Shown here in pieces: positions 1-64,000 of a stretch of DNA of 64,000 bases. The notes below the pieces were generated by a model that was given only the letters and a program-made list of their open reading frames with translations, made no database searches and was not told the origin of the DNA. Positions within the stretch are counted from its first letter, which is position 1. Every line of letters starts with the position of its first letter. The translations under genes were made by a program, and so were the position numbers. The DNA comes from Pyxidicoccus parkwaysis. Its GTDB lineage: Bacteria; Myxococcota; Myxococcia; Myxococcales; Myxococcaceae. Location: contig NZ_CP071090.1 of the NCBI RefSeq assembly GCF_017301735.1, positions 2,656,001 through 2,720,000 on the forward strand, read 5' to 3'.

Positions 1-598
1 GGTCCTGCCCGAGCCAGTGCTTGCGTCCGGCCTCGGTGTCCTCTGCTTCGAGGAGCTGGTTGAAGACCTCGGCCACGTCCGCGTACTGCGCATCCGGTGT
101 GGGGAGGGCACTGCCCTGGAGCCGCGCGGCGTACGCCTGGCCCAGCTCGCGCGCGAGGCTCCCCAGCGTCCGGTGATCCACCGAGAGCGCGGGCAGGTGG
201 ATGGCGAGCAGGTGCCGATGCGGAGCGAGCCGGGCGAGCCGGAACACGGGCCCGGGCCGTGCGTCGAGCTGCGCCTCCAGCTCCTCCTCGGAGGTGCTGC
301 TCCCATCGAGCAGCTCGAGCACGGTGGCGGGGACCTCGCGAGGCACCTGGACGGCGGTGCCTGTCCCGGGCAGGAGGAGGTACTCCGTCCGCAGCACCTC
401 GTGGCGCGAGAGGACGTCCGTCGCGGCCTGGGTGAGGCGCGGCACGTCCAGCGCTCCTTCGAGCAGGAGGACACAACGGGGGCGCCAGGCCTCGCCCGGC
501 TCCGCTTGTTGGAGGGACCAGAGGTGCCGTTGCTGGGGCGAGAGCCGGAATCCGGAGGGGGGCGGCATGGCGTGCAGTTCCTCGGGGTGGTCGTTCAT
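1..598 (-). CDS. NRPS, N-terminal condensation domain (partial, cut by left window edge)
   Basis: The minus strand opens at the ATG at 598 and stays open to base 1, giving 199 residues of a longer protein. The reading frame (seen by translating the strand) has the start of a condensation domain: FRLSPQQRHLW near residue 16, then an RHEVLRTEY-type motif near residue 69. Condensation domains join an upstream acyl or aminoacyl chain to the next amino acid in nonribosomal peptide synthesis. The catalytic HHxxxDG motif is not canonical: the equivalent stretch reads HLPALSVDH, so the second His and the Gly are absent. The start overlaps the stop of the dioxygenase gene by 4 bases (ATGA), implying translational coupling and one operon with the FAAL gene upstream. 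The rest of the protein, presumably an adenylation domain and a carrier, lies outside the window. Confidence 0.85.
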   Translation of the reverse strand, partial: MNDHPEELHAMPPPSGFRLSPQQRHLWSLQQAEPGEAWRPRCVLLLEGALDVPRLTQAATDVLSRHEVLRTEYLLLPGTGTAVQVPREVPATVLELLDGSSTSEEELEAQLDARPGPVFRLARLAPHRHLLAIHLPALSVDHRTLGSLARELGQAYAARLQGSALPTPDAQYADVAEVFNQLLEAEDTEAGRKHWLGQD

Positions 599-1647
599 CC
601 CGGCTCCGTTCGAGGGACGTCGTCCCAGGAGAAGGGATGGGCGAGGGCGGCCAGGACCCGGCGCGGGCCGACGAAAGGCGCGCGGCCGTGCGCGGCCAGC
701 AGGTTGTCGACGAGGAGCACGTCTCCTTCCCGCCAGGGGAAGCTCACCGTCTCCTCGTGGTACGCGGCGCGCAGTTGCTCGAGCACGTGGGGCTCGATGG
801 GCGAGCCATCACCGTAATAGGTGTTGTTGGGAAGCGACTCCTCACCGAGCTCCGCGCGCAGTGCCGCGCCGACCTCGGATGGGAGTGTCGAGACGTGGAA
901 GAACGTGGCGTGGTTGAACCACACGGGCTCGCCGGTGACGGGGTGCCTGCCCGCGGCGCGGCGGCGCTGCCGGGTCTTCAGGTGCTGGCCGTCCTTCCAT
1001 TCGAACTCGATGCCACTGCGGCGGCAGTAGTCCTCCACGGCCGCCCTGTCCTCTGTCTGGAAGGCGGTGCGCCAGGAGAGGCCGAACCGGTCGTCGAAGT
1101 TGCGGACGTACAGGTAGCCCTGCTCCTCGAAGCGGGCGCGCACGGAGGCCGGGAGTCGCTGGTAGATGCGGCGTGTGTCGGCGAGGGGCGTCTGTCCGCC
1201 CTCGCGCGCGGCCGTGACGCAGCAGAAGACGAGCCGCAGCGGGAAGGTCAGATTGTAGGACTGCTCGTTGTGCAAGAAGATGGGCTCGCTCGGAGGGTGG
1301 TCCGTCGAGGTGTAGATGTGGCCTCGCACCACGGAGCGCGGTGACGAGCGCTCTTCGTAGGCGAGCGGCTCTCCGGCGATGGCGCGGGTGACGGGCTCCA
1401 GGGCCTCGGCGGAGCGGATGTCGAAGCCGCGGAAGAGCAGGGCACCGTGGGCGTGGAGGCGGGCCTCGAGGAGCTCCTGGTGGCTTCGGGCCCACTCGGC
1501 CAGGATGACCTCCGGGAGCGCGGGCTTGACGACCAGCGGCAGACGCGAGCCGGGTTGAAGCTCCTCGAAGTGGACCGCGTCCGCTCCGGATGCGCCGAGC
1601 TCCCTCCTGCGGAGGGGCGGCAGTGGCTTCCTGCTCTTGGGCTCCAT
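595..1647 (-). CDS. TauD/TfdA-family Fe(II)/2-oxoglutarate dioxygenase (SyrP-like)
   Basis: This 350-residue protein belongs to the TauD/TfdA family. These enzymes hydroxylate unactivated carbons using Fe(II), oxygen and 2-oxoglutarate; SyrP-like members hydroxylate NRPS-bound amino acids. The iron-binding facial triad is visible as H126-x-E128 (LHNEQSYN, Glu in place of the commoner Asp) and a distal His near 320 (LAAHGRAPF), followed by the Arg expected to hold 2-oxoglutarate. The start chosen is the ATG at 1647, 8 bases after the FAAL-ACP-C gene ends; longer in-frame starts would run into that gene. The stop overlaps the next NRPS gene by 4 bases. Its position between two NRPS genes argues for beta-hydroxylation of a building block or of the peptide. 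The exact substrate cannot be read from sequence. Confidence 0.88.
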   Translation of the reverse strand: MEPKSRKPLPPLRRRELGASGADAVHFEELQPGSRLPLVVKPALPEVILAEWARSHQELLEARLHAHGALLFRGFDIRSAEALEPVTRAIAGEPLAYEERSSPRSVVRGHIYTSTDHPPSEPIFLHNEQSYNLTFPLRLVFCCVTAAREGGQTPLADTRRIYQRLPASVRARFEEQGYLYVRNFDDRFGLSWRTAFQTEDRAAVEDYCRRSGIEFEWKDGQHLKTRQRRRAAGRHPVTGEPVWFNHATFFHVSTLPSEVGAALRAELGEESLPNNTYYGDGSPIEPHVLEQLRAAYHEETVSFPWREGDVLLVDNLLAAHGRAPFVGPRRVLAALAHPFSWDDVPRTEPG

Positions 1648-1654
1648 GTGCGTG

Positions 1655-4600
1655 CTATCCCTCGCTCTTGCGGCGGATGTTCCGGAACTTCTCGGCCCGT
1701 GCTCCGCGGAGCGCCTCGGCCTGGGTCTGCTTCCGCTCCCGGTCGAGCCCGGCGAGCGTGTCCCGGAGCTCCTCCAGTGTTGCGTCCGGCCGTCCGGTGG
1801 CGGCGGTGAGCAGGGCCTCGAAATCGCCCGCCAGCCGGGAGATGGCCGCGGCGTCGAAGAGCGCCGTGCTGTAGCGGAGCGCGCCTCCCAGGTGGCCCGA
1901 GGACTCGGAGAGGATGACCGACAGGTCGAAGGGCGAGCCCCCATCATCCACCGGGAGCTGGCGCGAGGAGAGCCCGGGCAGGGCGAGCTCGGGCAGGGGC
2001 GCGTTCTCCAGGACGAACATCATCTGGAAGAGCGGGTTGTAGCGCGCGTCTCTCGGGGGCCGCACGGCCTCGACCAGCGCGTCGAAGGGCAGCTCGGAGT
2101 GCGCGTAGGCCCCGAGCGCCACCTCCTTCACGCGCGCGAGCAGTTGCCGGAACGTCGGGTTGCCCGACAGTCCGACGCGGAGCACGAGCTGGTTGACGAA
2201 CAGGCCGATGAGCCCCTGCGTCCTGGGGTGGTGCCGGTTGGCGATGTCCGTGCCCACCACGAGGTCCGTGCGTCCCGTGCGGGCGTGGAGCACCACCAGG
2301 AACGCGGAGAGCAGCGTCATGAAGGGCGTGGCGCCCTCGGCCCGGCCGAGCGCCGCGAGCGCCGCGGTGGACTCCGGGGAGAACGAGAGCGGGTGCCACG
2401 CGCCTCGCAGCGAGGGCGTCGCGGGCCGGGGATGGGCCTCCGGCAGCTCGAGCACGGGCGGGGCGCCAGCGAGCTGGGACCTCCACCACGCCGCCTCGGA
2501 CTCCCGCAGCCCCTGCTCCAGGCGGCGCCGCTGCCACGCCGCGTAGTCCGCGTACTGGAGGGGAAGCTCGGGCAGCGCGGAGGGCCTGCCCTCGCGCAGG
2601 GCCGTGTACAGGGCCCCCAGCTCGCGGACGAGCACTCCCATGGACCAGCCGTCCGTGACGAGGTGGTGCAGCGTGAGCACCAGCAGGTGCCGGTCTCCGG
2701 CGAGCTTCAGCAGCCGGGCCCGGACGAGCGGACCGTGCTCGAGGTCGAAGGGGCGCCGCACCTCCTCGGTGAGGAGCCGCCGGGAGACCGGCTCGCGCTC
2801 CACTTCGGGGAGGGTGGACAGGTCGGTGAGGGCGCCGTTCCAGGAGAGGAGCGAGTCCGGGACGTCCCGCGCGGGAGTGATGCGCTGCACGCGCGAGCCG
2901 GCCACGGTGGGGAAGGAGGCCCGCAGGGCCTCGTGCCGGCGGAGGACGGTGGCGAGACTTCGCCCGAGCAGCTCCACGTCGAGCGCGCCCTCGAGCAACA
3001 CCGCCGCGGGGATGTTGTACGCGGAGCTCGCCGGGGCGAGCTGCTCCAGGAAGAGGAGCCGCTCCTGCGCATGTGAGAGGGGGACGGTGTCGCCGTGGGG
3101 GACGGGCTTGAGCGGCGGCGCCGACGGGGCGGGGGCGTGGAGCGCCTCGAGCACCCGGGCCGTGAGCTCGCGCAGGCTGACGCCGTCGAGCAGGTGCGCG
3201 ATGGGGAGGCTGACGCCCAGGTCCTCCTCGAGCAGGGCGTTGAGCTCCACGGAATGGATGGAGTCGAGCCCGAACGCGGTGAGGGGACGGGACTCGTCGA
3301 GCGCCGCTTCCGGGACGGAGAGCCGCCGCGCGAGGTGGGCGCGCAAGGACGCTTCCAGCACGCGCGGGCGCTCCGCCTCCGGGTGTGCCAGGAGTGCCGC
3401 CCGCGTGAGGCGCGGAAGCTCGGGGGCGGGCTGCCGCGCGGGCTCACTGCTCGCGAGCGTGCTCCGGGCGATGACCTCGAGCCCATCCGAGAGGTACAGC
3501 TCCCGGCAGGCGCGGCGCTGAATCTTCCCGCTCGAGGTCTTCGGGATGCTGCCCTGGGAGATGAGCACCACCTCGTAGGGGGAGACCTCGTGGTGCGAAG
3601 CCACGGCCTCGCGGAGCGAGTCGAGGAGCGCCTGGGGCTCGAAGGGTTGCGAGCGCGAAGCCTCCAGGACGAGCACGAGCCGCTCCTCGCCGGCCACGTC
3701 CACGGAGAAGGCGGCGGAGCAGCCGGGGCGCAGGGCGGGGTGGAGGGACTCGGCGGTCTGCTCGAGGTCCTGCGGGTAGAGGTTGCGCCCGCGCAGGATG
3801 ATGAGATCCTTGATGCGACCGGAGACGAAGAGCTCGCCGCCGACGAGGAAGCCGAGGTCTCCGGTGCGCAGCCAGGGGCCCTCGCCGGTGTCGCTCCTGT
3901 GGGCCTGGAAGGTCCGCGCAGTCTCCTCGGGCTTGTCCCAGTAGCCCTGGGCGACGCTCGGGCCCCGGAACCAGATTTCACCCGTGCGGCCCTCGGGCAG
4001 GGGCATGGCCGAGGCGGTGTCGGCGATGAGCAGCTCATGGCCCGGCACCGCAAAGCCGCACCCCACGAGGGCGCGCGAATCGCTGGGGCCTCGCGCGGAG
4101 ACAGGCGACTCGAGCGCCTCGCCGCGCTCCAGCGCCTCGCGCTGGAAATGGCGCACGGTGGGGGCCGTGGCCTTCCGCCCGGTGGTGACGCACAGGGTGC
4201 CTTCGGCCAGCCCGTAGCAACCGAAGAAGGCCTCCGGGCGGAAGCCGCTCGGAGCGAAGGCCTGGGCGAAGCGCTCGAGGGTCTCCGCGCGGATGGGCTC
4301 GGCCCCGGTGAAGGCGAGCTCCCACGTGCTCAAATCGAGCGCGGCGCGTTGCTCGGGCGGCGTCTTCCGGACGCACAAGTCGTAGGCGAAGTTGGGCCCG
4401 CCGGAGAACCGGGCGCGGTAGCGGGAGATGGCCTCGAGCCAGCGCGCGGGGCGCTGCAGGAAGTCGAGCGGCGACAGGAGGACGATGGACAGCTGCCCGT
4501 AGAGGGGCTGGAGGATGCCGCCGATGAGCCCCATGTCGTGGTACGGGGGCAGCCAGCTCACAGCGCGGCTCCGGGGCGGGCTCCCGAAGGTCTGCTGGAT

Positions 4601-5179
4601 GGCGGTGGAGTTGCGCAGCAGGTTGCCGTGCGTGAGGACGACTCCGCGAGGCGAGCCCGTGGAGCCGGAGGTGTACTGGAGGAAGGCGAGCGACTGGGAG
4701 TTGAAGCCAGGCTCCTTCCAGGCCGAGGCGGCGTCCCCGGGCACCTCGTCACTGGCGAGCCAGGTGAGGGAAGCGAGCCGGGGTGCCTGCTCGGCCATCC
4801 AGCCGGCCATGGCGTGGATGGCGGAGGTGGTGAGCACGAAGCGCGCGCGAGCGTCGGCGATGAGGGCCTCGAGCCGCGGCAGGGTGCGCTGGAGGCGGGA
4901 CGGTTCGGGCGGGTAGGCGGGGACGGCGACGGCGCCCGCGTAGAGGCACCCGAAGAAGGCGGTGATGTACTCGAGACCGGGCGGGTGGAGGAGCAGCACG
5001 CGCTCGCCGCGAGCCCCCCGCTCCTGGAGCAGCGCGCCAATGGCCCTCGCCTGCCGGTCGAGCTCCGCGCAGGTGAGCCGGGCCTCCTGCGTCTCACCAT
5101 CCAGCAGGAAGGTGTAGAGGACCTCCTCCGGTGCGCTGGCGGCGCGCTGACGGGCCAGGTCGATGAGGGTGTCGCTCAT
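1655..5179 (-). CDS. Fatty acyl-AMP ligase / acyl carrier protein / condensation domain fusion (lipopeptide starter module)
   Basis: This 1174-residue protein starts lipopeptide assembly. Residues about 1-590 are a FAAL-type adenylating domain: the phosphate-binding loop YTSGSTGSPRG begins at Y169, there is a PPYHDMGLIGG motif, and SSGKIQRR marks the C-terminal lysine. Residues about 625-700 are a carrier domain with the phosphopantetheine serine at S640 (GLDSIHS). Residues about 725-1165 are a condensation domain with a canonical H838-H839-LVTD-G844 motif. FAALs activate a free fatty acid as acyl-AMP and load it on the carrier; the condensation domain would then acylate the first amino acid. 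The start at 5179 follows the palindromic divergent spacer; upstream in-frame codons lie inside that spacer or in the opposite gene. It is the first gene of the leftward operon. Confidence 0.92.
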   Translation of the reverse strand: MSDTLIDLARQRAASAPEEVLYTFLLDGETQEARLTCAELDRQARAIGALLQERGARGERVLLLHPPGLEYITAFFGCLYAGAVAVPAYPPEPSRLQRTLPRLEALIADARARFVLTTSAIHAMAGWMAEQAPRLASLTWLASDEVPGDAASAWKEPGFNSQSLAFLQYTSGSTGSPRGVVLTHGNLLRNSTAIQQTFGSPPRSRAVSWLPPYHDMGLIGGILQPLYGQLSIVLLSPLDFLQRPARWLEAISRYRARFSGGPNFAYDLCVRKTPPEQRAALDLSTWELAFTGAEPIRAETLERFAQAFAPSGFRPEAFFGCYGLAEGTLCVTTGRKATAPTVRHFQREALERGEALESPVSARGPSDSRALVGCGFAVPGHELLIADTASAMPLPEGRTGEIWFRGPSVAQGYWDKPEETARTFQAHRSDTGEGPWLRTGDLGFLVGGELFVSGRIKDLIILRGRNLYPQDLEQTAESLHPALRPGCSAAFSVDVAGEERLVLVLEASRSQPFEPQALLDSLREAVASHHEVSPYEVVLISQGSIPKTSSGKIQRRACRELYLSDGLEVIARSTLASSEPARQPAPELPRLTRAALLAHPEAERPRVLEASLRAHLARRLSVPEAALDESRPLTAFGLDSIHSVELNALLEEDLGVSLPIAHLLDGVSLRELTARVLEALHAPAPSAPPLKPVPHGDTVPLSHAQERLLFLEQLAPASSAYNIPAAVLLEGALDVELLGRSLATVLRRHEALRASFPTVAGSRVQRITPARDVPDSLLSWNGALTDLSTLPEVEREPVSRRLLTEEVRRPFDLEHGPLVRARLLKLAGDRHLLVLTLHHLVTDGWSMGVLVRELGALYTALREGRPSALPELPLQYADYAAWQRRRLEQGLRESEAAWWRSQLAGAPPVLELPEAHPRPATPSLRGAWHPLSFSPESTAALAALGRAEGATPFMTLLSAFLVVLHARTGRTDLVVGTDIANRHHPRTQGLIGLFVNQLVLRVGLSGNPTFRQLLARVKEVALGAYAHSELPFDALVEAVRPPRDARYNPLFQMMFVLENAPLPELALPGLSSRQLPVDDGGSPFDLSVILSESSGHLGGALRYSTALFDAAAISRLAGDFEALLTAATGRPDATLEELRDTLAGLDRERKQTQAEALRGARAEKFRNIRRKSEG

Positions 5180-5202
5180 GCGCCCGGAAGGTAGTCCGAA
5201 GT

Positions 5203-5222
5203 TGAATGTGATGTCATATTCA
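5203..5222. promoter_or_regulatory. AT-rich palindrome in divergent promoter region (operator candidate)
   Basis: The 49-bp gap between the FAAL gene (start 5179, leftward) and the glycosyltransferase gene (start 5229, rightward) contains TGAATgTGAtgTCAtATTCA. It is symmetrical except for the two central bases and one base in each half (pattern TGAATnTGAnnTCAnATTCA). It is strikingly A+T-rich against its surroundings and lies where both promoters must sit. An operator for a dimeric regulator is the natural reading. No regulator gene is visible in the window. Confidence 0.5.
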
Positions 5223-5228
5223 TGCGCC

Positions 5229-6482
5229 ATGCGCATCACGCTCATCACGTTCGGCACGGAGGGAGACGTCCGGCCTTTGGTGGCGCTGGCCGAGGGCCTC
5301 GCCCGGGCGGGACACACTCCGGTGCTGGTGGCCGACCCGACGTTCGCGCCGCTCACCGAGGGGCGCGGCATCGTCTTCAAGCCCCTCTCCGGTGACATTC
5401 GCGCCACCACGGCCAGCTCGGAGATGGAGGCGCTCTTCACCCGGGGCCTCAACCCGGCGGAGCTCTCGCGCATGATGGCGCGCCTCGCCATCGACCACTC
5501 GGAGTCGTGGGCCGAGCAGTTCCTCGCCGCGGCCCGGGGCAGCGACGCCATCATCGCGATGGGCCTGGGGTACTTCATCGGCCTGTCCATCGCGGAGAAG
5601 CTGGGCATTCCCGCCATCGGCGCGGGCCTGCAGCCCGTGTCCCCCACCGGCCGGTTCCCGCCTCCGCTCATTCCTCCACCCCGGCGCCCACTGCCAGGGG
5701 TGGTCAACCACGCGCTGCATGTCGCGATGCGGCAACTCGTCTGGCTCGGCTTCCGCCGCATGGTCAACCAGGCGCGCCGAAACGTGCTGGGACTGGAGCC
5801 CTGGTCGCTCGTCCATCCCGGCCACGTCATGTTGAAGCGCCGCTGGCCGGTCATCTACGGCTACTCGCCCGTGGTCGTCCCGCAGCCGTCGGACTGGCCC
5901 GACATCATCAAGGTCACCGGCTACTGGTTCCTGGACGGAGCAGGGAGCTGGAAGCCGCCGGCGGCGCTGCTCGACTTCCTCGATGCCGGGCCCGCGCCCG
6001 TGTACGTCGGCTTCGGCAGCATGGGCGGCTTCGACCCGGTGGAGACGAGCCGGCTCGTCGTCCGAGCGCTGAACGGCCGGCGCGCGGTGCTGGCGGCGGG
6101 CTGGGGGGCGCTGGACCGGAGTGCTCTCCCCGACACCGTGCACTTCCTGGACTCGGCGCCGCACGACTGGCTCTTCCCCCGGATGTCCGCCGTCGTGCAC
6201 CACGGTGGCGCGGGGACCACGGCCGCGGCGCTCCGCGCGGGCGTGCCCATGGTCACCGTGCCATTCCTGGGTGACCAACCCTTCTGGGGCTGGCGCATGG
6301 AGCTGCTCGGCGCGGCGCCGGCCCCGATTCCGCGCAAGCAGCTCACGGCGGAGAACCTCGCCTCGGCGATTGCCGCCACGGACCGGCCCGGGCTGCGCGA
6401 GCGGGCGGAGCAACTCGGCGGACTCATTCGCGCCGAGGACGGCGTGTCCCGGGCGGTGCGCGTCATCGAGGGCGTGCGATGA
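5229..6482 (+). CDS. GT1-family glycosyltransferase (sterol-glucosyltransferase/UGT-like)
   Basis: This 417-residue protein begins MRITLITFGTEGDVRP, the hallmark N-terminus of GT-B fold family 1 glycosyltransferases related to sterol 3-beta-glucosyltransferases and macrolide/glycopeptide glycosyltransferases. The C-terminal nucleotide-sugar site is present: VYVGFGSM near residue 258, then HHGGAGTTAAALRAGVP and GDQPFWG. These enzymes move a sugar from a nucleotide donor to a hydroxyl on a lipid or natural product. The start at 5229 is chosen because the similarity begins exactly there. The stop overlaps the P450 start by 4 bases, so the two are probably co-translated. Divergence from the FAAL operon with a 49-bp shared spacer suggests it glycosylates that product. 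A lipid acceptor is the alternative. Confidence 0.88.
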   Translation: MRITLITFGTEGDVRPLVALAEGLARAGHTPVLVADPTFAPLTEGRGIVFKPLSGDIRATTASSEMEALFTRGLNPAELSRMMARLAIDHSESWAEQFLAAARGSDAIIAMGLGYFIGLSIAEKLGIPAIGAGLQPVSPTGRFPPPLIPPPRRPLPGVVNHALHVAMRQLVWLGFRRMVNQARRNVLGLEPWSLVHPGHVMLKRRWPVIYGYSPVVVPQPSDWPDIIKVTGYWFLDGAGSWKPPAALLDFLDAGPAPVYVGFGSMGGFDPVETSRLVVRALNGRRAVLAAGWGALDRSALPDTVHFLDSAPHDWLFPRMSAVVHHGGAGTTAAALRAGVPMVTVPFLGDQPFWGWRMELLGAAPAPIPRKQLTAENLASAIAATDRPGLRERAEQLGGLIRAEDGVSRAVRVIEGVR

Positions 6483-7843
6483 GCGCCGCGCGAGAGGCAC
6501 CGGGCCCGAAGGGCCACTGGTTCTGGGGCAGCCTGCGCGAGCGGCGGAAGGAATCGCTCCACTTCTTCCTCCGGATGCACCGCGAGCACGGCCGCGTGGC
6601 GCAGTGGCGGATGGGGCCCGTCAACCGAGTGATTTCCCTGGTGGACCCGGAGCACGTGCGGCACGTCCTGGTGGAGCACGTGGGCCGGTACACGAAGGGC
6701 TTTGGGGGAAAGCGGCTGAGCGCCATGCTCGGCAACGGGCTGCTGACCAGCGAGGGAGACTTCTGGAAGCGGCAGCGGCGGCTGGCCCAGCCCGCGTTCC
6801 ACCGCGAGCGGCTGGTGCCGATGGTGCGGGTGATGGAGGAGGAAGGCCGGCGCATGCTGGAGCGCTGGCGGGAGCGTCCAGACTCTTCCGCGCCGCTGGA
6901 CCTGGCGGAGGAGATGGCGAGGACGACGCTCTCCATCGCCAGCCGGGCGCTCTTCTCCACGCAGGTGATTGGCGAGGCGGGCCGCGTCCTGCCGGCGCTC
7001 ACGGTGGCGCAGCAGGAGGTGAACGGGCGCGTCCTCGCGCTGCTGCCGCTTCCGCTCGCGCTTCCGACTCCGGGCAACCGCGCCTTCCTGCGGGCGCGCC
7101 GGACGCTCGACGCCGTCGTCTTCGACATCATCGCCCGGCGCCGCCGGGGAGAGACGACCGGGCAGGACCTGCTGGCGATGCTGATGGAGGCCCGCGACGC
7201 GGACACGGGCGAGGGCATGACGGACGCCCAGCTCCGCGACGAGCTGATGACGCTCTTCATCGCCGGGTATGAGACCACCGCCAACGCGCTGGCCTGGACC
7301 TGGTCCCTGCTGTCCCAGCACCCGGAGGTGGAGGAGCGGGCGCGCGCGGAGGTGGCCCGGGTGCTCGGCGAGCGGGTGCCCGAAGCCGAGGACATCCCCC
7401 GGCTGCGCTACCTCTCGCAGGTCCTCGAGGAGAGCATGCGCCTGCACCCTCCCGCCTGGGTGCTGGTGCGGCAGGCACTGGAGGACGACGTGCTGGACGG
7501 CTTTCGCATCCCCGCCGACCCACGCCTCATCGTGGCCATCTCACCGTGGACCATCCACCGCCAGCCGGACCTCTGGCCGGACCCGGAGCGATTCGATCCG
7601 GACCGCTTCACACCGGAGCGCGCGGCGGGGCGGCCCCGCCTGGCCTACCTGCCCTTCGGCGCGGGACAGCGCCTGTGCATCGGCACCCACTTCGCCATGA
7701 TGGAGATGGTGCTCCTGCTCGCGCAGGTGCTCCGGCGCTACCGCCTCCGGCGCGTGCCGGGCACGAAGGAGGAGCAGGAGCCCCTGGTGGCGCTCCGCCC
7801 CAGGGGAGGAGTGCCCATGTACCTGGAGCCCCTCGACGCCTGA
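6479..7843 (+). CDS. Cytochrome P450 monooxygenase
   Basis: This 454-residue cytosolic P450 has every signature motif. The I-helix oxygen-binding motif is A262-GYETT, the K-helix motif is E318-SM-R321, and the heme loop FGAGQRLCIG has the axial ligand Cys400. No N-terminal membrane anchor is seen. The closest style is the CYP102/CYP110-like bacterial fatty-acid or natural-product hydroxylases, but the substrate cannot be assigned. It overlaps the glycosyltransferase by 4 bases (ATGA). The pair could add a hydroxyl and then a sugar to the lipopeptide made by the divergent NRPS genes. A redox partner is not encoded nearby. Confidence 0.95.
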   Translation: MSAAREAPGPKGHWFWGSLRERRKESLHFFLRMHREHGRVAQWRMGPVNRVISLVDPEHVRHVLVEHVGRYTKGFGGKRLSAMLGNGLLTSEGDFWKRQRRLAQPAFHRERLVPMVRVMEEEGRRMLERWRERPDSSAPLDLAEEMARTTLSIASRALFSTQVIGEAGRVLPALTVAQQEVNGRVLALLPLPLALPTPGNRAFLRARRTLDAVVFDIIARRRRGETTGQDLLAMLMEARDADTGEGMTDAQLRDELMTLFIAGYETTANALAWTWSLLSQHPEVEERARAEVARVLGERVPEAEDIPRLRYLSQVLEESMRLHPPAWVLVRQALEDDVLDGFRIPADPRLIVAISPWTIHRQPDLWPDPERFDPDRFTPERAAGRPRLAYLPFGAGQRLCIGTHFAMMEMVLLLAQVLRRYRLRRVPGTKEEQEPLVALRPRGGVPMYLEPLDA

Positions 7844-7850
7844 GCGGCCG

Positions 7851-9191
7851 TCAACCGATGACCGCCAGCAGCCGCTGCTCGAAGCGGCCCAGGAGCGACT
7901 CGGCGCGCGCCGGCACGAGGTTCCGCCGGTCATAGACGGTGTGGGCGCGCAGCCCTCCACACGTGCTGACCGACATCACCACCGCCTGGCTCGGCATCGC
8001 TCCGCCCAGGAAGCCCATGCCCCGGAGCGTCAGCGTCCGTCCGGGTTCCGGCGTGGGCAGGCGTCCGACGTTGGTGATGACGCTGTTCCAGGGGAAGCGC
8101 ATCATCCCCTGGATGAGCGCGACGCCCCCCTCCCGCGAAAGGTTCGGCGGAGCCTGTGCGTAGGTGAGCTCGTGCAGGAGGTGGGCATTGCCCAGCTCGG
8201 CCTGATATCGAACGTCTTGCGTGACGGTGCGCGCCAGCTCCCAGAACGGCTCCTGGTTGCTCACGCGGATGCGGCTGACCACGCCCGACAGGCGCACCCC
8301 GACGTCATCGGAGACCGTGGGACTGTGGCGTACGGTCCGCAAATCCACGGGCGAGCCGAGTGACATCACCACCGACTGCCCGGGTGACAGGAACTCCGCG
8401 TGCAGGGCCCCCAGCCACGCCGCGCCCAGGGCTCCGTGGACCGTCGCGCCGTTTCGCCGGCAGGCCTGGACCAGGGCTTCCGTCTGCTCGGGCGACAGCT
8501 CCAGCAGGTGGTGGCCACTCTCCCGCGTCAGGCGCAGCTCCTCGCACAGCCCCGGGATGATGTTGCCAGGAGCCAGCGTCTGGGCCCGGGCCCGGATGTC
8601 CGCGACCACCGTCGCGAAGTGGTGGGCCTTGTCCGGCGCGCCGAAGGCCTCGGGGCGATAGAACGACTCCTGCGCTGGTGGTGGCGGGCTGGGAGTCGGG
8701 GCCACGCCCTCATCCAGGAAGCGGACCAGCTCCGTCATCAGCCTCGCGCTCGAACGGCCGTCGCCGATGGCGTGGTGGAACGTCAGCCCCACCCACGACC
8801 GGGCCGCGTCACCGGCCACGTGCGCCCGGAACAGGGGCGCACTGCCGTCGGCGAAGGGCCGGTCCAGCTCGCGCAGCCAGTGGGCGAGCAACTCCTCGGG
8901 CGCGACGCGCACCAGCTCCGGCGGGGTCACCTCCACGGACTCGAAGCAGGGGCGGCCCACCGTGGCGTCCTCGACGATGCGCGCCCGCAGGAGGGGGTGG
9001 GCCTCGGCGAGCGCCACGAGCCCTCGCGCGAGCGCCTCGTCCGACACGGGGCCGGTGAGCTCCACGTAGGCGATGAAGTTGCCGCAGATGACCCGGTCGA
9101 TCTGCCAGAAGAGGCACTCCGCCAGCCCCAGCGGGCGGCGCCAGGCGGTCATCGACTCCGAGCTCACGGAAGGCGGGGGCACGGCACTCAT
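7851..9191 (-). CDS. Stand-alone condensation-domain-like acyltransferase (PapA/WS-DGAT-like)
   Basis: This 446-residue single-domain protein has the condensation-superfamily motif H139-HAIGD-G145. The ending is typical of free-standing acyltransferases such as polyketide-associated PapA proteins and alcohol acetyltransferases: a WNSVITNVGRLP motif and, further on, a buried beta strand with SVSTCGG. Such enzymes transfer an acyl chain from a carrier or CoA to a hydroxyl or amine. There is no carrier or adenylation domain. A strong Shine-Dalgarno (GGAGGT) lies just before the ATG at 9191. It converges on the P450 with 7 bases between stops. It may esterify or release the left-edge lipopeptide; an independent role is possible. 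Confidence 0.8.
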   Translation of the reverse strand: MSAVPPPSVSSESMTAWRRPLGLAECLFWQIDRVICGNFIAYVELTGPVSDEALARGLVALAEAHPLLRARIVEDATVGRPCFESVEVTPPELVRVAPEELLAHWLRELDRPFADGSAPLFRAHVAGDAARSWVGLTFHHAIGDGRSSARLMTELVRFLDEGVAPTPSPPPPAQESFYRPEAFGAPDKAHHFATVVADIRARAQTLAPGNIIPGLCEELRLTRESGHHLLELSPEQTEALVQACRRNGATVHGALGAAWLGALHAEFLSPGQSVVMSLGSPVDLRTVRHSPTVSDDVGVRLSGVVSRIRVSNQEPFWELARTVTQDVRYQAELGNAHLLHELTYAQAPPNLSREGGVALIQGMMRFPWNSVITNVGRLPTPEPGRTLTLRGMGFLGGAMPSQAVVMSVSTCGGLRAHTVYDRRNLVPARAESLLGRFEQRLLAVIG

Positions 9192-9365
9192 GGGCTGACC
9201 TCCGCGCGAGGGCTTCGTGCCGCCCCCACGCCATGCGAACCGATGTGAAGACCGATTCAGGCTTCAGCATACCTCGGCATGGGAGCAGAGGGCGGAGATG
9301 AAGGGGCCGTGGGGTTGCTTCGGGCTGCCACGGCACGAAGTGGCGCCCGAGCCACCTGGCACGCG

Positions 9366-10607
9366 TCACTTCGTTCGCAGGAACCAGAGGTTCGTCTTCG
9401 ACGACGGCAGCAGCACGAAGCCCTTCAAGGCCGGCACGTAGCGGAAGCGGCTATGCACCCCGGCCGCGCTCGCCGCGGCGGGAACACCCGTCACCTCCTT
9501 GATGCGAATCGTCCAGGGCCCCGAGTCGGCCGGCGTCACCGCGTAGACGCGCTCTGGAATCGGGGTGAGCTTCGCCCCCGCCCAGCTCCCGCCCACGTAG
9601 AACAGGAACTCGTCATTGAGCGGGTCGTAGTCCATCGCTGCGTACATCGGCTCGTCGGACTTCAATTGGTCCAGGGCCGCATTGGCGGTGAAGGTCACGC
9701 TCACCTGCGCATGGCCATCGACGGGGACGCGCGAAGCCGAGAGCCCCGTGCCCGCGCCCTGGCCGTCACCCCATTGCAGCGTGAAGAGCTGCCGGCGCTT
9801 CGAGTCGTACGCGCCCGGGAATCGGACCTGGTCGGCCGTGCGCGTGGTGATGGGCCTGGTCCACTTCTTCGCCACCGGCTCGTACCGCTCGAAGGCGGTG
9901 GTCCACACGTTGCCTTCGCCGTCGCGCACGAACCCATACCCATCCGTGGCCAGCGGATGCACACCCTCGCCGTCCCAGGTGTTGGTGTTGAGGTTGAACC
10001 CATCGTTTGTGTTGACGTCCCAGGCCGAGGGATACGTGAAGCGCGGCCGCACTCGCAGGACGCGGTCCGCCGTCGGCGAGTAGAGCGTCGACTGGTAGGT
10101 GTGCATCGAGGCGGGTTGGCCATCGGCGTTGTAGCCGACGTTGGTTCCGGCCACCGGTGACGCGGCCTTTCGCACCACCCACGCGGGCGCATCGACGTCG
10201 ATGCGAATGGAGACGGTGCGATTGTCGGAACTGTCGCCATGTCCGCCCGCGGCGGCGATGATGAGTTCGCTCGTGCTGTCCTTGATGGCCATGCCGCTGT
10301 AGGCATCCACCGGCGCGCCGCCAGCCCCGGTGGTGCCGGGAATCTCGACCCATTGATTGACCGCCGCGCCCGTCAACCAGGTTGGGATGCGTCCATCACT
10401 GGGCGGCCCGGCATCAAAGGTCCCAGCGTCGCTGCCCGCACCGGCGTCAGGCGTCGAGCCGGCGTCGGCCGTCGAGCCGGCGTCTTCCGGGCCACTGCCT
10501 CCAGTCTCGCCGGAGCAGCCGTACAACACGAACGCCAGGACAGCAGTGGCCTTCACGAGATGACGAAACGAGACACCTGGTTCGTTCAAGGGCATGCCGG
10601 TGAGCAT
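9366..10607 (-). CDS. Surface lipoprotein with kelch-like repeat region
   Basis: This 413-residue protein has an N-terminal signal ending in the lipobox LYGC, followed by a low-complexity linker rich in DAGS/PDAG units, a common tether on myxobacterial surface lipoproteins. The remainder holds repeated short blocks (DAYSGMAI, GGHGDSSDN, GAYDSKRRQLF, MDYDPLNDEFLFYVGG) that look like blades of a beta-propeller. No catalytic motif was seen, so the role is unknown; adhesion or glycan binding would fit. The ATG at 10607 is used. An in-frame ATG at 10595 would remove four residues and is equally possible, since neither has a clear ribosome-binding site. Confidence 0.7.
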   Translation of the reverse strand: MLTGMPLNEPGVSFRHLVKATAVLAFVLYGCSGETGGSGPEDAGSTADAGSTPDAGAGSDAGTFDAGPPSDGRIPTWLTGAAVNQWVEIPGTTGAGGAPVDAYSGMAIKDSTSELIIAAAGGHGDSSDNRTVSIRIDVDAPAWVVRKAASPVAGTNVGYNADGQPASMHTYQSTLYSPTADRVLRVRPRFTYPSAWDVNTNDGFNLNTNTWDGEGVHPLATDGYGFVRDGEGNVWTTAFERYEPVAKKWTRPITTRTADQVRFPGAYDSKRRQLFTLQWGDGQGAGTGLSASRVPVDGHAQVSVTFTANAALDQLKSDEPMYAAMDYDPLNDEFLFYVGGSWAGAKLTPIPERVYAVTPADSGPWTIRIKEVTGVPAAASAAGVHSRFRYVPALKGFVLLPSSKTNLWFLRTK

Positions 10608-10681
10608 AGGTGATGCGGCCCACAGGTGAATGCCCCTTCAGTTTCGTTGAGTCCGTCCAACCGTGGGAGAAGGGCCCGACG

Positions 10682-10713
10682 ATGCCCCGGGACAGGGCGG
10701 CTCCCGGGCGCAT
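10682..10713 (-). terminator. Inverted repeat, probable terminator after the NodB-like gene
   Basis: ATGCCCCGGGA at 10682-10692 pairs with TCCCGGGCGCAT at 10702-10713 through 11 base pairs with one bulged C and a 9-base loop. It lies 80 bases past the stop of the leftward NodB-like gene and before the next leftward gene. There is no T-run, so it would be an atypical G+C-rich terminator. Confidence 0.45.
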
Positions 10714-10792
10714 TGGGGGCAGGGCAGGGGGCCGTGTGCGCCCCATGCCCGCTGGACGCGAGGGCCTCGCGCGAGCGCGCGGTCGACCGTGC

Positions 10793-13030
10793 TCAGGGCG
10801 TGACGCTCAGCTCCAGGTCGAAGGAGAGGTCCGGCGAGGTGGGCCCCACCTGCTTCACCATGACGGCGATGGTGTTCTCGCCCGCGACGAAGGCAGCCGG
10901 TGAAATCGACGCGATGGACACCGCGTTCTCCGTCGAGGCGCTCGCGTAGGTGGAGTGCCCGAGCCCGTTGGCCATGTTGACGCTGTAGACGAGCGTTCCA
11001 TTGACATACACCGCCACGCCGTCGTCGTACTTCACGCGCAGCGACGCCGCGGACACCGCGCCGAGCGTCACCTTCTTGCGGAAGTAGACGCTCGACTGAG
11101 AGGGCGTCGTCTTGGGAATCACCGTCCGCTCATCCCCATCGCCATAGCCGAGCTCCGCCGCGCCCGAGGGCCACGCCGAGTCGACATAGGACGGCAGGTT
11201 CCAGCTCGCGCCCGGGTCCGTGCCGCTCGCGTTGTACTTCCACGTGCTGCCGAGCGGAATGGCGGGGCCCGACGGTGGCGGCACGATGGTGAAGGCCGCG
11301 TCGCTCGTGTCCGAGACGAAGGGGGCGCTGGTGCTGGAGATGCGTACGAGCCCCCGCGTCGTCGTCGTCGTGGGGATGGTCCAGGTATAGCGGCCCGTGT
11401 TGGGCGCGCCCGTGACGATGGTCGTCCACGTCGTCCCCAGGTCCGTCGAGTAGGCGAGCCCCACCGAGGACCACGTCCCGGTGCTGTCCCAGCGGATGTC
11501 GTAGGTGGAGCCGGTGGTGAGGCTCTCGCCTCCATTGGGCGTGACGACGTGCAGGGTGTCCGGCGTGGGCCCGGCGGACACATCCACGAGGCTGAAGTCA
11601 TCCATGGTCATCGACGCCACGCTCCGCAGCGCCAGGCCCACGCTGATATTGAGCGCACCGGCGGGCACCGGGGGCGTCGTCCACTCAGCCAACCGGTACG
11701 GGGTGCTGGTGGGCAGCACCGGGCTCGTCGCCCACTCCACCCAGCCGCTGGAGGTGCGGTAGGAGGCCACGAAGACGGCGCTGCCCGGCGTCTTGTACCA
11801 GGCGGACACCCGGTAGGTGTGGCCCGGCGTCACCACGGGCGAGCAGGTGCCCGTGTCCTGCATGACGATGAGCCGGCGGTCCGCGCCGCTGGAGAGGCTG
11901 GCGATGCGCGCCGTCTGCGCCCAGCTCCCGGTGTGGGCGTCCGACGTGCGACTCCAGCCGCCCGAAGTCGAGCCGGTGTTCACCCGCCTCCAGCAGTCCG
12001 GAACGTTGTCCGAGTTGGTGTCCGTCTCCAGTGAGGGATTGCGCAGCAGGTTGGTGCCGCCGTCCCCGACGCCGCCATCGCTGACGCCGCCGTCCGCCGG
12101 CCCCGCATCCGGCGTGCCCGCGTCGAAGCCCGTGCCCGCGTCGAAGGTGCCCGCGTCGAATGGGAACGTGCCGCCGTCGGAATACACCGGCGGCTTCACC
12201 GCACCGCCGATGAGCTCGTTCGTCGTCATCACGAACGTGCCCCGGGATGCGCGCGGCGCCAGCCAGGCGAGGAAGGCATCCAGGAGCGACTCCTTGATGG
12301 AGTAGGTGCCGCAGCCGTCGCAGATTTCGTGCAGGGACACCTGGATGTAGCCACCGCCCGCCGCCTCGGCCTGGAGCACGAGGCTCTGGAGGTCCGCGAG
12401 CGTCCAGTCGCTCTCCACCGAGGGCGGGGTGCGCATGAGGAAGACGTCCGCCGGAGGAATCGTCTCCGCGGGCGGGCAGCTCGAGCAGCCGTAGGGGTTC
12501 TTGATGCCGCCGGTGGCTCGCGCGCTGTTGTAGTTGCAATCAATGACAAGCAGTCGCGCCGTGGGTGTGTCCGAGCCGAATGGATATGCAAACGAGGTGA
12601 CCGGGAACCCCATGGCCATCAGGTCGGCCCGACAATCACATATCTGGTGGCGCGCCTCCGCTGCGGGGACGGTGCTCAAGTCCACGTGGTCCACGGTGTG
12701 GCCGCCAATCTCATGCCCCGCGGCGGCGAGCGAGCGCAGGTCCGCGAGCGAGAGGTAGCTGCTGCTGGCGCCGACGCGCCCGCTGTTGACGTAGAAGGTG
12801 GCATGCATGCCGTACCTGGCGAACAGGGGCCCCGCCAGGGTCTGGCTCTTGCGCGTGTCCGCGAAGGTGAAGGTCACCACCGTGGAGCCGGCCGGGACGA
12901 TGGCGGCCGGCTCCGAGCGGTTCCCGCCGGCTGCATCGTCGCCTCCGTAGCTTGAACAGGCGGCGATACAGCTCGCCAGGAAAAGGAATGTCAGACTGTG
13001 CCAGGAATTGGGGGCGGAGGGGCTTCTCAT
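10793..13030 (-). CDS. Secreted lipoprotein with NodB polysaccharide-deacetylase domain and C-terminal beta-sandwich domains
   Basis: This 745-residue lipoprotein starts at the ATG at 13030, with a signal peptide ending near SCIAACSS. Residues about 45-260 form a NodB domain: VVTFTFADT, ATFYVNSG, the metal-binding GHEIGGHTVDHVDL (HTxxH) and FAYPFG are all present. The first motif is normally TFDD. Here it is TFAD, with Ala57 in place of the first Asp (usual catalytic base) while the metal-binding second Asp58 is kept. Then comes a linker of DAGT/PDAG/DGG repeats, a carbohydrate-binding-like domain (NLLRNPSLET...), an Ig-like region (VVTPNGGESL) and a C-terminal jelly-roll (YFRKKVTLG, VYVNGTLVY). 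It probably binds, and may or may not deacetylate, an extracellular polysaccharide. Longer in-frame codons upstream belong to the opposite frame of the next gene. Confidence 0.82.
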   Translation of the reverse strand: MRSPSAPNSWHSLTFLFLASCIAACSSYGGDDAAGGNRSEPAAIVPAGSTVVTFTFADTRKSQTLAGPLFARYGMHATFYVNSGRVGASSSYLSLADLRSLAAAGHEIGGHTVDHVDLSTVPAAEARHQICDCRADLMAMGFPVTSFAYPFGSDTPTARLLVIDCNYNSARATGGIKNPYGCSSCPPAETIPPADVFLMRTPPSVESDWTLADLQSLVLQAEAAGGGYIQVSLHEICDGCGTYSIKESLLDAFLAWLAPRASRGTFVMTTNELIGGAVKPPVYSDGGTFPFDAGTFDAGTGFDAGTPDAGPADGGVSDGGVGDGGTNLLRNPSLETDTNSDNVPDCWRRVNTGSTSGGWSRTSDAHTGSWAQTARIASLSSGADRRLIVMQDTGTCSPVVTPGHTYRVSAWYKTPGSAVFVASYRTSSGWVEWATSPVLPTSTPYRLAEWTTPPVPAGALNISVGLALRSVASMTMDDFSLVDVSAGPTPDTLHVVTPNGGESLTTGSTYDIRWDSTGTWSSVGLAYSTDLGTTWTTIVTGAPNTGRYTWTIPTTTTTRGLVRISSTSAPFVSDTSDAAFTIVPPPSGPAIPLGSTWKYNASGTDPGASWNLPSYVDSAWPSGAAELGYGDGDERTVIPKTTPSQSSVYFRKKVTLGAVSAASLRVKYDDGVAVYVNGTLVYSVNMANGLGHSTYASASTENAVSIASISPAAFVAGENTIAVMVKQVGPTSPDLSFDLELSVTP

Positions 13031-13115
13031 GGGACCTGGAAGGTCTGGAGTTGCCCACTTCGCGGCAACGGCCCGCCAGTCCGCCCTCCATGCCTGTCGT
13101 CCATCACTTGCCGGG

Positions 13116-13131
13116 CGGCCCCCCGGGGCCG
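13116..13131 (-). terminator. Short G+C-rich hairpin after the F5/8 C lipoprotein gene
   Basis: CGGCCC at 13116-13121 pairs with GGGCCG at 13126-13131 around a 4-base loop, 55 bases past the stop of the leftward discoidin-type gene. The stem is only six pairs and no T-run follows, so this is a weak candidate. Confidence 0.25.
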
Positions 13132-13185
13132 TAAGGGTGAAGTCGCCCCCGCGGCGTGCCCACGCGTCCGTCCGGCGACCCGCGG

Positions 13186-14595
13186 CTACTGCGCCGGCGG
13201 AACGATTTCGCGCAGGGTGGCCTTCTTGTACCACTGCTCCGCGATGTTGCTGTTGCGGATGATGAAGATGGGCTGCGGCGTGGTGATGCGGTAGTCGGCG
13301 GGGATGGCGCAGCTCGCGGCCACCGTCGGGCTGATGCCCCAGCCGCCCACGTCCGCGTACTCGTGCACCTTCGTCCACTGACCGCCGTTGGCGCCGTCGG
13401 TGAGGTCGCGAAACAGCTCCAGCTTCACGCTGCCGTCGGGCTTGTTGTAGGTGATGACCTTGATACCAATCCACTGGTTGCGAGGCAGCGCGCCGCCGCT
13501 CCAGATGTTGCGCGACACCTGGGAGGTATACGTCGGGTGTCGCAGCTCCTTCTCGAAGAGCGCCCGGCCGTCGTAGCGCAGCGAGTACCCGTAGGAGTGG
13601 CCATCGCACTGCTGCGGCAGGCCCGCGGCGTTCTTCACGCTGCTGTCCTCGGTGTGGCCGTCGGCGGTGCGCGCCTGGAACTCGAAGCCGGTGGCGCTGT
13701 CCGCGTCGCTCTGCTCGGAGACGCGTTTGGCGTAGAGGGTCAGCTCGGTGTTGAACCACGTCTTGCCCGGGCTGCTCAGGTAGAAACGGATGGTGTCGCC
13801 CGCGCTCTTGGCGGTGCCGTCGCCCCGGATGTCCAACGTGTGGTTGGAGCCGCGCATGTGGAACTCGGCGTCATACGGGTCGTTCTGGCCTGCCTTCAGC
13901 GTGCGCGGGTTGGCGTTCCACTTCGAGCTCCACGTCCGGCCGTTGGGCGCCGTGGGGTAGATTTCGACGCTGCCGAAGGCGTCGCGCCCCGGCGTGGGGG
14001 CCGGGTCGGTGGGGGTGCCGCCGCCCGTCGAGGGCGGGCAGGTGCTACCGAGCACGTGCAGCTCGGTGAGGCTCGCCCAGGTGTTCTGCGAGTTGCCGTT
14101 CACCGTGAGCTTCACGTAGCGGGCGGGCACGGCGGCGAAGGAGGTGCGCTCGGGCTGGAGCGTCTTGCCGCTGCTCGTACCGGTGGCAACGCGCGTGTAG
14201 CTGGAGCCATCACGCGACACGCTCACCTCGAACTTGCTGGCGCGGCTGTCCCCGAGGTACCAGGCGAGCTCCACCCCGCTGACCGTCTTCTCGGCCCCGA
14301 GGTCGGCCATCAGCCAGCACCCCACGCCGTTGCAGGACCAGCGCGTGGAGAGCTTGCCGTCGACGGCGTTGGCCGGGAGGTTGCCGTCATTGGCGCTGGC
14401 CGTCACGTTGCCGACGGCGAGCGGTCCGACGGTGGAGTTGGTGCAGTCCGTGGTGAGGGCGGAACCCGCCGTCTGCGCCTCGGGCTCGGAGGGAGAGGAG
14501 CCGAGGCTCATGTCGGAGCCGTCCGGAGCACCGCAGCCGGCCAGGACGGAGAGGGACAGGCCGACGAGGCCCAACGACTTGTGCAGTCTCTTCAA
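13186..14595 (-). CDS. F5/8 type C (discoidin/CBM32-like) lipoprotein
   Basis: This protein of about 469 residues has a basic start, a hydrophobic core and the lipobox LAGC. Residues about 60-190 are a coagulation factor 5/8 type C domain, a galactose-like sugar-binding fold (NAVDGKLSTRWSCNG, WLMADLGAEKTVSGVEL, SKFEVSVSRDGSSYTRVA, RYVKLTVNG). The C-terminal half resembles a concanavalin-like domain (EFHMRGSNHTLDIRGDGT, WIGIKVITYN, VKLELFRD) as in polysaccharide lyases and glycan-binding proteins. The start is taken as TTG at 14595, preceded by GGGAATCACA, because it puts the signal peptide at the N-terminus. The longer in-frame ATG at 14694 would add 33 residues unlike a signal. It probably binds or cleaves polysaccharide outside the cell. 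Confidence 0.75.
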   Translation of the reverse strand: MKRLHKSLGLVGLSLSVLAGCGAPDGSDMSLGSSPSEPEAQTAGSALTTDCTNSTVGPLAVGNVTASANDGNLPANAVDGKLSTRWSCNGVGCWLMADLGAEKTVSGVELAWYLGDSRASKFEVSVSRDGSSYTRVATGTSSGKTLQPERTSFAAVPARYVKLTVNGNSQNTWASLTELHVLGSTCPPSTGGGTPTDPAPTPGRDAFGSVEIYPTAPNGRTWSSKWNANPRTLKAGQNDPYDAEFHMRGSNHTLDIRGDGTAKSAGDTIRFYLSSPGKTWFNTELTLYAKRVSEQSDADSATGFEFQARTADGHTEDSSVKNAAGLPQQCDGHSYGYSLRYDGRALFEKELRHPTYTSQVSRNIWSGGALPRNQWIGIKVITYNKPDGSVKLELFRDLTDGANGGQWTKVHEYADVGGWGISPTVAASCAIPADYRITTPQPIFIIRNSNIAEQWYKKATLREIVPPAQ

Positions 14596-14977
14596 TGTGA
14601 TTCCCAGGGTTGAAGGGTGGAGCCCTCTCACCGCGCACGTCGCCTGCGAGCAGGCCGAGCGGCGCGCGACATGGAGAGAGGGGGGACGGGGCACAGGCCC
14701 GGGGTCCGGAGCCTCAAATCACCCACCCGGGGCCACCATTCCAGATGTGAATGAAGGGGAGCTCGCGCTCGCTCGCACAGGAGGCTCGGCATGACGCTCC
14801 GTGGGAGCCGTCGCGCCCGCCCGCCCTCCAGGCACGAGGTGTACGACACCAGGGAGTGTCCTCGGTGGGGGCCACGTCCGTCGCTGGACGTGAGCGGCGC
14901 ACCCGCGTACGGCTGGGCCTCGGGGCCCGTGCGTCCAGATTGCTCTGCTGTCTCCATTTCCCTCGGGAGCGCGGAAG
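14596..14977. other. 382-bp divergent intergenic region
   Basis: This region separates the leftward F5/8 C lipoprotein gene from the rightward ELWxxDGT gene and must hold both promoters; no confident -35/-10 pair was found. A near-perfect AGGAGG (14779-14784) stands 6 bases before an ATG at 14791. The open frame it would serve overlaps the next gene in another frame and has the composition of a shadow, so I do not call it a gene. Confidence 0.4.
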
Positions 14978-15699
14978 ATGAGCCTCGGGCCCTCTCTGTT
15001 GTTGCTGGCGGTGTCCGGCGCGGGCCCGGCTTCCGTGGAGGTGCCGGCGCGCGTGGATGCCCCGGTGGATGTCTCGGCGCGAAGCTCGCGGGACTGGAAG
15101 CTTTGCGGCCCTCCCGTCCTGCTGAAAGACATTGCCCTCGGAGCGGCGGGCTCGGAGCCGCGCGAGCTCGTGCACGGCGACGGGGTCCTCTTCTTCACCG
15201 CGGACGACGGGGTGCATGGGCGCGAGCTGTGGAAGAGCAGCGGGACGGGCGGCGCGGGCACCTTCCTGGTGGCTGACGTGCGGCCGGGTCCGCTCGGCTC
15301 CGAGCCCCACGCGCTGACGGTGGTGGGAGACCGCGTCTTCTTCATCGCGGATGACGGCGTGGACGGACAGCAGTTGTGGGTGAGCGACGGCATGGCCCGG
15401 GGCACGCGCAAGCTGACGCGACTCCACCCGGACCTGCTGGGCATCTTTCCCTCTCTCATCGACTTCCGGGGCACGCTGTACTTCAGCGCGAATGACGGCG
15501 TGCACGGCTTCGAGCTGTGGCGCAGCGACGGCACGCCCGGGGCACGGCGCCGCTCGCGGACCTCGCACCGGGAGCCGCGTCCTCGAATCCTCGAGGCTTC
15601 CTGCGCTCGGGCTGGGACGTCTTCTTCGCGGCGGATGACGGAACGCACGGTACCGAACTGTGGGCCGTGCCGTTCCGGCCCGGGGACGCGTGTGACTGA
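14978..15699 (+). pseudogene. ELWxxDGT-repeat secreted protein, frameshifted
   Basis: Frame one starts at 14978 with a hydrophobic leader and carries three repeats of the ELWxxDGT family (GRELWKSSGT, QQLWVSDG, FELWRSDGT), each with an FFTADDGVHG-like strand, as in beta-propeller proteins common in myxobacteria. After FELWRSDGTPG the frame turns to nonsense, while the correct continuation (GTAPLADLAPG, FFAADDGTHGTELW) appears in another frame and ends at 15699. One missing G in the GGGG run at 15539-15542 explains it exactly: GGGGG would restore a single protein of about 240 residues. Either the gene is recently broken, is read by slippage, or the base is a sequencing error. Its role is unknown. 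Confidence 0.75.
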
Positions 15700-15845
15700 A
15701 GGGCCCCAGGTCCCGGCCGGCACGGTGGACCTCGAGTGCAGGCACAACGAGACGGCCGGTCGGAGGCCCCGCCAACCCATTGGCACGCGGCCAAGACATC
15801 AGATGGAGGCTGACAGGAGCCCCCCGTCCGCCATAGATCGGGGGC

Positions 15846-16352
15846 ATGCTCCCGAGTCCGCAGGCAGGCGTCGACGCTCGTGACTTCCGGGACGCGCTGT
15901 CCCGGTGGGCCAGCGGTGTGGCCGTGGTGTCGCTCCGCGATGCCCACGGCCTGGCCGCGACGACGGTGAGCTCGTTCAGCGCGCTCTCGCTGGAGCCGCC
16001 GCTCGTGCTCGTCGCCCTCAAGGAGACCTCACGGACGCTCAAGCGCGTGGAGGCCGCAGGCCGCTTCACCGTGAGCGTCCTCACCTCCACCCAGCGCGAC
16101 ATCGCCGCGAAGTGCGCGAGCGGCGCCGCGGAAGAGGCCGCGTTCGACGAGCGCGCCTGGGTCCACGGCTCCCTCGTCGGCCTCTCCTGTGAGCTGCATG
16201 ACCTGCGCCCCTATGGCGACCACCTGCTGGTGGCCGGCCGAGTGTTGGGCGTCTACCGGGGCGTGGATTCCGAGCCGCTCCTCTACTGGAACCGTGCCTA
16301 CCGTGCCGTGACGGAGCTGCCGTCGGCCGGGCCCGGCCCCCTTCCGAAGTAG
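15846..16352 (+). CDS. Flavin reductase-like domain protein (FMN-binding split barrel)
   Basis: This 168-residue protein matches the small flavin reductases that serve two-component monooxygenases (HpaC/ActVB type). The family pattern is clear: FRDALSRWASGVAVV at the start, GLAATTVSSFSALSLEPPLVLVALK for the flavin-binding loop, FTVSVL, and a C-terminal LVAGRVLGVYRG strand with LYWNRAYR. It would reduce FMN or FAD with NAD(P)H. The ATG at 15846 follows a G-rich stretch. The adjacent superoxide dismutase gene starts 44 bases downstream in the same direction; reduced flavin produces superoxide, so co-expression would make sense, but this is inference. A partner monooxygenase is not evident nearby. 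Confidence 0.85.
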   Translation: MLPSPQAGVDARDFRDALSRWASGVAVVSLRDAHGLAATTVSSFSALSLEPPLVLVALKETSRTLKRVEAAGRFTVSVLTSTQRDIAAKCASGAAEEAAFDERAWVHGSLVGLSCELHDLRPYGDHLLVAGRVLGVYRGVDSEPLLYWNRAYRAVTELPSAGPGPLPK

Positions 16353-16396
16353 CAAGTCACGCTGTACCTACCCCCTCACCCCGAAAGGAAACCCTC

Positions 16397-16984
16397 ATGG
16401 CTTTCACCCTCCCTGACCTGCCGTACGCCAAGGACGCCCTCGCTCCCCACATCAGCGCCGAGACGCTCGAGTACCACCACGGCAAGCACCACGCCGCGTA
16501 CGTGACGAACCTCAACAAGCTGCTGGACGGCAAGCCCGAGGCGGCCAAGTCGCTGGAGGAGGTCATCCTCAGCAGCGACGGTGGCGTGTTCAACAACGCC
16601 GCCCAGGTCTGGAACCACACCTTCTACTGGAACTGCATGAAGCCCAACGGCGGCGGGCGCCCGACGGGTGAGCTCGCGGACGCCATCAACCGCGACTTCG
16701 GCTCCTTCGAGAAGTTCCGCGAGGAGTTCGCCAACGCCGCCACCACGCAGTTCGGCTCCGGCTGGGCGTGGCTCGTCGTCGAGGGCGGCAAGCTCAAGGT
16801 GACGAAGACGGGCAACGCGGACCTGCCGATGAAGCACGGCCAGAAGGCCCTGCTCACCATCGACGTGTGGGAGCACGCGTATTACATCGACTTCCGCAAC
16901 GCGCGCCCCAAGTACATCGACACGTTCCTCGAGAAGCTCGTCAACTGGGACTTCGTCGCCAAGAACCTCGCGGCGGCCCGCTAA
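16397..16984 (+). CDS. sodB: Iron superoxide dismutase
   Basis: This 195-residue protein is full length for the Fe/Mn superoxide dismutase family, which turns superoxide into oxygen and hydrogen peroxide. Metal ligands are visible: His27 (LEYHHGKHHAAYV), His74 (VWNHTFYW), Asp156 and His160 (DVWEHAYYID). Gln70 in AAQVWNH is the second-sphere glutamine placed as in iron enzymes; manganese forms usually carry it later in the chain. There is no signal peptide, so it acts in the cytoplasm. AAGGAAA lies just before the ATG. It follows the flavin reductase gene by 44 bases. Confidence 0.97.
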   Translation: MAFTLPDLPYAKDALAPHISAETLEYHHGKHHAAYVTNLNKLLDGKPEAAKSLEEVILSSDGGVFNNAAQVWNHTFYWNCMKPNGGGRPTGELADAINRDFGSFEKFREEFANAATTQFGSGWAWLVVEGGKLKVTKTGNADLPMKHGQKALLTIDVWEHAYYIDFRNARPKYIDTFLEKLVNWDFVAKNLAAAR

Positions 16985-17020
16985 TCCACGCGGACCGCCA
17001 GGCACGCTGCGTCGGCCGGC

Positions 17021-17635
17021 TCACCAGGTCGCGCCGACGTTGAGCGTGCCGTTGAAGGTGCCTCCGCTCGCGAAGTTGGTGTTGTTCGGGTCCGTGTTGA
17101 TGCGGGACTCGGGGGCGAACTCCTCGCTGAAGAGCAGGTTGTAGCTGCCGCGCAGGTCCGCGACGATGCTCCCCGAGTAGAAGCGCACGCCCGCGCCCAT
17201 CGGAATGGCGCCCGCGGTGTCATCGCGGTAGCCCAGGGCGTCTCCGCCCTTGCGCACGTTGTATCTGTTCACCCCGACGCCTCCGAGGATGTAGGGCTGG
17301 ATGGGTGAGGCGGTGAGCCCGAGCGTGGCCACCGCCTGCCCGCCGTTGCGGACGAGCTGCGGGTTGGTCGCGGCTGAGCTCCCGGCCCCCAGGTCGATGG
17401 TGTTCACCGCGCCGGTGTAGCCCAACTCGAAGCCCAGCACGCGCGAGGGCTTGGCGGTCAACGTGGCGCCGTAGGTCGCGCCCGCGTCGAGGCGTGGCGC
17501 CAGCTCGCCGCTGTAGCCCTCGACGCCGCCGCCCACGGACACCGTGAGGCCTCGCATGTCGGCCTCGCCTTTCGCGGCGAGGGCCGCGCCTCCCCACAGC
17601 AGACCCATCATCATCACTGCTCGGATGCTCTTCAT
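17021..17635 (-). CDS. Outer-membrane beta-barrel protein
   Basis: This 204-residue protein has a cleavable signal (MKSIRAVMMMGLLWGGAALAA) and alternating strands with glycine and aromatic belts (VSVGGGVEGYSG, FELGYTGAVNT, PYILGGVGVNRYN, YSGSIVADLRGSYNLLFSEE), ending in a strand with a C-terminal Trp. This is the pattern of small OmpA/OmpW-like barrels. GGGAGG lies before the ATG at 17635. The function is not predictable. It converges on sodB, with 36 bases between the two stops and no clear hairpin. Confidence 0.75.
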   Translation of the reverse strand: MKSIRAVMMMGLLWGGAALAAKGEADMRGLTVSVGGGVEGYSGELAPRLDAGATYGATLTAKPSRVLGFELGYTGAVNTIDLGAGSSAATNPQLVRNGGQAVATLGLTASPIQPYILGGVGVNRYNVRKGGDALGYRDDTAGAIPMGAGVRFYSGSIVADLRGSYNLLFSEEFAPESRINTDPNNTNFASGGTFNGTLNVGATW

Positions 17636-17727
17636 GACCGCCTCCCGGCGAGTTCAGGTTCAATGCAAAGCTTTGGGCCCGGCCGCGGCCCTTCAACCCA
17701 TGTGTCATTCATCGCGTGCTCGGCTGC

Positions 17728-19683
17728 TCATGACGGCTGCGGAGGCATGTCCGGGGCCTCCGGCTGCAAGGGGGAGATGGCGGGCGCGCTGACGCCCTTC
17801 TTCCGCGCCTCGCGGGCCTCCTCGATGGCGAGGATGGCCTGGATGAGCCCCGCGTGGCTGAAGGCCTGCGGCGTGTTGCCCAGGGCCTCGCGGCGCACCG
17901 GGTCTATCTCCTCGGCGCACAGGCCCAAATCACTGACGTACTCGAGCACCTTGGCGAGCCGCTCCTCGGCGCGCTCCACGTCGCCCATGACGGCGAAGCT
18001 GGTGGCCAGCCACAGCGTGCAGAAGGTGAAGGTGCCTTCCTCGCCGGCCAGGCCGTCATTGCGCTCGATGTAGCGGTAGACATGGCCCTCGCGCGTCAAT
18101 TCCTTGTCGATGCGCTCCACCGTGGCCTTCACGCGCGGGTCATCCGGAGGCAGGAAGCCGGTGAGGAGAATCTGGAGCGCCGTGGCATCCAGCGCCTTCT
18201 GCCCGAAGGCCTGGACGAAGGCTCCGGTCTCCGGGTCCACACCCTCGGCTTCGATGGCGCGCCGCACGTCGTCGCGCGCGCGCCGCCAGCCGTCGAGGTC
18301 CGGCTTCAGCTCGGGCAGGCGCTCGAAGAGGATGATGCCGCGGTCCAAAGCCAGCCACGCCATCACCTTGGAGAACACGAAGTGCTGCCGGCCTCCGCGC
18401 GTCTCCCAGATGCCGTCATCCGGCTCGTTCCACCGGCGCGCCGCCGTGTCCACCACCTGCTTGACGAACTCCATCCAGAACCGCATGCGAGGGTCGGACT
18501 GCTGCTCCTCGTACGAGAAGTCCAGGCGCTTGACCAGGTTGTACATGACGCCCACCAGCTCGCCGTAGGTGTCCATCTGGAACTGGTCGAACGCGCCGTT
18601 GCCGATGCGCACCGGCTTGCTGCCCTTGTACCCGTCCAGGGCCTTCAGGTCCGTCTCGATGAGGAAGCGCTCGCCGCCGATGCCGTAGAGAATCTGGAGC
18701 TCGTCCGTGCGGCCCGCCGTGGTGGTCAGCAGGAAGCGGGCGAAGCGCCGGGCCTCGTCCCTGTAGCCGAACATCCCCAGCGCGGCGATGAGCACCGACG
18801 AGTCCCGCAGCCAGCTGAAGCGGTAGTCCCAGTTGCGCACGCCGCCCACTTCCTCCGGCAGCGACGTGGTGCCCGCGGCGATGATGGCCCCCGTGTCCGA
18901 GTACGTGAGTCCCTTGAGCACGAGCAGGCTGCGCACCACCAGGTCTCGGTGGGGTCCCGTGTACGTGCACCGGCTCGCCCACGAGCGCCAGAAGGCCTCC
19001 GTCCGCTCCACGCGCGTGCGCAGGTCCTCCGGGTCCAACCGCGCGGGCTTCATGCGGTGCGGGCGCTCCCACTGGATGGCCAGCTCTCGCCTGTCTCCGG
19101 CCTTCAGCACTTCGCGCGAGTCGCAGCCGCCCTTCGCGTCGGAGACGAGGCGCCCGAGGTTGCAGTGCAGGAGCAGCGAGTCCGCGCCGCCGAAGACGAC
19201 GGCGAGGTCATCCGAGATGGGATGGAGGTACGGCGTGGTGCGGCCGAAGTCGAAGCGGGGAGAGAAGGTGACGGCCACCTCCACCTCTCCCTGCTCGCAG
19301 CGGACCAGCCGGATGAAGAGGTGACGGGGCTGGATGTCGGCGATCTTCCCGGGCTCGCGCTCGTCCTCCCAGCAGGGCAGGCAGTCCGTGACGGTGATGA
19401 CGCCCGTGTCGGTGGCGAAGCGTGTCTCCAGGATGTTGGTGTCCGGCAGGTAGCGCCGGGTGATGGTGGACGGAGCCACGGGCGCGACGCGGAAGAAGCC
19501 TCCCTGCTCGCGGTCCAGCATGCAGGCGAAGACGGGGTTGTTGTCGAACCGGTGGAAGCACATCCACTCTAGCGTGCCGTCGCGGGCAACCATGCCCAGC
19601 GAATGGCAGTCGCTCAGGAAGGCGTAGTCGGTGATTGCAGGATAGGGAGTCCCTACGGGTCGAATGGAGGCTTTGGAGCTCAT
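17728..19683 (-). CDS. GH15-family glycoside hydrolase (glucoamylase/trehalase-like)
   Basis: This 651-residue protein matches the bacterial GH15 family, (alpha/alpha)6-barrel inverting enzymes that release glucose from maltodextrins, glucan ends or trehalose. The N-terminal beta domain begins ITDYAFLSDCHSLGMVARDGT. The catalytic core has NWDYRFSWLRDSSV near residue 283 and the acid pair in LCAEEIDP (Glu591-Glu592), followed by NTPQAFSHAGLIQ. No signal peptide is present, so it probably acts on cytoplasmic glycogen or trehalose. It is followed by an outer-membrane gene 92 bases away and preceded by the HAD gene 22 bases away in the same direction, suggesting co-transcription with the latter. 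Confidence 0.9.
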   Translation of the reverse strand: MSSKASIRPVGTPYPAITDYAFLSDCHSLGMVARDGTLEWMCFHRFDNNPVFACMLDREQGGFFRVAPVAPSTITRRYLPDTNILETRFATDTGVITVTDCLPCWEDEREPGKIADIQPRHLFIRLVRCEQGEVEVAVTFSPRFDFGRTTPYLHPISDDLAVVFGGADSLLLHCNLGRLVSDAKGGCDSREVLKAGDRRELAIQWERPHRMKPARLDPEDLRTRVERTEAFWRSWASRCTYTGPHRDLVVRSLLVLKGLTYSDTGAIIAAGTTSLPEEVGGVRNWDYRFSWLRDSSVLIAALGMFGYRDEARRFARFLLTTTAGRTDELQILYGIGGERFLIETDLKALDGYKGSKPVRIGNGAFDQFQMDTYGELVGVMYNLVKRLDFSYEEQQSDPRMRFWMEFVKQVVDTAARRWNEPDDGIWETRGGRQHFVFSKVMAWLALDRGIILFERLPELKPDLDGWRRARDDVRRAIEAEGVDPETGAFVQAFGQKALDATALQILLTGFLPPDDPRVKATVERIDKELTREGHVYRYIERNDGLAGEEGTFTFCTLWLATSFAVMGDVERAEERLAKVLEYVSDLGLCAEEIDPVRREALGNTPQAFSHAGLIQAILAIEEAREARKKGVSAPAISPLQPEAPDMPPQPS

Positions 19684-19705
19684 GGCGTCACGCTGTGCAT
19701 GTGCG

Positions 19706-20710
19706 TCAGTGAATTGAAGTCCCGGGGGAAGTCGTGGCCGGATGCCTGCCGAAGACCTCCTTCCAGTCGCGCTTCATGCTGACCACGGTCCACTTCCGGG
19801 GGCCGGCCTCGCGCAGCGCCTCGTCGAGCCGGCCAGCGAGAGACACGCGGTCATAGGCGTACTCGCGCTCCGCATCGTCGTGGTGGAGGAGCAACTCCAG
19901 GTGCGGCAACTCACTGACGCTCGCGTACTGGAGCATCTGGAGATCTCCATCCGAGTTGCCGAACGTCAGGATGGGCCGCTTGCCGATGTGGAGGTGGATG
20001 TTGACCGGCTTGCCCGGCCCATCGTCGATGCTGCCGAGCTCCGGCAGCTTGATGAGCACCGGCCGGCCATCATGCAGCTCGAAGCGCACCTGGCTGCTGC
20101 TGCCCACCACCCGGGCTGGAGGGATTGCGTAGACCTCCTCGCAGAACGCCCGCAGGAAGTCGATGCCGCCTCCGGAGACGATGTAGCTGGTGAAGCCGCG
20201 GGCGCGCAGCAGGGCGAGCAACTCCAGCATGGGCTGGTAGACGCATTCCGTGTAGCGCCGGTGGAAGCGCGGGTGCCTCGCAGTGGCGAGCCACTCCCGT
20301 GAGATGCGGTCGAACGCGTCCGTGGTCATCCCCGCGTGCGTGGCCGCGACGAGCGCGCCGACATCATGCTCGCTGAGCCCGTGGGGCATGCCTGCTCCCG
20401 CCTCCAGGACGGCTTGAAACGGCCGCTGCGTCTTCCATTCAGGATGCTCGGCGGCGAGCGCGCGGATGCGGTCGAAGACGAACAGCCCCTGCGAGTAGAA
20501 CGGCTGCTCGGTCCAGAGCGTGCCGTCGTTGTCGAAGATGGCGACGCGGTGCTCGGGCGGGACGCACGTGTCCGCGCCCTCTGAAGTCACCGCGTCCACG
20601 AAGGCGAGCAGGGCCTGCTTCACGGCGCCGTCGTTCCAGGAGCGCAGCGGCCGGGCTTCTGAAGCGAGGTCGCGGTCTCCATGGGAGGAGGGAAGAGGAG
20701 CGGGGTCCAT
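19706..20710 (-). CDS. HAD-superfamily phosphatase (cytoplasmic paralogue)
   Basis: This 334-residue protein carries the HAD motif I FDNDGTLW near residue 60, whose first Asp is the phosphoryl nucleophile. Motif II is the TSYIVSGGGIDF region, and a GNSDGDLQML motif is motif IV. It resembles SerB-like phosphatases with a helical cap, but the substrate is unknown. No signal peptide is seen. It is clearly paralogous to the HAD protein at 27781-28782 (shared FDNDGTLW, SGGGIDF, a GSS motif, and HDDAxREYAY/REFAY near the end), which has a signal peptide. The gene lies 22 bases upstream of the GH15 gene and is divergent from a lipoprotein gene. Confidence 0.85.
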   Translation of the reverse strand: MDPAPLPSSHGDRDLASEARPLRSWNDGAVKQALLAFVDAVTSEGADTCVPPEHRVAIFDNDGTLWTEQPFYSQGLFVFDRIRALAAEHPEWKTQRPFQAVLEAGAGMPHGLSEHDVGALVAATHAGMTTDAFDRISREWLATARHPRFHRRYTECVYQPMLELLALLRARGFTSYIVSGGGIDFLRAFCEEVYAIPPARVVGSSSQVRFELHDGRPVLIKLPELGSIDDGPGKPVNIHLHIGKRPILTFGNSDGDLQMLQYASVSELPHLELLLHHDDAEREYAYDRVSLAGRLDEALREAGPRKWTVVSMKRDWKEVFGRHPATTSPGTSIH

Positions 20711-20892
20711 GGATGCCTCGGGTGGAGTTCCGCGTCACAGGAAGTGCACGGCGCGGCACCGTGGCACCGGACTGGAGGGAGGGGGCGCCGTGCCGCCGGG
20801 CGATGGCCGGGCCTGTCCGGCGCGGAACGTGCCCACCCGCTCCCGGGGAGGGTCGGCGGGGCGGGCGGGCATGCGCAGCTTGCGCCGGTCCG

Positions 20893-22044
20893 ATGCCTCC
20901 GGTTCCTCGTCCCTGGCGGTGGTTGTTCGCGGGAGTGCTCGCCGCACTCCTGTCGGCATGCGCCTCGATGAACCCACCGCGCTCGGAGTTGGCGAAGCGC
21001 GTGGGGCACTCGGACCTGGACGTGGGCGCGCTGCGCATCCGCGTGAGGGACCTGGCCCGGCGCTTCTCCGGCCTGATTGAAGCGACGGCGGATGACCTCG
21101 CCGCGCACACGGACTCGCCCGAGGTGAAGCGGGCGATGCTCCAGTTCAAGGCGAACGCGGTGCCCACCATGCAGGGCGCGCTCTTCCAGCCGGACCCGGT
21201 GGCCTCCCTGATTGATGCCTGGGCGCTGCTGGCCCAGCTCGAGGGCGTGTTGCCGAAATCAGCGGCGGGCACCTCTCCGGAATTGATGGCCAAGGCCCAG
21301 CGCTCGCTGGAGGGCATGGAGTCGGAGGTGGAGGCGCTGTGGCGCGAGGTGTCCGGACAGGAGGACGTGTCAGCCGCGCGTGAGCGCGTGCACGCGTGGG
21401 CCACCGAACACCCGCTGACCGGGCCGCTCGTCGCCCGTGACTCCACCGTGCCCCTGCTGGCCTCCGTGACATCGACCTCGGGTAGGGGACTGCTGAGGAA
21501 GACGGCGGGGCTGCTGGAGGACACGCGCGACATCACCGCGCGCGTGGACATCTACGCGGGCAGCCTCCCGCGCCAGGCGCGCTGGCAGGCGGAGTTGGTG
21601 GCCGCCGATGCCATGAATGCCCCCGCAGTGCAGTCCATCCTGGCCGACCTGGCGCGCACGGTGGACATCCTCGACCGCGTGGGAAGCATGGCCGCGAACA
21701 CGCCCGCGCTGGTGGCCCGCGAGCGCGCGGCGGTGGTGGAGGCGATGGACGGGCAGCGGCGCTCGCTCCAGGACTTCATCTCCGGAGAGCGGCAGGCCGT
21801 GCTCACCGGCGTGGGGCAGGAGCGAGCGGCGGTGATGGACGCGCTGCATGCCGAGCGCGTGGCCACGCTGCAGCAACTCGACGGCATGACGCGGGGCTGG
21901 GTGGACCACGCCTTCGACCGCGCGGGGAACCTGGTGGACCGCGTCTTCCTGTGGCTCTTGGCACTGGTGGGCCTGGGAGTGGTGGGCGGCATCATCGTCG
22001 CGGCGCTCGTGCTCCGCGCGTGGCGTCGAAGACCCGTGGGCTGA
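20893..22044 (+). CDS. Lipoprotein with coiled-coil region and C-terminal membrane segment
   Basis: The protein (383 residues from the ATG at 20893) has a signal with lipobox LLSAC followed by ASMN. The middle is largely helical with many Ala, Arg, Glu and Gln (ARERAAVVEAMDGQRRS, GQERAAVMDALHAERVATLQQ), consistent with coiled coil. Near the end there is a strong membrane segment (FLWLLALVGLGVVGGIIVAALVL) and a basic tail. This combination of an outer lipid anchor and an inner-membrane helix would let it span the periplasm, but that is inference and the lipobox could be fortuitous. The start at 20893 is preferred because the signal begins there; upstream in-frame residues are arginine-rich noise. 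No family was recognised. Confidence 0.65.
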   Translation: MPPVPRPWRWLFAGVLAALLSACASMNPPRSELAKRVGHSDLDVGALRIRVRDLARRFSGLIEATADDLAAHTDSPEVKRAMLQFKANAVPTMQGALFQPDPVASLIDAWALLAQLEGVLPKSAAGTSPELMAKAQRSLEGMESEVEALWREVSGQEDVSAARERVHAWATEHPLTGPLVARDSTVPLLASVTSTSGRGLLRKTAGLLEDTRDITARVDIYAGSLPRQARWQAELVAADAMNAPAVQSILADLARTVDILDRVGSMAANTPALVARERAAVVEAMDGQRRSLQDFISGERQAVLTGVGQERAAVMDALHAERVATLQQLDGMTRGWVDHAFDRAGNLVDRVFLWLLALVGLGVVGGIIVAALVLRAWRRRPVG

Positions 22045-22054
22045 CGTCCGCGCT

Positions 22055-23941
22055 TCAGTGCGGCGCGCCGCCCAGCGTGTCCAGCTCGGACTCCGCGCGG
22101 CCCAGGCGCTGGCCCAGGTCCTGGAGCCGGTCGAGTTCCACGCCCTCGCTCGCGTCGAGCGTGGAGCCGGCCTCCTCCACCAGCGAGCGCAGCCGGTGCA
22201 GGCCGTCGCGCAGCAGCGCCTGCTCCTCCGGTGTCACCGCCGGGGCGTGCGACAGGTGCTCCACCACCGCGTCCAAGACCTGAGGATAGAGATTGGCCGC
22301 GCCCACCTTCGCCGTCACGCCGGTGCGCTCCAGCATGTGCCGCGTGGGCGCCATCACTCGCGCCAGCATCAGCGTCACCCGCCGCTGTGCCAGGTCATCG
22401 CGGAGCGCGGACAACATGTCGGCGCCGGGCACGTCCAGGTCCACCGTCACCTCCAAATCCAGCAGCACGGACTGCACGGGCCGTCCGGTGCGCCGCACCC
22501 GCTCGATGATTTCGTCCCGCAGGGACGTGGCGTTGGCGAAGAAGATGCCCTCGTTGGGACGCAGGATGAGCATGCCCGGCACGGTGAGCGGGCGCGGCGT
22601 GTGCCGGACGTCGTTGAAGGCGAGGGTGCCCGGGGCGCGGCCCAGCTCGCTCAGGCGCGGCACGCTGGCGCGGTACACCGTGAGGAAGAGCGACAGGCCC
22701 ACCGCCAGCAGCAACCCCGGCAGCACGTCCAGCGCGAGCACGCCGACCAGCGCCACCATCGCCATGACGAAGTCTTCCCGCCGCATCCGGTACAGCCGCC
22801 GGAGCTCACGCACGTCCATCATCCCGGAGATGGCCATCACCACGATGGCGGCCAGGGTGGCGTCGGGCAGCAGGCGGATGAGCGGCAGGAGGAACAGGGC
22901 CACCACCACCGTGAAGCCGGCCGCCAGGAGCGCGGACACCTCCGTGCGCGCCCCGGCCGCGTCGTTGGCCGCGGACTTGGACAGGCTGGAGCCGACGGAG
23001 AAGCCCCGGAAGAGTCCAGCACCCACGTTGGCGGCCCCCAGGCCCACCAGCTCCCGGTTGGCATCCACCTCGTAGCCATGACGGGCCGCGAGCATGCGCG
23101 CGGGACCGATGGCCTCCGCGAAGGCCACCAGCGCGATGCCGCACGCGCCGGGAATGAGGCCCACGAAGTCGCGCAGGCCCACGCCCGGGAGGCGCGGCGT
23201 GGTGAGCCCCGCCTGCACCTTGCCCACCACGTGCACGCCGCGCGCGTCCAGCCCCAGCAGCGCCGAGACGAGGATGGACACCACCAGCACCAGCAGGGCC
23301 GCCGGGAGCCGCTCCGACACCCGCTCCAACCCCAGCAGCAGGAGCAGGCTGCCCGCGCCCACCAGCAGCGTGACGACATGCGTGTGGCCCAGGTGCGTGA
23401 CGAGGAACCACAGCCGCTCGAAGAAGTCGCCCTGGCTTCCCTCGATGCCGAAGAGCTTGGGCACCTGCTTGAGGGCGATGATGAGCGCCAGCCCGAAGAC
23501 GAAGCCGGTGAGGACGGAGGAGGAAAAGAACTGGGCGATGCGCCCCAGCCGCAGCACGCCCGCGAGCACCGAGATGAGCCCCGCCATCAGCGCCAGGGCC
23601 GCCGTCAGGACGACGAAGCGGGGCGAGCCCGCCGGCGCCATGGCGCTCACGGTGGCGGCCGAGAGGACCGCCACCGCGGCGGACGCGGCGGAGATGAGCT
23701 GGCGTGAGCTGCCGAACAGGGCATAGAGCACCAGCGCTGCTGGCGCCGCGTAGAAGGCCGCTGCTGGTGGCATGCCGGCCAGCCCCGCGTACGCCAGGTT
23801 CTCTGGAATGAGCAGGGCCGTGACGGTGAGCGCGCCCACCACGTCCCGCTTCAGCCACGCGGGACGGTAGCCGCGCACCGTGCCGGCGAAGGGCACGGCG
23901 CGCGAGAGCCGGGAGGCCGCGGGCTTTGATATCGCGCTCAT
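22055..23941 (-). CDS. SulP-family anion permease with STAS domain
   Basis: This 628-residue membrane protein matches the SulP (SLC26-like) family of sulfate, bicarbonate or organic-anion transporters. The N-terminal signature LIPENLAYAGLAGMPPAAAFYAA is split over the first helices. About 10-12 hydrophobic segments run to residue ~400, including ARHGYEVDANRELVGLGAANVGAGLFRGF, typical of the family. Residues about 425-540 form a STAS domain (GMLILRPNEGIFFANATSL, VLLDLEVTVDLDVPGADML). A strong GGGAGGA precedes the ATG at 23941. It is 22 bases downstream of the sulfatase gene and in the same direction, so sulfate released by that sulfatase is a plausible substrate. Confidence 0.92.
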   Translation of the reverse strand: MSAISKPAASRLSRAVPFAGTVRGYRPAWLKRDVVGALTVTALLIPENLAYAGLAGMPPAAAFYAAPAALVLYALFGSSRQLISAASAAVAVLSAATVSAMAPAGSPRFVVLTAALALMAGLISVLAGVLRLGRIAQFFSSSVLTGFVFGLALIIALKQVPKLFGIEGSQGDFFERLWFLVTHLGHTHVVTLLVGAGSLLLLLGLERVSERLPAALLVLVVSILVSALLGLDARGVHVVGKVQAGLTTPRLPGVGLRDFVGLIPGACGIALVAFAEAIGPARMLAARHGYEVDANRELVGLGAANVGAGLFRGFSVGSSLSKSAANDAAGARTEVSALLAAGFTVVVALFLLPLIRLLPDATLAAIVVMAISGMMDVRELRRLYRMRREDFVMAMVALVGVLALDVLPGLLLAVGLSLFLTVYRASVPRLSELGRAPGTLAFNDVRHTPRPLTVPGMLILRPNEGIFFANATSLRDEIIERVRRTGRPVQSVLLDLEVTVDLDVPGADMLSALRDDLAQRRVTLMLARVMAPTRHMLERTGVTAKVGAANLYPQVLDAVVEHLSHAPAVTPEEQALLRDGLHRLRSLVEEAGSTLDASEGVELDRLQDLGQRLGRAESELDTLGGAPH

Positions 23942-23963
23942 GGTGGGTCCTCCCGGCCCTGGC

Positions 23964-25466
23964 TCAGTGCATGGGTGTTGGTGCGCTCTCCAGCTTCTCC
24001 ACCACCTGGTCCACGGAGAAGCTCGCGGGCCGCTGGCGCGGCGGGAACTCGCGGAAGGTCGCCAGGAAGCGGGCCACGACCGTCTGCGCGGGCACCATGA
24101 AGAAGGCGTGGTTGAGCAACCAGCTGTGGTAGCCGACCGAGTCATCCGCGCGCTCGAGCGGGTCCGCCCGCAGGTCCATGATGAGCGGCACGCGCAGTGA
24201 CGTGAAGGGCTTCTCCCAGACCTCGATGCCCTTGGCGAGCTGTTCCTCGAAGATGAGCTTCATGCGCCCATGGCGCATGGCGAGGAACTCGCCGTCGTCG
24301 CCGAAGTAGAAGAACTCGTCCCGCTTCGTGGGGCCCTTCCCCGCGAGCAGCTCCGTCTGGTCATACCCGTCCAGGTGGACCTTGAAGGTCTTGTCCCCGG
24401 CGGTATGGCCCTGCTTGACCTTCTCGACGATGTCCGCCTCTCCGGCCGCCGACAGCAGCGTGGGCAGCCAGTCCTCGGAGGCGAAGAGGTCGTTGAGGAT
24501 GGTGCCCGGAGAGATGACGCCCGGCCAGCGCACCACGCACGGCACGCGGAACGCGCCCTCCCAGTTGGTGTCCTTCTCGCCGCGGAACGGGGTGGCGCCG
24601 CCGTCGGGCCACATGGAGCTCATCGACCCGTTGTCCGTGGTGTAGACGACGATGGTGTCCTCGGTGAGGCCCAGCTCGTCGAGCTTGTCGAGCAGCGTCC
24701 CCACGTGGCCGTCGTGCTCCACCATGCCGTCCGCGAAGAGCCCCAGCCCCGTCTTGCCCTGCGACTCCGGCCGCAGGTGCGTGTGGACGTGCATGCGCGT
24801 GGTGTTGAACCACACGAAGAACGGCTGGTCGTTCTTCTTCGCCCGCTCGATGAAGTCGATGGTGGCGTCGAGGAACTCCCAGTCCACCGTCTCCATGCGC
24901 TTCTTCGTCAGCGGGCCGGTGTCCTCCACCGACTGCCCGCCCTGTCCATCCGCCTTGCTGCGCAGCACGCCGCGCGGGCCGAAGCGCTTCCGGAAGTTGG
25001 GGTCCTTGGGGTAGTCCGGGTTCTCTGGCTCCTCTTCCGCATTGAGGTGGTAGAGGTTGCCGAAGAACTCGTCGAAGCCGTGCACGGTGGGGAGGAACTC
25101 ATCCCTGTCACCGAGGTGGTTCTTCCCGAACTGGCCGGTGACGTAGCCCAGCGGCTTGAGCAGGTCCGCGATGGTGGGGTCCTCGGCCTGGAGGCCCACG
25201 GTGGAGCCCGGCATGCCCACCTTGGTGAGTCCCGTGCGGAATGGGCACTGGCCGGTGATGAAGGCCGCGCGCCCGGCGGTGCAGCTCTGCTGGCCGTAGT
25301 AGTCGGTGAGGAGCGCTCCCTCCTTCGCCAGCCGGTCGATGTTCGGCGTGCGGTAGCCCATCACCCCCAGGCTGTATGCACTGACGTTCCAGTAGCCGAT
25401 GTCGTCTCCGAAGATGACGAGGATGTTCGGCTTCTTCCGGGGGCTCTTCTGCTTGGACTGCGCCAT
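23964..25466 (-). CDS. Sulfatase (alkaline-phosphatase superfamily), CxAxR type, copy 1
   Basis: This 500-residue sulfatase hydrolyses a sulfate ester; the natural substrate is unknown. The metal-binding N-terminus PNILVIFGDDIGYWN is present. The residue converted to formylglycine is Cys62 in QQSCTAGRAA, a C-x-A-x-R variant of the usual C-x-P-x-R. VYTTDNG and GEKDTNWEGAFRVPCVVRWPG complete the metal and sulfate site. No signal peptide is seen, so it should be cytoplasmic unless exported another way. GAGGAG lies before the ATG at 25466. It is co-directional with the SulP gene (22 bases). A close paralogue lies at 42416-43966, with a stretch of more than 60 identical residues (GYVTGQFGKNHLGDRDEF onward) and a 75-bp identical DNA run. 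Confidence 0.93.
   Translation of the reverse strand: MAQSKQKSPRKKPNILVIFGDDIGYWNVSAYSLGVMGYRTPNIDRLAKEGALLTDYYGQQSCTAGRAAFITGQCPFRTGLTKVGMPGSTVGLQAEDPTIADLLKPLGYVTGQFGKNHLGDRDEFLPTVHGFDEFFGNLYHLNAEEEPENPDYPKDPNFRKRFGPRGVLRSKADGQGGQSVEDTGPLTKKRMETVDWEFLDATIDFIERAKKNDQPFFVWFNTTRMHVHTHLRPESQGKTGLGLFADGMVEHDGHVGTLLDKLDELGLTEDTIVVYTTDNGSMSSMWPDGGATPFRGEKDTNWEGAFRVPCVVRWPGVISPGTILNDLFASEDWLPTLLSAAGEADIVEKVKQGHTAGDKTFKVHLDGYDQTELLAGKGPTKRDEFFYFGDDGEFLAMRHGRMKLIFEEQLAKGIEVWEKPFTSLRVPLIMDLRADPLERADDSVGYHSWLLNHAFFMVPAQTVVARFLATFREFPPRQRPASFSVDQVVEKLESAPTPMH
24960..25034. repeat. 75-bp identical tract shared with 43481-43555 (sulfatase copy 1)
   Basis: This stretch inside sulfatase copy 1 is base-for-base identical to 43481-43555 in copy 2, in the same orientation, and lies in a longer near-identical patch (differences at 25035 and 25042 are the first to the right). 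It encodes the end of the block through PKDPNFRKRFGPRGVLR. Neighbouring parts of the two genes differ much more. Confidence 0.85.
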
Positions 25467-25682
25467 GGGAGCTGGCTCCTCGTGGAATCCAACACGCAAC
25501 TGGATGGCTGATGCCATGGGATTGAGCGTGACGGACGGTGGATGAGGTAGGGGTGGGGACGGCGCCTCCGCCGCGCAAACCACGCCGGGCGGGAGGACGG
25601 GCCCCGCCACGCCCGGGGCTCTCGGACTCCAGGGAGGGACGGAGAGGCGCGTGGGCCGGGCGCCTTCCCGCTGGCCCCGGCT

Positions 25683-25722
25683 CCGCACGTTGTCGTGCGG
25701 GCGGTGCCGGCTCAACGTGCGG
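25683..25722 (+). promoter_or_regulatory. 10-bp perfect inverted repeat in the leader of the ZntB-like gene
   Basis: CCGCACGTTG (25683-25692) and CAACGTGCGG (25713-25722) pair perfectly around a 20-base loop, ending 23 bases before the ATG of the divalent-cation transporter and just before its GGGAGGA ribosome-binding site. It could be an operator or an mRNA structure controlling translation; no T-run follows. Confidence 0.4.
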
Positions 25723-25745
25723 GGAGGCCGTTGGGAGGAACCACC

Positions 25746-26714
25746 ATGGACGAACGGTCGGGCGCCTTCGCGTTCCTGCTGGACGGCAAGGGCGGTGGGC
25801 GTCCCATGTCGCTCTCGCAGGTGCAGGAGTGGACGCCTGGGGACGGGCCGCTCTGGGTACACCTGCCCCCGGACCTGCCGGAGCTCGCCCGGGTGCTGGA
25901 GGAGGTGTGTCACATGCCCGCTCCGGTGCGCGAGCAGATGCTCGCGGACACGGCTCGAGTCCTGGTCGAGGCCACCTCCGAGGACGAGGTGGTGGTGCTG
26001 CTGTTCGAGCCAGACCTGCCTCGAATCAAGACGCCACGGCGTCAGTTGCGGGCGTGGACGTCACCGCGACGTTGCGTCACCGTGGCGGACAGCGGGCAGG
26101 CCGGCATCGTGGAACTGCGGCGCAAGGTGGAGCAGGGGCGGGGTCCCCGCTCCGCCGCGGTGCTGGAAACGCTCGGGGCGTCCGCGCTGGCGAGGACCGC
26201 CCTGGAGCTGGCCGGGCTCAATGACCTGCTGGTGGACCTGGAGGCGCACGTCGAGGAACGGAAGAACCGGGGCGAGGAGGTGGCCGACGAGCTCCGGCGG
26301 GTGCGAAGGGCGCTGGTCGACCACCGGCGCTTCATCTCCCTCGCGCGGGATGCGCTCCTGCGCCTGGACCTGACGGATGTGGGCTGGGTGAAGGTCCAGG
26401 CGCGCGAGCTGAGCAGGCTGGCCGACCGGGCGGGGAGACTGCTGCGGGAGCTGGACGCGCTCGCGGACCGCGCCCGCCTCCTCCATGAGCAGCTCCGCGC
26501 GCGTCAGGACGCGAAGACGCAGCGCACGCTGTACCTCCTCACGGTCATCTCCGGCGTGTTCCTGCCCGTGTCCTTCATCACCGGCCTGCTCGGCGTCAAC
26601 ATCGGCGGCATTCCCGGAACGAACTGGGGAGGCTCCTTCGCGGTGCTGTGCGTCCTGCTCGTCGGCCTCGCAGTGGCCGAGTGGCGGGCGCTGCGCCGCC
26701 GCGAGCTGGTGTGA
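25746..26714 (+). CDS. CorA/ZntB-like divalent cation transporter
   Basis: This 322-residue protein matches the CorA/ZntB family of pentameric Mg2+, Co2+ or Zn2+ channels. The N-terminal ~250 residues form the soluble funnel with a long charged helix (LLRELDALADRARLLHEQLRARQDAK). Two C-terminal helices follow (LYLLTVISGVFLPVSFITG and FAVLCVLLVGLAVAEWRAL), joined by the pore motif GVNIGGIPG. The ZntB/CorA signature GxN is present, and GVNxGGIPG is the ZntB form, so zinc efflux or uptake is more likely than magnesium. A strong GGGAGGA lies 7 bases before the ATG at 25746. Upstream lies a perfect inverted repeat. It is divergent from the sulfatase gene. Confidence 0.85.
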   Translation: MDERSGAFAFLLDGKGGGRPMSLSQVQEWTPGDGPLWVHLPPDLPELARVLEEVCHMPAPVREQMLADTARVLVEATSEDEVVVLLFEPDLPRIKTPRRQLRAWTSPRRCVTVADSGQAGIVELRRKVEQGRGPRSAAVLETLGASALARTALELAGLNDLLVDLEAHVEERKNRGEEVADELRRVRRALVDHRRFISLARDALLRLDLTDVGWVKVQARELSRLADRAGRLLRELDALADRARLLHEQLRARQDAKTQRTLYLLTVISGVFLPVSFITGLLGVNIGGIPGTNWGGSFAVLCVLLVGLAVAEWRALRRRELV

Positions 26715-26806
26715 GGCGGCCGTCAGGGACGTGAGACCCGGGGGCCATGTCCGCGGCCGTGCGGGCTCCCCAGCTTCGCGCAACCGGGTTGTGTCTGAGA
26801 GCATGC

Positions 26807-27673
26807 ATGATGGCTTCGACGTGGGGGCGGGTGGTGCTGCTGAGCGCACTGGTGTGGGGCACCCTGGCGCTGGCGCAGGAAGCACCTGCCGCCGGCGAGC
26901 ACCCGGCGGGCGAGGGCGGAGCGTCCGAGCAGAAACTGTCGAAGGACGTGCAGAACCCGGTCGCCAACCTCATCAGCGTGCCGCTGCAGAACAACACGGA
27001 CCTCGGCATCGGTCCGTTCGACCGGCAGCGCAACACGCTCAACATCCAGCCCGTGGTGCCGATGCCGCTCACGCTGGACTGGAACCTCATCACCCGCGTC
27101 ATCCTGCCCATCGTCTACCAGCCGGACACGGCGGCGGAGCTCGGGGGAACGTTTGGTCTGGGAGACACATCCGTCACGTTCTTCGTCGCGCCGAAGAAGC
27201 CCGGGAAGCTCATCTGGGGCGTGGGGCCGGCGCTGCTTCTCCCCACGGCGACGGATGACGTGCTGGGCACGGGGAAGTGGTCCGCGGGCCCGTCAGTGGT
27301 GCTGCTCGTCCAGCCCGGGCCGTGGACGCTGGGCGTGCTGGCGAACAACCTGTGGTCCGTCTTCGGAAGCGGGGACCGCGCTTCGGTGAATCAACTGCTC
27401 CTGCAGTACTTCATCACCTACGACCTGCCCGAGGGCTGGTACGTGAACTCGGCGCCCATCCTCACCGCGAACTGGGAGGCGGAAGCAGGGCAGGAATGGG
27501 TCGTCCCCTTCGGCGGTGGTGGCGGCAAGGTCTTCAAGGTGGGTGGGCAGGCCCTGAACGGCTCGGTGGGCGCCTACTACAACGCGGTCCGCCCGGATGG
27601 CGGTGCGAAGTGGCAGATCCGGGTCCAGCTCGCGTTCCTCTTCCCCGAGGGCAAGAAGCAGCAGCACGAGTAA
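26807..27673 (+). CDS. Outer-membrane channel-like protein (family often labelled neuromedin U)
   Basis: This protein of about 288 residues has a signal peptide ending near TLALAQ and then an all-beta sequence with alternating hydrophobics (LISVPLQNNTDLGIGPFDR, FGLGDTSVTFFVAPKK, WGVGPALLLPTATD, YFITYDLPEGWYVNSAPIL), ending in RVQLAFLFPEGK. In databases this family is often mislabelled neuromedin U; it is a predicted outer-membrane barrel of unknown cargo. Adjacent ATGs at 26807 and 26810 are both possible starts. It lies between the cation transporter and a secreted HAD phosphatase, all rightward; the same gene types also cluster near sulfatases in other bacteria as far as I recall. Confidence 0.72.
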   Translation: MMASTWGRVVLLSALVWGTLALAQEAPAAGEHPAGEGGASEQKLSKDVQNPVANLISVPLQNNTDLGIGPFDRQRNTLNIQPVVPMPLTLDWNLITRVILPIVYQPDTAAELGGTFGLGDTSVTFFVAPKKPGKLIWGVGPALLLPTATDDVLGTGKWSAGPSVVLLVQPGPWTLGVLANNLWSVFGSGDRASVNQLLLQYFITYDLPEGWYVNSAPILTANWEAEAGQEWVVPFGGGGGKVFKVGGQALNGSVGAYYNAVRPDGGAKWQIRVQLAFLFPEGKKQQHE

Positions 27674-27780
27674 CCGTGCCCCACCTCAGGCGGCCGAACC
27701 GGCGGCCCGGCTGTCCGTGCCCCTGATGGATTGTCGGGTGGCCAGCGCGGTCCAAGCATGTCGCGGGAGAGGTGCCTCCC

Positions 27781-28782
27781 ATGTCGCGACCGTCCCGGCG
27801 GACAGACCGCCTTTCCGTCTCCATCCTCCTCCTGCTCGCTCTCGCATTTCCGGCCGCGGCCCGCGCCCAGGCCGCGAAGGCAGACCCGCTTCCGTCGTGG
27901 AACGACACTCCGGTGAAGCAGGCCATCATCGGCTTCGTCACGCGGGTGACGACGGAGGGTGGCCCGGACTTCCTCCCGGTGGAGCATCGCATCGCCGTCT
28001 TCGACAACGACGGCACGCTCTGGCAGGAGAAGCCCGCCGTCCAGGGCGCCTTCCTGGTGGAGCGCGTCCGCGAGCTCGCCGCGAAGGACCCATCCATCAA
28101 ACAGCGGCAACCATTCAAGGCCGTGCTGGAAGGGGACGTGGACACCTTGATGGAAGGGGGCGAGAAGGCGCTGATGGAGCTGTTCGCCGCCACCCACGCG
28201 AACATGCCGCAGGAGCAGTTCCAGGCAGAGGTGCACCAGTTCCTCCGCGAGGCCCGCCACCCGAAGCTCGGCGTGCCGTACACGAAGCTCGCCTACCCGC
28301 CGATGCTCGAACTGCTCCGGTACCTGCGCGACAACGGCTTCCAGACGTGGATCAGCTCCGGCGGCGGTATCGACTTCATGCGCGTGTTCTCCGAGGAGCT
28401 GTACGGCATTCCTCCCCAGCAGGTCATCGGCAGCAGCCTGGAGGAGAAGTTCGAGCAGCATGGCGGCCGGGATGTGCTGTGGCGCGAGCCGCGCGTGGAC
28501 CACGTCAACGACAAGGAGGGCAAGCCGGTGGGCAATGACCTGCACATCGGCCGCTCCCCCGTGTTCGTCGCGGGCAACGTCCGCAGCGGCGGGGACATCG
28601 CCATGCTGAGCGCTTCTCAGCAGCGGCTCGGCCCCTCCTTCCAGCTCCTCATCAACCACGACGACGCGCGGCGCGAGTTCGCCTACCAGGAGAAGGACGG
28701 GGCCTCGCTGCGCGCCGCGAAGGAGGGCGGGTGGAACGTCGTCAGCATGCGCGACGACTGGAAGAGGGTGTTCGCATACTGA
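27781..28782 (+). CDS. HAD-superfamily phosphatase, exported paralogue
   Basis: This 333-residue protein starts with a clear signal peptide (basic start, LSVSILLLLALAFPAAARA) and so should act in the periplasm or outside. The phosphatase motif FDNDGTLWQ lies near residue 77, SSGGGIDFM is motif II, and FVAGNVRSGGDIAML is the motif IV region. It is a paralogue of the HAD protein at 19706-20710, which lacks the signal. The ATG at 27781 is used because GGGAGAGG lies 8 bases before it; an in-frame GTG at 27772 overlaps that site. It belongs to a rightward run with the barrel protein upstream and a glycine-zipper protein downstream. Confidence 0.85.
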   Translation: MSRPSRRTDRLSVSILLLLALAFPAAARAQAAKADPLPSWNDTPVKQAIIGFVTRVTTEGGPDFLPVEHRIAVFDNDGTLWQEKPAVQGAFLVERVRELAAKDPSIKQRQPFKAVLEGDVDTLMEGGEKALMELFAATHANMPQEQFQAEVHQFLREARHPKLGVPYTKLAYPPMLELLRYLRDNGFQTWISSGGGIDFMRVFSEELYGIPPQQVIGSSLEEKFEQHGGRDVLWREPRVDHVNDKEGKPVGNDLHIGRSPVFVAGNVRSGGDIAMLSASQQRLGPSFQLLINHDDARREFAYQEKDGASLRAAKEGGWNVVSMRDDWKRVFAY

Positions 28783-28904
28783 CGTCCGAGCCCCTGCCGG
28801 ACAGCCCCCGGAAGCCTCCCGCCCGCGCCTGCCTTCGGACGTGTCTGGACACGAGGCCATGCGCAGTCTCCCCTGGAGCATTCCGAACTCAGGGAGGTAC
28901 GAGC

Positions 28905-29462
28905 ATGGCATCCCGGCGCAAGGTGATGGGAGGTCTCGTCGCGGTATTGCTGCCCGCGCTCGCGGGTGCGCAGGCCGAGAAGGAGCAGGCGAAGCACGGA
29001 GGGGAGAAGCCCGCTCCGCAAAGCCTGTCATCGTCCCTGGGAGTGGCTGTGTATCCCAGCAAGGGCCAGTCGGCCTCGAAGCAGCAGCAGGACGAGGCCG
29101 CGTGCCTCGCCTGGGGCGAGCAGCAATCCGGCGTGAATCCGCTGGCGGCCGCCCAGCAGAGCTCCGCCGCGCCTGCGCCCGCTCCCTCGGCGGGGGGCTC
29201 CGCGGGCCGGGGGGCGGCCGCGGGCGCCGTGGGCGGTACCGCCGTCGGCGTGCTGACCGGGCACCCGGCGCGCGGGGCCGCCATCGGTGCCACGGAGGGC
29301 GCCATCGTCGGCGGTGCGCACGGGGCCCGGAAGAAGGAGCAGGCCGAGCAGCAGGCCCAGGCCGAGAAGCAGGCCGAAGCCCAGAAGGCGCAGCAGGAGC
29401 GGGCCTCCTTCGATAAAGCCTTCGCGGCCTGCCTCGAAGGCCGTGGCTACACCGTGAAGTGA
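28905..29462 (+). CDS. Exported glycine-zipper (YMGG-like) protein
   Basis: This 185-residue protein has a signal peptide ending ALAGAQA, a region with LACLAWGEQQ-like spacing, a glycine zipper (AGAVGGTAVGVLTG, GAAIGATEGAIVGGAHGAR) typical of small envelope proteins that pack helices in membranes, and an Ala/Gln/Lys-rich coiled coil (AEQQAQAEKQAEAQKAQQER) ending ACLEGRGYTVK. The C-terminal motif with cysteine is usual for YMGG-like proteins. AGGGAGG precedes the ATG at 28905. Its molecular role is unknown. Its stop codon lies in the left 33-bp direct repeat. Confidence 0.75.
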   Translation: MASRRKVMGGLVAVLLPALAGAQAEKEQAKHGGEKPAPQSLSSSLGVAVYPSKGQSASKQQQDEAACLAWGEQQSGVNPLAAAQQSSAAPAPAPSAGGSAGRGAAAGAVGGTAVGVLTGHPARGAAIGATEGAIVGGAHGARKKEQAEQQAQAEKQAEAQKAQQERASFDKAFAACLEGRGYTVK

Positions 29463-29491
29463 GCGGGGCTCACCCCGCCTGCTCCGCGAGC
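29459..29491. repeat. 33-bp direct repeat, left copy, flanking the lipoprotein/DUSAM island
   Basis: These 33 bases (GTGAGCGGGGCTCACCCCGC...GCGAGC) are identical and in the same orientation at 30444-30476. The sequence can fold as GCGGGG-CTCA-CCCCGC, a terminator-like hairpin. It covers the stop of the glycine-zipper gene. Read on the minus strand it still encodes LAEQAG and a stop, the last residues of ThrE, although the ThrE gene now ends at the other copy. Confidence 0.9.
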
Positions 29492-29641
29492 GCCTCCAAG
29501 TCGCAGCGACCCAGCTCGCGGTCGATACTGGCCTCGAGTTGAACGGGCCCAGCGGCGGTGAGGCACAGCCCCGCCCTGACGCAGCTCCGCGCACCACGCC
29601 GCGGTTTGCATGACTGCGTTCGCGCAGCTAAACGCTTTTAC

Positions 29642-30046
29642 ATGGAAAGCATGATTTCGGTGCTTGGCGCCTGGGCTCGCGCCGCGCTGCTCGTCGGGCT
29701 CGTCTCAGGATGTAGCGGCGGCCGATCCACCGTGATGGTGAACTGCGGCCCCAACGACAACACCGTGAGTTGCTGCGTGAAGAAGAACGTGGGCAACCCG
29801 GAGATGTGCGGTCTCAGCAAGGCTGACGCAACATTGATTGTCGCCATGCTGAAGGGTGTAGAGAGCGCTGTGCCGGAGGAGGAACCAGACGAGGACGATC
29901 CGAACGAGGGATGGCGGGACCAATGCATCAACCTCTACGTCGCGTGCAAGCAGCGCGGGTGGAGTGGCAAATGCGACGACTGTTTGCGCTGGTGCCAGGG
30001 GCAGAAGCAGTGGCCCTTCCACAAATGTACCTCTCGGGAGCAGTAA
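29642..30046 (+). CDS. Small Cys-rich lipoprotein (candidate polymorphic-toxin-type lipoprotein)
   Basis: This 134-residue protein has a signal peptide with lipobox VSGC, a middle with Cys residues (VNCGP, SCCVKK, MCGLS), an acidic stretch (PEEEPDEDDPNEG), and a compact C-terminal domain with six Cys and Trp (CINLYVACKQ, WSGKCDDCLRWCQGQ, WPFHKC). This layout (short lipidated carrier plus a Cys-rich tip) resembles small SitA-type lipoproteins of myxobacteria that are exchanged by TraA/TraB outer-membrane fusion, but I cannot confirm the family. The next gene starts 2 bases after the stop. It lies in an island bounded by 33-bp direct repeats, and its G+C is lower than its neighbours (58% by hand count for 29761-29820). 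Start: ATG 29642, or the ATG at 29651. Confidence 0.65.
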   Translation: MESMISVLGAWARAALLVGLVSGCSGGRSTVMVNCGPNDNTVSCCVKKNVGNPEMCGLSKADATLIVAMLKGVESAVPEEEPDEDDPNEGWRDQCINLYVACKQRGWSGKCDDCLRWCQGQKQWPFHKCTSREQ

Positions 30047-30047
30047 C

Positions 30048-30422
30048 GTGACGACCGAACAACCCCACGACTGGGATCAAGTGCTCGAGCTGTTCGCGCA
30101 GCTCAAGCGAGGCGAAGACCTCACAATCAGCGACGACCTGAACGACCTGTTGCGGCGCGTTGCACCCGAACTGGCCATTAGCGTCGAAGATGCAGAGGCA
30201 GCGATTCTGACGCCTGCGGGGACCGCCACGCTGGTGCGAGAGATGCGGCGTCGTATTTTCGTGGGCTCGCGGCGGCTCGGCGCTGCGCTCTTGGAGGCGT
30301 TTGAGCACGGGGAGAAGGGGGATAAGGACAGCGCCCGGAGGGCACTTGAGGCGGTGCTCAGTGTCGAAGTCGTTCCCCTCTACCGGCGCACCGCTCAGAG
30401 GGAACTGGACAAGCTCGAATGA
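30048..30422 (+). CDS. DUSAM-domain protein (DUF2379; candidate immunity protein)
   Basis: This 124-residue protein matches the myxobacterial DUSAM domain: DWDQVLELF, DDLNDLLRRVAPELAISVEDAEAAI, VREMRRRIFVGSRRL, and a C-terminal VEVVPLYRRTAQRELDKLE. It is soluble, helical and without a signal peptide. The molecular role of DUSAM proteins is not settled. The GTG at 30048 is taken as the start because it follows the lipoprotein stop by one base, with GGGAG just upstream; a longer frame would overlap the lipoprotein. The tight pairing with a secreted Cys-rich lipoprotein suggests a toxin/immunity or modifier pair. Confidence 0.75.
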   Translation: MTTEQPHDWDQVLELFAQLKRGEDLTISDDLNDLLRRVAPELAISVEDAEAAILTPAGTATLVREMRRRIFVGSRRLGAALLEAFEHGEKGDKDSARRALEAVLSVEVVPLYRRTAQRELDKLE

Positions 30423-30443
30423 CCTGGCGGTGATGTTACCGGC

Positions 30444-30476
30444 GTGAGCGGGGCTCACCCCGCCTGCTCCGCGAGC
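30444..30476. repeat. 33-bp direct repeat, right copy
   Basis: This is identical to 29459-29491; the copies start 985 bp apart. This copy contains the stop and last six codons of the ThrE gene, which runs leftwards. Bases outside the 33 differ at once on both sides. Confidence 0.9.
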
Positions 30477-31708
30477 ACCAGGGCGCGGGGCCGGATGATG
30501 GCGGCGGCGAACACCAGCCCCAGGGTGAGCTGGGCCGCCACCAGGAGCACGTCGAAGAAGCTCTCGCCGGAGGCGGCCGCGCGCGGATGAAGCAGCGCCA
30601 CGATGACCTGCGTCCCGATGAAGCCGGGCGCGAGCTGGAGCAGCCCGGGCATGATGATGGTCGTCGCCGTCCTCCCGGGCATCCTGGCGTACAGGAGTCC
30701 TGCGAGGCCCAGCACGAAGGCAGCCAGGAGCGGGCTGCCGCGTCCACCCACGAGAAGCTTCGTCAACTCCTGCGTGCCGAAGGCCAGCAGCACCGCGCCG
30801 ACAATCCAGGGGAGCTCGCGCTGCCGTGCGCCCATGCAGACCGTCAGGGCCACGCCGCCCAGCGCGACGAGCGCCAGCACCACGGGCTCGGGCAGCGGAG
30901 TCGCCTGTGAGAGGACGGGGAGCGGAAGGAAGAAGGTCCACAGCCGGCCCCCGGCGGAGATGCCCACTCCCACCAAGAGGAAGCGCAGCAGGCCATAGGT
31001 GAGGCGCGTCATCCCGGCCTCGACGGACTCGCTGACCAGCTCCTCGGCGCCCAGCGTCACCACCATGGCGGGGATGAGCAGCGTGGTGCCTCCGAAGAGG
31101 GCCCGGGCCAGGTCGAACGGTGGCAGCACCCGGGAGAGGCCGCAGACCACGAGCGTTCCGAGGAATGCCGCGAGGAAGCTCTTCTGCAGGTCGATGCGCA
31201 TGGAGCGGAGCGTGCCGAAGTGGATGAGGCCCGCGACGAAGCCGATGGGCGCCGCCACCGCGAGCTCCCGCCACGAGCCGCCGACGCGCGCGGCGACGGC
31301 CACGCCGTACACGGCATAGGCGATGAACACCAGCCAGTGCGGATACGCGGGAGGCAACTGGAGGATGCGGTCCAGCTCGGCGCGCGCCTCGGGGAGCGCG
31401 AGCTTCTTCGTCGTCACCGCGCGGGTGAGCAGGAGCAGTCCCGACGTCCGGCGCAGGTTCCAGTGCGGGTTGAAGGGAAGCCGCTCGATGTCCACGCGCC
31501 GCCGCTCCCCGGAGGTGACTTCCGTCGCCGCGAAGCTCTGGAGGGTAAACAGCTCCAGCCGGAGCCCCAGGCCGCGCGCGGCTCCCTTCGTGAGTGCCTC
31601 CACCACATGGGCGGGCAGGTAGGCGAGGTGGAGCGCCCGGACGAGGTCGAGCAGGAAGGCCACGGCCGCGTCTTCCCGGGAAGGAGGTGGAGCAGCGGTG
31701 TCTTGCAT
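30455..31708 (-). CDS. ThrE-family threonine/serine exporter
   Basis: This 417-residue membrane protein matches the ThrE family, which exports threonine and serine. The N-terminal soluble part carries family motifs (LHLAYLPAHVVEALTKGAARGLGL, LFTLQSFAAT). Around ten hydrophobic segments follow, with GFVAGLIHFG, GGTTLLIPAMVVTLGAEELVS and a second hydrophobic half (ELPWIVGAVLLAFGTQELTKL, MPGLLQLAPGF). The last residues LAEQAG fall in the right 33-bp repeat, so recombination may have touched the 3' end. It is divergent from the BASS-type transporter gene by 191 bases. The substrate is inferred from the family only. Confidence 0.8.
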   Translation of the reverse strand: MQDTAAPPPSREDAAVAFLLDLVRALHLAYLPAHVVEALTKGAARGLGLRLELFTLQSFAATEVTSGERRRVDIERLPFNPHWNLRRTSGLLLLTRAVTTKKLALPEARAELDRILQLPPAYPHWLVFIAYAVYGVAVAARVGGSWRELAVAAPIGFVAGLIHFGTLRSMRIDLQKSFLAAFLGTLVVCGLSRVLPPFDLARALFGGTTLLIPAMVVTLGAEELVSESVEAGMTRLTYGLLRFLLVGVGISAGGRLWTFFLPLPVLSQATPLPEPVVLALVALGGVALTVCMGARQRELPWIVGAVLLAFGTQELTKLLVGGRGSPLLAAFVLGLAGLLYARMPGRTATTIIMPGLLQLAPGFIGTQVIVALLHPRAAASGESFFDVLLVAAQLTLGLVFAAAIIRPRALVLAEQAG

Positions 31709-31899
31709 GATGCCGTGAAGCTCGACCCGGCCGGCAGGGCTGTCATCCAGACGCGTCCTGAGCGCGCGAGCCCACGCACGGGCGGCTGGCGCGGGTGAAG
31801 CAGGCGTCCACCTCCGCGCGCCGTGCCACGCAGGCTGGCGCCGCGCGGGCCGCCTGGACTGTCATTGTCAACCCGGTGGCGGAAACACACCCTGGAGAC

Positions 31900-32787
31900 A
31901 TGCTGAGGTCCCTCGTCGTCTTCGTGCTGTCCAACGTCATCGTCCTGTTCATGTTCTCCGTCGGGCTGGAGGCGCAGCCGGAGAAGCTGAAGGAGGTGCG
32001 CGCGCGGCCGGCGTTCTACGGACGGGCCCTGGCCGTGGTGCTGGTGGCGGTGCCGCTGGTGGCGTACGCGCTGGTGCGGATTTTCAGGCTCCCACCGGTG
32101 GCCGCGGGCGCCGTCGTCCTCACCGCCATCTGTCCCGGGGCACCCCTGGTGGTGAGGCAGGCGAAGGCGCTGAACGCGAACGTCACCACGTCGCTCAACC
32201 TGCTGCTGCTGTTGTCCCTGTGCATGCTCATCAGCGTGCCCCTCTGGGTCGAAGTGCTGGACCACCTGATGGGGTTCGAGCTCCGGGCGACTCCCGGCCT
32301 CGTGGTGCGCACGCTGCTCGTGAAGGTCATTCCGCCGCTGGTGGTGGGAATGGCCATCCAGCGCTACGTTCCGCGCGTGGCGGAGGTGCTGTCCGTGTGG
32401 TGCCGCCGCGTGTTCAACGTGCTCCTGGTCGCGGTCGCGCTGCTGGCCCTCGTCATGGCGGCGCCCCGGCTGAAGGACCTCGGGGTGCGCACGGTGCTGG
32501 CACTGGCGGTGCTCGTGTCCGCCGACGCCTTCCTGGGACACTGGGCGGGAGGGCCACGGCTCGAGGACCGCAAGTCCGTGGCCCTCGCCGCCGCGCTCGC
32601 GCCACCTGCGCTGACAATGACCATCATCGCCCAGAGCTACCCGCGCCTCCAGGCGCTGGACGTCGCGGCGGTGGTGGGCGCCATCGTCCTGGTCCGCATC
32701 CTCGCGCTGATTCCCTACAAGGTCTGGGCGAAGCGGCAGCGCGGCACGGAGCGCGCTCCGCTGCCTCCGGGCAGTGTCCCCACCTGA
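31900..32787 (+). CDS. Bile acid:sodium symporter (BASS)-like transporter
   Basis: This 295-residue protein is almost entirely hydrophobic with about nine to ten membrane segments. It begins MLRSLVVFVLSNVIVLFMFSVGLE, and the helix pair AICPGAPLVVRQAKALNANV and LALAALAPPALTMTIIAQ-like segments match the crossover region of the BASS fold (SLC10-like). Family members move bile acids, pyruvate, arsenite or other organic anions with sodium. The ATG at 31900 has GGAG 4 bases before it. Substrate not predictable. It is convergent with the formylglycine-generating enzyme gene (7 bases between stops). Confidence 0.65.
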   Translation: MLRSLVVFVLSNVIVLFMFSVGLEAQPEKLKEVRARPAFYGRALAVVLVAVPLVAYALVRIFRLPPVAAGAVVLTAICPGAPLVVRQAKALNANVTTSLNLLLLLSLCMLISVPLWVEVLDHLMGFELRATPGLVVRTLLVKVIPPLVVGMAIQRYVPRVAEVLSVWCRRVFNVLLVAVALLALVMAAPRLKDLGVRTVLALAVLVSADAFLGHWAGGPRLEDRKSVALAAALAPPALTMTIIAQSYPRLQALDVAAVVGAIVLVRILALIPYKVWAKRQRGTERAPLPPGSVPT

Positions 32788-32794
32788 CGCGGCG

Positions 32795-33811
32795 TCACCC
32801 GCGCGCGGGGCGCACGATGCAGCGAAAGCCGATGTGGCTGGCGCCGCTGTCCACTGACTGGGGCGAGCGCGCTGCGGGGCGGTAGCGCAGGCAGTAGTTG
32901 GGCGCGCACAGGTGACTGCCGCCCTTGAGCACGCGGCGGGGAATCTTCACCAGAGGCGTGCCGGGGTCCTGACTGCCGTCCGCCGTGCCGGGGCCGCGCG
33001 GGTTGACGGGGATGCAGCAGGCCTTGCCCTTGTGGCCCTCGTGGCGCGCCTGGTACCAGTCCGTGGTCCATTCCCAGACGTTGCCCGCCATCTCGTGCAG
33101 GCCGTAGCCGTTGGGCGGGAAGCTGCCCACGGGGCACGTGCCCTCGTGACCGTCCTCGCGCAGGTTCTGCCAGGGGAACTCGCCCTGCCACGTGTTGGCC
33201 AGGTGGCGGCCGCCGGGCATGAACTCGTCACCCCAGCAGTACTCCTTCCTGTCCAATCCACCACGCGCGGCGCGCTCCCACTCCGCCTCGGTGGGCAGCG
33301 ACTTGCCGGCCCACTCCGCGTAGGCCCGCACGTCCTCGAAGGCGACGTGCACCACCGGGTGCTTGCCGCGTCCCTTGAGGTTGCTGCCCCGCCCCTCCGG
33401 GTGGCGCCAGCACGCGCCCGGCACGTAGGCCCACCAATTCGCGAGGCTCCGCAGGTCCACCGGCCGCGAGGCCTTGCGGAAGACGAGCGAGCCGGGCACC
33501 AGCATGTCTGGGATTGCACCCGGATAGTCCGCGGCATTCAGCGGGCGCTCGGCCACGGTGACGTAGCGCGTGGCGTCCACGAAGTGGGCGAACTGCATGT
33601 TCGTCACCGTGTAGCGGTCCATCCAGAAGCCGGTGACCGTCACCTCGTGCGCGGGCGCTTCCTCGGGGTAGTGGTGGTCCGAGCCCATCCAGTACGTGCC
33701 GCCCGGAATCCACACCATGTCCGGGAAGGGCGCCTCGCCCGGCACAGGCTCGGAAGGCGTGGAGGGCTCCGGCTCGAGCCGCGCGGCCTCGCTGCTCAGG
33801 TCCGTGCTCAT
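32795..33811 (-). CDS. Formylglycine-generating enzyme (SUMF1 family)
   Basis: This 338-residue protein is the cofactor-maturation enzyme for sulfatases: it oxidises the Cys in C-x-P/A-x-R motifs to formylglycine, using copper and oxygen. The fold markers are clear: MVWIPGGTYWMGSD at the start, PTEAEWERAARGG, MAGNVWEWTTDWY, and KGGSHLCAPNYCLRYR with the catalytic pair Cys302 and Cys307, aligned with the human enzyme active site. These cysteines are missing in the many non-catalytic SUMF relatives, so this one should be active. No signal peptide, matching the leaderless sulfatases in the window. It lies 126 bases downstream of a large envelope-protein gene in the same direction. Confidence 0.93.
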   Translation of the reverse strand: MSTDLSSEAARLEPEPSTPSEPVPGEAPFPDMVWIPGGTYWMGSDHHYPEEAPAHEVTVTGFWMDRYTVTNMQFAHFVDATRYVTVAERPLNAADYPGAIPDMLVPGSLVFRKASRPVDLRSLANWWAYVPGACWRHPEGRGSNLKGRGKHPVVHVAFEDVRAYAEWAGKSLPTEAEWERAARGGLDRKEYCWGDEFMPGGRHLANTWQGEFPWQNLREDGHEGTCPVGSFPPNGYGLHEMAGNVWEWTTDWYQARHEGHKGKACCIPVNPRGPGTADGSQDPGTPLVKIPRRVLKGGSHLCAPNYCLRYRPAARSPQSVDSGASHIGFRCIVRPARG

Positions 33812-33937
33812 GGCTGGCTCCTTGGGTGGGCGGAGGATGGGTGTTCCGCCGGATGCAATCTGGTGCGCTCGCGGACCGGGAGCATCGGCCCTCCAGGGCG
33901 GAGCGCTCGCCGGAAGTGGACGCTGGGGCCAGGCAAC

Positions 33938-35740
33938 TCAGGGAGGCAGCGCGAGATGCTCCTCGTACCACTGCCGGGCATCATCGAGCTGGAAGTGGGT
34001 GTGCTCGGGCGTCACCTCCATGGCGCCGCTGACACCGTGCAGCGTGGCCAGGATGAGGGCGTGCGTGATGCCCCGGGACAAATCCATCCGTCCCTCGATG
34101 TGGAGGTTCTCGTCCGTGATGTGCAGCTCCCTCACCCGGATGCCCGCGTCGCCCAGCCGTACGTGTCCCGTCACCTCGAGGTCCCGGGCATGGAGCAGCG
34201 GGGCAAGGAAGTGGGGCAGCTTCTTGCGGCTGGTGAGAATGGCGACGAAGGGGTCCGCGGTGGCGAAGCGGGCGGAGAACCGCGCCTCCAGCTCCGGTGG
34301 AGACAGCGTCAGCGTGGCGTGCGGCAGGGAGAAGGTGCCGCTCCACTCGCGCACCGTCTCGTTGTGCAGGTCCGCGGACACCTGACTCAGGTGCAGCGTC
34401 GTCCCATCCAGCCCCAGGGCCTTGCCCCGCAGCAGCGAGAGCTTCCGCGTGTCGAGCACCGCGGAGGCGCGCCCGAGCAACCGCGTGCCCCCCGCGCGGG
34501 CCTCGACGAGGTCGGTGTCCAGGGTGAGGCTCAGCGCCTCATGCGCGCGGCTGGAGCCACCATGGCCGCTGGCCTTGAGGGTGACGTTTCCGGAGGTCAC
34601 CTGGAACGTCTCGCCCGTCCAAGCGTTGAGCAGCCGCAGGTCCATGGGCTTGCCGGACGTCACGTGCAGCTCGTGGTGCTCGGTGAGTACCGGGGCCCCG
34701 AGGCGCGGCTCCGCATGGAAGATGAGCGTCACCTCGGGCAACTCCAGCACCTGTGTCTTCTCGCCTTCGAGCCGGATGGAGGTGAGCGAGAGCCTCAGTC
34801 GCCCTCGCGGCTCGGAGGCGTTGCCCGCCTCCACCGTGCCGAGGAGGTGCCAGGAGGCCCTCGCCTGAGCGGGGCCGAAGCGCACGCGCAGCGGCGCTCC
34901 CCGGGCCTCCACACGGCTGCCCGGCTCCAGCAGGCCCTGCTGGAAGCGCACGTCCGCCTCCAACGTCCCGGCGCCGTCGTGAACGCTCACCTGCGAGTGC
35001 TCCGGCAGGCGCGAGCCGAGCCATTCCAGGGGCAGCAACTCCGCCTTCGCGTGGAGTCGCCCGCCCAGACTCCCGAGGATGTCCCAGCCACCAGCAGGGA
35101 CTCGGGTGGCATCGAGCGAGAAGTCGGCGGACATCACCTCCATCCGCGCGGCCCGCTTTCCGTCCACCTCCACGAAGCCGCCCGCGAGCTCCAGGTGCGC
35201 GGCGTCCACCGTGAACCGCTCGCGGGCGATGATGCGCAGCTTCCCTCGCGCGCTCGCGGGCCCGACGTAGTGCGCGGGCCCCGCGGTCAGCTCGCGCACG
35301 TCCTCGACCTCCAGGTCGCGCAGGTCGACGTGCCATGGATGGAGCTTCGGCGGGAGGGGCGCGGTCCGCTCCTCCGGCGGCAGCGGTTCCACCCATGCGC
35401 GTGCGCCCCGGGCCCGCGCGGCCTCGGCTTCGACATGACGGCGGATGAGGGCGGGCAGGGACAGCTCCGCCTCCACCTCGTCCGCCTCGACGCGCCAGCG
35501 CACGTGCGCGGTCCGCTGCTCCATGAAGGCGCCCCGGGCATGGGCGCGTCCCGGCCACGGCCACCAGGCACGATTCCAGCCCAGCGTCGTGCGCGGCGTG
35601 ATGCGGTGGACGAACCAGGGGACGAGGGGCGTGTTGATTACGATGTTGAGTAGCGCCTCCAGCGCCAGCACCAACCCCAGCGTCCACACGAGGACGCGCC
35701 GCCACCGCGCGCGGGGCGTGGAAGGCGTGGTCCATGCCAT
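33938..35740 (-). CDS. Large membrane-anchored envelope protein (AsmA/TamB-like style)
   Basis: This 600-residue protein has one N-terminal membrane helix (WRRVLVWTLGLVLALEALLNIV) and then a long run of amphipathic beta strands with no further helix, in blocks such as DLRDLEVEDVRELT, LRIIARERFTVDAAHLELAGG and ITDENLHIEGRMDLSRG. This is the architecture of AsmA/TamB-like lipid-bridge proteins, but no specific family motif was recognised. The start is the ATG at 35740; a TTG three codons earlier is an alternative. It is upstream of the formylglycine-generating enzyme gene. A strong hairpin just upstream (35757-35794) separates it from the previous gene. Confidence 0.6.
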   Translation of the reverse strand: MAWTTPSTPRARWRRVLVWTLGLVLALEALLNIVINTPLVPWFVHRITPRTTLGWNRAWWPWPGRAHARGAFMEQRTAHVRWRVEADEVEAELSLPALIRRHVEAEAARARGARAWVEPLPPEERTAPLPPKLHPWHVDLRDLEVEDVRELTAGPAHYVGPASARGKLRIIARERFTVDAAHLELAGGFVEVDGKRAARMEVMSADFSLDATRVPAGGWDILGSLGGRLHAKAELLPLEWLGSRLPEHSQVSVHDGAGTLEADVRFQQGLLEPGSRVEARGAPLRVRFGPAQARASWHLLGTVEAGNASEPRGRLRLSLTSIRLEGEKTQVLELPEVTLIFHAEPRLGAPVLTEHHELHVTSGKPMDLRLLNAWTGETFQVTSGNVTLKASGHGGSSRAHEALSLTLDTDLVEARAGGTRLLGRASAVLDTRKLSLLRGKALGLDGTTLHLSQVSADLHNETVREWSGTFSLPHATLTLSPPELEARFSARFATADPFVAILTSRKKLPHFLAPLLHARDLEVTGHVRLGDAGIRVRELHITDENLHIEGRMDLSRGITHALILATLHGVSGAMEVTPEHTHFQLDDARQWYEEHLALPP

Positions 35741-35756
35741 GGCGACCAACGTGCGA

Positions 35757-35794
35757 GGCCCGCCCCACTCCGGCCATCGGACCGGGGGCGGGCC
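35757..35794 (-). terminator. 10-bp perfect inverted repeat, probable terminator after the EF-hand lipoprotein gene
   Basis: GGCCCGCCCC (35757-35766) pairs with GGGGCGGGCC (35785-35794) around an 18-base loop that can itself pair CCGG with CCGG. It lies 56 bases past the stop of the leftward lipoprotein gene. No T-run. Confidence 0.5.
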
Positions 35795-35850
35795 CTGCGT
35801 CGCAAGTCGTGTGGTGCCCTCGTCCTCGAGGGCCGGAGGTCATGCACCGC

Positions 35851-38136
35851 TCAGGGGCACACGAGGATGACGCCCTCCGCGTTTTCGATGGGCACGCCCG
35901 TGGTGCCGCTGATGCTCACCGTGTCCACGTTGCCGTCCACCTTGAGCTTGCGGCACGTGGACGGCAGCGGGCTGCCCCAGGTGAAGGTGGTGGCCGTCGT
36001 CGGGCCCACGTGCGTCTGCTTGTAGTCGCCGTTAAAGCCGGTGCAGACGGTGTGGTACGAGAGCGACTTGAAGAGCACGATGACCTTCGACGTGCCCTTC
36101 GTGTAGACGCGCTTGTAGAGCCGGTACTTCGCGGGCGTCTTCGTGCCGCAGCCCGACGCATCCCAGGTGTTGTACGGCGAAGGGTCATTGCCCACGATGA
36201 CGGCGTCGTTGCTCGCCGTGTCGTCCAGCGCGCTCGTCAACCACGTGAATTGGTCCACGTCCGGCGTGCCAATGTCGTACCGCCACGCGGGGATGAAGTG
36301 GTACTGCCACGACGAGGCCGGCGCGGCGCCGCCATTCATGTCGAGGAAGGAGAACTCCGGGTCCTGCATCGTGTAGTGCGAGGCCAGGACGGCCATCTGC
36401 GTGCGCGCGTCCGTCACCGAGCCCAGGCCCGCCGGGTACGACGTCGTGCAGGCCGTGGGACAGCCGGTGCCCGTGCACGTCTTGCAGTGCGCCTCCGTGG
36501 TGGGCGGCGCCACCAGCACGTCGTAGATGACGTGCGGGCGCGGCACCACGGCGGCCCGGTCCCTCGTGAGCTGCAGGGCCTCCTTCCACTTGTTGGCCAT
36601 GAACTGCACGGGGCGCGGGTACTTCTCCTCGAAGGTGATGCCCTTCTGCACCTGGGACAGCGCCGCGTTGGGGCCCGCCACATAGCCGGAGGTGTTGAGG
36701 ACGGTGAAGGCCGTGGGCGTCAGGTACTGCTCGTCCACCTTCTGGATGAGCTTCCCGTAGTCCGTGCCGTAGGTGTTGCAGATGCACCCGGTGCCCGTGC
36801 ACGGGACGGCGCACTCCGTGGTGGGGAAGGGGAACGCCACCCCCGCCTTGGGCCAGTTGGGGTACGGGTCCGTGGCGCCCGAGTTGTCCATGAACACCGC
36901 GTTCGCGCCCGTGTTGGTGGGCAGCCAGTTGCGGTGGTACCAGGCGGACCAGAGCCGGAAGGCATACGAGTTGGGGTTGGTGGCATGCCGCATCTGCCCA
37001 TAGGTGGAGAACATGCGGCTCCACCACTTCAGCCGCGCGTCCTTCCCCACGGCGCGCGCCGCCCACTCCGTGTCGTTGAGGTAGCCGTCGCCGTTGGTGT
37101 CCGCCGCGGAGTCGAAGGACGGAATGGTGACGAGGTTGCCGCTGGTGAAGACGAAGTCCTCGCTGGTGACGCTCTCCGCCACCGGAGGTGTGCCAGCCGT
37201 CGTCTGGACGCGGACGTAGAAGTAGCGGTCCCCGAGGCTGGCCCCGGCGATGCCCGTCGTCTTCCAGTCGCTCGGCGGGTGGAAGGAGAGGACGCGGTCC
37301 ACGCCCGTCGTCGTCCACGTGCCGGAGGGCTCGGTGACGGTGAGGGCCGTCCACGCGGTGCCATTCCAGTACTGCCACTGGTACGTCCACCCGCTCGCCG
37401 CCGTGGACACGTTGACGATGACCTGGCGGAACTTGTCCGTGTGGCCGATGTAGAGCGCGTTGCCCGTGGAGGCGAAGGGCACGGTGCCCGTGGCGTGCGC
37501 CGCGGCCGTGTAATCCGTGAAGCCCGAGGCGCCGGACAGCGGCCCCGTCTTCACCTGCCAGAAGCGCGAGACGGGCACCGTGGACTGGCCCACCGCGCTG
37601 AACTGGCAGCCGTACTTGTTGTTGGAAGCATTCAGCAGCGTGGAGTCGCAGTGGAAGAAGCCGCTCTCGCGATTCTCCGGCGCGGCGACATACGCGTCCG
37701 CGTAGTTGAGCCAGTTCACCAGCAGCCCGCCGTTGCCGAGCGAGTTGCCGTTCCAGTTGCCATACAGGTTGCTCGCATTCGAGTAGACGAGCTGCGGCGT
37801 ATCGGGCGCGAGCGACTCGATGTGCGTGCGGACGGCCGGGTCATTGGCCACGACCAGGTCCACGTCGTTCTGGAGCTGGTCGTCCATGTACGCATCCACC
37901 GGGATGCCGTTGTACGCAAGCTGCGCAATCCGCACGTGGCAGTAGTGGTGGGGGATGTTGAGCGCCCCACCGTCCAGGCCGGCGCAGACGCCGTTCGTCG
38001 GCAGCACCGCCTCGCGCCGGGTCTCCCATGGGACGGCGGACGACTCCGCGGCGGAACCGCAGGCGGTCAGCGCGAGTCCCGCGCACACCAGGGCCCACGC
38101 GCGCAGGGCGCGCGGACTTCTCTCAATGACATACAT
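35851..38136 (-). CDS. Large secreted lipoprotein of unknown function with an EF-hand loop
   Basis: This 761-residue protein starts with a signal and lipobox LTAC. It contains a perfect EF-hand calcium loop (DTNGDGYLNDTE, residues 346-357), repeated CTGTGC motifs with other Cys that may form disulfides, and Trp/Tyr-rich segments (YQWQYWNGTAW, WSAWYHRNWLP, SSWQYHFIPAWRYD). The stretch ANAVFMDNSGATDP and the long middle suggest a TIM-barrel-like glycosidase fold, similar to uncharacterised putative glycosyl hydrolases; this is only a suggestion. The C-terminal ~80 residues look like a separate beta domain. It is followed by a terminator-like hairpin and lies 180 bases downstream of the hairpin after the barrel-protein gene. 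Confidence 0.6.
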   Translation of the reverse strand: MYVIERSPRALRAWALVCAGLALTACGSAAESSAVPWETRREAVLPTNGVCAGLDGGALNIPHHYCHVRIAQLAYNGIPVDAYMDDQLQNDVDLVVANDPAVRTHIESLAPDTPQLVYSNASNLYGNWNGNSLGNGGLLVNWLNYADAYVAAPENRESGFFHCDSTLLNASNNKYGCQFSAVGQSTVPVSRFWQVKTGPLSGASGFTDYTAAAHATGTVPFASTGNALYIGHTDKFRQVIVNVSTAASGWTYQWQYWNGTAWTALTVTEPSGTWTTTGVDRVLSFHPPSDWKTTGIAGASLGDRYFYVRVQTTAGTPPVAESVTSEDFVFTSGNLVTIPSFDSAADTNGDGYLNDTEWAARAVGKDARLKWWSRMFSTYGQMRHATNPNSYAFRLWSAWYHRNWLPTNTGANAVFMDNSGATDPYPNWPKAGVAFPFPTTECAVPCTGTGCICNTYGTDYGKLIQKVDEQYLTPTAFTVLNTSGYVAGPNAALSQVQKGITFEEKYPRPVQFMANKWKEALQLTRDRAAVVPRPHVIYDVLVAPPTTEAHCKTCTGTGCPTACTTSYPAGLGSVTDARTQMAVLASHYTMQDPEFSFLDMNGGAAPASSWQYHFIPAWRYDIGTPDVDQFTWLTSALDDTASNDAVIVGNDPSPYNTWDASGCGTKTPAKYRLYKRVYTKGTSKVIVLFKSLSYHTVCTGFNGDYKQTHVGPTTATTFTWGSPLPSTCRKLKVDGNVDTVSISGTTGVPIENAEGVILVCP

Positions 38137-38262
38137 GGTCGTGTCCAGGCATTAAATGTAAAAACGGCATTCACCGTAAGGCTCTGCCGTGAACACCGTC
38201 AAGCCGCGCCGTGCCATGCGGGCGGCCGGACCTGGACGTTGCCAACGCGTTGCGCGGGGCCG

Positions 38263-38298
38263 GAGGTGGACGCCCATGGTCCGTCGGGCGTCCACCTC
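38263..38298 (-). terminator. 13-bp perfect inverted repeat, probable terminator after the barrel-protein gene
   Basis: GAGGTGGACGCCC (38263-38275) pairs perfectly with GGGCGTCCACCTC (38286-38298) around a 10-base loop, 18 bases past the stop of the leftward outer-membrane gene. This is the cleanest single stem-loop in the window. Confidence 0.65.
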
Positions 38299-38315
38299 GC
38301 TCCGCCAGCGCGCAT

Positions 38316-39026
38316 TCAGTAGCGGATACCGAAGTTGACCGGGATGTACTGGCCGTCAGCGTGCTTCGAGCCGCCGCTCGGCAGGTTGAAGTTCGGGCCG
38401 AAGATGTAGTGGTAGCGGCCCTCCACGTAGAGGCGGAGGTCCCCGTAGATTTTCAGCGTGACGCCCAGGCCGGCGCTGAGGCCGAAGTCGGTGCTGCTGC
38501 GCGAGCCGATGATTTCGGACACGGGCACCACGTCGGTGGTGCAGTAGTACAGCCACGGGTCGCAGTACGGGACGGCCGCCACGCCCGCGAGCTGCGACAG
38601 CTGCACCTTGCGGTAATACAGGCCCGGCCCGCCGATGAGGTAGAAGCCCAGCGGGCTCTGCGGAATCACGTTCCAGACGGCGTTGAGCGAGCCGTACTGC
38701 ATGTAGTGGTTGCCGTCGACGCCCGTTCCGGTGAGCACGCTGGACTGGATGCCATAGGCCGTATAGCCGTACTCGCCCATGAGCCCGAGGTTGCGCTGGA
38801 ACTGGAAGCCGGCGCCCACCTGGAAGCCGCCGCCCGTCTTGAAGCGGTCACCCGCGTCGGAGATGGGGAACGAGACGCCGCCGCCCACGTTGAACATGAA
38901 GTGGCGTGAGGGCCCCTCGTGGCCCTGTGACTCGAAGCCCACCGTGGACGCATCCGTCTGGGCGCTCGCCGCCGTGGGCACGGCGAGTGCCAGCAGGGCG
39001 AGGGGAAGCAACGTGTGCAATCGCAT
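38316..39026 (-). CDS. Outer-membrane beta-barrel protein
   Basis: This 236-residue protein has a textbook signal peptide (MRLHTLLPLALLALAVPTAASA) and strands with Gly and aromatics (FMFNVGGGVSFPI, GGGFQVGAGFQFQRNLGLMGEYGYT, FGLSAGLGVTLKIYGDLRLYVEGRYHYIFGP), ending FGIRY with a C-terminal aromatic as needed for barrel insertion. This is the OmpA-like barrel class. AAGGAGG lies 6 bases before the ATG at 39026. Two Cys (YCDPWLYYC) sit in a loop. The function is unknown. Confidence 0.8.
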   Translation of the reverse strand: MRLHTLLPLALLALAVPTAASAQTDASTVGFESQGHEGPSRHFMFNVGGGVSFPISDAGDRFKTGGGFQVGAGFQFQRNLGLMGEYGYTAYGIQSSVLTGTGVDGNHYMQYGSLNAVWNVIPQSPLGFYLIGGPGLYYRKVQLSQLAGVAAVPYCDPWLYYCTTDVVPVSEIIGSRSSTDFGLSAGLGVTLKIYGDLRLYVEGRYHYIFGPNFNLPSGGSKHADGQYIPVNFGIRY

Positions 39027-39194
39027 GACAACCTCCTTGGACACCGGACTGCGTGGTGCCAGGAGCGTGGGGACGGGACGCCTGTCCGCACACCGCCCCT
39101 CCAGGGATGCCCGGGCAGGGAGGCGGCCACTTGCCTCCAGCCCGGTCACTGTTGTCATGTCATTGCAGCTCGCGAGAGCGTCTGGAGTGCGACG

Positions 39195-39224
39195 CGCCCG
39201 CCGGCTCCCGGGGAGGGGCGGGCG
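39195..39224 (-). terminator. 8-bp inverted repeat, probable terminator after the DUF4136 gene
   Basis: CGCCCGCC (39195-39202) pairs with GGCGGGCG (39217-39224). The 14-base loop can pair further (CTCCC with GGGAG). It starts about 10 bases past the stop of the leftward DUF4136 gene. Confidence 0.5.
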
Positions 39225-39233
39225 GGCGGCGTG

Positions 39234-39809
39234 CTACTTCTTCTCCTTGGGCGGGAAGTGCGCCAGCATCTCCTCCACCGCCTCGTTGATGCGGCCCCGG
39301 GTGCGCGATGCGGACGGGTTCTCGTTCACCTCCGCCTGGGCCGTGCCACGCCAGACGAGCTTGTTGCTCTTCGCGTCCACGAAGTCGAGGATGAGCGTGC
39401 CCTGCTCGTACTCGCGCGCGTACGTGTACGGGGCCCCGGCGCCCGCGTAGTAGGGGCTCCACATCGGGTCCCAGTAGTAGCCGTAGTACGAGTTCACCGT
39501 CTGGATATCCACCTTGTTGTCGATGGCGCCCTGCCACCCGATTTTGAAGTCCGGGTTGGCGCCCGGGTCCACCTGCTTGAAGCCGCGCTTCGCCAGGTCG
39601 GCGTCCACCGCCTCGCGCACGTAGGAGTTGATGATGTCGTTGTAGAGGCGCGGGTCCTTGCCCTCGGGCTGCGGCAGCCAGGCGTAGGTCTTGAAACTGT
39701 CGATTTGTGGCACGGCCTGGGGGTCGTACTGGGTATTGACCTCGATGCCCGAGCAGGCTGCGAGCATCAGGCCCAACAAGAATGGAGCGATACGAAGCGG
39801 CAGCCGCAT
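39234..39809 (-). CDS. DUF4136 lipoprotein
   Basis: This 191-residue protein has a signal with lipobox LAAC and the DUF4136 pattern: SFKTYAWLP, INSYVREAVDADLAKRGF, PDFKIGWQGAID, a Tyr/Trp-rich middle (YYGYYWDPMWSPYY), YEQGTLILDFVDAKSNKLVWRGTAQAEV and RINEAVEEMLAHFPP. It is a periplasmic or outer-membrane lipoprotein of unknown role, often found near stress genes. AAGGAGA lies 7 bases before the ATG at 39809. A terminator-like hairpin follows directly. Upstream is a 255-base gap to a divergent membrane-protein gene. Confidence 0.88.
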   Translation of the reverse strand: MRLPLRIAPFLLGLMLAACSGIEVNTQYDPQAVPQIDSFKTYAWLPQPEGKDPRLYNDIINSYVREAVDADLAKRGFKQVDPGANPDFKIGWQGAIDNKVDIQTVNSYYGYYWDPMWSPYYAGAGAPYTYAREYEQGTLILDFVDAKSNKLVWRGTAQAEVNENPSASRTRGRINEAVEEMLAHFPPKEKK

Positions 39810-40064
39810 GAGGCGTCTCCTTGTGTTTCGCCGAGGCGCGCGGCGTCGGCCTCCTGACATTGCGCGCGGGACGGGGCGGTGCCGAGCCTCGCCCGGCCGG
39901 CGGCCCCCGGCGGGAGTCCGGGGGGAGGGAGCACTCATTCCGCCGCGTGGGGCGGCTCCCCACGAGGCACGTGGATTGGCAACCCCGTGACGCGGGCACA
40001 CCGTGGAGGGGAGGGCGCCTGGTGCCGTCCGGCCCGCCCGTGACTGCCTGGAGATGGACGCACC

Positions 40065-41222
40065 ATGGACGTCTCGCCCCCACTGCCCGACTTCTCACTC
40101 ATGTGTGGAGGGCCGCTCTATGGCGTCGAGCGGAGGCTCCGTCTCGTCAAGCCGCCGCAATCGCTTTCGGGCCGCCGCGCGCTCGCCTTCATGCTCCTGG
40201 CCTGGCTGCCGCTCCCGCTGCTCGCCGGGGCCTGGAGCCATGACGCCCTGCTCGCGCTGTTCGGCGAGGTGAAGGTCCACACCGAGATGCTGGTGACGCT
40301 GCCGGTACTCATCGTGGCCGAGCCCTATGTCAACAGGCGCATCCAGGACGCCGTGCGGCAGTTCCTCGCCGTACGCCTGGTGGGAGTCGGAAGCCGGCAT
40401 CTCTTCGAGGTCCATCTCCGCCAGGCCATCCGGCTGCGGGACAGCGGCCTCGCCGAGGCCCTCATCCTCGTCGCCGCGTATGTCATTGGCTTCCTGGCGA
40501 CGTCCGAGCCCGCCCGGGACTGGATGTTCACCACCCCTGGAGGCCATACCCCCACGCCCGCGGGCTGGTGGTACCTGGCCCTGAGCAAGCCGCTCCTGCG
40601 GTTCCTGATGCTGCGGTGGTTCTGGCGCGGGTTGGTGTGGGCGGGCTTCCTGTTCCGCGTCTCGCGGCTGCCGCTCACGCTGGAGCCCACGCATCCGGAC
40701 CAGATGGGCGGGCTGGGCTTTTTGCCCATCTGTCAGGCCAGCTTCGCGCCCGTGGTGTTCGCCCTGGCGGCGGCGGTGGCCGCCACCGTGTGGGAGTCGG
40801 AGACCCATGGCATCGTCGGCGCTCCGCTGCCGTACCTCGTGCCCATGCTGGTGCTCGCGGTGCTCTCGGCGCTCGCGGTGTGCGCGCCGCTGGGCCTCTT
40901 CACGCCCCAGCTCGTGCGGGCCAAGCGGCGGGGGGACTTCCGCTTCTCCGCGCTCGCGGCGGCGCACGCGCGGCGGTTCGAGCGGAAGTGGTTTCGCACC
41001 TCGCCCCCCGCCGAGAAGGAGATCCTGGGCGCGCCCGAGTTCTCCTCGCTCGCGGACCTGGGCACGTCCTTCCTGCTCGCCCGGAAGATGCGCCTGTTCC
41101 TGTTCGACACGCGCGCTCTGACGGGTATCGTCGGGGCGGCGCTCGCCCCGCTGGCCGTCCTGTTGATACTGGACCGGGAGTTCCTCACCGTCCTCAAGCA
41201 GATTCGCGAGGGACTGCCCTGA
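40065..41222 (+). CDS. Integral membrane protein of unknown family
   Basis: This 385-residue protein has about five to six hydrophobic segments: ALAFMLLAWLPLPLLAGAW, EMLVTLPVLIVAEPYV, ALILVAAYVIGFLA, FAPVVFALAAAVAAT, PMLVLAVLSALAVCAPLGLFTPQLV and GIVGAALAPLAVLLIL near the C-terminus. A conserved-looking loop has HPDQMGGLGFLP. No signature was recognised. GGAG lies 11 bases before the ATG at 40065; an out-of-frame ATG at 40054 is ignored. It is convergent with an outer-membrane protein gene (18 bases between stops). Confidence 0.65.
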   Translation: MDVSPPLPDFSLMCGGPLYGVERRLRLVKPPQSLSGRRALAFMLLAWLPLPLLAGAWSHDALLALFGEVKVHTEMLVTLPVLIVAEPYVNRRIQDAVRQFLAVRLVGVGSRHLFEVHLRQAIRLRDSGLAEALILVAAYVIGFLATSEPARDWMFTTPGGHTPTPAGWWYLALSKPLLRFLMLRWFWRGLVWAGFLFRVSRLPLTLEPTHPDQMGGLGFLPICQASFAPVVFALAAAVAATVWESETHGIVGAPLPYLVPMLVLAVLSALAVCAPLGLFTPQLVRAKRRGDFRFSALAAAHARRFERKWFRTSPPAEKEILGAPEFSSLADLGTSFLLARKMRLFLFDTRALTGIVGAALAPLAVLLILDREFLTVLKQIREGLP

Positions 41223-41240
41223 GCGGGACGCGCGAGCCGC

Positions 41241-42305
41241 TCACCAGATGTAGCGGAGGATGAACTGGCCGTAGCTGAGCGTCGGCTTGCCGGACTCGAG
41301 CGGCGTGCCATCCTCGGCGGTGCCGACGCGCGGTTCGGCGCTCAGGGTGGTGACGGCGCCAATGCCCACCTGCAGGCTGCGCCGGCCGGTGTAGTAGACG
41401 CCGAGCGCGACGGTGTGCGCGCCCAACGTCCTGTCGGGCAGGGCCGTCAAGGACTCCTGCCCCGTGGTGAACAGGTACTCGCCCAGCAGGCCAATCGGGA
41501 TGCCATGGGGACCGAAGTCCGCTTCGAGCGCCAACGTGAGGTTGACGCGCGCCTCATGCGTCTTCTGCGTGAGGCGGTCGCCGAGCCCCGTGTCGAAGGG
41601 CTGCCGCTCGCGCCAGGCGTACTCGCCATTCGCCGAGGCCTGGAGGGAGAAGGTCCGGCTGAGGGCCTGGGCCAGGTAGGCGCCGCCCTGCACCGACGTC
41701 TCCTTCGTGGGGACGAGGATGAGGTCGCCGAGCCGGCCCAGCACGATGTCCTCGAGGGATGAGCCCGGGATGTCCAGGATGGCGGAGACGAGCGGGGAGA
41801 CGGTGACCTCCTTGCCCTGCTGATACCCGAAGTTGCCGCGCACCGAGACTTGCGTCCCGCTGGAGTCATTGCGCCACACGCGGACGACGGCGCCCGCCTG
41901 GCCCACCAGCTCCACCTGTGCGCCGTTCACGAGCAGCGAGCGCCCGTTGGTGCCGGTGACGACGGTGCCGCGTGCGAAGCCCGCGATGCCCAGCCAGTCC
42001 GTGAAGGCGAGGCTCAAGTCCAGCGTCTGCTGGACACCCGTAATCAGCACGTCCTGCGGGCCCAGCCTGCCGACGGGCAGGTCCGGCACGGTGTAGCGCG
42101 CGAGGCCCTCACGCAGACCGACGTTGGTGGTGACGAAGGCGCTCTGCTGGAGGACGGGGAACAGGAAGGTATGTCCACCGAGCTGCCGGGCGCGGTCGGA
42201 GGGACACCCCTTGTCGTCCGAGATGGAGGTGCTCTCGTCGGCGGACGCGGTTCCGGCGGAGACCATTCCCAACAGCACCAGCAGGCCCACATGGGTCGGT
42301 TTCAT
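41241..42305 (-). CDS. Outer-membrane beta-barrel protein, larger
   Basis: This 354-residue protein has a signal (HVGLLVLLGMVSAGTASA), then strands with alternating polarity (AFVTTNVGLREGLARY, VGQAGAVVRVWRN, VSVRGNFGYQQ, AYLAQALSRTFSLQASANGEYAW, RVNLTLALEADFG) and the C-terminal FILRYIW typical of barrels. The family was not recognised. A perfect 7-bp hairpin stands 12 bases before the ATG. Its upstream gene is the second sulfatase, in the same direction. Confidence 0.7.
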   Translation of the reverse strand: MKPTHVGLLVLLGMVSAGTASADESTSISDDKGCPSDRARQLGGHTFLFPVLQQSAFVTTNVGLREGLARYTVPDLPVGRLGPQDVLITGVQQTLDLSLAFTDWLGIAGFARGTVVTGTNGRSLLVNGAQVELVGQAGAVVRVWRNDSSGTQVSVRGNFGYQQGKEVTVSPLVSAILDIPGSSLEDIVLGRLGDLILVPTKETSVQGGAYLAQALSRTFSLQASANGEYAWRERQPFDTGLGDRLTQKTHEARVNLTLALEADFGPHGIPIGLLGEYLFTTGQESLTALPDRTLGAHTVALGVYYTGRRSLQVGIGAVTTLSAEPRVGTAEDGTPLESGKPTLSYGQFILRYIW

Positions 42306-42316
42306 GGGTGACCAAG

Positions 42317-42334
42317 GTGGGAGCCGCCTCCCAC
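42317..42334 (-). promoter_or_regulatory. 7-bp perfect hairpin just before the outer-membrane gene start
   Basis: GTGGGAG (42317-42323) and CTCCCAC (42328-42334) pair around a 4-base loop, ending 12 bases upstream of the ATG at 42305. It may cover the ribosome-binding region or terminate upstream transcription. Confidence 0.35.
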
Positions 42335-42355
42335 GCTGGCCATGGGACTGGAAGC

Positions 42356-42376
42356 GGGGCCGTCCGTCGCGGCCCC
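42356..42376 (-). terminator. 7-bp perfect inverted repeat, probable terminator after sulfatase copy 2
   Basis: GGGGCCG (42356-42362) pairs with CGGCCCC (42370-42376), loop 7 bases, about 40 bases past the stop of the leftward sulfatase gene. Confidence 0.4.
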
Positions 42377-42415
42377 CACCTCAGTCCCGCCCCCGGGGGC
42401 CGGATGCAGCCGGCC

Positions 42416-43966
42416 TCAATGGACCGCGGGCTGCTCCTCGCTCGGCGGTGCCGCCTCCTCGGGAGGAGGGGCCGTGCTCGCCATCGTCTTCTGTCTCTCC
42501 CGCGCCTTCGCCAGGGCCTGGTCGATGCTGAAGCTCGCGGGCCGCTGGCGGGGAGGGTACTGCTCGAAGGTCTTCAGGAACTCGCCGACGATGGCCTGCG
42601 CGGGGACCATGGCGAACATGCGCTTGGCGGCCCAATCGCCGTAGTACAGCGTCGCGTCCTTGTCGGCCCGCTCGAACGGGTCGCTTCGGAGGTTGAAGAG
42701 CTTCGGGAAGCGCAGCTCCACGAGGGGGTCCTGCCAGACGCTCATTCCATGGGCGCGCTGCTCGAGGAAGACAATCTTCCACGGGCCGACGCGCACCGCC
42801 ATCAGGTCTCCGTCGTCGCTCCAGTAGAAGAAGCCCTTGCGCGGGTTCTCCTCCACGTCACCCTGTAGGAAGGGCAGGAGGTTGTATCCATCGATGTGGA
42901 CCTTGAAGGTCTTGTTCCCGGCCTTGTAGCCCCGCTTGAGCTTCTCGACGATGTCCGGCTCCCCGGCGATGGCGAGCAGCGTGGGCAGCATGTCGGTGTG
43001 CGAGAACATCTCGTTCGAAATCGTCCCCGGCTCGATGACGCCCGGCCAGCGGATGACGCACGGCACGCGCCAGCCTCCCTCCCAGTTGGTGTCCTTCTCG
43101 CCGCGGAAGGGCGTGCTGCCGCCGTCCGGCCAGCTCAGCACCTCGGCACCGTTGTCCGTCGAGTACATGACGATGGTGTCCTCGGTGATGCCCAGCTCGT
43201 CGAGCTTCGCGAGCAACTGTCCGACGTGCTTGTCGTGCTCCACCATGCCGTCCGGGTACAGCCCGAGGCCCGTCACCCCCTGCGACTCCTTCCGTAGGTG
43301 GGTGAAGACGTGCATGCGCGTCGAGTTGAACCACACGAAGAAGGGCTTGCCCGAGGCATGGGAGCGGTCGATGAAGTCGAGGCACGCGGAGGTGAACTCG
43401 TCATCCACCGTCTCCATGCGCTTCTTCGTCAGCGGGCCGGTGTCTTCGATGCGCTGCGTGCCGTCCGGGTTGGCCCAGGCGCGCAGCACGCCGCGCGGGC
43501 CGAAGCGCTTCCGGAAGTTGGGGTCCTTGGGGTAGTCCGGGTTCTCTGGCTCCTCCTCCGCGTTGAGGTGGTAGAGGTTGCCGAAGAACTCGTCGAAGCC
43601 ATGCACGGTGGGGAGGAACTCGTCGCGGTCGCCGAGGTGATTCTTCCCGAACTGGCCGGTGACGTAGCCCAGCGGCTTGAGCAGGTCCGCGATGGTCGGG
43701 TCCTCGGGCTGGAGGCCGAGCTTCGCGCCCGGGAGCCCCACCTTGGTGAGGCCGGTGCGGATGGGGGACTGGCCGGTGATGAAGGCCGCGCGTCCGGCGG
43801 TGCAGCTCTGTTGCCCGTACCAGTCGGTGAACCGGGCGCCCTCGGCCGCGATGCGGTCGATGTTCGGCGTGCGGTAGCCCATGGCCCCCTGGTGGTAGCA
43901 GCTCGGGTTGAACCACCCGATGTCATCGCCCCAGATGATGAGGATGTTCGGTTGCTTTCTCGGCAT
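42416..43966 (-). CDS. Sulfatase, CxAxR type, copy 2
   Basis: This 516-residue sulfatase begins MPRKQPNILIIWGDDIGWFN with no signal peptide. The formylglycine site is Cys55 in QQSCTAGRAA (C-x-A-x-R). Other metal and sulfate contacts lie in MYSTDNG and GEKDTNWEGGWRVPCVIRWPG. The central block from GYVTGQFGKNHLGDRDEF to FGPRGVLR is identical to copy 1 at 23964. CGGGAGA precedes the ATG at 43966. It is divergent from sulfatase 3 across 227 bases. The C-terminus ends in a Pro/Glu-rich tail (PPPEEAAPPSEEQPAVH). The natural substrate is unknown. Confidence 0.93.
   Translation of the reverse strand: MPRKQPNILIIWGDDIGWFNPSCYHQGAMGYRTPNIDRIAAEGARFTDWYGQQSCTAGRAAFITGQSPIRTGLTKVGLPGAKLGLQPEDPTIADLLKPLGYVTGQFGKNHLGDRDEFLPTVHGFDEFFGNLYHLNAEEEPENPDYPKDPNFRKRFGPRGVLRAWANPDGTQRIEDTGPLTKKRMETVDDEFTSACLDFIDRSHASGKPFFVWFNSTRMHVFTHLRKESQGVTGLGLYPDGMVEHDKHVGQLLAKLDELGITEDTIVMYSTDNGAEVLSWPDGGSTPFRGEKDTNWEGGWRVPCVIRWPGVIEPGTISNEMFSHTDMLPTLLAIAGEPDIVEKLKRGYKAGNKTFKVHIDGYNLLPFLQGDVEENPRKGFFYWSDDGDLMAVRVGPWKIVFLEQRAHGMSVWQDPLVELRFPKLFNLRSDPFERADKDATLYYGDWAAKRMFAMVPAQAIVGEFLKTFEQYPPRQRPASFSIDQALAKARERQKTMASTAPPPEEAAPPSEEQPAVH
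43481..43555. repeat. 75-bp identical tract shared with 24960-25034 (sulfatase copy 2)
   Basis: Second member of the identical pair in the two CTAGR sulfatases, same orientation, about 18.5 kb from the first. Confidence 0.85.
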
Positions 43967-44193
43967 GTCGTCTCCCGAAATGTTCCAAACCTGGAGGGAC
44001 TGGAAGGCGCGGAGGAGAGACGGGCGGACGGGAGGTCGTGTCGACTGTCCTCGCACGAGCGTCCGCGCGGACGCGGCACCGGCGGAAGCGTCATGAAGCC
44101 ATGCCTGCCCCTCCCGGTGGGGCCACTGGCCTGCAGTCTCGTGCGACCTAGCTTGCGGAGCTTCAGGCCGTGGCACGGAGGGCGACAGGAACC

Positions 44194-46596
44194 ATGAAGA
44201 AGAATGGCAGACGGCGGGCAGGCGACGCGGCGGCGACTTCTCCCAATGAGACACTCCCGCGCGAGGTCCTCCCCATCCCGGACCGGCTCTACCAGGGCGT
44301 GCGTCCCTTCAGCGCCAGGGACCCGAGCGCGAAGTTCCCGCCCATCGTCCCGCTGCGTCCGCCGGGCGGCGCGCCCAACATCCTCGTCATCCTGCTGGAC
44401 GACGTGGGCTTCGGGGCCTCCAGCGCCTTCGGCGGCGTCATCAACACCCCCACCGCGGAGCGACTCGCGTCGGGAGGTCTCAGGTACAACCGCTTCCACA
44501 CCACGGCGCTGTGCTCACCCACGCGCGCGGCGCTCCTCACCGGGCGCAACCACCACGCGGTGGGCTTCGGCGGCATCACCGAAATCGCCACGTCGTCACC
44601 GGGCTACACCTGCATGCGCCCCAACCACTGCGCGCCGGTGGCTGAAGTCCTCAAGCTCAACGGCTACAGCACCGCGCAGTTCGGCAAGTGCCACGAGGTG
44701 CCCGTGTGGGAGACCAGTCCCGTGGGGCCCTTCGACAGGTGGCCCACCGGCTCCGGCTTCGAGTACTTCTTCGGCTTCGTCGGCGGGGAGACGAACCAGT
44801 ACTACCCGGCGCTGTACGAGAACACCACGCCCGTGGAGCCGGACCGCACGCCGGAGCAGGGCTACCACTTCATGGAGGACATGACGGACCGGGCCATCGA
44901 CTGGGTGCGGCAGCAGAAGGCGCTCACGCCGGACAAGCCCTTCTTCTGCTACTTCGCCCCGGGCGCCACCCATGCTCCGCACCACGTCCCCAAGGCGTGG
45001 GCGGACAAGTACAAGGGCCGCTTCGACGGCGGCTGGGACAAGCTGCGCGAGGACATCTTCGCGCGGCAGAAGAAGCTCGGCGTCATCCCCAAGGACGCCG
45101 TGCTCACCCCACGCCCGAAGGAAATCCCCGCGTGGAATGAGATGCCGGAGAAACTGCGGCCGGTGCTCGCGCGGCAGATGGAGGTCTACGCGGGCTTCCT
45201 CGAGTACGCGGACACGCACGTCGGGCGGCTGATTGACGCGGTGGCGAAGCAGGACATCCTGGAGGACACGCTCGTCTACTACATCATCGGCGACAACGGC
45301 GCGTCCGCCGAGGGCACCCTCAATGGCACGTTCAACGAGGGCCTCATCTTCAACGAAGTCATGGGCGTGGAGACGCCCGACTTCCTCATCCAGCGAATGG
45401 ACAAGTTCGGCACGCCCGAGGCCTACAACCACTACGCGGTGGGCTGGGCGCATGCCATGGACACGCCGTACCAGTGGACCAAGCAGGTGGCGTCGCACTA
45501 CGGCGGCACGCGCAATGGCTGCATCGTCCACTGGCCCCGGGGCATCCAGGCGAAGGGCGAGGTCCGCTCGCAGTTCACCCACGTCATCGACGTGGCACCC
45601 ACGATTCTGGAGGCGGCGGGCCTGCCGCAGCCGATGCTGGTCCACGGCGTCCAGCAGACGCCCATGCAGGGCGTGAGCATGGACTACAGCTTCGACGACG
45701 CGAAGGCGCCGGAGCGGCACCAGACGCAGTACTTCGAGATGTTCGGCAACCGGGGCATCTACCACCAGGGCTGGACGGCGGTGACGCGGCACCGCACGCC
45801 GTGGGAGCCGCAGCCGCTGCGCAGCCTCGAGGACGATGTCTGGGAGCTGTACGACACGACGAAGGACTGGACGCAGGCGAGGGACGTCGCGGCCGAGCTG
45901 CCGGACAAGCTGCGGGAGCTGAAGCAGCTCTTCCTCATCGAGGCCGCGAAGTACTACGTGCTGCCGCTGGATGACCGCGGCGCCGAGCGCTTCAACGCGG
46001 AAATCGCCGGGCGGCCCGAGCTCATCCAGGGCGACTCGCAGGTGCTGTCGGGCTCCATGCGGCGGCTCAGCGAGAACTCGATGCTGAACATCAAGAACAA
46101 GTCGCACTCCGTCACCGCCGAGGTGGAGATACCGGACGGTGGGGCCAACGGCGTCATCGTCACCCAGGGCGGCGCGTTCGGCGGCTGGTGCCTCTTCGTG
46201 CGCGGGGGCCGGCTGCAGTACTGCTACAACTACGGCGGGCTGAGCCGCTCCTACGTCGAGGCCGACCGCGTGATTCCGGCGGGCACGCACCAGGTCCGCA
46301 TGGAGTTCAAGTACGACGGCGGCGGCGTGGGCAAGGGCGGCGACGTGACGCTCTACGTGGACGGCAAGAAGGTGGGCCGTGGCCGGGTGGAGCAGACGCT
46401 GGCCTATACGCTGTCCCTCGATGAGACGGCCGACGTGGGCATGGAGCTGGGCTCGCCCGTGGCGGAGGGCTTCCACAACGGCGACAGCAGATTCACCGGC
46501 CGGGTGAAGTGGGTGCAGCTCGACAAGGGGCGGGAGGACTTCGACCACTTCCTCTCGCCCCAGGAGCGCTTCCGCCAGGCGATGGCCCGGCAGTAG
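44194..46596 (+). CDS. Large arylsulfatase, canonical CxPxR type, with C-terminal beta-sandwich
   Basis: This 800-residue sulfatase has the catalytic Cys107 in TTALCSPTRAALLTGRNHH, the normal C-x-P-x-R motif. The N-terminal metal site is APNILVILLDDVGFG; IIGDNGASAEG and GCIVHWPRGIQ complete the centre. Residues about 620-780 form a beta-sandwich (HSVTAEVEIPDGGANGVIV, GGWCLFVRGGRLQYCYNYGG, VTLYVDGKKVGRGRV), as in the long 750-800 residue arylsulfatases. No signal peptide. The start is ATG 44194; a GTG at 44170 is in frame and would add eight residues. It is divergent from sulfatase copy 2 and ends at a strong hairpin. It is only distantly related to the two CTAGR sulfatases. Confidence 0.95.
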   Translation: MKKNGRRRAGDAAATSPNETLPREVLPIPDRLYQGVRPFSARDPSAKFPPIVPLRPPGGAPNILVILLDDVGFGASSAFGGVINTPTAERLASGGLRYNRFHTTALCSPTRAALLTGRNHHAVGFGGITEIATSSPGYTCMRPNHCAPVAEVLKLNGYSTAQFGKCHEVPVWETSPVGPFDRWPTGSGFEYFFGFVGGETNQYYPALYENTTPVEPDRTPEQGYHFMEDMTDRAIDWVRQQKALTPDKPFFCYFAPGATHAPHHVPKAWADKYKGRFDGGWDKLREDIFARQKKLGVIPKDAVLTPRPKEIPAWNEMPEKLRPVLARQMEVYAGFLEYADTHVGRLIDAVAKQDILEDTLVYYIIGDNGASAEGTLNGTFNEGLIFNEVMGVETPDFLIQRMDKFGTPEAYNHYAVGWAHAMDTPYQWTKQVASHYGGTRNGCIVHWPRGIQAKGEVRSQFTHVIDVAPTILEAAGLPQPMLVHGVQQTPMQGVSMDYSFDDAKAPERHQTQYFEMFGNRGIYHQGWTAVTRHRTPWEPQPLRSLEDDVWELYDTTKDWTQARDVAAELPDKLRELKQLFLIEAAKYYVLPLDDRGAERFNAEIAGRPELIQGDSQVLSGSMRRLSENSMLNIKNKSHSVTAEVEIPDGGANGVIVTQGGAFGGWCLFVRGGRLQYCYNYGGLSRSYVEADRVIPAGTHQVRMEFKYDGGGVGKGGDVTLYVDGKKVGRGRVEQTLAYTLSLDETADVGMELGSPVAEGFHNGDSRFTGRVKWVQLDKGREDFDHFLSPQERFRQAMARQ

Positions 46597-46603
46597 GCCG
46601 CCG

Positions 46604-46647
46604 CGCTCCGAGCGGTGGGACGTCAGTGCGCCCCACCGCTTGGAGCG
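46604..46647. terminator. 16-bp inverted repeat between convergent genes, likely two-way terminator
   Basis: CGCTCCGAGCGGTGGG (46604-46619) pairs with CCCACCGCTTGGAGCG (46632-46647) through 16 pairs with a single G-T wobble and a 12-base loop. It starts 8 bases past the arylsulfatase stop and ends 7 bases from the stop of the facing DUF6515-like gene. Confidence 0.75.
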
Positions 46648-46653
46648 TCAGGG

Positions 46654-47064
46654 CTATTCCTTCACGTAGACGAGCGTCTCTCCCTGGTAGTAGGGGCGGT
46701 AGCGGACGGCGCCGCACTGCTGGTAGGTGATGCCGTTCACCGTCGTGGCCCCGCAGCCCGTGGGGAGGGCGGTGACGTAGCTGACGCCCACGGGGATGGT
46801 TGCAATGCCCACGCCCACCGCCGCGGCGCCGTAACCGTACGCGCCATAGCCCCCGGAATGCCGCGCGGCCGTGCGCCGCGAGGTGCGCCGTGCCACGCGG
46901 CGCGAGGTGCCGTACTGGGCCAGGGTGATTTGCGGGGCGAGGTCTTTCGGGAGCGCGCTGGCCTCCAGGGCGAGGGCCGTCTCAGGGAGCAGTCCTGCCA
47001 GGGCGGAGAGGCCCAACAACAGCGCGGCCGCGCGGCGGCGGCTCTTGAGTGTGTCCATTCTCAT
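46654..47064 (-). CDS. Exported DUF6515-like small protein
   Basis: This 136-residue protein has a signal peptide (RRRAAALLLGLSALAGLLPETALA), an Arg-rich basic patch (RRVARRTSRRTAARH), a Gly/Tyr run (GGYGAYGYGAAAVGVG) and the ending VNGITYQQCGAVRYRPYYQGETLVYVKE, the pattern of DUF6515 proteins. Function unknown. Its ATG overlaps the stop of the DUF2092 gene by 4 bases (ATGA), so the two are one translational unit. It converges on the arylsulfatase gene. Confidence 0.75.
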   Translation of the reverse strand: MRMDTLKSRRRAAALLLGLSALAGLLPETALALEASALPKDLAPQITLAQYGTSRRVARRTSRRTAARHSGGYGAYGYGAAAVGVGIATIPVGVSYVTALPTGCGATTVNGITYQQCGAVRYRPYYQGETLVYVKE

Positions 47065-47957
47065 TTCCCACCTCCCTGTGGCTCTTCGCCCTGCGACTGC
47101 TCGCCTTGTGACTGCTCGCCCTGTGACTTCCCCGCTTGCGAGGACTGCGCGAGGAACGACACCTTCATGGCATCGGCGGGGGGCGAGAACCGGAACTCGT
47201 CCTGCGCGAAGCGGGGCGACAAATCCCAGCCGGACAGGGTGACGGCGTACTGCGGGCCTCCAGTCACGTCCCGGGTGGTGATGACGTACCTGCGCGGCAG
47301 GGGACGGTCGCCGTCCTCGACCCAGAGCTCCCAGTCCACGCCGTCGCGGTTGCGGAACGCGAGGTGGTGGACGGGCACGCCGTTCAACATGGAGCGGCCG
47401 AGGTAGTTGCCGCAGACGATGTCCTCGGAGAGGGCGGCGTAGGGGTTGCTGACGAGGAGGTCCGCGCCGGGCGTGTCGAGGCCGAGCTGCTCGGAGGCGA
47501 CGTCGAGGGTGTCGTCGAGGTTGGACGGCATCGGCGCGGTGGCGTAGGCGTTGTTGGTCTCGCCGAAGAGGGTGAGCTGGCGGCCGTCGTAGTAGAGGTG
47601 AAGGCGGGCGAGGTCACCGGAGCGGTCCACGCGGAGCCGGTCCGGACGCTGTACGTGCACGTCACCCGAGCGGTTGAGCTGGATCTTCTGTCCCGACTCG
47701 AGGACGAGGTCTCGGGTTCCATCGATGTGGACGGAGAACTCGCGCTGCTGGGCGAGGAAGTCGCCCATCTTTCGCAGGAGGCGGTCGGCCCTGGGGTCGA
47801 CCTGCGAGGACTGTTGTGAGGACTGCTGTGAGGCCTGCTCGCCGGAGGCTTTCGCCTGCTGCGCGCTCGCGAGCGGGGGAGCTGCCGCCAGCAGCACGGT
47901 GAGCACGAGCCCCCACCGTCCCTTGCCCGGCCTCCATGAGCTTCGTGTGACTGCCAT
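47061..47957 (-). CDS. DUF2092 periplasmic protein
   Basis: This 298-residue protein has a signal (WGLVLTVLLAAAPPLASAQ), a Gln/Ser-rich spacer (SQQSSQQSSQ), and the DUF2092 core: DPRADRLLRKMGDFLAQQREFSVHIDGTRD is split across the start, then LQLNRSGDVHVQRPDRLRVDR, LYYDGRQLTLFG, NYAT-like and WELWVEDGDRPLPRRYVIT. The fold resembles LolA/LolB-like lipoprotein carriers, so lipid or glycolipid handling in the periplasm is possible. The end has tandem repeats of SQGEQ. AGGAGGTG lies 5 bases before the ATG at 47957. It is translationally coupled to the DUF6515-like gene and divergent from the SitA-like toxin gene. Confidence 0.85.
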   Translation of the reverse strand: MAVTRSSWRPGKGRWGLVLTVLLAAAPPLASAQQAKASGEQASQQSSQQSSQVDPRADRLLRKMGDFLAQQREFSVHIDGTRDLVLESGQKIQLNRSGDVHVQRPDRLRVDRSGDLARLHLYYDGRQLTLFGETNNAYATAPMPSNLDDTLDVASEQLGLDTPGADLLVSNPYAALSEDIVCGNYLGRSMLNGVPVHHLAFRNRDGVDWELWVEDGDRPLPRRYVITTRDVTGGPQYAVTLSGWDLSPRFAQDEFRFSPPADAMKVSFLAQSSQAGKSQGEQSQGEQSQGEEPQGGGK

Positions 47958-48179
47958 GCGCACCTCCTGTGTGCTGAGGAACGTTGCAAAGCTGAGGGTG
48001 GCAGGGAGCCGGGGAAGAGAGGCGGGCGGGCAGGAGGTCGAGACACCCCCTCGTTCATGAGGAGGCGGGAGATGGCTCGTGACGGACGCGGGGGTGGGGC
48101 GGGCTGCTGGATGCGCGCCCGTGTGCCTACGAGCGCATGCCATAGTGTCCGGCCTTCAGACTGTGGACCGGAGCTTCGG

Positions 48180-49520
48180 ATGCGGCTGCCTTGGTTGGTG
48201 CTTGCTCTGCTGTGGACGCTGGGCGGCTGCGGCGGCACCACGAGAGTCGTCCGGCTCGACACGGGTCGAGATTCCTCCGTTGTCCATGTTCCCAGCTCGG
48301 AAGGAGTCGCTCGGCCCATCGCGCTCGATGGCGATGACTTGAAGACGGCCGTGGCGCGGTTGGCCGGGAGTCTTCGCCTGACTCAGCGGCCCCAGGAGGC
48401 GGCTCGACTCTTGTTCGAGGTGGGCTCGAGGAGTGGCTCGTATCTCTTCGATGCGAGGAACCGGCGCCTGACGCCGCTCGGCCCGGGTGAGTCCCTGGTC
48501 GCCGCCGACGCTCTTCCATTCGAGGTGGAGCTGACGCGCGCGTACCTGCGCTGGTGCGAGCGGACTCACCGCCAGGGGGACTGCCTGGGGTTGTTGAAGG
48601 AGAGTCCGTCGGTCACGGGAGATGCACGCTTCGCCCTCGCGCTGGCCCTGGCGAAGGGCGCCGTGATGGATGAGTTGTGGGAGGCCGTCAAAGGCATGGC
48701 CCACCCCGAGGCCATGATGCAGGCGGCCTTGTGGACGGCGGCCACCTACGCACTGCTCTGGACGGTGCCGGAGCCCGCGACAAAGGGCGTGGCGGCGGTG
48801 CTCTCGGCGGCGCTCATCATCTACGTGGGCGTCGATACCTTCTGGGAGCTCATCCAGGGGTTCCGGAACTTGATGGCCGAGTCCGACCGGGCGGTGACGT
48901 TCGATGAGCTACGCGATGCGGGCGAGCGCTTCGGGAAGGTGATGGGCCGGAACGCAGCGCGGGCGTTCGTGATGCTGGCCACGGCGGCCATCGGATGCAC
49001 GGGAGCCACGCTGGGCGCGAAGCTGCAGGGACTGCCCGGGGCCTCGCGGGCGGCGGTGCGGGCCGGGTCGCAGGCTGGAGTGGTGTACTCGGCGGTGGGG
49101 CAGGTCGAGACAGTGGCCGTGGCCGCGGACGGGTTCACCTTCGCCCTCGCGCCAGGGGCCGTGGCCATGTCGTCCCAGGGTCCACGAGGGACTGGTGCGA
49201 GTCAGCACGGCATCAGGGCGTGGGGCTCCTATAGTGGCTTCAAGAATGCGATGGGCTCGGCGGGGCCGGGCAAGCAGTGGCACCATATTGTTGAGCAGAC
49301 GCCCGGGAATGTGAATCGGTTTGGCCCCGACGCCATTCACAATACAGAGAATGTCATCGCAATAGACAAGCAGATTCACGAGAGAATCAGCGCGTTCTAC
49401 TCCTCCAAGCAGCGCATTGCTGGAGGCAAGGTCGTACGTGAGTGGCTTCGCGAGCAGTCCTACGAACAACAACGAGACTTCGGGCTTCAGATTCTCAGGC
49501 AGTTTGGTGCCATCCCATGA
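48180..49520 (+). CDS. SitA-like polymorphic toxin lipoprotein with C-terminal HNH-type nuclease domain
   Basis: This 446-residue lipoprotein (lipobox LGGC) has the layout of myxobacterial SitA toxins, delivered to sibling cells by TraA/TraB-dependent outer-membrane exchange. Residues about 15-340 are the conserved carrier: TTRVVRLDTG, LTRAYLRWCERTHRQGDCLGLL, a hydrophobic pair of helices (WTAATYALLWTVPEPATKGVAAVLSAALIIYVG), FWELIQGFRNLMAES. The tip (about 350-446) has KQWHHIVEQTPGNVNRFGPDAIHNTENVIAID, split here, a His-rich nuclease pattern of the HNH/endonuclease VII group. Composition changes inside the gene: 82% G+C at 49021-49080 versus 48% at 49321-49380 by hand count, as expected for swapped tips. 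Start ATG 48180 has GGAG 6 bases upstream. Its stop overlaps the immunity-gene start by 4 bases. Confidence 0.85.
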   Translation: MRLPWLVLALLWTLGGCGGTTRVVRLDTGRDSSVVHVPSSEGVARPIALDGDDLKTAVARLAGSLRLTQRPQEAARLLFEVGSRSGSYLFDARNRRLTPLGPGESLVAADALPFEVELTRAYLRWCERTHRQGDCLGLLKESPSVTGDARFALALALAKGAVMDELWEAVKGMAHPEAMMQAALWTAATYALLWTVPEPATKGVAAVLSAALIIYVGVDTFWELIQGFRNLMAESDRAVTFDELRDAGERFGKVMGRNAARAFVMLATAAIGCTGATLGAKLQGLPGASRAAVRAGSQAGVVYSAVGQVETVAVAADGFTFALAPGAVAMSSQGPRGTGASQHGIRAWGSYSGFKNAMGSAGPGKQWHHIVEQTPGNVNRFGPDAIHNTENVIAIDKQIHERISAFYSSKQRIAGGKVVREWLREQSYEQQRDFGLQILRQFGAIP

Positions 49521-49888
49521 AGGCAGATGATTGGAAGGGCCTCACCACCGAGGCGTTGATAGAGAAGTACAGGGAGGCGACCGCGAGTCACGGTCGCTTG
49601 CTCGACGCGCGAAAGACACGGGCTGCGAACAAGGAGTACGACCGCGCCGCTTCAATCGAAGTAGAGCTGAGAACACGAGGTCCGGAGGCCGTCGAACGCA
49701 TCGCCGAACTGCTCAATGACCCAGAGCCCGGAACGAGGTTCTGGGCTGCTCTGGTCGCCCTGAGATTCGCTCCTGCGAAAGGGGCGCGTGTGCTCGCAGA
49801 GCTCGCAACGCCCCCACTGAGCATGGTCGGCCTGAGCGCGGCGATGACGCTCGAACAGTGGAAGAGTGGTGCATACAAACCGGAGTGA
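49517..49888 (+). CDS. DUF2019 protein, likely immunity to the nuclease toxin (first copy)
   Basis: This 123-residue soluble protein matches the DUF2019 family (EALIEKYREATASHGRLL, EYDRAASIEVELRTRGPEAVERIAELLNDPEPGTRFWAALVALRFAP split, MTLEQWKSG near the end), HEAT-like helical repeats. Its start ATG overlaps the toxin stop (ATGA), and no signal peptide is present, as expected for a cytoplasmic immunity protein that blocks the nuclease tip. The cognate relation is inferred from position. Lower G+C than the toxin carrier region. Confidence 0.8.
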   Translation: MKADDWKGLTTEALIEKYREATASHGRLLDARKTRAANKEYDRAASIEVELRTRGPEAVERIAELLNDPEPGTRFWAALVALRFAPAKGARVLAELATPPLSMVGLSAAMTLEQWKSGAYKPE

Positions 49889-49891
49889 TGA

Positions 49892-50006
49892 GAAAGACGG
49901 CACCTGGACTCTCGCCCCGGCGTCGGGCCACACCATCTGCACAACACCGACAACGTCATTCTTTCGGACGGGTCGCCATTGAAAACATCGGAAAGGAAAT
50001 GCGGCG
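49892..50006 (+). pseudogene. Decayed nuclease-tip fragment (fossil toxin C-terminus)
   Basis: Between the two DUF2019 genes the frame from 49892 reads ...RPGVGPHHLHNTDNVILSDG, matching the toxin tip GPDAIHNTENVIAID over twelve positions (GPxxxHNTxNVI, first codon of GP at 49925). After a frame change, GRVAIENIGKEMRR from 49969 looks like the C-terminal end of similar tips. There is no start codon, no lipoprotein carrier, and a stop lies just before. It is the remnant of a second, displaced toxin tip that belonged to the downstream DUF2019 gene. Interpretation is mine; the resemblance is visible directly. Confidence 0.6.
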
Positions 50007-50357
50007 ATGCTGTTGGAAGAACTTGTCAGAGAATTCGCCGACAACGTGGCCGCGCAGACCGATGCAATCTGGCGAGGAGATGCCGCGACCGGAAACAAGC
50101 ATGCGAAGAAGTACAGCGCCGCATTCGACAAGCTCCGCGAGCAGGGCGATGCCGGGCGCGAGGCGATGACTGTGCTGCTCCAGCATCCGGGCATGGACGT
50201 TCGCGTCATGGCCGCCGCCTATCTGCTGCGCTACCGGACGCAGGATGCCAGGAGTGTCTTGGAGGAGGCCGCCAAGGAGGAGGGATTCGTCCCCTTCAAA
50301 GCGGCACAGGCGTTGAAGCGCTGGGAAGAAGGGACCTGGGCCCTCGACCCGGAGTAA
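50007..50357 (+). CDS. DUF2019 protein, orphan immunity candidate (second copy)
   Basis: This 116-residue protein is a second DUF2019 member: MLLEELVREFADNVAAQTDAI, AFDKLREQGDAGREAMTVLLQHPGMDVRVMAAAYLLRY (split) and FKAAQALKRWEEGTW. It differs strongly from the copy upstream, consistent with a different partner. AAAGGA lies 9 bases before the ATG at 50007. The likely partner survives only as the fragment at 49892-50006. It may protect against a toxin the lineage no longer makes. It stops 68 bases before the PKS gene. Confidence 0.75.
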   Translation: MLLEELVREFADNVAAQTDAIWRGDAATGNKHAKKYSAAFDKLREQGDAGREAMTVLLQHPGMDVRVMAAAYLLRYRTQDARSVLEEAAKEEGFVPFKAAQALKRWEEGTWALDPE

Positions 50358-50425
50358 CCAGCCTCGTAAACACATCACACTCCGTGTGCGACGGGCTGTG
50401 ACGGGACTCGTGGCACCATGCGCGC

Positions 50426-53400
50426 ATGGACACCCCGAACGACCCGAACAACTCCATGGCCATCGCCGTGGTGGGCCTGAGCCTGCGCTTCCCCGGTGCC
50501 CGGGACGAGCGCCGCTTCTGGCAGAACCTGTCCTCGGGCATCGAGTCCATCACCCTCCTCGACTCCGAGCAGCGAGCGAAGGCCGGGATGCCCTCGGAGC
50601 CGGGCTGGGTCGCCGCAGCCGGAGTGCTCGAGGACGCTGAGCTCTTCGACGCCGCCTTCTTCGGCTTCTCCCCCGGCGAAGCGGAGCGCATGGACCCGCA
50701 GCACCGCCTCTTCCTCGAATGTGCCTGGTCCGCGCTGGAGTCCGCGGGCCAAGCCCCCCGAGGCTCGCCTCTGCGCGCTGGCGTCTACGCGGCGTCCACG
50801 TTCAGCACCTACCTCCTGTCCAGCCTGCTCCCCCGCGCGGGACGAGAAACAGCCGGTCTCGCCGACGGCCTCCTCTCCACGAGCGGCGACTTTCTCGCGA
50901 CACGCGTGGCCTATGAGCTGGACCTTTCCGGACCGGCCCTCACGGTGCAGACGGCGTGCTCCTCGTCGCTCGTCGCGGTCCACCTCGCGGTGCAGGCACT
51001 GCTCGCGGGCGAGTGCGACCTGGCGCTCGCGGGCGGTGCCTCCGTGCGCGTGCCGCAGCTGACGGCCCACCGCTTTCAGGAGGGCTCCATCCTCGCGCCG
51101 GACGGCCACTGTCGGCCCTTCGACGCTCGAGCCGCGGGCACCGTGGCGGGCAACGGCGTGGGCGTCGTCGTCCTCAAGCGCCTCGCGGATGCGCTCGCGG
51201 ACGGAGACCCCATCCGCGCCGTCATCCTGGGCACCGCCATCAACAACGACGGCGGCGCGAAGTCCGGCTTCGGCGCGCCCTCCGTGGACGGCCAGTCCGC
51301 CGCCATCCGCGACGCGCTGTCCATGGCCGGCGTGGCCCCTCAGGACATCTCCTACGTCGAGGCCCACGGCACCGCCACGCCGCTGGGAGACCCCGTGGAG
51401 GTGGCTGCGCTCCACGAGGTGTTCCGTGGCGTCGAGCCCGGCCACATCGGCCTGGGCGCGGTGAAGTCCAACATCGGGCACCTCGATGCCGCGGCGGGCG
51501 TGGCCGGGCTCATCAAGCTGGTGCTCGCGTTGGAGAACCGCCTCCTGCCGCCCACCATGCACTTCACCTCGCCCAACCCGCTGCTGGAGCTGGACGGCGG
51601 TCCGCTGTACGTGGTGTCTCAGCCCACGCCCTGGCAGGGGCGCGCGCCGCGCCGCGCGGGCGTCAGTGCCTTCGGCATCGGCGGCACCAATGCCCACGCC
51701 GTGCTGGAGGAGGCTCCACCCGTCCCGGGCGACGAGCCCCGGCGTGATGAGGAGTTGCTCCTGCTGTCCGCGAAGTCCGAGGCCGCGCTGGAGCGGATGA
51801 CGGAGGAACTGGCCACGCACCTGAGCGCGCGCCGTGAGCCGCTGGCGGACGTGGCCCATACGCTGCAAGTGGGGCGCGCGCGCTTTCCCTTCCGGCGCTT
51901 CGTCACCTGCGGCAAGGCAGAGAACGCGGCGGCGCTGCTGCGCGGAAGCGAGCCGGCACGCATGCGCACCACGCACGACGAGGCGGAGGCACGCGCGGTG
52001 GCCTTCCTCTTCCCCGGAGGCGGCGCGCAGCGCGTCAACATGGGCGCCGAATTGCTCAGCGAGCCCGTGTACCGCGAGGCCATCGACCGGTGCGCGGAGT
52101 TGCTGCGAGGCCCGCTCGGCGGAGACCTGCGTGAGGTGATGTTCGCCGGCCCCGAGCGCTTCGACGTCGCGAGCCGCGAGCTGGACCGCCCGCTGTGGCT
52201 GCTGCCAGCCGTCTTCGCGAGCGACTGGGCCCAGGCCGAGCTGTGGCGCTCCTGGGGCGTGAAGCCGGAGGCGATGCTGGGGCACTCGCTGGGCGAGTAC
52301 GCGGCCGCGTGCGTGGCGGGCGTCTTCACATTGGAGGAGGCCCTGACGCTCGTCACGGCGCGGGCCCGGCTGATGGAGGGCATGCCTCCAGGAGCCATGG
52401 TGTCCGTGCTCGCGCCGGTGGAGACGCTGACGCCGCTGCTCGCCCCGGAGCTGTCCGTCTCCGCCATCAACGGCCCCGCGACGTGTGTCATCGCCGGGCC
52501 TCCCGGCGCCATCGAGTCCTTCGAGCAGTCGCTGACGGCGCGCGGCGTGGAGTTCCGGCGCGTGCGCATCCCCCGGGCGGTGCATTCGTCGATGCTGGAC
52601 CCGTACCTCGCGGACTTCGCGCGAGTGGTGTCGCGCGTCGCCCTCCGGTCTCCAACGCTGCCGGTGGTGTCGAGCCTCACCGGCCGCTGGCTGGAGCCGC
52701 ATGAGGCCACGGACCCCGAGTACTGGGTACGCCACATGAGGGAGACGGTGCGCTTCTCCGATGCGCTGGGCTGCCTGCTGTCGTCGGGAGACAGGGCGCT
52801 CATCGAGGTGGGGCCGGGCACCATCCTCTCATCGCTCGCGCGACAGCACCCGGCGCGGACGTCGCAGCCGGTGATTGCCTCACTCCCAGGCAACGCCGAC
52901 CGCAAGACGAGCCCGCTGAACGCGCTGGGCGAGGCCTGGCAGGCCGGAGTGAACCTCGACTGGGAAGGCTTCCGCGCCGGAGAGCGCCGCCGGAAGGTGA
53001 CGCTGCCGACATACAGCTTCGACCGCGAGCGGCACTGGCTCGAGCCTGTCGATTCGTCGGCCGGCGGAGTCCACACCGGGGCGGTGCCTCCGCCACCTCC
53101 CGCGCCCCGTCGAGCGACGCCGCGCATGGGCCCGGCGGCGCCACCGCGCGACGAGACGGAGCGGGCGCTGGCCGGTTACTTCCAGGAGTTGTTCCGCATC
53201 CAGGACGTCGGCATCCACGATGACTTCTTCGCGCTGGGCGGAGACTCGCTGCTGGCGCTGCGGCTGACCGCGTGGATATCGGACCGCTTCGCCGTGCGCC
53301 TCGCGCTGAAGGAAGTGCTGGAGGCGCCCACGGTGGCTGTGCTCGCCAGGCGGCTTGGGGACGCCTCGGGTGCGACGCCCACGAAGACAGGTCCTTCGTG

Positions 53401-54172
53401 CCTGGTGCGCATCCAGGACGGCACGCGCGGGACGCCGCTCTTCTTCGTGCACGCGGCCGGAGGGCAGTCGCTCTTCTACCGCGAGCTCGCGCGGAGCATC
53501 GACGCGTCCCGGCCGGCGTACGGCTTCGAAGCGGTGGGGCTGGAGAGCGACACGTGCCACACCTCGGTGGAGGAGATGGCGGCGCACTACCTGGAGGCAC
53601 TGAGGACGGTGCGGCCCGCCGGGCCCTACCTGCTCGTCGGCGCGTCCTTCGGCGGCAGCGTCATCTTCGAGATGGCCCGCAGGTTGACCGCCGAGGGCCA
53701 TGCGGTGCCGTTGTGCGCGATGCTCGACGCGCCGGGCCCGGGCCGGTACCCCGAGCCGCTCGAGGATGACGCCGAGGTGCTGGCCTACCTGGCGGGCCTC
53801 TGGGTGGAAGTCCCGGCGGCGCGGCTGCGTGGCCTGTCACTCGACGCCCAGCTCCAGCTCATCCTCGACGAGGCGAGGCGCGCGGGCGTCCAGGCCTTCG
53901 CCGACCTCGAGCAGGGCCGACGGTGGTTCGCGGTGTGGAAGAACAACCTTGAGGCGCTCGTCCGTTACCCGGCGCCGCGCTGGGAGGGAGAGGTGCAGTT
54001 CTTCCGCGCGGCCGAGCGGCTGCCGCGAATGCCGCGCTTCATGGAGCAGGCCTGGACGGAGCGCTGCTCGGCGCTGCGGGTGGAAATCGTCCCAGGCAAC
54101 CATGAGAGCATGCTGCTGCCTCCTCACGCGCACGTGCTGGGCGCGCGGCTGGCGCGCCTGCTGCCGGACTGA
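50426..54172 (+). CDS. Type I polyketide synthase module KS-AT-ACP-TE
   Basis: This 1248-residue protein is a single PKS module with chain release. The ketosynthase covers residues about 10-430: Cys178 in QTACSSSL, His314 in EAHGTATPLGD, His352 in NIGHLDAAAG. The acyltransferase covers about 525-825: Ser621 in GHSLGEYAA and His720 in RAVHSSM. The usual HAFH/YASH selectivity motif reads AVHS here, so malonyl is only a guess. The carrier domain has Ser941 (GGDSLLAL) and the thioesterase Ser1074 (GASFGGS) with its His in GNHESM. There is no ketoreductase, dehydratase or enoylreductase, so the added unit stays a keto group. It faces the NRPS gene, which lacks a release domain; the stops are 6 bases apart. 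Confidence 0.93.
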   Translation: MDTPNDPNNSMAIAVVGLSLRFPGARDERRFWQNLSSGIESITLLDSEQRAKAGMPSEPGWVAAAGVLEDAELFDAAFFGFSPGEAERMDPQHRLFLECAWSALESAGQAPRGSPLRAGVYAASTFSTYLLSSLLPRAGRETAGLADGLLSTSGDFLATRVAYELDLSGPALTVQTACSSSLVAVHLAVQALLAGECDLALAGGASVRVPQLTAHRFQEGSILAPDGHCRPFDARAAGTVAGNGVGVVVLKRLADALADGDPIRAVILGTAINNDGGAKSGFGAPSVDGQSAAIRDALSMAGVAPQDISYVEAHGTATPLGDPVEVAALHEVFRGVEPGHIGLGAVKSNIGHLDAAAGVAGLIKLVLALENRLLPPTMHFTSPNPLLELDGGPLYVVSQPTPWQGRAPRRAGVSAFGIGGTNAHAVLEEAPPVPGDEPRRDEELLLLSAKSEAALERMTEELATHLSARREPLADVAHTLQVGRARFPFRRFVTCGKAENAAALLRGSEPARMRTTHDEAEARAVAFLFPGGGAQRVNMGAELLSEPVYREAIDRCAELLRGPLGGDLREVMFAGPERFDVASRELDRPLWLLPAVFASDWAQAELWRSWGVKPEAMLGHSLGEYAAACVAGVFTLEEALTLVTARARLMEGMPPGAMVSVLAPVETLTPLLAPELSVSAINGPATCVIAGPPGAIESFEQSLTARGVEFRRVRIPRAVHSSMLDPYLADFARVVSRVALRSPTLPVVSSLTGRWLEPHEATDPEYWVRHMRETVRFSDALGCLLSSGDRALIEVGPGTILSSLARQHPARTSQPVIASLPGNADRKTSPLNALGEAWQAGVNLDWEGFRAGERRRKVTLPTYSFDRERHWLEPVDSSAGGVHTGAVPPPPPAPRRATPRMGPAAPPRDETERALAGYFQELFRIQDVGIHDDFFALGGDSLLALRLTAWISDRFAVRLALKEVLEAPTVAVLARRLGDASGATPTKTGPSCLVRIQDGTRGTPLFFVHAAGGQSLFYRELARSIDASRPAYGFEAVGLESDTCHTSVEEMAAHYLEALRTVRPAGPYLLVGASFGGSVIFEMARRLTAEGHAVPLCAMLDAPGPGRYPEPLEDDAEVLAYLAGLWVEVPAARLRGLSLDAQLQLILDEARRAGVQAFADLEQGRRWFAVWKNNLEALVRYPAPRWEGEVQFFRAAERLPRMPRFMEQAWTERCSALRVEIVPGNHESMLLPPHAHVLGARLARLLPD

Positions 54173-54178
54173 AGAAGC

Positions 54179-64000
<9,822 letters not shown>

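Follow-up and report, generated by a model that had tools for sequence, protein, structure and literature searches.

The window analysed here is a stretch of 64,000 nucleotides of the Pyxidicoccus parkwaysis genome (contig NZ_CP071090.1, positions 2,656,001 to 2,720,000), and its left end carries six genes of a biosynthetic locus (Table 1). All six have proper start codons, and the five that end within the window have stops. A preliminary description of this DNA had proposed that the starter, oxygenase and NRPS genes are coupled leftwards, which is borne out by a 7-bp gap between FAAL and TauD and a 4-bp overlap between TauD and NRPS1. It was likewise right about a coupled glycosyltransferase/P450 pair (4-bp overlap) diverging 49 bp from the FAAL gene, and about the place of the free, PapA-like acyltransferase.

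Table 1 Genes and features at the left end of the window (window coordinates)
Feature	Position	Strand	Details
FAAL-ACP-C starter protein	1655..5179	-	1174 aa; Pfam AMP-binding, DIP2-like AMP domain, PP-binding, Condensation
TauD-family Fe(II)/2-oxoglutarate oxygenase	595..1647	-	350 aa; Pfam TauD 1.8e-49
NRPS1 C°-A-T, N-terminal part	1..598	-	whole protein 1067 aa
GT1-type glycosyltransferase, EryCIII/UGT-like	5229..6482	+	417 aa; Pfam
Cytochrome P450	6479..7843	+	454 aa; Pfam p450 4.2e-96
Free PapA5-like acyltransferase	7851..9191	-	446 aa; Pfam PapA_C + Condensation
FAAL/GT divergent start region	5180..5228	no strand	49 bp

In a Pfam profile search, each of these assignments scored above the gathering score. 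In the NCBIfam search, FAAL models matched the starter with scores under the cutoff, and the equivalog matches of TauD, P450, glycosyltransferase (nearest model Rgt) and acyltransferase (PapA5) all lay below their cutoffs. The nine cluster proteins recur at 92–97% identity in a second genome, G109, which excludes chance as the origin of the gene set. From about position 5197 onward, within the 49-bp FAAL/GT region, the DNA is homologous to that of relatives without the starter genes.

When the locus is extended to the left, as had been suggested, the assembly line continues. NRPS1 runs about 2.6 kb past the window edge to genome position 2653395, and three further assembly-line genes extend to genome position 2640032, which lies 16 kb beyond its left edge. 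They encode a PKS, a C-A-T-TE NRPS (NRPS2) and a protein in which a condensation domain is joined to a luciferase-like monooxygenase (C°-LLM). The left-hand NRPS is thus no fragment, being 1067 aa long with three genes beyond it. The domain order read from the sequence is FAAL-ACP-C / TauD / C°-A-T / KS-AT-KR-DH-ACP-E° / C-A-T-TE / C°-LLM, where ° marks a dead domain. Judged by these genes, the window holds the starter-and-tailoring end of a predicted hybrid NRPS-PKS cluster that spans 25 kb and belongs to Myxococcaceae.

The product would be a lipo-peptide/polyketide hybrid, because four elements lie outside the window: the PKS module, its dead epimerase-like domain, the TE and the free C°-LLM protein. 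The hydroxylated, tailored, FAAL-started lipopeptide foreseen from the window agrees with the domains and their conservation in relatives, but that picture was incomplete in these four elements. Similarly, "glycolipopeptide" is a plausible term, as the glycosyltransferase is tied to the cluster, but it misses the polyketide extension of the chain, and the sugar itself is predicted from the gene. The papers searched yielded no described compound for the cluster.

As predicted from domains, the line starts with a FAAL, its cognate ACP and a condensation domain, like other FAAL-initiated lipopeptide synthetases. The condensation domain of the FAAL protein is intact (HHLVTDG), and HHxxxDG stands in 16 of 16 aligned rows, the window's included. 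The TauD gene, whose nearest solved relative is At3g21360, lies between FAAL and NRPS1 at all 15 loci that hold the three genes on one stretch, and it codes for a putative beta-hydroxylase of the NRPS1-bound residue. The condensation domain of NRPS1 lacks both catalytic histidines (PALSVDH), and this dead site is conserved in 16/16 rows. TauD is thereby combined with a dead NRPS1 condensation domain in 16/16 rows, which may or may not represent a SyrP-type arrangement, in which a TauD-fold hydroxylase acts on a residue carried by a module with a non-catalytic, condensation-like interface domain. The solved structure 4tx2, an X domain of glycopeptide synthetases, ranks only 11th among the sequence matches of the NRPS1 C° domain (1.9e-9). 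The adenylation pocket of NRPS1 reads DAKDLGLVDK; by specificity-code positions and tables, NRPS1 may select a Glu-like residue and NRPS2 a Val-like one.

The PKS tail is of epimerase type. Its closest solved chains are PvdL (stretch 94-414), GrsA, BacC, TycA and TycB, the matched stretches of which are E domains. It keeps TVGxF in 19/19 readable rows, while the second histidine of HHxxxDG is replaced in all 19 (two truncated rows, G064B and G065B, left out). The E-domain motif EGHGRE is not kept.

The dead site of C°-LLM is conserved in 21/21 readable rows (G062B left out). The protein matches TIGR04020 (MupA/Atu3671 luciferase-like monooxygenase) with 468.2 bits against a cutoff of 244.45, a type that includes the MOx monooxygenases, and its nearest solved structure is PuwE (6ket). 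A relic resembling the A8 motif precedes the monooxygenase, and neither the adenylation core nor a T domain is left. Over a short stretch, the first dozen residues of C°-LLM resemble the head of NRPS2 (25 NRPS2 heads aligned, eight of them uncounted as best hits to other modules). With the free C°-LLM protein, the cluster would offer a clear example of a module that is dead yet retained, probably as a trans-acting oxygenase.

The glycosyltransferase, P450 and acyltransferase seem to be part of the pathway. The P450 lies within the backbone's cluster at 9/9 loci of clade A, which comprises the nine genomes with the PKS/NRPS2/C°-LLM backbone. The glycosyltransferase is found at an identity of at least 82% in seven of 145 genomes of the order, each of which carries the backbone; in G044 the two lie at different loci. 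Both observations argue against the idea that the three genes are mere neighbours unrelated to the synthetase. In favour of this idea, the three genes have evolved separately from the backbone. The P450 tree and a DNA identity of 91% over GT-P450-AT place the window genome (G000) and G109 with G108, whereas their backbone joins Archangium, whose loci carry the P450 without adjacent glycosyltransferase or acyltransferase genes. We consider it improbable and regard the cluster as a mosaic, in which the tailoring genes differ in history from those of the backbone. The nearest solved structures of the P450 are 7wzl and 3dbg, followed by LUT5, CYP46A1, CYP4B1, CYP120, BM3 and others. The translated acyltransferase contains HHAIGDG, and the attachment of a sugar and an acyl group to the product is inferred from these genes. 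Glycosyltransferase homologues in Azospirillum and Roseomonas (58–60%, L026-L029) were discarded as related clusters, with no synthetase genes matched alongside. The neighbours of those in L026, L027 and L029 read like urease genes.

The starter genes FAAL-TauD-NRPS1 behave as a block that is attached to the backbone in only two of the nine clade-A genomes (the window genome and G109) and is absent there in the other seven, here called short-A. All seven short-A genomes have a homologous block elsewhere (TauD 66–69%). In five of them it lies inside a sister lipopeptide cluster, so its presence there is explicable without any priming of the backbone in trans, since the block has a cluster of its own. 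The remaining two, G043 and G046, are without that cluster. In G043 the complementary parts lie at distant loci, with the block at 1.98–1.99 Mb and the backbone at 10.25–10.26 Mb; its block genes have no internal stops in the sequence read. That the starter genes often lie elsewhere in relatives suggests that distinct assembly lines can be supplied by a single starter.

One alternative is that the short-A clusters prime themselves, with primary metabolism supplying the acyl chain that the KS takes. In that case the attached block would be a product-lengthening add-on, and co-occurrence would reflect ancestry and large genomes. The compact gene sets of the short-A loci, with no block gene nearby, fit this scenario, as does the restriction of block and backbone carriers to the same three genera. 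Against it, G043 keeps its block among genes that read as non-biosynthetic, with neither an acceptor nor a TE in cis. Moreover, the remote block in G043 and G046 is under purifying selection where tested: dN/dS between the two genomes is 0.21 for TauD and 0.17 for NRPS1, next to 0.13–0.18 for PKS, C°-LLM and P450. At E <= 1e-80, each genome has one match to the KR-DH stretch of the window PKS, the clade-A PKS itself; the acceptor search covered this stretch rather than every KS. In G046, where the block is cut by a contig end and a 68% identical FAAL sits on a different contig (C111), another FAAL/NRPS/PKS cluster begins 6 kb downstream. The KS-AT stretch of this cluster is 56% identical to the window's, and its PKS could be the acceptor for the block, which would favour self-priming. 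The picture in G046 is thus less clean than in G043 and slightly lowers the odds of priming in trans.

The association also persists in within-genus shuffling, in which all short-A genomes fall among the block carriers with P ~3e-4, although the independent co-occurrence events are few because the nine clade-A genomes are related and come from three genera. The KS could have recorded a change of substrate, and at five positions the attached forms are indeed distinct from the unattached ones, a point in favour of self-priming. Otherwise it shows little sign of such a change: it is among the least diverged domains in clade A, and the KS alignment holds no column in which the attached forms and every clade-B row agree while both unattached groups differ. 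Altogether, we regard self-priming as a serious but doubtful explanation.

With clade B, the block shares 63–66% (FAAL), 64–69% (TauD) and 53–59% (NRPS1) identity and the PKS 62–64% over full-length matches; this resemblance favours an old shared block. In the NRPS1 tree, G000/G109 group with G110/G112 (100/100). On the PKS tree, a block lost twice and a block lost and regained need equal numbers of steps. The best match per locus was kept above identity floors of 58% for FAAL, 60% for TauD, 51% for NRPS1, 60% for PKS, 46% for C°-LLM, 75% for GT, 70% for P450 and 60% for AT. The G046 FAAL (contig C111), the G062 NRPS1 and the G062 clade-B PKS are absent from the alignments, and rows shorter than 300 aa were left out of the trees.

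Our preferred reading, which we hold with a probability of about one half, joins the predicted line with FAAL-TauD-NRPS1 as a separable block that would prime the PKS in trans in seven relatives. The FAAL would adenylate a fatty acid onto its own ACP, and the active condensation domain of the starter would couple the acyl chain to the Glu-like residue on NRPS1, which TauD may hydroxylate, perhaps guided by the dead condensation domain. The KS would take over the acyl-aminoacyl unit and add malonate, followed by reduction by KR and, if active, by DH. The dead epimerase-like tail would pass the chain to NRPS2, which would add a Val-like residue before release by the TE. C°-LLM may dock on the line via its NRPS2-like head and oxidise a bound intermediate, and P450, glycosyltransferase and acyltransferase would decorate the product. 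In the seven short-A relatives, the remote block would prime the PKS in trans and, in five, also serve the sister line. In its more far-reaching form, which we put forward only tentatively, the block is a communal donor of N-acyl-(beta-hydroxy)Glu to two lines with a shared docking code, and C°-LLM is an NRPS module that has decayed and now acts as a decoy in docking. Short stretches of the NRPS1 tail and PKS head keep a common pattern across clades A and B. If priming is communal, loss of the attached copy would be tolerated, and the block would persist in genomes that lose the sister line.

An assembly line is usually interpreted as a closed, collinear unit confined to a single cluster. If trans-priming is true, cluster-by-cluster prediction gives wrong products for the short loci, two metabolite families should vanish with a single knockout, and engineering would have a naturally exchangeable docking pair in the tail of NRPS1 and the head of the PKS. 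Split or cross-talking pathways with distant loci are known for aurachin, leupyrrin, rhodochelin and erythrochelin. Unlike in these pathways, the same starter block here occurs attached, alone or in a sister cluster, depending on the species.

Cystomanamide, corramycin and vioprolide come from the same bacterial group as the window genome, yet it is very unlikely that the cluster encodes these or another described pathway. Myxobacterial FAAL-ACP-C loading units are described at the start of the corramycin and vioprolide lines, as in the window cluster. There they are followed by HAD-T, and the corramycin line has 12 modules and includes a HAD (FkbH-like) domain (PMC10099666). In the window cluster, the starter gene is followed instead by the TauD gene and then by C°-A-T as a protein of its own, so that, by these accounts, the starter is the only element in common. 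Cystomanamides are myxobacterial hydroxylated lipopeptides, as predicted here, with two of four congeners glycosylated (fructose). The ctm line is described as having five NRPS modules (Asn-Asn-Phe-glycerate-Tyr), the one for the second Asn being C-C-A-PCP, together with FkbH and E domains, and as using a 3-amino fatty acid (PMC9581180). Compared by this published description, cystomanamide was rejected, the window's domain order being unlike these modules; as far as the accounts extend, neither it nor corramycin has that order.

In glycopeptide synthetases, an X domain without a working HHxxxDG recruits P450s (PMC8949500), and siderophore NRPS interface domains are listed alongside beta-hydroxylases (PMC12230676). 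Both tie a condensation-like domain to a tailoring oxygenase, as NRPS1 C° and TauD may be; NRPS1 C° differs in that the solved X domain is not its closest sequence match. Finally, the MOx of myxothiazol and melithiazol is described as a monooxygenase nested in NRPS adenylation domains that hydroxylates C-alpha (PMC11342130). In contrast to that nested form, the window cluster has a free C°-relic-LLM protein from which the adenylation core and T domain are gone.

The six genes that the preliminary description placed at the left of the window proved to be real, with proper starts, with stops wherever the end falls inside the window, and with Pfam matches exceeding the gathering scores; scores to the NCBIfam equivalogs for the glycosyltransferase (GT), P450, TauD and acyltransferase (AT) genes were under the cutoff. 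The proposed coupling was likewise borne out, with a 7 bp gap between FAAL and TauD, 4 bp overlaps in TauD/NRPS1 and in GT/P450, and 49 bp separating GT from FAAL. Extending leftwards on the single 13.2 Mb contig of the genome, we found that the left-hand NRPS is no fragment and is followed by a PKS, a second NRPS (NRPS2) and a protein combining a condensation-like domain lacking the catalytic motif with a luciferase-like monooxygenase (C°-LLM), in which an A core and a T domain are absent. KR is placed before DH in the PKS because the Pfam coordinates are 1150-1346 and 1366-1640, respectively. Among FAAL-started NRPS-PKS assembly lines, the cluster represents a new variant. On its right it adjoins a lipoprotein-like gene, whose homologue in the close relative G109 (84%) lies at the opposite end, next to C°-LLM; a second NRPS/PKS locus starts near the right edge of the window and continues beyond it.

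Coordinates of the cluster, its flanks and the tandem-TauD loci (numbers without a genome label are window positions, of which position p corresponds to 2656000+p in the genome, the window spanning 2656001-2720000; negative values lie left of the window).
Feature	Position	Direction	Length	Support
FAAL-ACP-C	5179-1655	minus		proper start and stop, Pfam
TauD-family oxygenase	1647-595	minus		proper start and stop, Pfam
NRPS1, C-A-T (first part in window)	598 to -2605	minus, leftward	1067 aa	proper start, Pfam
PKS, KS-AT-KR-DH-ACP-C-like	-2602 to -9342	leftward	2246 aa	
NRPS2, C-A-T-TE	-9368 to -13363	leftward	1331 aa	
C°-LLM, condensation-like domain + TIGR04020 luciferase-like monooxygenase	-13371 to -15968	leftward	865 aa	
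GT1-type glycosyltransferase	5229-6482	plus		proper start and stop, Pfam
P450	6479-7843	plus		proper start and stop, Pfam
PapA5-like acyltransferase	9191-7851	minus		proper start and stop, Pfam
Lipoprotein-like gene	9366-10607			
Second NRPS/PKS locus	50426-64000			
Tandem TauD genes	G108:C72 49-64 kb			
Tandem TauD genes	G109:C1 about 11.59 Mb			
Tandem TauD genes	G072:C111 27-33 kb			
Tandem TauD genes	G066:C12 82-88 kb			
Tandem TauD genes	G065:C110 13-19 kb			
Tandem TauD genes	G063:C12 298-300 kb			

Read by alignment, the NRPS1 pocket is DAKDLGLVDK in P. parkwaysis and G109, with the pattern D-(A/T)-K-D-L-G-x-V-(D/N)-K in 16/16 rows, and the NRPS2 pocket is DTFWLGGTFK in all nine rows of clade A (the backbone PKS, NRPS2 and C°-LLM of this cluster and its near relatives). 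From code tables, we take these to be Glu-like and Val/aliphatic-like, and the HAFH motif of the PKS acyltransferase (21/21 rows) to denote malonyl. TauD adjoins the Glu-type module, which would point to beta-hydroxy-Glu. What we observed is architecture and conservation, and from these every chemical step is predicted. FAAL would activate a fatty acid onto the ACP, and the active C domain of the FAAL protein would couple it to Glu on NRPS1, where TauD would hydroxylate, possibly with the dead C domain of NRPS1 as a platform. KS-AT-KR(-DH) would extend the chain by a C2 unit, NRPS2 would add the aliphatic residue and its TE release the chain; the LLM would oxidise in trans, and P450, GT and acyltransferase would complete the product.

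The motif HHxxxDG is present in the C domains of the FAAL protein and NRPS2; in the alignments it is lost from the NRPS1 C domain (16/16 rows), the PKS tail (19/19 readable of 21 rows) and the C°-LLM condensation-like domain (21/21 readable of 22). The solved chains closest to the PKS tail are PvdL, GrsA, BacC, TycA and TycB, whose matched stretches we assume to be epimerization domains. The tail resembles epimerization domains and has TVGxF in 19/19 readable rows, but their catalytic residues are missing. A stretch similar to the A8 region of A domains precedes the LLM, which gives the C°-LLM protein the look of a C-A(LLM)-T module that has decayed. The head of C°-LLM in P. parkwaysis, MKNVQDVYRLSP, matches that of NRPS2, MKNVDDVYKLSP, and the pattern recurs in all 21 readable rows of C°-LLM and in 17 of NRPS2, a count that leaves out 8 matches to other modules; we therefore infer that C°-LLM may dock at the same place as NRPS2.

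Next, we examined the relatives, defining the family by searches for GT in 145 genomes of the order and for C°-LLM and TauD in 195 of the phylum. The clade A backbone occurs in nine genomes. FAAL-TauD-NRPS1 (the block) is attached ahead of it in P. parkwaysis and G109, and is missing from the backbone locus in G108, G120, G062 and G067, which have GT-P450-AT there (the backbone of G067 being spread across two contigs), and in G043, G044 and G046, which have P450 only. Clade B comprises longer sister clusters, each with its own block, which match clade A at 49-53% in C°-LLM and, over full-length matches, at 62-64% in the PKS. After the common PKS, two of these clusters show further NRPS-module matches (seven in G120:C21 48-90 kb, six in G110:C1 2.51-2.55 Mb), so sister products with a common head and different peptide tails are to be expected. 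A third relative of the family is more remote; it has two tandem TauD genes, with FAAL at 57-59% in a search covering all its loci but that of G063, and PKS 42-44% identical over the KR-DH stretch in G108 and G109.

Among the best 80 of 257 loci of a GT scan of the genome collection, from which records near the window genome may be missing, GT of at least 82% identity occurs only in Myxococcus sp. RHSTA-1-4 (G108), Archangium lansinium (G044) and two Corallococcus. The next matches among these 80 are from Azospirillum/Roseomonas (58-60%), with no matching synthetase nearby; in L026, L027 and L029 (59-60%) the translated neighbours read like urease genes. More distantly, an NRPS-like gene lies shortly ahead of GT (40-46%) in 13 of the best 80 of 257 loci (L059, L066, L070, L071, L072, L082, L085, L086, L087, L095, L097, L102, L103), hosted by Dyella, Lysobacter, Asaia, Acidiphilium and others. 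A. lansinium carries a GT-AT pair at 3.70 Mb, its backbone being at 10.58 Mb; this locus (L139, G044:C1:3704106-3706719; GT 93% to the window GT) has no adjoining P450 or synthetase and gives the impression of a tailoring pair that has moved or been transferred.

Tailoring and backbone genes have separate histories, because trees, DNA identity and dS disagree between the two sets. In the PKS and C°-LLM trees, P. parkwaysis/G109 group with Archangium (98/98, 99/98), whereas in that of P450 they group with G108 (97/96). At the DNA level, G108 is 91% identical over 5197 to 9274 but 78-79% over the backbone, where Archangium reaches 83%; over P450, Archangium is at 82-83%. In agreement, dS to G108 is 0.19 (GT), 0.22 (P450) and 0.26 (AT) for the tailoring genes versus 0.50 (PKS) and 0.64 (C°-LLM) for the backbone. 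DNA homology to the block-less relatives ends near gene boundaries, at about -2594 and 5197.

Marked by TauD of at least 64% identity, the block was found in 17/195 genomes, including all nine with the backbone; no second block at this threshold was found in P. parkwaysis or G109. In five of the seven unattached genomes (G044, G062, G067, G108, G120) it lies within a clade B cluster, whose genes are scattered over several contigs in G062. Backbone labels were shuffled within three genera of 27, 6 and 16 genomes, of which 8, 3 and 6 have the block and 4, 3 and 2 the backbone. The P value for every one of the nine backbone genomes falling among block carriers is 2.5e-5, and that for the seven unattached ones alone is 3.1e-4; neither is a strict probability, the genomes being related. 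We put at about 0.5 the probability that, as these sequence patterns suggest, the block is a relocatable, possibly shared starter that primes the PKS of unattached clade A loci in trans. That it is a communal primer feeding two assembly lines of one cell is possible, if on the doubtful side.

The two remaining genomes bear on a different explanation, namely that unattached clusters prime themselves. G043 has an isolated block at 1.98-1.99 Mb, with neighbours whose translations read as non-biosynthetic, and its backbone at 10.25-10.26 Mb. The case of G046 is less clear-cut: TauD and NRPS1 are at a contig start and a 68% FAAL is on another contig (C111); a different FAAL/NRPS/PKS cluster begins 6 kb past the block (KS-AT stretch 56% to that of the window cluster). 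This nearby PKS slightly lowers the odds of priming in trans and of a communal primer, and slightly raises those of self-priming, which we consider rather doubtful. When the KR-DH stretch of the window PKS was compared with these two genomes, the clade A PKS was the sole match at E <= 1e-80 in each. No internal stops were found in the block genes examined, and dN/dS between G043 and G046 is 0.21 (TauD) and 0.17 (NRPS1), next to 0.175 (PKS), 0.13 (C°-LLM) and 0.15 (P450). Unattached forms share 86-88% (KS), 56-70% (tail domain) and 82-94% (ACP) identity with P. parkwaysis. Attached and unattached forms are separated at five KS columns, and at no KS column do the attached forms equal all clade B rows while both unattached groups differ. 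Clades A and B resemble each other in the NRPS1 tail and in the PKS head, which reads MSxEQ... in most rows. The KS and docking data fit an unchanged donor, short of proof.

No compound with this domain order was found in the literature searched. Corramycin and vioprolide share FAAL-ACP-C with the cluster, but their module orders differ; the same holds for the module order of cystomanamide, which shows the lipidation, hydroxylation and partial glycosylation proposed here. The putative platform role of the dead NRPS1 domain beside TauD would resemble that of X domains, described in PMC8949500 as a platform recruiting P450s, and of interface domains, annotated next to beta-hydroxylases in PMC12230676. 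Similarly, the LLM may be likened to the MOx domains of myxothiazol and melithiazol, to which PMC11342130 ascribes alpha-hydroxylation.
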